From: Desulfurococcaceae archaeon
GTDB lineage: Archaea > Thermoproteota > Thermoprotei_A > Sulfolobales > Desulfurococcaceae
Assembly: GCA_023269765.1 (NCBI GenBank)
Contig: JAGDWH010000003.1
Location: forward strand, 1-20,189
Direction of reading: 5' to 3'
DNA: 20,189 nucleotides
The notes beneath the pieces were generated by a model. That model ran no database searches. It saw only the letters and a program-made list of their open reading frames with translations, and was not told where the DNA came from. Made by a program: the position numbers and the translations under genes. Position 1 is the first letter of the stretch. Each line of letters begins with the position of its first letter. Positions 1 through 20,189 of this stretch are shown piece after piece.

Positions 1-55
1 GTAGGACGCCGCCCTGACGAGGCGGAGGTCCGGGGTTCAAATCCCCGCGGGCCCA
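1..55 (+). tRNA. tRNA-Val (GAC), 3' part, cut by window start
   Basis: This is the 3' two thirds of a tRNA. The anticodon stem is CCGCC (9-13) pairing with GGCGG (21-25) around the loop CTGACGA, giving anticodon GAC (16-18), which reads the valine codon GUC. The T arm is CGGGG (31-35) / TTCAAAT / CCCCG (43-47), the 3' acceptor strand is CGGGCCC (48-54) and the discriminator is A55. CCA is not encoded. No intron is visible in the anticodon loop. The 5' acceptor strand and most of the D arm lie outside the window. Confidence 0.93.
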
Positions 56-98
56 TGAACTACTGAAAAGCAGGTGCTGGGTCTCCGAGGCGTTTAGT

Positions 99-2285
99 GT
101 GCCGCTTCAGAGAATAGCGCTTCGTGCCGAGGAACTAGAACGCGAGGAAAGCCTACCCGGTATTGTAAAAATCAATAGCAAGATCATGGAGAGGTTTGGA
201 ATCGCGGAAGGGGATTTAGTACTTATTGAAGGCGAGCGCGAGACAGCTGCAATAGCGCTACGCGAAGAAAACTTGGAGCTTGAAGTAATTAAAATGAGCA
301 AGTTGACAATGAAAAATGCTAGAGTAGATGTTGGAGACGTGGTATACGTTGAGAGGGCTGAGCGAAGGTATGCTAAGCTAGTAAAGCTTGCACCACTAAA
401 CTTCTATGCACCTATAGACACGTCTGTTATTGCGAAAATCAAGAATAGCCTGCTCATGTACCCCGTTCATGAGGGCGACGAAGTATCCATATCAATTGAA
501 GGCTTTAAAGTGCCGTTTAGAGTAGTGTCAATAAAGCCTCGAGGACCAGCAATAATCACGGAGGAAACAGAGCTCGTAATATTCGACGAACCTGTTGGCG
601 AAATACCTAAAGTCACGTTTGAAGACATTGGCGGGTTAAAGCCTGTAATTGAAAAAATCCGCGACATCGTAGAACTGCCACTAAAGTATAGTAAGCTATT
701 TAACAGACTTGGAATCGAGACACCGAAGGGAATACTACTATACGGGCCACCAGGCTGCGGTAAAACCCTCCTAGCAAAAGCACTTGCAAACGAACTCAAC
801 GCATACTTCATTGTCGTAAATGGACCCGAGATTATGAGCAAGTTCTATGGCGAGTCTGAGCAAAAGCTAAGAGAAATCTTCAAAACAGCAAAGAGAAAAG
901 CCAAGAAGTCCCCTGCCATAATATTTATTGACGAAATAGACGCTATAGCCCCGAAGCGCGATGAAGTCTTTGGCGAGGTAGAAAAGAGGGTCGTTGCACA
1001 GTTACTTGCACTAATGGACGGCCTCGAGAGCAGGGGAAATGTAATAGTCATCGCAGCTACGAACAGGCCGAACGCGTTAGATCCCGCTCTTAGGAGACCT
1101 GGGAGGTTCGACATCGAAATAGAGATACCAATGCCAGATAAGAAGGCAAGGCTTGAAATACTGCAAGTCCACACGAAGCGCTTGAGAGAGCTTGGAATGC
1201 TCTCTCCTGACGTAGACTTGGAAAAGCTCGCTGAAATAACCCATGGCTTTACGGGAGCAGACCTCGCAGCACTAGTAAAAGAGGCCGTTCTCAGAAGCGT
1301 AAAAAAGGCGGTAATAGGGGCTGGAGCAAAAACTCAAGAAGAACTCTTCTCCCTTGTCAAAGTAACCATGGAAGACTTCCTCTCAGCGTTCAAAGATATT
1401 ATTCCCAGTGGATTAAGAGAAATTTTCATTGAAACCCCCGAAGTGAAGTGGAGTGATATAGGAGGATTAGACGAAGTCAAGCAAGTACTCAACGAGAACA
1501 TAGTATACCCACTGAGGTATCCCGAAGTATACGAGAAGTATAACATTAAGCCACCTAGAGGAGTGCTGCTATATGGGCCACCTGGTTGTGGAAAAACCCT
1601 CTTAGCAAAGGCAGTCGCAACTGAGAGTGGTGCAAACTTCATAGCAGTTAGAGGGCCCGAGATTCTCAGTAAGTGGGTTGGTGAATCCGAGAAGGCCTTG
1701 AGAGAGATATTCAAGAAAGCGCGCCAGCACGCACCTGCCGTGGTCTTCTTTGACGAAATAGATGCTATTGCTCAAATCAGAGGCTACGGAACAGACTCGG
1801 GTGTTTCAGAGAGAATTGTTGCCCAATTAATAACAGAGATGGATGGAATTAGAGACTTAAGTGGCGTTGTAGTCTTGGCAGCTACAAACAGGCCTGACCT
1901 CGTTGACCCCGCGCTTCTGAGGCCTGGTAGATTTGATAAGCTAATATATGTTCCACCACCAGACTACAAAGCCAGGCTCGAAATATTGAAGATATACACA
2001 AGATACTTGCCACTAGCACGCAACGTAGACTTGAGGGAGATCGCCCAGAAAACTGAAAACTACACAGGTGCTGATCTCGAAGCACTCGTAAGAGAAGCAC
2101 TAATGCTTGCACTAAGAGAGGGAGGCTTCAACTCTATACTCGTCGAAGCTCGGCACTTCGCCAAGGCACTTGAAATTGTAAAGCCCAGCCTGAGCGAAGA
2201 CATGCTGAAATTCTACAAAGAGTGGGGAGAGAAGTTCAAGAAGAGTCTTCAAAGCCTGGGCATTAAGTCCACTGTTTACACGTAA
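99..2285 (+). CDS. Cdc48/VAT-type AAA+ ATPase (p97 homologue)
   Basis: This is a hexameric ATP-driven unfoldase of the Cdc48/VAT/p97 family; it unfolds proteins in the cytosol and can feed the proteasome. The 728 residues have the family's usual length and order: an N domain (about 5-170, double-psi barrel then CDC48 domain 2) and two AAA modules. D1 has Walker A GPPGCGKT at 216-223 and Walker B IIFIDEID at about 275-282; D2 has Walker A at 493-500 and Walker B VVFFDEID at 548-555. Both modules keep the second-region-of-homology ATNRP signature and arginine fingers (RRPGRFD, LRPGRFD). The last three residues, V-Y-T, fit the HbYX proteasome-docking motif. The GTG start follows GAGG (87-90); no in-frame ATG lies nearby upstream. 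The gene sits 43 bases after the tRNA and about 12 bases before the next gene. Confidence 0.95.
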
Positions 2286-2297
2286 TTTATCGAGTTG

Positions 2298-2555
2298 ATG
2301 AGCGTGAAGAACCAGGAGAGCTGGCATCGAATACCCCTTCCCAGGGCAATACTCGAAATAGTTGCAGCAAGACAGGAAGGCACTTTAGAGAGCAAACTGG
2401 AAGCCGCCTTAAAGAAGGAATATGGAATTGAAGTCTCGAAATCAGAGATATACAGGGCACTAGTTTTACTAGAACTGCAGGGGCTTGTTTACGTAGAAGC
2501 TGCTGGAAGAGAGTTCATAATTCGCCCAACACCGCAACTCTACCAAAGCCGCTAA
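2298..2555 (+). CDS. Small winged-helix-like protein
   Basis: An 85-residue protein with the predicted alternation of a winged helix: helix about 14-22, helix about 26-41, recognition-like helix about 44-59 (SKSEIYRALVLLELQGLV), then a beta wing YVEAAGREFIIRP. It probably binds nucleic acid or mediates a protein contact, but its function is unknown to me. It lies 12 bases after cdc48 and is probably cotranscribed with it; fen1 follows after a promoter-containing gap. ATG 2298 is chosen; TTG 2295 directly before it is an equally possible start. It has no cysteines, signal peptide or membrane segment. Confidence 0.75.
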   Translation: MSVKNQESWHRIPLPRAILEIVAARQEGTLESKLEAALKKEYGIEVSKSEIYRALVLLELQGLVYVEAAGREFIIRPTPQLYQSR

Positions 2556-2566
2556 ACTGCCCCACT

Positions 2567-2588
2567 AGAGCTCTTTAAAGAGGGCTCT
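2567..2588 (+). terminator. Inverted repeat after the cdc48 operon, weak terminator candidate
   Basis: AGAGC (2567-2571) pairs with GCTCT (2584-2588), enclosing the self-complementary TCTTTAAAGA. The element lies just after the stop of the winged-helix gene and before the fen1 promoter. Archaeal termination normally depends on T-tracts, and no long T-tract follows, so its role is uncertain. Confidence 0.3.
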
Positions 2589-2623
2589 AAGCTCCAAGTT
2601 GAGGGAAAAGCCGCTACTATGTC

Positions 2624-2631
2624 GTTATAAG
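2624..2631 (+). promoter_or_regulatory. TATA box of fen1
   Basis: GTTATAAG lies 33-40 bases upstream of the GTG start of fen1. A start of transcription about 25 bases downstream would give a leader of roughly 10-15 bases. This suggests that fen1 has its own promoter besides any read-through from cdc48. Confidence 0.5.
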
Positions 2632-2663
2632 ACTGCACTACTATACCCACTCACGGGGCATTT

Positions 2664-3722
2664 GTGGGAGTGAATCTAAGAGATTTAATACCAGACAACA
2701 TCAGGACAGTAATAGAGGACTTGAGAGTTCTTCGAGGCAAGGTAATTTCAATAGACGCCTACAATGCACTTTACCAGTTTTTGGCCGCGATTAGACAACC
2801 CGATGGAACGCCCTTAATGGATAGTCAGGGAAGGATTACTAGCCACTTAAGCGGCTTGTTTTACCGCACTATAAACATAGTTGAGAGCGGTATTAAGCCC
2901 GTCTACGTCTTTGACGGAAAGCCCCCTGAGCTTAAGGCTAAAGAAATTGAAAGGCGGCGAGCAATAAAGGAAGAAGCCAGTAAGAAATACGAAGAAGCAA
3001 TAGCCATGGGAGATCTCGAAGCAGCCAGAAGATATGCTGCTATGGCTGCAAAACTAACCGATGACATGGTTAACGAGGCTAAGAGGCTCCTCGAAGCCAT
3101 GGGCATACCACTAGTTCAAGCACCGGCTGAGGGAGAGGCGCAGGCAGCCTATATGGTGAAAGTAGGTGACGCCTATGCCTCGGCTTCGCAAGACTACGAC
3201 AGCCTGGTCTTCGGCTCACCTAGGCTCATTAGAAACCTGACTATAAGTGGTAAGAGAAAGCTTCCACGAAGAGACGAGTACATCGAGATACGCCCCGAGC
3301 TCATAGAACTCGATAAGTTGTTAAAGACTCTTGGCATAACTTACGAGACTTTAGTAGACATAGCTATACTCGTAGGAACAGACTATAACCCAGATGGCTT
3401 TGAGGGTATAGGACCCAAGAAAGCCTACCAGTTAATCAAGGCCTATGGTAGCTTAGAACGCATACCAAAAGCGCTCTTGAAGTCGCCTATAGAAGTCGAC
3501 GTTATCTCTATAAAGAAGTACTTTATGAACCCGCCAGTTACGCGAAACTATAAGCTTGAGTGGCGCGAACCCGATGAAAAGCTCATTAGCGAGATACTAG
3601 TCAAAGAGCACGACTTCAGCGCAGATAGAGTTCAGAATGCCATCGAGAGGCTCAAGAAGGCATATAGAGAGCACCTTAAGGGCGAGCAGGCAGGACTTGC
3701 TAAGTGGTTTGTTAAAAAGTAG
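2664..3722 (+). CDS. fen: Flap endonuclease 1 (FEN1)
   Basis: A structure-specific 5' nuclease that removes flaps during Okazaki-fragment maturation and base-excision repair. At 352 residues it has normal archaeal FEN1 length. The N-terminal MGVNLRDLI matches the family and fixes the GTG start, because Gly2 must become the N terminus. Catalytic acids are visible: D31 (ISIDAYN), D84 (VFDGKPP), the acidic pair in PAEGEAQAAY, the two Asp of SQDYDSLVFG and the Asp of VGTDYNPDG. The helix-hairpin-helix (GIGPKKAYQLI) follows. The C terminus carries a canonical PCNA-interacting box, QAGLAKWF (about 343-350). It follows cdc48 and the winged-helix gene and has its own TATA box. Confidence 0.97.
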   Translation: MGVNLRDLIPDNIRTVIEDLRVLRGKVISIDAYNALYQFLAAIRQPDGTPLMDSQGRITSHLSGLFYRTINIVESGIKPVYVFDGKPPELKAKEIERRRAIKEEASKKYEEAIAMGDLEAARRYAAMAAKLTDDMVNEAKRLLEAMGIPLVQAPAEGEAQAAYMVKVGDAYASASQDYDSLVFGSPRLIRNLTISGKRKLPRRDEYIEIRPELIELDKLLKTLGITYETLVDIAILVGTDYNPDGFEGIGPKKAYQLIKAYGSLERIPKALLKSPIEVDVISIKKYFMNPPVTRNYKLEWREPDEKLISEILVKEHDFSADRVQNAIERLKKAYREHLKGEQAGLAKWFVKK

Positions 3723-3736
3723 CGCAGTGACTGAGC

Positions 3737-4435
3737 TCATAACTCAGTACTATCTAGCTCTCTAGTAAACTGCCAGCCATATTCACCAATGAGCGGTACG
3801 AAAACACACTCAATACCCCACTTCCTGTAGATAGCTCCTCCTCGCTTTTCAATAATGAGAAGCCTTTGTGCGTACAAGTCGCCGACTGGTATGACCATCT
3901 TGCCGCCTTCTGCTAGTTGGTCTAGGAGAGGTTTTGGCACGCTCGGCGCAGCGGCCGTAACTATGATTTTGTTAAATGGGGCCTTCTCCGGATAACCCAG
4001 AGTACCGTCTCCAATTATGACTGTTACATAATCTTTGTACCCGGCTCTTTCGAGGTTTTTGCGTGCAAATTCCGCTAGTTGAGGTATTCTCTCTATTGTG
4101 TAAACGTGTCCTTTTTTAGAAGGATCCTGCTTTGCGACTATCTCGGCAAGTACTGCTGCTTGGTAACCAGAGCCTGTTCCGACTTCGAGCACCACGTCTC
4201 CCGGCTCTGGATCCAGCTCCTCGGTCATTATTGCAACCATGTGTATAGCGCTAATGGTTTGCCCATATCCTATAGGTAGTGGAGTATCCATGTAGGCGTA
4301 GTTTCTCAAGTGATCTGGAACAAACAATTCGCGAGGCACTGTTAGCAGGGCTTTTATTACTCGTGGACTCCGCAAGTAGCCTGCAAGTACCAGGTATTCA
4401 ACGACCCTTCTGCGCTGCTCGTCAAAAGTTGTCAA
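3737..4435 (-). CDS. pcm: Protein-L-isoaspartate O-methyltransferase (Pcm)
   Basis: A SAM-dependent repair enzyme that methylates L-isoaspartyl residues in damaged proteins, which matters at high temperature. Family signatures are RVIKALLTVPRELFVP, TPLPIGYGQTISAIHMVAIMTE and the SAM-binding motif VLEVGTGSGYQAAVLAEI. The open frame runs upstream to 4663, but that extension is cysteine/tyrosine-rich, matches nothing in the family and overlaps the divergent DUF371 gene. I choose TTG at 4435, giving 232 residues, the normal length. Its upstream AAGTGGGG could serve as ribosome binding site, and TTTATTTTA lies 36 bases upstream (4471-4479). TTG is an unusual start; the next upstream ATG would be at 4528. 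The gene is tail-to-tail with fen1, 14 bases apart. Confidence 0.93.
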   Translation of the reverse strand: MTTFDEQRRRVVEYLVLAGYLRSPRVIKALLTVPRELFVPDHLRNYAYMDTPLPIGYGQTISAIHMVAIMTEELDPEPGDVVLEVGTGSGYQAAVLAEIVAKQDPSKKGHVYTIERIPQLAEFARKNLERAGYKDYVTVIIGDGTLGYPEKAPFNKIIVTAAAPSVPKPLLDQLAEGGKMVIPVGDLYAQRLLIIEKRGGAIYRKWGIECVFVPLIGEYGWQFTRELDSTEL

Positions 4436-4448
4436 TGAACGTGCCCCA

Positions 4449-4487
4449 CTTATTACAACTGCACAACTCCTAAAATAAACTGGTGGG
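4449..4487. promoter_or_regulatory. Divergent promoter region of pcm and the DUF371 gene
   Basis: On the - strand TTTATTTTA (4471-4479) is 36 bases before the pcm TTG. On the + strand TTATTA (4450-4455) is about 40 bases before the DUF371 ATG, and GGTGGG (4482-4487) is its ribosome binding site with 5 bases of spacing. The two promoters are interleaved within 57 bases. Confidence 0.45.
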
Positions 4488-4492
4488 CTTCT

Positions 4493-4963
4493 ATGCCAGT
4501 ACACGAAGTCGTCACGGCTAGGGGGCATCCCAACATTAAGGCTACTCACAAATCTACACTTGAAATAACTAAAGACCGCGAAGTGACACCAAGAGGAGAC
4601 TGTATAGTAGGTGTAGCAGCAGATAAAGCGCCTGTGGACTTTAGTGAGGAATTTAAGGCACACTTAAAGGATCACGATGCCTTGCTTATTGTGGTATTAG
4701 AGGCGAGAGATGTTAAAGACGTTGTGCTGGCACACGGGCACCCGGGTCTTCTACTCACGGATACTAGAAGGCTCATAATACGCAAAAGCACTTACATCGA
4801 GCCAGCAACAATAGGCATTAATGCCTCAAAGTCCTCAGCTGAGCTTAAAAGAGAGTTAGTCACCTTGCTAAAGAACTCTGAGACCGTGTTGATCGCTCAC
4901 TTATACGTTCTTAGGCTTGATGAGATCACATCTATATATGCCAGTTCCAGGCGAGTGCTCTAG
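4493..4963 (+). CDS. DUF371 family protein
   Basis: This 156-residue protein belongs to the archaeal DUF371 family, recognised from ARGHPNIKATHKSTLEITKD, TPRGDCIVGVAADKAP and the LAHGHPGLLLTDTRRLIIRKS region. Conserved His and Asp residues suggest a binding or catalytic site, but no activity is established to my knowledge. ATG 4493 is preceded by GGTGGG at good spacing. The gene diverges from pcm and its last 63 bases overlap, antisense, the 3' end of the Trm5-family gene. There are no membrane segments. Confidence 0.9.
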   Translation: MPVHEVVTARGHPNIKATHKSTLEITKDREVTPRGDCIVGVAADKAPVDFSEEFKAHLKDHDALLIVVLEARDVKDVVLAHGHPGLLLTDTRRLIIRKSTYIEPATIGINASKSSAELKRELVTLLKNSETVLIAHLYVLRLDEITSIYASSRRVL

Positions 4964-5941
4964 TACTTCTCTACACCCCATAACTACCCAGCCGCTGAGG
5001 GCTGCTGTTACTTTGGCTCTCGCTTCGTGCTCGCCCTTGGCAAGCACATAAAGGTTTAGTACTCCGTGGGGCTTTAGCAGCCTATTATATTCGTGAACAA
5101 ACGAGAGGCTTTCTGTTGGGTGATCCGCTATGATTCTGTCTACAGATTCTTGCCTGAGTACACTACTAAGCTCCACAGAGTCCATGTTTAGGGGGATGAT
5201 CGTGCCCTTTATCTTGCCTCTATTTAGTTCAATGTTTTCAAGCAGTAACTGGTATGCTACGGGGTTTAGGTCGTTTGCTATAACAAGGCTCAAGCTGCGC
5301 GCTGCTATGTGTATTGAGAAGCCTCCAATGCCGCAAAACATGTCAACAACTACTTCGCCGTCTTTCACGAGCTTTGAAACCCTGTAGTGCTCTTCTGCTA
5401 ACCTCGGGTTGAAGTAAACGTGCCCGAGCCTGGCCTTTAGTTTTATCCCATACTCCTTTGTAATAACGTCTCTTAATTCCTCCCCCCAAAGAAGCTCTAG
5501 GGTTGGGACTCGAAATGCGCTTGTAGTCTCTCTCTTAACCCATATGGCTCGAATTTTTGGATGTGCAAGTCTTATCTTTTCTACTACTTCGCTAATACTT
5601 CTTGAAATAAGCGCATTTTCGCGAATAATTACTACTTCTCCAACAATATCAAAAGAAGGCAAGTCCTCTACTTTAGTTAGCTTACGCTTAGGAGGACTAC
5701 ATTCCTTAATAGTGAAGCTTGCCTGGCCATTACACTTGCTAAAGATAGCCTTAAGTGCTTCCTCGTCGACTTCTCTGATAGGTATTAAGACCTCGTTATC
5801 TTGCTTAGTGATTTTGTGCTTTACGTCGAGGAGCCCGTGCTTCTTTAGGACATTTATTACGCACTCTGCGAATCTCTTTTCAATACTCACGCACTTGGGC
5901 ATAAATGCTACTTCCCATAGGTGTGCAGGCGCGAACTCCAT
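4901..5941 (-). CDS. Trm5/TYW2-family tRNA methyltransferase
   Basis: A class I SAM-dependent methyltransferase of the Trm5 family (COG2520). The best guess is m1G formation at tRNA position 37, which prevents +1 frameshifting and starts wyosine synthesis. In order there is a small N-terminal domain (about 15-85), the linker and catalytic region with AFRVPTLELLWGE (R144) and YFNPRLAEEHYRVS (E183/E184), and the SAM motif VVDMFCGIGGFSIHIA (from 198). The motif usually written N-L/P-P is here D273-H274-P275, which is unusual, so TYW2 or another Trm5-like activity is possible. ATG 5941 gives 346 residues and lies just downstream of a good TATA; ATG 5902 (M14) is an alternative. It converges with and overlaps the DUF371 gene and is divergent from NAD kinase. 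Confidence 0.88.
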   Translation of the reverse strand: MEFAPAHLWEVAFMPKCVSIEKRFAECVINVLKKHGLLDVKHKITKQDNEVLIPIREVDEEALKAIFSKCNGQASFTIKECSPPKRKLTKVEDLPSFDIVGEVVIIRENALISRSISEVVEKIRLAHPKIRAIWVKRETTSAFRVPTLELLWGEELRDVITKEYGIKLKARLGHVYFNPRLAEEHYRVSKLVKDGEVVVDMFCGIGGFSIHIAARSLSLVIANDLNPVAYQLLLENIELNRGKIKGTIIPLNMDSVELSSVLRQESVDRIIADHPTESLSFVHEYNRLLKPHGVLNLYVLAKGEHEARAKVTAALSGWVVMGCREVLEHSPGTGIYRCDLIKPKNV

Positions 5942-5969
5942 TAGCCATTTTTATTAACAGTCAACACGT

Positions 5970-5994
5970 ACTTTAATAATGCAAACACGTGTTT
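5970..5994. promoter_or_regulatory. Bidirectional TATA element plus palindrome between trm5-like gene and NAD kinase
   Basis: CTTTAATAA (5971-5979) reads as a TATA box in both directions. It lies about 30 bases from ATG 5941 (-) and 31 bases from ATG 6010 (+), so both mRNAs would be leaderless or nearly so. Between this TATA and the + start is a perfect 12-bp palindrome, AAACACGTGTTT (5983-5994). A related half, AACACGTA (5963-5970), lies 21 bases upstream of AACACGTG. This placement suits a repressor operator. Confidence 0.5.
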
Positions 5995-6009
5995 ACAGCG
6001 GCTGGGCGC

Positions 6010-6831
6010 ATGGTCTCTAGTGCTATTGTGGTTTATAAGCCTACTCAAGAGTGCATAGATCTTGTTAGGCCAGTACTTAAAGTGCTCAAGGAAAGTGGCA
6101 TCGAAGTATATGTTTGCTCGGTCGACGACTTGGTAGCTGTTGAGAACGGCAAGAAGTACGAGTTGATAATATCAATTGGCGGAGATGGAACATTCCTAAA
6201 ATCTACTCAGCTACTCGTAAAAAACTGGGATCAAATAATCTACCCCTATCCCTGTGGCAGGAGGAATTTTTACTATGAAAAGCCAGTAGCGCCAATTGAT
6301 GAATCGCTACGTAGAGTCTTGAGAGGCGAATACTTCATCGAAGAAATTCCGAGGTACATCCTCAGCCACGGCAATGGAGCTGTTTACTTCATAAATGATG
6401 TACTAGTTGTAAGCACCGATCTTGGCAAAACCGGGAAGCACGAAGTCGAGATAAGCCATGAAATGTTCAAAAGTAAGTACTTGCTTGAGGGGGACGGCGT
6501 CCTCGTTAGTACCTCCTATGGTTCGGCAGCTCACAACTTGTCAGCAGGGGGCCCACTCGTATTACCTTCACTCAGAGTTCTCGTGGTAAAGCACTTAAAC
6601 CCTATGTACGCTGGGTTTCCGCCACTAGTTCTGCCCGGCTCCTCTAGAATTTCCATAAGGGTTTTAAATGACCACGAGCTGTATGCTGACGGCTCCTTCG
6701 TGAGGATACTCAAAAAGCGCGAAGTCGCTACCATAGAGCCTAGCGAATTTGGCGTTAGAGTTGCTAGGTTTAGTACTGTGAGGGACTTTGTCTTAAAGGC
6801 CTTAGAGAGGAGGCACTTTCTTGCAGCCTAG
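6010..6831 (+). CDS. NAD kinase (ATP/polyphosphate-NAD kinase family)
   Basis: It phosphorylates NAD to NADP, supplying reducing cofactor for biosynthesis. The diagnostic GGDGT is at 57-61 (LIISIGGDGTFLKS), and the second signature LLEGDGVLVSTSYGSAAHNLSAGGPLVLPSL matches the family's substrate site, although the usual GSTAY is GSAAH here. FINDVLV stands where NE-V is typical. I choose ATG 6010 (273 residues), because GTG 5989 would lie inside a palindrome between the TATA box and the expected transcription start. The 3' end overlaps the Nob1-like gene by 11 bases and also contains that gene's ribosome binding site, so the two are translationally coupled. Confidence 0.92.
   Translation: MVSSAIVVYKPTQECIDLVRPVLKVLKESGIEVYVCSVDDLVAVENGKKYELIISIGGDGTFLKSTQLLVKNWDQIIYPYPCGRRNFYYEKPVAPIDESLRRVLRGEYFIEEIPRYILSHGNGAVYFINDVLVVSTDLGKTGKHEVEISHEMFKSKYLLEGDGVLVSTSYGSAAHNLSAGGPLVLPSLRVLVVKHLNPMYAGFPPLVLPGSSRISIRVLNDHELYADGSFVRILKKREVATIEPSEFGVRVARFSTVRDFVLKALERRHFLAA
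6805..6813 (+). promoter_or_regulatory. Strong ribosome binding site for the Nob1-like gene
   Basis: GAGAGGAGG lies inside the end of the NAD kinase gene, 7 bases before TTG 6821. It decides the unusual TTG start of the next gene. Confidence 0.7.
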
Positions 6832-7237
6832 AAGCAAAACGGCAGTAGTGCTCGATACGGGAGCTTTGCTGGCCAAGTACTATAGGCTGGTTCCGAGACA
6901 TTTAGTAGACCTCTTTACTACCAGCTACAACATTAGTGAGGTAATAGACCTCGAGAACAAGGAGGCGCTAAAAGAGGCGCTAGAACTAGGGTTGATAAGC
7001 GTAGTCAACCCCCATGGGCCTTATCTCGAAGAAGTGGAAAAATTGGCTAAGCAAACGGGTTCCATTCATAAGCTTTCAAAAACAGATCTAGCGGTTGCTG
7101 CACTTGCACTTCAATTAGTGAGTGCTGGACGCGAAGTGCTCGTAATAACAGATGATTACGATCTTCAAAGTCTATTGCTCTCGCTTGGAATAAAATTTAA
7201 GCCTCTTAGAACCCGCGGTATAAAAGAGGCTCCGTAG
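6821..7237 (+). CDS. Nob1-like PIN-domain ribonuclease without zinc ribbon
   Basis: A 138-residue PIN domain of the Nob1 type, the endonuclease that matures the 3' end of 16S rRNA. Acidic active-site residues are in place: D12 (VVLDTGALL), E40 (ISEVID), D89 (LSKTDLAVAALAL) and D111/D112/D114 (VITDDYDLQSLLLSLGI). The LSKTDLAVAALAL and VTDDYDLQ segments favour Nob1 over VapC toxins, and no antitoxin gene is adjacent. The usual C-terminal zinc ribbon is absent: no cysteine follows residue 114, and the frame stops cleanly. TTG 6821 is supported by the GAGAGGAGG site. It is coupled to NAD kinase. Confidence 0.8.
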   Translation: MQPRSKTAVVLDTGALLAKYYRLVPRHLVDLFTTSYNISEVIDLENKEALKEALELGLISVVNPHGPYLEEVEKLAKQTGSIHKLSKTDLAVAALALQLVSAGREVLVITDDYDLQSLLLSLGIKFKPLRTRGIKEAP

Positions 7238-7268
7238 ACTGCTTAGAATAGCGGCGCGTCTTTAAACG

Positions 7269-8456
7269 CTATTTCGTTAAGACAGCAATAAAGTATCCCG
7301 GCATGTCATGTGTAAACGGGCTAAATCTGTAGGCTGTAATTCCCTTAAAGGACACTTTTTCAGCATATGGTGGTGTTTCAGGCAATTCCACGGGATGAAG
7401 CCCGACCTCCTCTACTGCATAGAGTATGTTTTCTTCGTTTTCTTTGAGCGTTAATGTGCAGGTAGAGTAGACTAGTAGGCCGCCTTTTTTCAGCGAGTAG
7501 TAGCCAGATCTCAGAAACTGCCTTTGATAATTCGCCAAGTTAAGTACTTCTGAAAATTTTCTTCCGCAGCCCAATAGGGGCCTAACTCCTAAGTTGCTGC
7601 AGGGCGGGTCTATTAGGACTCTGTCGGCTTTGTTCTCGATGTTTAAGTCTATGTGAGCATATCTCGAGTCACCCGGTATAGCGAGCACCCCTATATTGAG
7701 TCCAAGCCTCTCTAGGGTCTTCTGTAATATTGCTACTTTTTTCTCGCTCCTATCAACTGCGACAACTAAAGCCCTGCCTCTAGTTAGCTGCACAATGTGT
7801 CCTGTCTTGCCGCCTGGAGAGGCGTTCATGTCTAGTACCAGCATCCCCTCCTTGGGGCTTAAAACGTGTGATGTTACAATGCTTGGTGCACTTTGCGGGT
7901 ATAGTAGCCCCTTGGCATATGCTCTGGTTTGTGCTATCTTGGGTGCCTTGTAAGGCGATCCGATGTTTACTCCAATAAGCCCCTTGACTATAGCCCGCGC
8001 CTGATCTGATGATACAGCAGCCTCTACACATGCCACTAGTTCGCCTCTCCGCGTTACTACACGCAGAGTCTCGCCTTTAGCAAATTTAGGCATTTTAACT
8101 ATGCCTGGTCTGTACAAGTCGGCGCCAAGCATAATTGAGGTCGCCGTATGCTCGTCAACTACGATTGCTTTTTCGCCTGAGCACTCGAACTCGTATGGGC
8201 CTTCAACGCGGAAGTATATGGCATCCCCTAAATGCTCGTCTGGGTACACCTCCACGCCTTCTTCTTCGAGCTCGCGAATCAAGTTGGCACGAGTTGTCTT
8301 GAGGGTGTTTACTCTTGCATAAAGCCTTGAAGGGGGCCTTCTCAAGAGCTTAAGTAGCTCTTGTACTCTGCTTGCATACACTCTTCTAAGCTCTTCAATA
8401 AGCTCCTTATCGAAGCACTTTACTTCGTGCTGTAATCCGCTGAATTCGTTGCGCAT
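7269..8456 (-). CDS. NSUN6-like RNA cytosine-5 methyltransferase with PUA domain
   Basis: A 395-residue RNA m5C methyltransferase. The N-terminal part (about 1-85) is the NOL1/NOP2 RRM-like region. Residues about 90-175 form an inserted PUA domain (VDEHTATSIMLGADLYRPGIV, FAKGETLRVVTRRGELVAC). The Rossmann core begins near PQSAPSIVTSHVLSPKEGMLVLDMNASPGGKTGHI. Both catalytic cysteines are present: C286 in DPPCSNLG and C333 in YSTCTLTLKENEENI. The PUA insertion between the RRM-like region and the core is the arrangement of NSUN6, which methylates C72 of tRNA acceptor stems; tRNA is therefore the likely substrate. ATG 8456 follows an AT-rich element (about 8476-8485) at a distance suiting a leaderless mRNA. 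Confidence 0.9.
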   Translation of the reverse strand: MRNEFSGLQHEVKCFDKELIEELRRVYASRVQELLKLLRRPPSRLYARVNTLKTTRANLIRELEEEGVEVYPDEHLGDAIYFRVEGPYEFECSGEKAIVVDEHTATSIMLGADLYRPGIVKMPKFAKGETLRVVTRRGELVACVEAAVSSDQARAIVKGLIGVNIGSPYKAPKIAQTRAYAKGLLYPQSAPSIVTSHVLSPKEGMLVLDMNASPGGKTGHIVQLTRGRALVVAVDRSEKKVAILQKTLERLGLNIGVLAIPGDSRYAHIDLNIENKADRVLIDPPCSNLGVRPLLGCGRKFSEVLNLANYQRQFLRSGYYSLKKGGLLVYSTCTLTLKENEENILYAVEEVGLHPVELPETPPYAEKVSFKGITAYRFSPFTHDMPGYFIAVLTK

Positions 8457-8540
8457 AATAGACCATGTCCTTATTCACTAAAAGTGCTGCATCGGTGGTT
8501 ATAGGTTTTGCTTGCAGTTTAGTTTTACTAGGGGGCAATT

Positions 8541-8597
8541 CTGTATTATATTAAGTGCTGTAGCTGTCGTTAAAAATAGTGGATCTGATTGGTGATG
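8541..8597 (+). promoter_or_regulatory. Promoter and ribosome binding site of the Cys4 protein gene
   Basis: GTATTATATTAAG (8543-8555) is a good archaeal TATA box, followed by a leader ending in GGTGATG (8591-8597), which complements the 3' end of 16S rRNA, 4 bases before ATG 8602. Confidence 0.55.
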
Positions 8598-8601
8598 GTG
8601 C

Positions 8602-8919
8602 ATGTCGTCGACTAGAATTTCGGAAAAAGACCTGGCAGAAGCCCTAATGGAGAAGCAAGAAAAGAGAGTTGTTGATGAGAAGCAGAAATGGGTCAATAGA
8701 ATACTTAAAAGCGCTAAGCAGTATCACAAGCTCTGCCCATACTTCGATAAGAGAACAAAAATGTGCTTTATAGCAATGGGCACTAAGTGTGATAGAGAAG
8801 GCAGATTTGAAACATGTCCTGTGTTCAGGTCTTTTCTCGAGAGGAAATACGACGAGTTCAAGGCAAAGAACAAGCCTCTGCCTCTCGATTTCGCCGATGT
8901 AGTTTTATCACCCGTATAG
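8602..8919 (+). CDS. Small Cys4 protein of unknown function
   Basis: I do not recognise this 105-residue protein. Residues 1-35 are predicted to be a charged helix or coiled coil. The central part has four cysteines, C45-x9-C55-x7-C63-x8-C72, each followed by conserved-looking residues (LCPYFD, MCFIAMG, KCDREGR, TCPVF). The spacing suits a structural zinc site or a small Fe-S cluster. Lys/Arg/Glu content is high, and there is no signal or membrane segment. Coding is supported by a good TATA box, a GGTGATG site and the ATG start. It precedes mtnA by 88 bases on the same strand, and mtnA has its own ribosome binding site. Confidence 0.8.
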   Translation: MSSTRISEKDLAEALMEKQEKRVVDEKQKWVNRILKSAKQYHKLCPYFDKRTKMCFIAMGTKCDREGRFETCPVFRSFLERKYDEFKAKNKPLPLDFADVVLSPV

Positions 8920-8996
8920 CTTAGCTACAGCTACTCTTGTGAGTATTTTTGCGAATTTCTAAGTTAGAAAAGTCGGACGAGTGCTTAGTAGCAAGT

Positions 8997-9002
8997 GGTG
9001 AT
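8997..9002 (+). promoter_or_regulatory. Ribosome binding site that fixes the mtnA GTG start
   Basis: GGTGAT lies 5 bases before GTG 9008, supporting this non-ATG start. Confidence 0.6.
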
Positions 9003-9007
9003 AGCTC

Positions 9008-10084
9008 GTGGAGCCTCTATATCCACAATTAGTTAAGGCTTTGTGGTTTGACGAGTCCGAGGAGAAGCTCTGCTGGATAAACACGAACAAGTTGCCCTTC
9101 GAAGAAGAAGTTATATGCTCAAACGACCCTGCGAGAGTAGCCTCGGCTATTAAGAACATGGAAATACGTGGAGCCCCTGCAATAGGTGTTGCTGCAGCAT
9201 TAGTCTTGGGCGCGTATGCGCTCAAGATATCCGGGCAGCCTCTCGAGAAGTTTATCGAGTTGATGAACGCTTCAATTAACACCCTGGCTGCTACGCGGCC
9301 AACCGCTTACAATTTATTTTACGCGCTGAATAGAATTAGGAAAGTGCTCAGCGAGTATTCTAGTAGAGCCAGCGATACACGCGTACTTGCTCGCATCATT
9401 GTCGAGGAGGCAATTAAAGTATATAGAGAAGATGTTGAAGCGAACATGAAGATAGGCGAAGTGGGTTCGGAGCTCGTTCCTGATGGAGCAACTATTATGA
9501 CTCACTGCAATGCGGGAGCTCTAGCTACATCTGCGTATGGAACAGCTCTAGCAGTCATCAGAGTGGCGTTTTACAAGGGCAAACGCGTGAAAGTAATAGC
9601 GACAGAGACTAGGCCCGTTTTACAGGGAGCTAGATTAACCGTTTATGAGCTAGTCAAGGAGGGGATACCAGTAACTCTAATAACAGACAACGCTGCAGGG
9701 CTCGTATTGAAAAAGAAGATGGTTGATCTTGTGATAGTAGGAGCTGATAGAATAACCAAGGAAGGCTATGTTATAAACAAAATAGGAACATACATGATAG
9801 CACTCGCCGCCAAGAGAAACCAGGTACCCTTCTATGTGGCTGCACCAATTAGCACTATAGACCTTGAGAGAAGCGTTGATCAAGTCGTTATAGAAGAAAG
9901 AGACCCTGCAGAGGTCAAGTACATTAGAGGCGTTCCAATAACCCTGGACAAGGTTTCAGCTCTAAACTACGCCTTCGACATTACAGACCCAGATCTAGTG
10001 ACAGCAATTATTACTGAGCGTGGAATAGCTTACCCGCCTTATAGTGAAACCCTATCTAGGCTCGTTGCTTCTAGTAGACGGTAA
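9008..10084 (+). CDS. mtnA: S-methyl-5-thioribose-1-phosphate isomerase (MtnA; aIF2B-like family)
   Basis: It converts 5-methylthioribose-1-phosphate to methylthioribulose-1-phosphate in methionine salvage. At 358 residues it has the full length of the family. Signatures are the N-terminal RGAPAIGVAAALVLG, the catalytic cysteine C167 in IMTHCNAGALATSAYGTAL, ETRPVLQGARLTVYEL, the catalytic aspartate D247 in VIVGADRITKEGYVINKIGTY, and VPFYVAAPISTIDL. The related ribose-1,5-bisphosphate isomerase and eIF2B alpha subunits lack this full set, so MtnA is preferred. The start is GTG with GGTGAT upstream. The 3' end overlaps the convergent DUF72 gene by 14 bases. Confidence 0.93.
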   Translation: MEPLYPQLVKALWFDESEEKLCWINTNKLPFEEEVICSNDPARVASAIKNMEIRGAPAIGVAAALVLGAYALKISGQPLEKFIELMNASINTLAATRPTAYNLFYALNRIRKVLSEYSSRASDTRVLARIIVEEAIKVYREDVEANMKIGEVGSELVPDGATIMTHCNAGALATSAYGTALAVIRVAFYKGKRVKVIATETRPVLQGARLTVYELVKEGIPVTLITDNAAGLVLKKKMVDLVIVGADRITKEGYVINKIGTYMIALAAKRNQVPFYVAAPISTIDLERSVDQVVIEERDPAEVKYIRGVPITLDKVSALNYAFDITDPDLVTAIITERGIAYPPYSETLSRLVASSRR

Positions 10085-10850
10085 AGCTTTCTGCTTCTCT
10101 GAGTAGCTCCTTAAATCTCAATCCATTTTCTAGCATCTTAACGTTGTTAAACATTACGTAAGCTGTTGCAAAGTCTTCCTCGCTTAGTATCTCAATTAGC
10201 TTTCTTAGGTCTTCGTCTGTGTAGTTGTAACTGTAGTTTACTTCCCCGGGGCCTAGTCCGTGTAGTCTAATGTACATAATGCCCTTAGAGTGCTTGTACA
10301 CGGGCCTAGTCCTCAATATGTCAACGACGTGTATGATATCGTATTTTTCGAGTATCTCTCTCAACTCTTTAGCGGAAGCCCAGGCACCGCGGGCTTCCCA
10401 ACCAACTAGTACTTTGTTATTTACGAGCCCTGATACTTCCTCGAAGAACTTTTTAATCCAGGCAATAGACTCCGCGTTGTAAGGCATGCTTGGAGGAGTC
10501 TGCAACACCAATATTTCTGCATCCAGCGCCTTAGCAATTTCTAGTACTTTTGAGAAGGCTTCAATGTTTTCGCGTGTAGGCTTCAAGAACCCGTAGTTAG
10601 TTAGCTCTCCGCCTGGCTTCTTCTTCATTTTCTTCCAAGTAGGAGATGTATGAGGATGCGTAATGACCTGCCACGCCTTAACAACGAACTTAAAGCCTTC
10701 GGGGGCTTCTTTCCTAGTACTTAATGCCCATTCAACACTCGGAAGATCGTAGAACGTGTTTTGCAGTTCAACCACGGAGAAAAGCTTGTAATACCTCGAC
10801 CTAGCACAGGGAAACCCGCAGCAACCAGTGTAAATGGACTTCACTCGCAC
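10071..10850 (-). CDS. DUF72 (YecE-like) family protein
   Basis: This 259-residue TIM-barrel protein belongs to the DUF72/YecE family. Recognised parts are the N-terminal YTGCCGFPCARSRYYKLFSVVELQNTFY (usual form G-x-SGW...Y, then VEVNSTFY), FKFVVKAWQVITH, ILVLQTPPSMPYN and the late YIRLHG segment. The molecular function of the family is not established; a nucleic-acid or nuclease-like role has been suggested elsewhere. Here the usual SGW near the N terminus is CCGF, so it is a divergent member. GTG 10850 begins one base after the stop of the AbrB-ACT gene, so the two are surely cotranscribed. The 3' end overlaps mtnA by 14 bases. Confidence 0.87.
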   Translation of the reverse strand: MRVKSIYTGCCGFPCARSRYYKLFSVVELQNTFYDLPSVEWALSTRKEAPEGFKFVVKAWQVITHPHTSPTWKKMKKKPGGELTNYGFLKPTRENIEAFSKVLEIAKALDAEILVLQTPPSMPYNAESIAWIKKFFEEVSGLVNNKVLVGWEARGAWASAKELREILEKYDIIHVVDILRTRPVYKHSKGIMYIRLHGLGPGEVNYSYNYTDEDLRKLIEILSEEDFATAYVMFNNVKMLENGLRFKELLREAESFTVY

Positions 10851-10851
10851 C

Positions 10852-11259
10852 CTAAGCTATCTTTACTGCTTCAACGTTTTTAACCGGTTCCAGTAGTTTA
10901 AGCGCGTTTTCGACCTGGCTTGGTTCTGTTAAGTCACTCTTGCTTATATCAACTATCATTTCGCACTCTCCGAGCTCTTCGCGCTTAAGCACTATGCACT
11001 TCGTAGAAACTATGTCGATGCCATGGCTAGCAAGAGTGTTCGTTAGCTCGGCTAACACGCCTATTCTATCTTCAACGATTATTCTGAGCTTTACGAGCTT
11101 CGCTGTTATTGGCAGAGGAATCAGCTTTATTTCTCTGTGATTCCTGTCTGCAACCATTAGTAAGTACATGCCTTCTCTTATATCGAAAAGCTCTCTAATA
11201 GCCGCTGGAATGGTTACTCTACCTTTTGAGTCGACCTTGACTGTCTCTTCAATAGACAT
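10852..11259 (-). CDS. AbrB-type DNA-binding domain fused to an ACT domain
   Basis: A 135-residue two-domain protein. Residues about 5-50 are a SpoVT/AbrB swapped-hairpin DNA-binding domain (VKVDSKGRVTIPAAIRELFDIREGMYLLM). Residues about 57-135 are an ACT domain (LRIIVEDRIGVLAELTNTLASHGIDIVSTKCIV), a fold that typically binds amino acids or related small ligands. It is most likely a ligand-responsive transcription regulator; the ligand is unknown. The ATG start has GGTGAG (11265-11270) upstream and a TATA-like GCTTATAG near 11280-11287. It is in an operon with the DUF72 gene (1-base gap) and 46 bases after the HTH-phosphoribosyltransferase regulator. Confidence 0.88.
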   Translation of the reverse strand: MSIEETVKVDSKGRVTIPAAIRELFDIREGMYLLMVADRNHREIKLIPLPITAKLVKLRIIVEDRIGVLAELTNTLASHGIDIVSTKCIVLKREELGECEMIVDISKSDLTEPSQVENALKLLEPVKNVEAVKIA

Positions 11260-11305
11260 TAGTGCTCACCAATTGACTTAACTATAAGCCCCCTTAATAC
11301 CGTGA

Positions 11306-12124
11306 CTACATTTCAAATGGCACTATTGTTAGCACTTTGACGTTATAAGGCTGAAGTCTCTCTTTCCACTGTATACCAAGTCCTAAAATTGCAATGACGT
11401 CGGCTATTTCGGCCTTGCTCTTGGCAAGCATTTGTAGTACTGATTCGAGCGTTTTGCCCGTGTAAACAACATCAGCTAGTACTAGGACTCTGTCTTTGCG
11501 GCTAATCAAGTCCCTGTCTAAGTAGAGCGTTTCCACATCTCTGGGACTCTTCATTACAGATACGCTGTAGTATTGTACGCCTGGATAGCTCTTTCTCTTA
11601 ACAAGTAGTATTGGAGCCCTGAATTCCATAGACAGCATTGTTGCAACTGGAAGCACCGATTCGGCTGTCGCGACTATTTTCGTTACGTCCTTATCAACTA
11701 TATCCAGCATTATCAAGATCGAGAGGAGCCTAACGATATATGGGTCTTTTAAAACGCGCAGTAAGTCGATTACGGGACTCTTGTCTCTCTCGACGAGGTC
11801 TTTTAGTATAGAGCCCAGGTCTATAGATAAGGAGACCTTTGCAAGTATCTTTACTGCCTGCTCAAAGCTGGGTATAATAGACCCCTTAACGTACCTGCAT
11901 AAAACAGACTCCGGTAACCCGGTTATTACCGAAATATCTCTGTAAGAGAGCACTGGTTTGAGATGCCGCAGTACTTCACTTGCTAAAAGCCTTAGCTTTA
12001 TTCTATCTGCTTTGCTATGTCCATATGCTTTAACTAGCTTCTCAACAAAGGCCTCGACTTCCTTCGAAGACGACTTCTTGAGTAGCAAAATTCGCTTACT
12101 TCTTGAAAGCAAGTGACCCACCAA
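11306..12124 (-). CDS. HTH-phosphoribosyltransferase domain regulator (PurR/GfcR-like)
   Basis: A 272-residue protein with a helix-turn-helix region at about 57-95 (LSYRDISVITGLPESVLCRYVKGSIIPSFEQAVKIL) and a type I phosphoribosyltransferase domain at about 125-272. The PRPP loop is VLVLADVVYTGKTLESVL (213-230), with A217-D218 in place of the usual acidic pair. This suggests PRPP or nucleotide sensing rather than catalysis, as in the bacterial PurR and archaeal GfcR regulators. The target may be purine or sugar metabolism, but none is provable here. TTG 12124 or GTG 12121 would be the start; a TATA element about 26-33 bases upstream predicts a leaderless mRNA. A palindrome in its promoter may be its own operator. 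Confidence 0.85.
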   Translation of the reverse strand: MVGHLLSRSKRILLLKKSSSKEVEAFVEKLVKAYGHSKADRIKLRLLASEVLRHLKPVLSYRDISVITGLPESVLCRYVKGSIIPSFEQAVKILAKVSLSIDLGSILKDLVERDKSPVIDLLRVLKDPYIVRLLSILIMLDIVDKDVTKIVATAESVLPVATMLSMEFRAPILLVKRKSYPGVQYYSVSVMKSPRDVETLYLDRDLISRKDRVLVLADVVYTGKTLESVLQMLAKSKAEIADVIAILGLGIQWKERLQPYNVKVLTIVPFEM

Positions 12125-12172
12125 CTAGCACTAAGACTTATTAAAATGAGTATTTAAAATACTTAAAGGGCG
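12125..12172. promoter_or_regulatory. Compact divergent promoter with palindromic operator candidate
   Basis: This 48-base gap serves both the HTH-PRT regulator (-) and the XPB operon (+). The + TATA candidate TTATTAAAA (12138-12146) is about 27-35 bases before ATG 12173. The - TATA candidate ATTTTAAATA (12151-12160) is about 27-36 bases before TTG 12124. Overlapping the - TATA is a perfect inverted repeat, AGTATTT-A-AAATACT (12149-12163). Both messages should have almost no leader. Confidence 0.55.
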
Positions 12173-12361
12173 ATGAGCGAGGTTTTAAGTGCCGACGTGT
12201 TGATGAAAAACCCACGCGGCGAGCTGCCCAATTCCAGCTCTTCAGCAAGTTTAAAAGTGCTTGATTTCATCACCTCGAAGAACCCTACGAGAAGTACTAC
12301 TATAAAGCAGTACTTCCCCTTGGAAAAAATCCACAGAAATAGTCTTAGGGGCTTAAAATGA
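12173..12361 (+). CDS. Small unrecognised protein with PIP-like motif, first gene of the XPB operon
   Basis: A 62-residue protein that I do not recognise. The N-terminal half has a Ser-rich probably disordered stretch (SSSSAS, 21-26). The C-terminal half has STTIKQYF (41-48), which fits the PCNA-interacting box pattern x-x-x-I-x-x-Y-F apart from the missing initial Gln, followed by a basic tail (HRNSLRGLK). The case for coding is context: ATG 12173 lies at the expected distance from a TATA box, and the stop overlaps the next start in an ATGA arrangement, typical of translational coupling. A role as PCNA adaptor for repair is inference only. Confidence 0.6.
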   Translation: MSEVLSADVLMKNPRGELPNSSSSASLKVLDFITSKNPTRSTTIKQYFPLEKIHRNSLRGLK

Positions 12362-12777
12362 GATTAATTTCCGAAAGCAGCGTTCAAAAGCTAGGTATAG
12401 AAGAGTTCTTTACTTCCCGCGACCTCGTAGGTGAACTGTGCTCAGGCGAGTTTGAGTACGTTAAAGTCTCTGGTTACTGCAACGAGGTGGTGTTGCACGC
12501 GTACCTCTACGTGGAGGCCAGTGCTCGTGGCGATTGCGCTCTGAGTCTTGTAGGGGTGGTCTTTGAGGTGCCCCACTCTATGGAAGTGGGTAACGAGGTG
12601 CTGCTCCTTTTCAAGCACTCAGACACTATTATCAAAGAGGGGCCTCGGGTGTTCTTCTTTATAAGGCCTCAATATGCTGTTGGGGTATGTTATGTCATGT
12701 GCAGAGGCTCCCAAGTCACGTGGAGTAGCTACACTCCAGTAGACCGCAGCGAGTTGGAATACTTCTACGGGGATTAG
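12358..12777 (+). CDS. Unrecognised protein, second gene of the XPB operon
   Basis: This 139-residue protein is not one I recognise. It is rich in beta-type segments (VVLHAYLYVEA, CALSLVGVVFEVP, EVLLLFKHS, RVFFFIRPQYAVGVCYVMC) and has five cysteines (C28, C40, C60, C111, C115 approximately) without a clear zinc-finger spacing. Near the N terminus, KLGIEEFF (11-18) resembles a degenerate PCNA-interacting box. It starts with ATG overlapping the previous stop (ATGA) and ends 2 bases before the XPB start, so it is almost certainly cotranscribed and coupled with the helicase and may act with it. Confidence 0.75.
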   Translation: MRLISESSVQKLGIEEFFTSRDLVGELCSGEFEYVKVSGYCNEVVLHAYLYVEASARGDCALSLVGVVFEVPHSMEVGNEVLLLFKHSDTIIKEGPRVFFFIRPQYAVGVCYVMCRGSQVTWSSYTPVDRSELEYFYGD

Positions 12778-12779
12778 CG

Positions 12780-14453
12780 ATGGTAGTCTTCAAAACTAAG
12801 AAATGGCTCGAAGACGAGGAGTTCCAAGAAATACTCAAAATAGCCGACTACATGGGCTACGAGAACGGGTACAAAAAGTTTATGTTTAACATTTCAAAAG
12901 CTATTAAAAACGGTTATTTTCTCGGTGACGTGTTGAACTTAATTGAAGACCTCGGTCTGGAAGTAGAGGGCTCTCTTAAAGAACTCGAAAAAGAATACTC
13001 GCTGGCTAGTGCTACTATTAAGTGGGATAGCTCTAGAAGCCTTGTCTTGCTCGAAATGCCGAGGAGCATTTATGCTGCACTAAGAAGAGAGCTCGAAAAA
13101 CTTATTTGTGGAGCAGTCAGGGAGCTCGGCGAAGCTGTTGAAATGGAAATAGCACCTTACAAGGCGCGCGAGGTAGTTAAGCACTTGAAAGGCCTCGGAA
13201 TAGCCGTTGAAGATCCCCAAAAGCTGGTAGCAGAAAAGCCCCTTGCCATTAAGCCTACTCTGCAGAAAGTTGAGCTAAGGCCTTACCAGAAGGAGGCCCT
13301 CTCAAAGTGGCTCGAGAACAGGGGCTCTGGCATAATAGCTCTGCCTACAGGCTCGGGAAAGAGCCTCATAGCCGTTGCAGCCATTGTTGAAACCTCTGTA
13401 AAAACCTTAATAGTAGCCTATACAAAGGAGCAGGTTTATCAGTGGCGTGATTTTATACTTAAATACACTACCATACCTTCGAGCATGATTGGCTTGTTCT
13501 ACAGCGAGGAAAAGAAGCTAGCGCCAATTACTATCTCGACATACCAAAGCGCGTTTAGAAACATGGGCCTCTTGGCCCCTCACTTCGACATGATAGTAGT
13601 TGACGAGGTTCATCATCTCCCAGCTGACAAGTTTAAGTATATAGCATACCACAACCTCGCCCGATTCAAAATGGGTCTTTCCGCGACGCCTGATCGCGAA
13701 GATGGAAGGCACCACGAGCTGTTCCCTCTATTAGGTGGCGTGGTTTACTACAAGACTCCTAATGAGCTAGTAGAGCAAGGCTATTTAGCACCTTATGAAG
13801 TGAGAACTGTTGAAGTAGAACTTGTTCTTGACGAGCGATTAGAATACATTAAGTTAAAGAAGAGAATTGAAGAACTAGTTAAAATGCTGCCAGAAAACAT
13901 GAGAAATATTACTAATGCTCGAGAGCGCTTCAAACGATTACTAGAGGAGGCTCGCAGAGGCAACACCATTGCCATGGAAATCCTGAAGCTCTACAGTAGC
14001 TTGAGAATGTTGGTTGCGCAGTCACGTGCTAAGACTAGTAAAGCAATCGAGCTAGCTCTAAGGGAGTATGAGAATGGCAATAAGGTTATAGTATTCACGC
14101 AGTACGTTGATCAGGCTGAAAGAATAGCCAGAGAAACCGGTGGTTACTTGCTCACGGGTGAGGTGGCAGAGCAAGAGAGGAAAAGAATTCTCGAGGAATT
14201 TAAGAACTTGCGCAGAGGAATTCTTGTCGTCACTACTGTTGGAGACGAAGGGATAGACATTCCAGATGCCAACGTAGGCATTATAGTATCCGGAACAGGG
14301 TCGAAGCGGCAGTTTGTGCAGAGACTAGGAAGGCTACTGAGGCCCAAACCCGGAGGCCAAAAGGCCATACTGTACGAGATAGTAACGAGGCGGACATTTG
14401 AAGTATATCAAGCTGCTAGAAGAAGGACGATGGATCTTGACGAGCTTGGATAG
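12780..14453 (+). CDS. XPB-type DNA helicase (superfamily 2)
   Basis: An archaeal XPB/Rad25 homologue, a 3'-5' DNA helicase/translocase linked to nucleotide-excision repair. The 557 residues include an N-terminal extension (1-165) containing the damage-recognition-like region, then LRPYQKEAL (Q motif), Walker A PTGSGKS (189-195), DEVHH (275-279), SATPDRED with the XPB-specific RED motif R306-E307-D308, a thumb-like helical insertion (about 350-430), and helicase domain 2 with VIVFTQYVDQAERIA, VVTTVGDEGIDIP and QRLGRLLRP. The start ATG lies 2 bases after the previous stop. The nuclease partner Bax1, often next to crenarchaeal XPB, is not downstream here; instead a convergent unrelated gene follows after 76 bases. 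Confidence 0.94.
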   Translation: MVVFKTKKWLEDEEFQEILKIADYMGYENGYKKFMFNISKAIKNGYFLGDVLNLIEDLGLEVEGSLKELEKEYSLASATIKWDSSRSLVLLEMPRSIYAALRRELEKLICGAVRELGEAVEMEIAPYKAREVVKHLKGLGIAVEDPQKLVAEKPLAIKPTLQKVELRPYQKEALSKWLENRGSGIIALPTGSGKSLIAVAAIVETSVKTLIVAYTKEQVYQWRDFILKYTTIPSSMIGLFYSEEKKLAPITISTYQSAFRNMGLLAPHFDMIVVDEVHHLPADKFKYIAYHNLARFKMGLSATPDREDGRHHELFPLLGGVVYYKTPNELVEQGYLAPYEVRTVEVELVLDERLEYIKLKKRIEELVKMLPENMRNITNARERFKRLLEEARRGNTIAMEILKLYSSLRMLVAQSRAKTSKAIELALREYENGNKVIVFTQYVDQAERIARETGGYLLTGEVAEQERKRILEEFKNLRRGILVVTTVGDEGIDIPDANVGIIVSGTGSKRQFVQRLGRLLRPKPGGQKAILYEIVTRRTFEVYQAARRRTMDLDELG

Positions 14454-14529
14454 CGGCTACTCTAGCCACATTATTGGTTGTCTTTAGAAGCAAATCTTTC
14501 GAATTTCAACTCGGTTAACTTAACTCAGC

Positions 14530-15237
14530 TTAATTTACAGCCGTGCCCTTTCTTAAGTGTGTGTATATCAACACATCTAGTAGTACTTGGGTATAGACCG
14601 GGTGCTCTAATCTATTCCTTGAAGCTTCGATGTGCACCTCGTACTTGTCTCCTCTTGCAAGCACCCACGCAGTAACTCTGACTTCGGAGTCTTCTATGCA
14701 AATAGCGAGAGGAATGCCCGGGAGGCCTTTAAGGGTGTTGACGAGTCTTACTGCATGCCAGCTCTTGTCTTCAAGGGGCTTGTGAACTCTTGGAGGGTAC
14801 TTAACTGATAGGCTGTCGATTATCACGGGGTTTTTGCATTCTTGTTGCTTAACAAACTTGATGGCTACCTCATCGAGTTCGTACTCTTCGGGCATGCTGC
14901 GCAGAGTTTTCAACGCGGCAATTACAATACTCGTAGGCACTATGGCAAAGCTGGCCCAACAGTCTTTTAAAGACACGTAGAGCCTGCACTCGGACTTGAA
15001 TTTACAGGCATCGCTCAAAGCTTCCGGATTAAGGCCCTCCATGATGAGTGATAGGGGCCCTACGGCTACCGATAATGTTCTTCCAGACTCCTCGGTGTCT
15101 ATTACTGTGGGTTCTAGTAAGAAGCCCACTTGCTCTACTCCGCGCGCTTGAACTAGCTCTAGTACTTCAAGTACTTTCGTGGCGTATTTCTCGGGGGGTA
15201 TTTCGAGGACTAGAGTACCCGGTTTTATTCGCGGCAT
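14530..15237 (-). CDS. Unrecognised 235-residue protein
   Basis: I cannot assign this protein to a family. It begins MPRIKPGTLVLEIPPEKYATKV, has no signal peptide or membrane helix, and shows alternating strands and helices in its first half (VEQVGFLLEPTVI, TLSVAVGPLSLIMEGL). The central part has several cysteines (C78, C84, C93, C133 approximately) and the C-terminal part a run RVTAWVLARGDKYEVHIEASR. The amino-acid composition and lack of internal stops over 700 bases, with the strand free of a competing frame, support a real gene. It lies downstream of alba1 on the same strand, separated by a T-tract terminator candidate, and converges with XPB. Confidence 0.72.
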   Translation of the reverse strand: MPRIKPGTLVLEIPPEKYATKVLEVLELVQARGVEQVGFLLEPTVIDTEESGRTLSVAVGPLSLIMEGLNPEALSDACKFKSECRLYVSLKDCWASFAIVPTSIVIAALKTLRSMPEEYELDEVAIKFVKQQECKNPVIIDSLSVKYPPRVHKPLEDKSWHAVRLVNTLKGLPGIPLAICIEDSEVRVTAWVLARGDKYEVHIEASRNRLEHPVYTQVLLDVLIYTHLRKGTAVN

Positions 15238-15261
15238 GTAGCAACTCTACGGGTGATGTTT

Positions 15262-15276
15262 CTTTTTTGAAAAAAG
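15262..15276 (-). terminator. T-tract palindrome downstream of alba1
   Basis: A perfect palindrome, CTTTTTT-G-AAAAAAG, gives six consecutive T on either strand, 33-47 bases after the alba1 stop. Another T5 run lies at 15278-15282 on the + strand. T-tracts are the archaeal intrinsic termination signal, so this probably ends alba1 transcription before the 235-aa gene. Confidence 0.5.
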
Positions 15277-15308
15277 CTTTTTGTGGCCTATAGGTATGTA
15301 TCACCTTG

Positions 15309-15599
15309 TTACTCCTTAATTTTCAGCTTTATTTCAATTATGCTGACTCTGGCCTCTCTGCCTTGCGGGTTAGTGAGTGTTTGGCTGCCAATGTCTATCT
15401 TTTCTATTTCAACCTTGCCTGGTAGGAACCTGTTTCTGACGATTTCTACAGCGTCTACCGCCTTGCTTATCGCCCTGCCCCTAGCTTTGACATATATTTC
15501 CTTTACTCCCTGGTGTACTAGCGTCAATATTGCTATTACGTAGTTCATTACTTGCTTCTTTCCTACTAGTACGGTGTTTGGAGCTTGTACTTGTGACAC
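15309..15599 (-). CDS. albA: Alba chromatin protein (Alba1)
   Basis: A 96-residue DNA/RNA-binding chromatin protein of the Alba family. [50 protein letters not shown] matches crenarchaeal Alba1 closely; K14/K15 correspond to the DNA-contact lysine that is acetylated in Sulfolobus. C-terminal strand IIEIKLKI completes the fold. The start is GTG 15599, preceded by AAGGGAT as a plausible ribosome binding site; TGTAAATTAA (15641-15650) supplies a TATA element on the - strand. The gene is divergent from reverse gyrase, and a second Alba gene lies at the other end of reverse gyrase. Confidence 0.95.
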
Positions 15600-15641
15600 T
15601 TTCGATCCCTTGCTATAGCGTTGTTGTATGCTTCAAACCAT

Positions 15642-15723
15642 GTAAATTAAGGGTAGCGCTTAAAAACTTTTCCCCGGTCGAAGCCCATAATACCGAGGCT
15701 CGTGGCTTAAAAGCTCATAATAC
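15642..15723. promoter_or_regulatory. Divergent promoter region of alba1 and reverse gyrase, with direct repeat
   Basis: The 150-base gap holds a - strand TATA candidate (15642-15650) for alba1 and + strand candidates CTTAAAAAC (15659-15667) and CTTAAAAGC (15706-15714), the latter about 40 bases before the reverse gyrase start. AAGCCCATAATAC (15681-15693) and AAGCTCATAATAC (15711-15723) form a 13-base direct repeat with exactly 30 bases between starts, 12 of 13 identical. Confidence 0.4.
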
Positions 15724-15749
15724 TTGGGCATTACTCAGCAGGGCTCGTA

Positions 15750-18700
15750 TTGAGCACTATTGTGCCGATATACGAGGACCCTCTCCACGGTCATCAGCAC
15801 GGCTTAGCTAAAGCCGATGTTATGCCCCACGTTGAAGCGCTTAGATCTAGTGAGCGCGAATTTGAAGCTTTTTTCGAGAAAGCTACGTGTGGGTTTAAAC
15901 CCTGGGGCGCTCAGAGGACTTGGCTTAAGCGGCTTTTACAAGGCGATAATGTGGTTTTAACAGCACCTACGGGCCTTGGTAAAACGACTTTGCTCGTGGT
16001 TTACGCCTTATATGCGGCAGGAAGGGGTAAAAAGATCCTTTATATTGCTCCAACGAGGCCCCTGCAAGAGCAGACTTACAGTAGGATGCTCAGCTACTTA
16101 AGGAACCTAGAGCTCGGCAACGTTAGAATAGTCTACTACTCCTCCAACATGAGCGCGAAAAAGCGTTGCGAAGTACTAGAGCAAATAAGCGCCTGCGATT
16201 TCGACATCTTGGTCGTAACTAGTAACTTTGTGCTGAAAAGGTTTGACTCTCTGTCTCGATGCCATGTAGACGTTATAATTGTAGATGACGTAGATAGCCT
16301 CATAAAGAGCGAGAAAAGTGTGTACAGCCTACTCAAGCTCCTCGGCTATACCGAAAAGGCAATCGAGTTGGCCAAAAAGAGAGTCAACCTCCTCTGGAAG
16401 ATACTCGCTGGCAAGGCGTTGGGTAAGCCCATAGAAGAGCTCGTCAAGGAATATGTGAGCATAGATATAGAGCTAGAGAAGGAGCTATCTTCAATTAGTA
16501 GGAGGCAGTTGATCGTAGCATCAGCTACCGGTAGAGCTCGCGGTTCGGCGGGCAGGCTTCTCAGGGATCTCTTAAGAATAGATGTAGCGGGTATAGCAAT
16601 ATACGGACGCGACGTAACTGACAGCTATCTACTAGTCGCAGATCCCAGAGAAATGGCTCAACAAGTCAGCTCACTTATTTTCAAAATTGGTAAGGGCTGC
16701 ATAATCTACATTTCACCGCACCACCCACTCAGAGAAGACATTAACAGGGTTGTTGAGCTCGTTGCAAGCGAACTGGAAAAGCGTGGTTTTAATGTGGGCA
16801 GAGCAGGCGCAAAGGACGTCGCTAAATTCATAGATGGAAGGCTTGACGTGCTAATTGGCACAGCAGCCTATTACGGCTCAAGCGTAAGGGGCATTGACGC
16901 GCCAAAACACGCACGATACGCCATTTTCCTCGGAGTGCCCCTCATATCAATACCCCTCGAAGCTTTTCTAGCAAACATGAACTTCATGGCTAGAACGCTG
17001 CTGGAGCTCTACTCAAAGACGGGGAACCATGGTTTTAGAGATGCCGCTGCTAAAATTAGGAAGAAGTCTCTAGAGCTGGCACCTGCTGAGAAGAGGCTTC
17101 TGAAGTATTGCTTAATAGGCAAAATACCTCAAGAAGTCCTGGCAGCTTCTCAGAAGCTAATGTCAATCTTAAGCGAGGTGAGGGAGGTCTACAATGTTGT
17201 ACTAAGTAGCACTAAAGCCTTACTTGACCAACACGGCGTTTTTAACGTGGGTACTATAACACTCGTGCGGGATTTCAGTGGCAGGTACGTAGCACTCGTG
17301 CCCGACGTCATGACTTATATTCAGGCCTCTGGAAGAGTTAGCAGGTTCCTCGGTAATAGAATGACTCACGGACTCGCCATTATAGTAGAGTTCAAAGCCC
17401 TTTCAAACCTCGTAAAATCCTTGGAAGCCAGAATGCGCTGGTTTGCTAAGGAGTTTTCAATCACAGAGCTGGGTAGAGTGGATCTCGACGCGGAAATAAG
17501 CATGATTCAGGAAAGTAGGAACAATGAAAGCCGTCGTGGCTTAAACCACAAATCTGTTCTCGTTGTTGTAGAGTCCCCTACAAAGGCCAAGACTATAGCG
17601 AGGTTTTTTGGAAAGCCTACTTCTAGGAAAATTGGAGGCGTAAAGGTCTACTCTATTCCCGCGAAAATAGGTGAAGAGGTAGTAGAGTTTAATATTGTTG
17701 CTACTCGTGGACACATATATGACTTAACGACTGCTGATAAAGGACTTTACGGTGTCTACTTTAACCAGGGCAGTATTAACCCGGTTTACGCGACCCTAAA
17801 GAAGTGCAGAATTTGCGGGGCCCAGTTCACAGACCTCGATACCTGCCCAAGGTGCGGGAGCCGCTTCTACTTCGACTCTAAAGCCATTATCAGCGTCTTA
17901 CAGAAGCTTGCACTAGAAGTAGACGAAGTCTACGTGGCCACAGACCCTGATATCGAGGGCGAAAAAATAGCCTACGACGTGTACAATTGTATTAGCGCAT
18001 TAAATGGCCGCATAAAGAGAGTTGAACTACATGAAATAACCCTGAGTGAGTTTTTGAAAAGAATTAGCAGGGCAAGGGATCTAGACCTAAGGCTTGTTGA
18101 GGCCGAAATATATAGAAGGGTGCTTGATAGGCTCATTGGGTTTAGTCTCAGCAAAAAGTTGCAGTCGGTTTATAGCAGGAAGTACCTGGGAGCCGGGCGA
18201 GTTCAGACGCCAGTTCTCGGGCTAATAATAGACCGCTACAGGGAATACCTTGCAAATAGGTGCAGGAAAGTAGTTATAGAAATTGGGGGACCTCTCGAAC
18301 TCTCTATCTCGGCGTGCATTGAAGAATCAAATAAAGGCTTACTAGACGTGCTGAGAGGCGCTAAGCAGGTAGTGTTCTTCAAGGAGTCTGAAATAGTAGA
18401 GCAAATCTCACCAAAGCCCCCCTACACAACCGATGAAATCCTTTTTGACGCGTCTAGAAAGGGTTTTGGAGCTGCCGAGGTCATGAGAATTCTTCAAGAG
18501 CTCTTTGAAGCAGGCCTAATAACATATCATAGAACAGACTGCACTTACGTAAGTGATGCAGGTATTTCAGTGGCTCGCGAGTACTTGGGTACTAAAGGTT
18601 ACTTAAGGCTATTTAAGCCAAGCCACTGGGGTGAGCCGGGATCCCACGAGGCTATTAGACCTGTTTACCCCCTAGACTCGGAAGACTTACTTAAAGCTAT

Positions 18701-19385
18701 AGACGAAGGAGTGCTCGATGTTGCAATACCAATTACCAGTAAGCACTTGAAGCTGTACGATATGATTTTCAAAAGATTTATTGCAAGCCAGATGAGGTCT
18801 TTCAAGGCTCTTAGGGCTATCTACAGAGTATTGGTTTCGAATATAGAAATCGCCAAGGTCTCGCTCTATTTGAACATCCTGGAAGAAGGATTTAATGTTA
18901 TTACGACTGTGAAGACGTATCCACAAGTCGCGGACTTGGATACCTTTACTGCTACTATTCGCTCTCTGACTTTGAAAAACTCGAGTAAAACGCCTCTCTA
19001 TAGGGAAGGCGATGTTGTAATGCTAATGAAGAAATATGGCATTGGGCGGCCCAGCACTTATGCCAAGACTATTGAGACCATAAAGAGGCACGGCTACGTT
19101 GTTGAAAGCCGCATACTCAAAAAACTCGTGCCAACAAAGAGAGGCATAGCGGTGTACGAGTTTCTCAAGACGAACTACCCGGAGTTAGTGTCGATTGAGT
19201 TGACCAGGAAGATGGAGACCACAATAGACCTAATAGTCTCTGGTAAAATCACAGGATACGATGCTCTGCTAGAATTACTCGCAGAAATCAAAGCTATAGG
19301 TCTGCTCGGCGAGGAGCTACCTTCTCTTAATCTTTATCAGTATATAGGGCCTTATTCTACCTTCTACAGAGCTGCTGCCAATTGA
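15750..19385 (+). CDS. rgy: Reverse gyrase
   Basis: The hallmark enzyme of hyperthermophiles; it introduces positive supercoils using ATP. The 1211 residues fuse a superfamily 2 helicase-like half to a type IA topoisomerase. The helicase part has PWGAQRTW, Walker A APTGLGKTT (72-80), DDVD (179-182), SATGRARG and YIQASGRVSR. The topoisomerase part starts near 602 with the TOPRIM Glu (VVVESPTKAKTIARFFGKP, E608), then a zinc finger C686-x2-C689-x9-C699-x2-C702, the acidic triad DPDIE (D732, D734, E736), and the active Tyr926 in GLITYHRTDC. The usual N-terminal zinc finger is missing; the start region has HGHQHG instead. TTG 15750 (or GTG 15762) is the start; an in-frame stop at 15708 excludes a longer N terminus. 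The 3' end overlaps alba2 by 69 bases. Confidence 0.97.
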   Translation: MSTIVPIYEDPLHGHQHGLAKADVMPHVEALRSSEREFEAFFEKATCGFKPWGAQRTWLKRLLQGDNVVLTAPTGLGKTTLLVVYALYAAGRGKKILYIAPTRPLQEQTYSRMLSYLRNLELGNVRIVYYSSNMSAKKRCEVLEQISACDFDILVVTSNFVLKRFDSLSRCHVDVIIVDDVDSLIKSEKSVYSLLKLLGYTEKAIELAKKRVNLLWKILAGKALGKPIEELVKEYVSIDIELEKELSSISRRQLIVASATGRARGSAGRLLRDLLRIDVAGIAIYGRDVTDSYLLVADPREMAQQVSSLIFKIGKGCIIYISPHHPLREDINRVVELVASELEKRGFNVGRAGAKDVAKFIDGRLDVLIGTAAYYGSSVRGIDAPKHARYAIFLGVPLISIPLEAFLANMNFMARTLLELYSKTGNHGFRDAAAKIRKKSLELAPAEKRLLKYCLIGKIPQEVLAASQKLMSILSEVREVYNVVLSSTKALLDQHGVFNVGTITLVRDFSGRYVALVPDVMTYIQASGRVSRFLGNRMTHGLAIIVEFKALSNLVKSLEARMRWFAKEFSITELGRVDLDAEISMIQESRNNESRRGLNHKSVLVVVESPTKAKTIARFFGKPTSRKIGGVKVYSIPAKIGEEVVEFNIVATRGHIYDLTTADKGLYGVYFNQGSINPVYATLKKCRICGAQFTDLDTCPRCGSRFYFDSKAIISVLQKLALEVDEVYVATDPDIEGEKIAYDVYNCISALNGRIKRVELHEITLSEFLKRISRARDLDLRLVEAEIYRRVLDRLIGFSLSKKLQSVYSRKYLGAGRVQTPVLGLIIDRYREYLANRCRKVVIEIGGPLELSISACIEESNKGLLDVLRGAKQVVFFKESEIVEQISPKPPYTTDEILFDASRKGFGAAEVMRILQELFEAGLITYHRTDCTYVSDAGISVAREYLGTKGYLRLFKPSHWGEPGSHEAIRPVYPLDSEDLLKAIDEGVLDVAIPITSKHLKLYDMIFKRFIASQMRSFKALRAIYRVLVSNIEIAKVSLYLNILEEGFNVITTVKTYPQVADLDTFTATIRSLTLKNSSKTPLYREGDVVMLMKKYGIGRPSTYAKTIETIKRHGYVVESRILKKLVPTKRGIAVYEFLKTNYPELVSIELTRKMETTIDLIVSGKITGYDALLELLAEIKAIGLLGEELPSLNLYQYIGPYSTFYRAAAN

Positions 19386-19583
19386 GACGTCAAGTAGCTC
19401 CACGCTTTCTCCCATCCTTGACATAACTGCGTTGTAGAGATCAACGGCTTTGCTTATGAACCGCCCCTCTCCTTTAAGTACTACTACTGGTGCTTCTTGA
19501 AATAAAACTGCAATTTCAATTAAGTAATCAGTTATCTTCCTTTTCCCAACTACTATTACTCTCTCACTAGCAGTACTATCCAT
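19317..19583 (-). CDS. Second Alba family protein (Alba2)
   Basis: An 88-residue Alba paralogue, clearly diverged from the 96-residue one in this window. RVIVVGKRKITDYLIEIAVLFQEAPVVVLKGEGRFISKAVDLYNAVMSRM shows the Alba fold, with K14/R15/K16 at the DNA-contact position, and the C terminus ends IRPYILIKIKRR. Alba2 proteins form heterodimers with Alba1 and change how it coats DNA or RNA. The ATG has GGTGA (19593-19597 on this strand) 9 bases upstream and a TATA TTTTATTAA at 19620-19628. Its last 69 bases are antisense to the end of reverse gyrase. It is transcribed away from the candidate origin. Confidence 0.93.
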   Translation of the reverse strand: MDSTASERVIVVGKRKITDYLIEIAVLFQEAPVVVLKGEGRFISKAVDLYNAVMSRMGESVELLDVSIGSSSVEGRIRPYILIKIKRR

Positions 19584-19592
19584 GCGACGCGT

Positions 19593-19628
19593 TCACCGCC
19601 CAATAGGGAATGTTAAGACTTAATAAAA
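19593..19628 (-). promoter_or_regulatory. Promoter and ribosome binding site of alba2
   Basis: On the - strand TTTTATTAA (19620-19628) is followed by GGTGA (19593-19597), 9 bases before ATG 19583. The promoter abuts the leftmost origin-box-like element (19655-19676). Confidence 0.55.
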
Positions 19629-19654
19629 TAAGCTTTCGCGGGAACGGGTTTGCG

Positions 19655-19676
19655 AGAAACCAGTGGTTTCAGGGGT
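19655..19676 (+). repeat. ORB-like element 1
   Basis: A perfect palindrome, GAAACCA-G-TGGTTTC (19656-19670), is followed by AGGGGT (19671-19676). The dyad-to-G-string spacer is about two bases shorter than in the other copies, so this copy may be weaker or divergent. Confidence 0.5.
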
Positions 19677-19710
19677 CTGCTTCCACTAGACACCGCTAGT
19701 TCTGGGCAGA
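19676..19710. repeat. Hairpin-forming element with a dyad half
   Basis: TCTGC (19676-19680) pairs with GCAGA (19706-19710), then CCA with TGG and CTAG with CTAG around the loop ACACCG. It includes TTCCACTAGA, the dyad half of the ORB-like elements, without a G-string next to it. Confidence 0.4.
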
Positions 19711-19746
19711 TCCGCCACTCAATCATCCGTGGCAACCTATTGTTCC

Positions 19747-19768
19747 ACCCCTTTACTTCTAGTGGAAA
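19747..19768 (-). repeat. ORB-like element 2
   Basis: Read on the - strand it is the dyad TTTCCACTAGAAG followed by TAAA and GGGGT, 22 bases. It matches element 3 at 19 of 22 positions. The G-string points away from the AT-rich core. Confidence 0.65.
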
Positions 19769-19785
19769 TCAAGTGCCAAGATCCT

Positions 19786-19807
19786 ACCCCTATACTTCCA
19801 GTGGAAA
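19786..19807 (-). repeat. ORB-like element 3
   Basis: Read on the - strand it is TTTCCACTGGAAG, then TATA and GGGGT, 22 bases, exactly 39 bases from element 2. The TTTCCACTGGAA core is the closest match to the known archaeal mini-ORB dyad. Confidence 0.7.
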
Positions 19808-19810
19808 CAT

Positions 19811-19829
19811 GCCAGTGGAAGTCTCGGCG
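19811..19829 (+). repeat. Degenerate ORB-like half next to element 3
   Basis: GCCAGTGGAAGTCTCGGCG repeats the dyad half CCAGTGGAA of element 3 (on the + strand) 14 bases further on, with only a GG where the G-string would be. ACTTCCA (19794-19800) and TGGAAGT can also pair as a 7-bp stem. Confidence 0.4.
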
Positions 19830-19830
19830 A

Positions 19831-19980
19831 AGATTGATGTGTTTGGATATTTAAGTTTGTATAAAGACGTAGAAGCCTCTTATAGCACTTCTACTACTAC
19901 AAGAATTGCGAAATAATCACAACATGTACCATAAGTGCTGTAAATGACACTCTAAAACAAATTGAATAGTCTAGTTGAAA
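19831..19980. other. AT-rich core, candidate duplex-unwinding element
   Basis: By hand count 47 of 150 bases are G or C (31%), clearly below the neighbouring genes. The poorest parts are 19831-19860 (8 of 30) and 19921-19980 (18 of 60). It is bounded on both sides by ORB-like elements, as in known archaeal origins. Confidence 0.55.
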
Positions 19981-19988
19981 CAAGGGGT
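19967..19988 (+). repeat. ORB-like element 4
   Basis: TAGTTGAAACAAGGGGT lies on the + strand, with a dyad half (TTGAAAC) and the G-string GGGGT; the spacer is one base shorter than in elements 2, 3 and 5. It is inverted relative to elements 2 and 3 across the AT-rich core. Confidence 0.55.
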
Positions 19989-20032
19989 AGGCGCTAAAAA
20001 GAGAAAGAAGCTTGTCGGAAACCGCTAGTTCC

Positions 20033-20054
20033 ACCCCTCCTTTTCAAGTGGAGC
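20033..20054 (-). repeat. ORB-like element 5
   Basis: Read on the - strand it is GCTCCACTTGAAAAGGAGGGGT. Spacing of dyad and G-string equals that of elements 2 and 3. It lies about 36 bases before the RNase P RNA TATA box. Confidence 0.6.
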
Positions 20055-20089
20055 GACTTATCCTGCATTTGGGCCGTGCAGCTTATAGC

Positions 20090-20097
20090 TTATAATA
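20090..20097 (+). promoter_or_regulatory. TATA box of the RNase P RNA gene
   Basis: TTATAATA lies about 25-30 bases before the predicted 5' end of the RNase P RNA, the normal archaeal spacing. Confidence 0.6.
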
Positions 20098-20119
20098 GTC
20101 CCTTTAGAGAACTACCGAC

Positions 20120-20189
20120 AGTGGCGGGGCCGGGCACCCCGCTCACGCCCCGCAAGGGGTGAGGAAACTCCGTGCACCCCGCGGCAGCG
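20120..20189 (+). ncRNA. rnpB: RNase P RNA, 5' part, cut by window end
   Basis: This is the catalytic RNA that removes the 5' leader of pre-tRNAs. The universal conserved region I is seen as GAGGAAACTCCG (20161-20172), with GTGCACCCC and GGCAGCG following as in archaeal type A RNase P RNAs. Before it, CACCCC (20135-20140) pairs with GGGGTG (20156-20161) as the P3-like stem, and the GC-rich GGCGGGGCCGGGC forms the start of P1/P2. The exact 5' end is estimated from the TATA box; the 3' part lies beyond the window. Confidence 0.85.

Follow-up and report, generated by a model that had tools for sequence, protein, structure and literature searches.

According to reviews, a replicator and the gene of its initiator are usually linked. 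A position of orc1-1 next to oriC1 is common but not required, and it is absent at Ori1 of A. pernix. The Ori1 interval is published as 444,909-445,231, and A. pernix Orc1-1 is reported to bind four Ori1 origin recognition boxes (ORBs) and to make an AT-rich region sensitive to P1 nuclease (PMC8287685); the second A. pernix origin is described as WhiP-dependent (PMC10769869). In Sulfolobus islandicus, the element ucm is reported to be essential at oriC1: substitutions overlapping it left no detectable oriC1 replication, and the ucm oligonucleotides contain ATTATACAAAC, the reverse complement of GTTTGTATAAT (PMC12141716).

We compared these systems with a stretch of 20,189 nucleotides from a Desulfurococcaceae archaeon (contig JAGDWH010000003.1; hereafter the window), for which a preliminary description had proposed a chromosomal origin between alba2 and rnpB, away from any visible orc1/cdc6 gene. 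Both neighbours were named correctly. The 88-aa ORF of alba2 (19317..19583, minus strand) matches PF01918 with E 1.5e-9, and its transcription leads away from the origin; it overlaps the reverse gyrase gene (15750-19385, plus strand) by 69 bases, 3' end to 3' end. The 5' end of rnpB, the gene for RNase P RNA, occupies 20126..20189 on the plus strand and matches positions 1-63 of the 288 in RF00373 (21.8 bits, E 2.7e-4), a score below the gathering score because the gene is cut by the window end. Further genes of the window encode Cdc48, a FEN1/XPG-type nuclease, an XPB-like helicase, and a second Alba protein. The reverse gyrase gene is flanked by the two Alba-family genes, both on the minus strand (15309-15599 and 19317-19583), and two alba homologues about 4 kb apart are also found in most of the 38 genomes with an alba match in the GTDB family of a close relative, genome G006 (below, the family). 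As had been stated, the window contains no visible orc1/cdc6 gene: the 36 Cdc6 proteins used as queries match only the AAA domain inside the Cdc48 gene (717-1769).

As in the described A. pernix Ori1, an AT-rich region of the window is flanked left and right by ORBs; the inner two face each other at Ori1 and probably do so in the window, where the right one is degenerate. In both cases rnpB adjoins the array, at a distance of about 90 bp in A. pernix (445322-445647). There, too, orc1-1 is far from the origin (331.4-332.6 kb versus 444.9 kb for Ori1, about 112 kb). The published ORBs of Ori1 number four; the window has five elements, of which one is degenerate and another has its G-string inverted. 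With 2 mismatches in 11 positions, the ucm-like site in the Ori1 core is matched to the Sulfolobus ucm no better than 9% of shuffles, and neither alba2 nor reverse gyrase was detected up to 1.5 kb from Ori1. Sulfolobus oriC1 resembles the window in the reported order ORB2-core-ORB3 with ucm midway (PMC12141716), but orc1-1 adjoins the origin there. The Sulfolobus oriC2 and oriC3 are likewise chromosomal archaeal origins carrying ucm, but they are described with mini-ORBs or none and with the initiators Orc1-3 and WhiP, whereas the window has full ORBs with a G-string (PMC4010727). Since the place and the elements are those of A. pernix Ori1 and the array occurs at most of the rnpB loci fetched from the family, we conclude with high confidence that the array at 19666-20054 between alba2 and rnpB serves the chromosome as an Orc1-1-class replication origin (oriC1), located in a place orthologous to A. 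pernix Ori1, and thus an origin of an already known kind. The ORBs, the core, ucm, their conservation, and the synteny on which this assignment rests were directly observed, as was an Orc1-1 orthologue in the closest relative searched.

The pattern TTCCASTNGAANNNNNGGGGT occurs in the window without mismatches at 19747-19767 and 19786-19806 and with one mismatch at 20033-20053; at up to three mismatches it has seven matches, compared with 0.74 expected, and none of 100 shuffles contained as many. The published common ORB motif of Ori-Finder 2, TCCA[CG]T[TG]GAAA[TC][GA]AAGGGGT (PMC4164010), selects at up to three mismatches exactly three minus-strand sites in the window (0.02 expected), with two mismatches each. 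A profile trained without the window scored the strong minus-strand ORBs at 31.7, 23.6, and 31.8 bits, while 200 simulated 20-kb windows gave a maximum of 19.8 bits and a mean best score of 9.9 bits. The three minus-strand copies of the preliminary description (19747-19768, 19786-19807, and 20033-20054) are thus real by the pattern, the published motif, and the profile alike. Its two plus-strand copies (19655-19676 and 19967-19988) find no support in the form proposed; neither matches TTCCASTNGAANNNNNGGGGT at up to three mismatches.

The profile built from relatives places five elements around the AT-rich core, starting at 19666(-), 19742(-), 19781(-), 19968(+, degenerate), and 20028(-). Element 1 (19666..19692, minus strand) is ORB-like, with the inverted G-string CCCCT in place of GGGGT, and scores 18.7 bits in the profile trained without the window; it has the position of the first element in relatives such as L097 and L101 and replaces the previously proposed plus-strand copy near 19655. 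ORB 2 (19742..19768, minus strand, 31.7 bits), the left inner ORB 3 (19781..19807, minus strand, 23.6 bits), and the outer ORB 5 (20028..20054, minus strand, 31.8 bits) are the sites that match the published motif. The right inner ORB 4 (19968..19994, plus strand) is degenerate, with a spacer one base short and 9.5 bits when the window is left out of training; it occupies the position of the right inner ORB of relatives, but its score is no better than that of the best chance site in 20 kb, and it is weak when taken alone. The inner pair of the window combines a strong left and a degenerate right ORB; clear facing inner pairs are seen in relatives such as L097, L098, and L102. Beside ORB 3, two dyads overlap in a palindrome lacking the G-string (19795..19821, plus strand; 17.0 bits on the plus and 9.3 on the minus strand), which is absent from the same place in the tabulated relatives, except for a palindrome in L102.

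The inverted G-string, CCCGT or CCCCT for GGGGT, recurs at outer positions of arrays, at 19666-19692 in the window and upstream of alba2 in L098, L101, L107, and L114. Such ORB-like sites may be bound by the second Orc1/Cdc6 paralogue or by another protein. In L093-L102 and the window, outer ORBs mostly have the end GGGGTRGAAC, which together with the leading GTTCCA gives inverted ends, and inner ORBs mostly have other endings, such as GGGGTGGGGG.

The AT-rich core, a candidate duplex unwinding element, extends over 19808..19967 with 36% GC compared with 46% in the window. The AT-richness described earlier is borne out, but the value of about 31% GC for a 150-base segment is not, the figures being 36% for 19808-19967 and 33% for 19840-19989; in relatives, the core has 17-40% GC. 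Within the core, the ucm-like sequence GTTTGTATAAA (19855..19865, plus strand) agrees with the Sulfolobus ucm at 10 of 11 positions, with one mismatch. A match of this quality is not rare in shuffles of the whole 20 kb (24 of 100), but it is rare in shuffles of the core (0.2%). TTTGTATA is present on one strand in 22 of the 25 cores examined between facing ORBs, the exceptions being L249, L255, and L260. Tandem double ucm elements, 16 or 13 bases apart, were observed in the family origins L286, L289, L291, and L306.

Genome-wide counts were made in the genomes of relatives: D. mucosus (G009), S. hellenicus (G027), and genomes that we take to be S. marinus (G028), Thermosphaera aggregans (G032), and Thermogladius (G029), among others. 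At up to one mismatch, the 13-base pattern GTTTGTATAATGA occurs once in the whole genomes of G032 and G033, in each case at the origin. In G008 the origin carries an exact copy and a near copy, and four further near copies are found at other places; of the two exact copies in D. mucosus one lies at the origin, and a single near copy lies away from it. The Staphylothermus genomes G027 and G028 contain 6 and 11 exact copies, respectively, with one at the origin in each, and the four Desulfurococcus- and Thermosphaera-like genomes contain from 0 to 2. Finally, there is one near copy in G029 and there are four in G025, none at the origin, although a shorter ucm pattern does find ucm inside the G029 and G025 arrays. 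The idea that ucm is exclusive to the origin in the family was rejected, being nearly true for G008, G009, G032, and G033 and false for Staphylothermus. The genome-wide role of ucm may differ between family members.

The array was followed through the relatives from each of its neighbours. A contig scan with a single reverse gyrase sequence gave no match; an alignment of 26 sequences did, and 80 loci were kept from 571 relatives. Seven of these (L001, L003, L004, L009, L010, L014, and L015) have at least two ORBs at up to two mismatches just downstream of reverse gyrase, followed by rnpB in all seven. Among the 40 genomes searched in the family, 38 have alba2 homologues; the upstream sides of the 30 loci fetched, together with the window, yielded 85 ORB profile sites of at least 10 bits versus 0.8 in shuffles, a count that is not independent, because these very regions had served to refine the profile. 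Starting from rnpB, which was matched in 32 of the 40 genomes and fetched at 30 loci, we searched up to 1.5 kb from the gene for ORB clusters, defined as at least two ORBs of at least 13 bits within 600 bp. Such a cluster is present at 26 of the 30 rnpB loci, in 24 cases with ucm inside; this same array beside rnpB, together with the proven A. pernix Ori1, supports the earlier reading of the locus as a chromosomal origin. The 17 genomes of this set that had contributed training sites to the profile all have the cluster, as do nine of the other 13; ucm was no part of the training. Among the loci that missed, G023 and G025 do have the array with ucm, at about 3 and 2 kb from rnpB, respectively, and those of G026 and G036 are cut short by contig ends. 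The clusters of G039 and G040 are without ucm by the pattern used. The 100 background stretches sampled from G008, G009, G029, and G032 (1.84 Mb in all, none over the origin) contain 28 single sites of at least 13 bits and no clusters. In the relatives, clusters are thus present at this locus and absent from the sampled background, which bears on a condition that the preliminary description had named as evidence against an origin, the occurrence of the element at many unrelated sites.

An array between two divergent genes could touch both promoters, and its elements might accordingly be operators through which Orc1/Cdc6 or another protein regulates alba2 and rnpB, with no origin involved. The comparison of relatives makes this extremely improbable. 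Staphylothermus, G014, G039, and G040 keep the array and rnpB without alba2, and for this reason alba2 and reverse gyrase were also ruled out as its conserved partners. Thermogladius-like genomes have alba2 interposed between rnpB and the array, and distances of 3 and 2 kb separate the array from rnpB in G023 and G025, respectively. Moreover, in having a central ucm and inner ORBs that face each other, the arrays match proven origins, and putative AT-rich promoter-like stretches of both genes, recognized by eye at about 19617-19635 and 20085-20100, lie outside the array.

In the closest relative searched (G037), an Orc1-1 orthologue was found: this Orc1-1-type protein matches 2V1U, which we take to be the Cdc6 homologue ORC1 of A. 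pernix, with E 2.5e-116 and 2QBY_A with E 3.3e-115; the second Cdc6 protein of G037 is nearer to 1FNN. An origin beside cdc6 was considered for the family and rejected, as none of 36 cdc6 loci has an ORB cluster and the single sites of at least 10 bits number five, versus 3.8 in shuffles. In five complete relatives (G009, G008, G032, G029, and G028, taken as circular), both cdc6 genes are 127-282 kb from the origin, and the orc1-1 copy is 127-228 kb from it.

GC skew was sampled in the same five complete relatives, following a check suggested in the preliminary description, and the outcome is mixed. In D. mucosus, the best skew switch is 52 kb from the locus, and the second switch is roughly opposite to it on the chromosome. 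The switch of G029 is 40 kb off the locus but ranks lower, with 15% of positions scoring as well; this share is 20% in G032, 45% in G008, and 65% in G028, the last two genomes not fitting. The combined p over the five relatives is 0.12, which is not significant, with clear support in one of five. The permutation p of 0.001 for D. mucosus was not accepted as proof of an origin, because it ignores the correlation of neighbouring stretches and because two of the five genomes disagree with it. For G008, sampling places the skew switch nearer to a cdc6 gene than to the array, as might be expected if the ORB array were real but formed a dormant origin or a cluster titrating the initiator, with replication starting elsewhere; a dormant origin has been described in haloarchaea, as has an ORB cluster for which titration of Cdc6 was proposed. 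We regard this as very unlikely, given that the 36 cdc6 loci are devoid of ORB clusters and that the layout, kept across the family together with ucm, is shared with Sulfolobus oriC1 and with Ori1 of A. pernix, which is active.

Described origins served as positive controls for the searches. The ORB matrix finds three sites of at least 10 bits at A. pernix Ori1, at 444986(-), 445147(+), and 445196(+), compared with the four published. In the sequence-model search of A. pernix (G065), the top site, at 1,573,456 (E 0.29), is outside the Ori1 interval, and the runner-up, at 445,197 (E 0.44), is inside it. A genome presumed to be Aeropyrum camini (G107) has the same arrangement by rnpB, and there the origin site is again the second-best model match. 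These second places count against the assignment of the window, as do its degenerate right inner ORB and the skew of G008 and G028. The family-trained profile also detects arrays upstream of cdc6 in L266, L269, L276, and L290. In G078, presumably S. acidocaldarius, ORBs are located at 579406, 579453, and 579604 and ucm at 579514, with the cdc6 start within about 55 bp. In four loci of other families (L250, L252, L254, and L255), facing ORB pairs surround cores of 16-21% GC, and rnpB, cdc6, alba2, and reverse gyrase are not found within the fetched flanks of up to 1.5 kb on each side. Judged by their sequences, these loci are candidate origins with other neighbours.

The ORB sequence model was run on 197 genomes of the order, at least 104 of which have a match at E up to 0.05, and linkage was counted in the 41 genomes with an ORB pair among the matches listed, 10 from the family and 31 from other families. 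All 10 family genomes among these matches have rnpB within 10 kb of the ORB pair, and none has orc1-1 within 2 kb; seven of them are drafts with orc1-1 on another contig, and G008, G009, and G035 carry it on the same contig at a great distance. For the other families among the matches listed, 17 of the 25 genomes in which rnpB could be placed have it within 10 kb, two have it farther along the same contig, and six on another contig. For orc1-1, 13 of 22 genomes have the gene within 2 kb, two have it farther off, and seven on another contig; the sole reason why G060 is counted as far is that its record, if circular, is cut at that point. Both genes are at these distances in 12 genomes of other families among the matches listed, and in these Sulfolobus oriC1-type cases rnpB is 2-8 kb away. 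The linkage of oriC1 with rnpB is thus seen in the counts among the matches listed and in A. pernix. It is doubtful, though conceivable, that rnpB rather than the initiator gene is the lasting partner of oriC1 in this archaeal order and that the pairing is functional. If it were, selection would hold the replicator and rnpB together, and orc1-1 would be free to lie elsewhere. As a speculation on the reason, the strongly transcribed rnpB could help to open or time the origin, or it could gain from being copied first.

On the analogy of A. pernix and Sulfolobus, the initiator Orc1-1, whose gene lies elsewhere on the chromosome, would bind the ORBs with fixed polarity and help to open the AT-rich core. 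The MCM helicase would be recruited to the core, and a ucm-binding protein at the central ucm would help MCM to depart. On the same analogy, replication would then initiate bidirectionally, proceeding one way through alba2 and reverse gyrase and the other way through rnpB.

In the open-licence literature searched (titles and abstract openings), no mapped origin of the Desulfurococcaceae and no mention of rnpB beside oriC1 were found. DoriC is described as a collection of computed origin predictions for complete archaeal genomes (PMC4164010), so individual sites may be predicted already. The present analysis predicts a specific Desulfurococcaceae origin, very probably the site where the copying of the chromosome of this heat-loving archaeon starts, and provides a simple rule for finding its counterparts: ORBs around ucm, adjoining rnpB. 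It extends the range of ucm beyond the Sulfolobales and Aeropyrum, and in the family members where the distance is measurable, the replicator and the initiator gene are apart.
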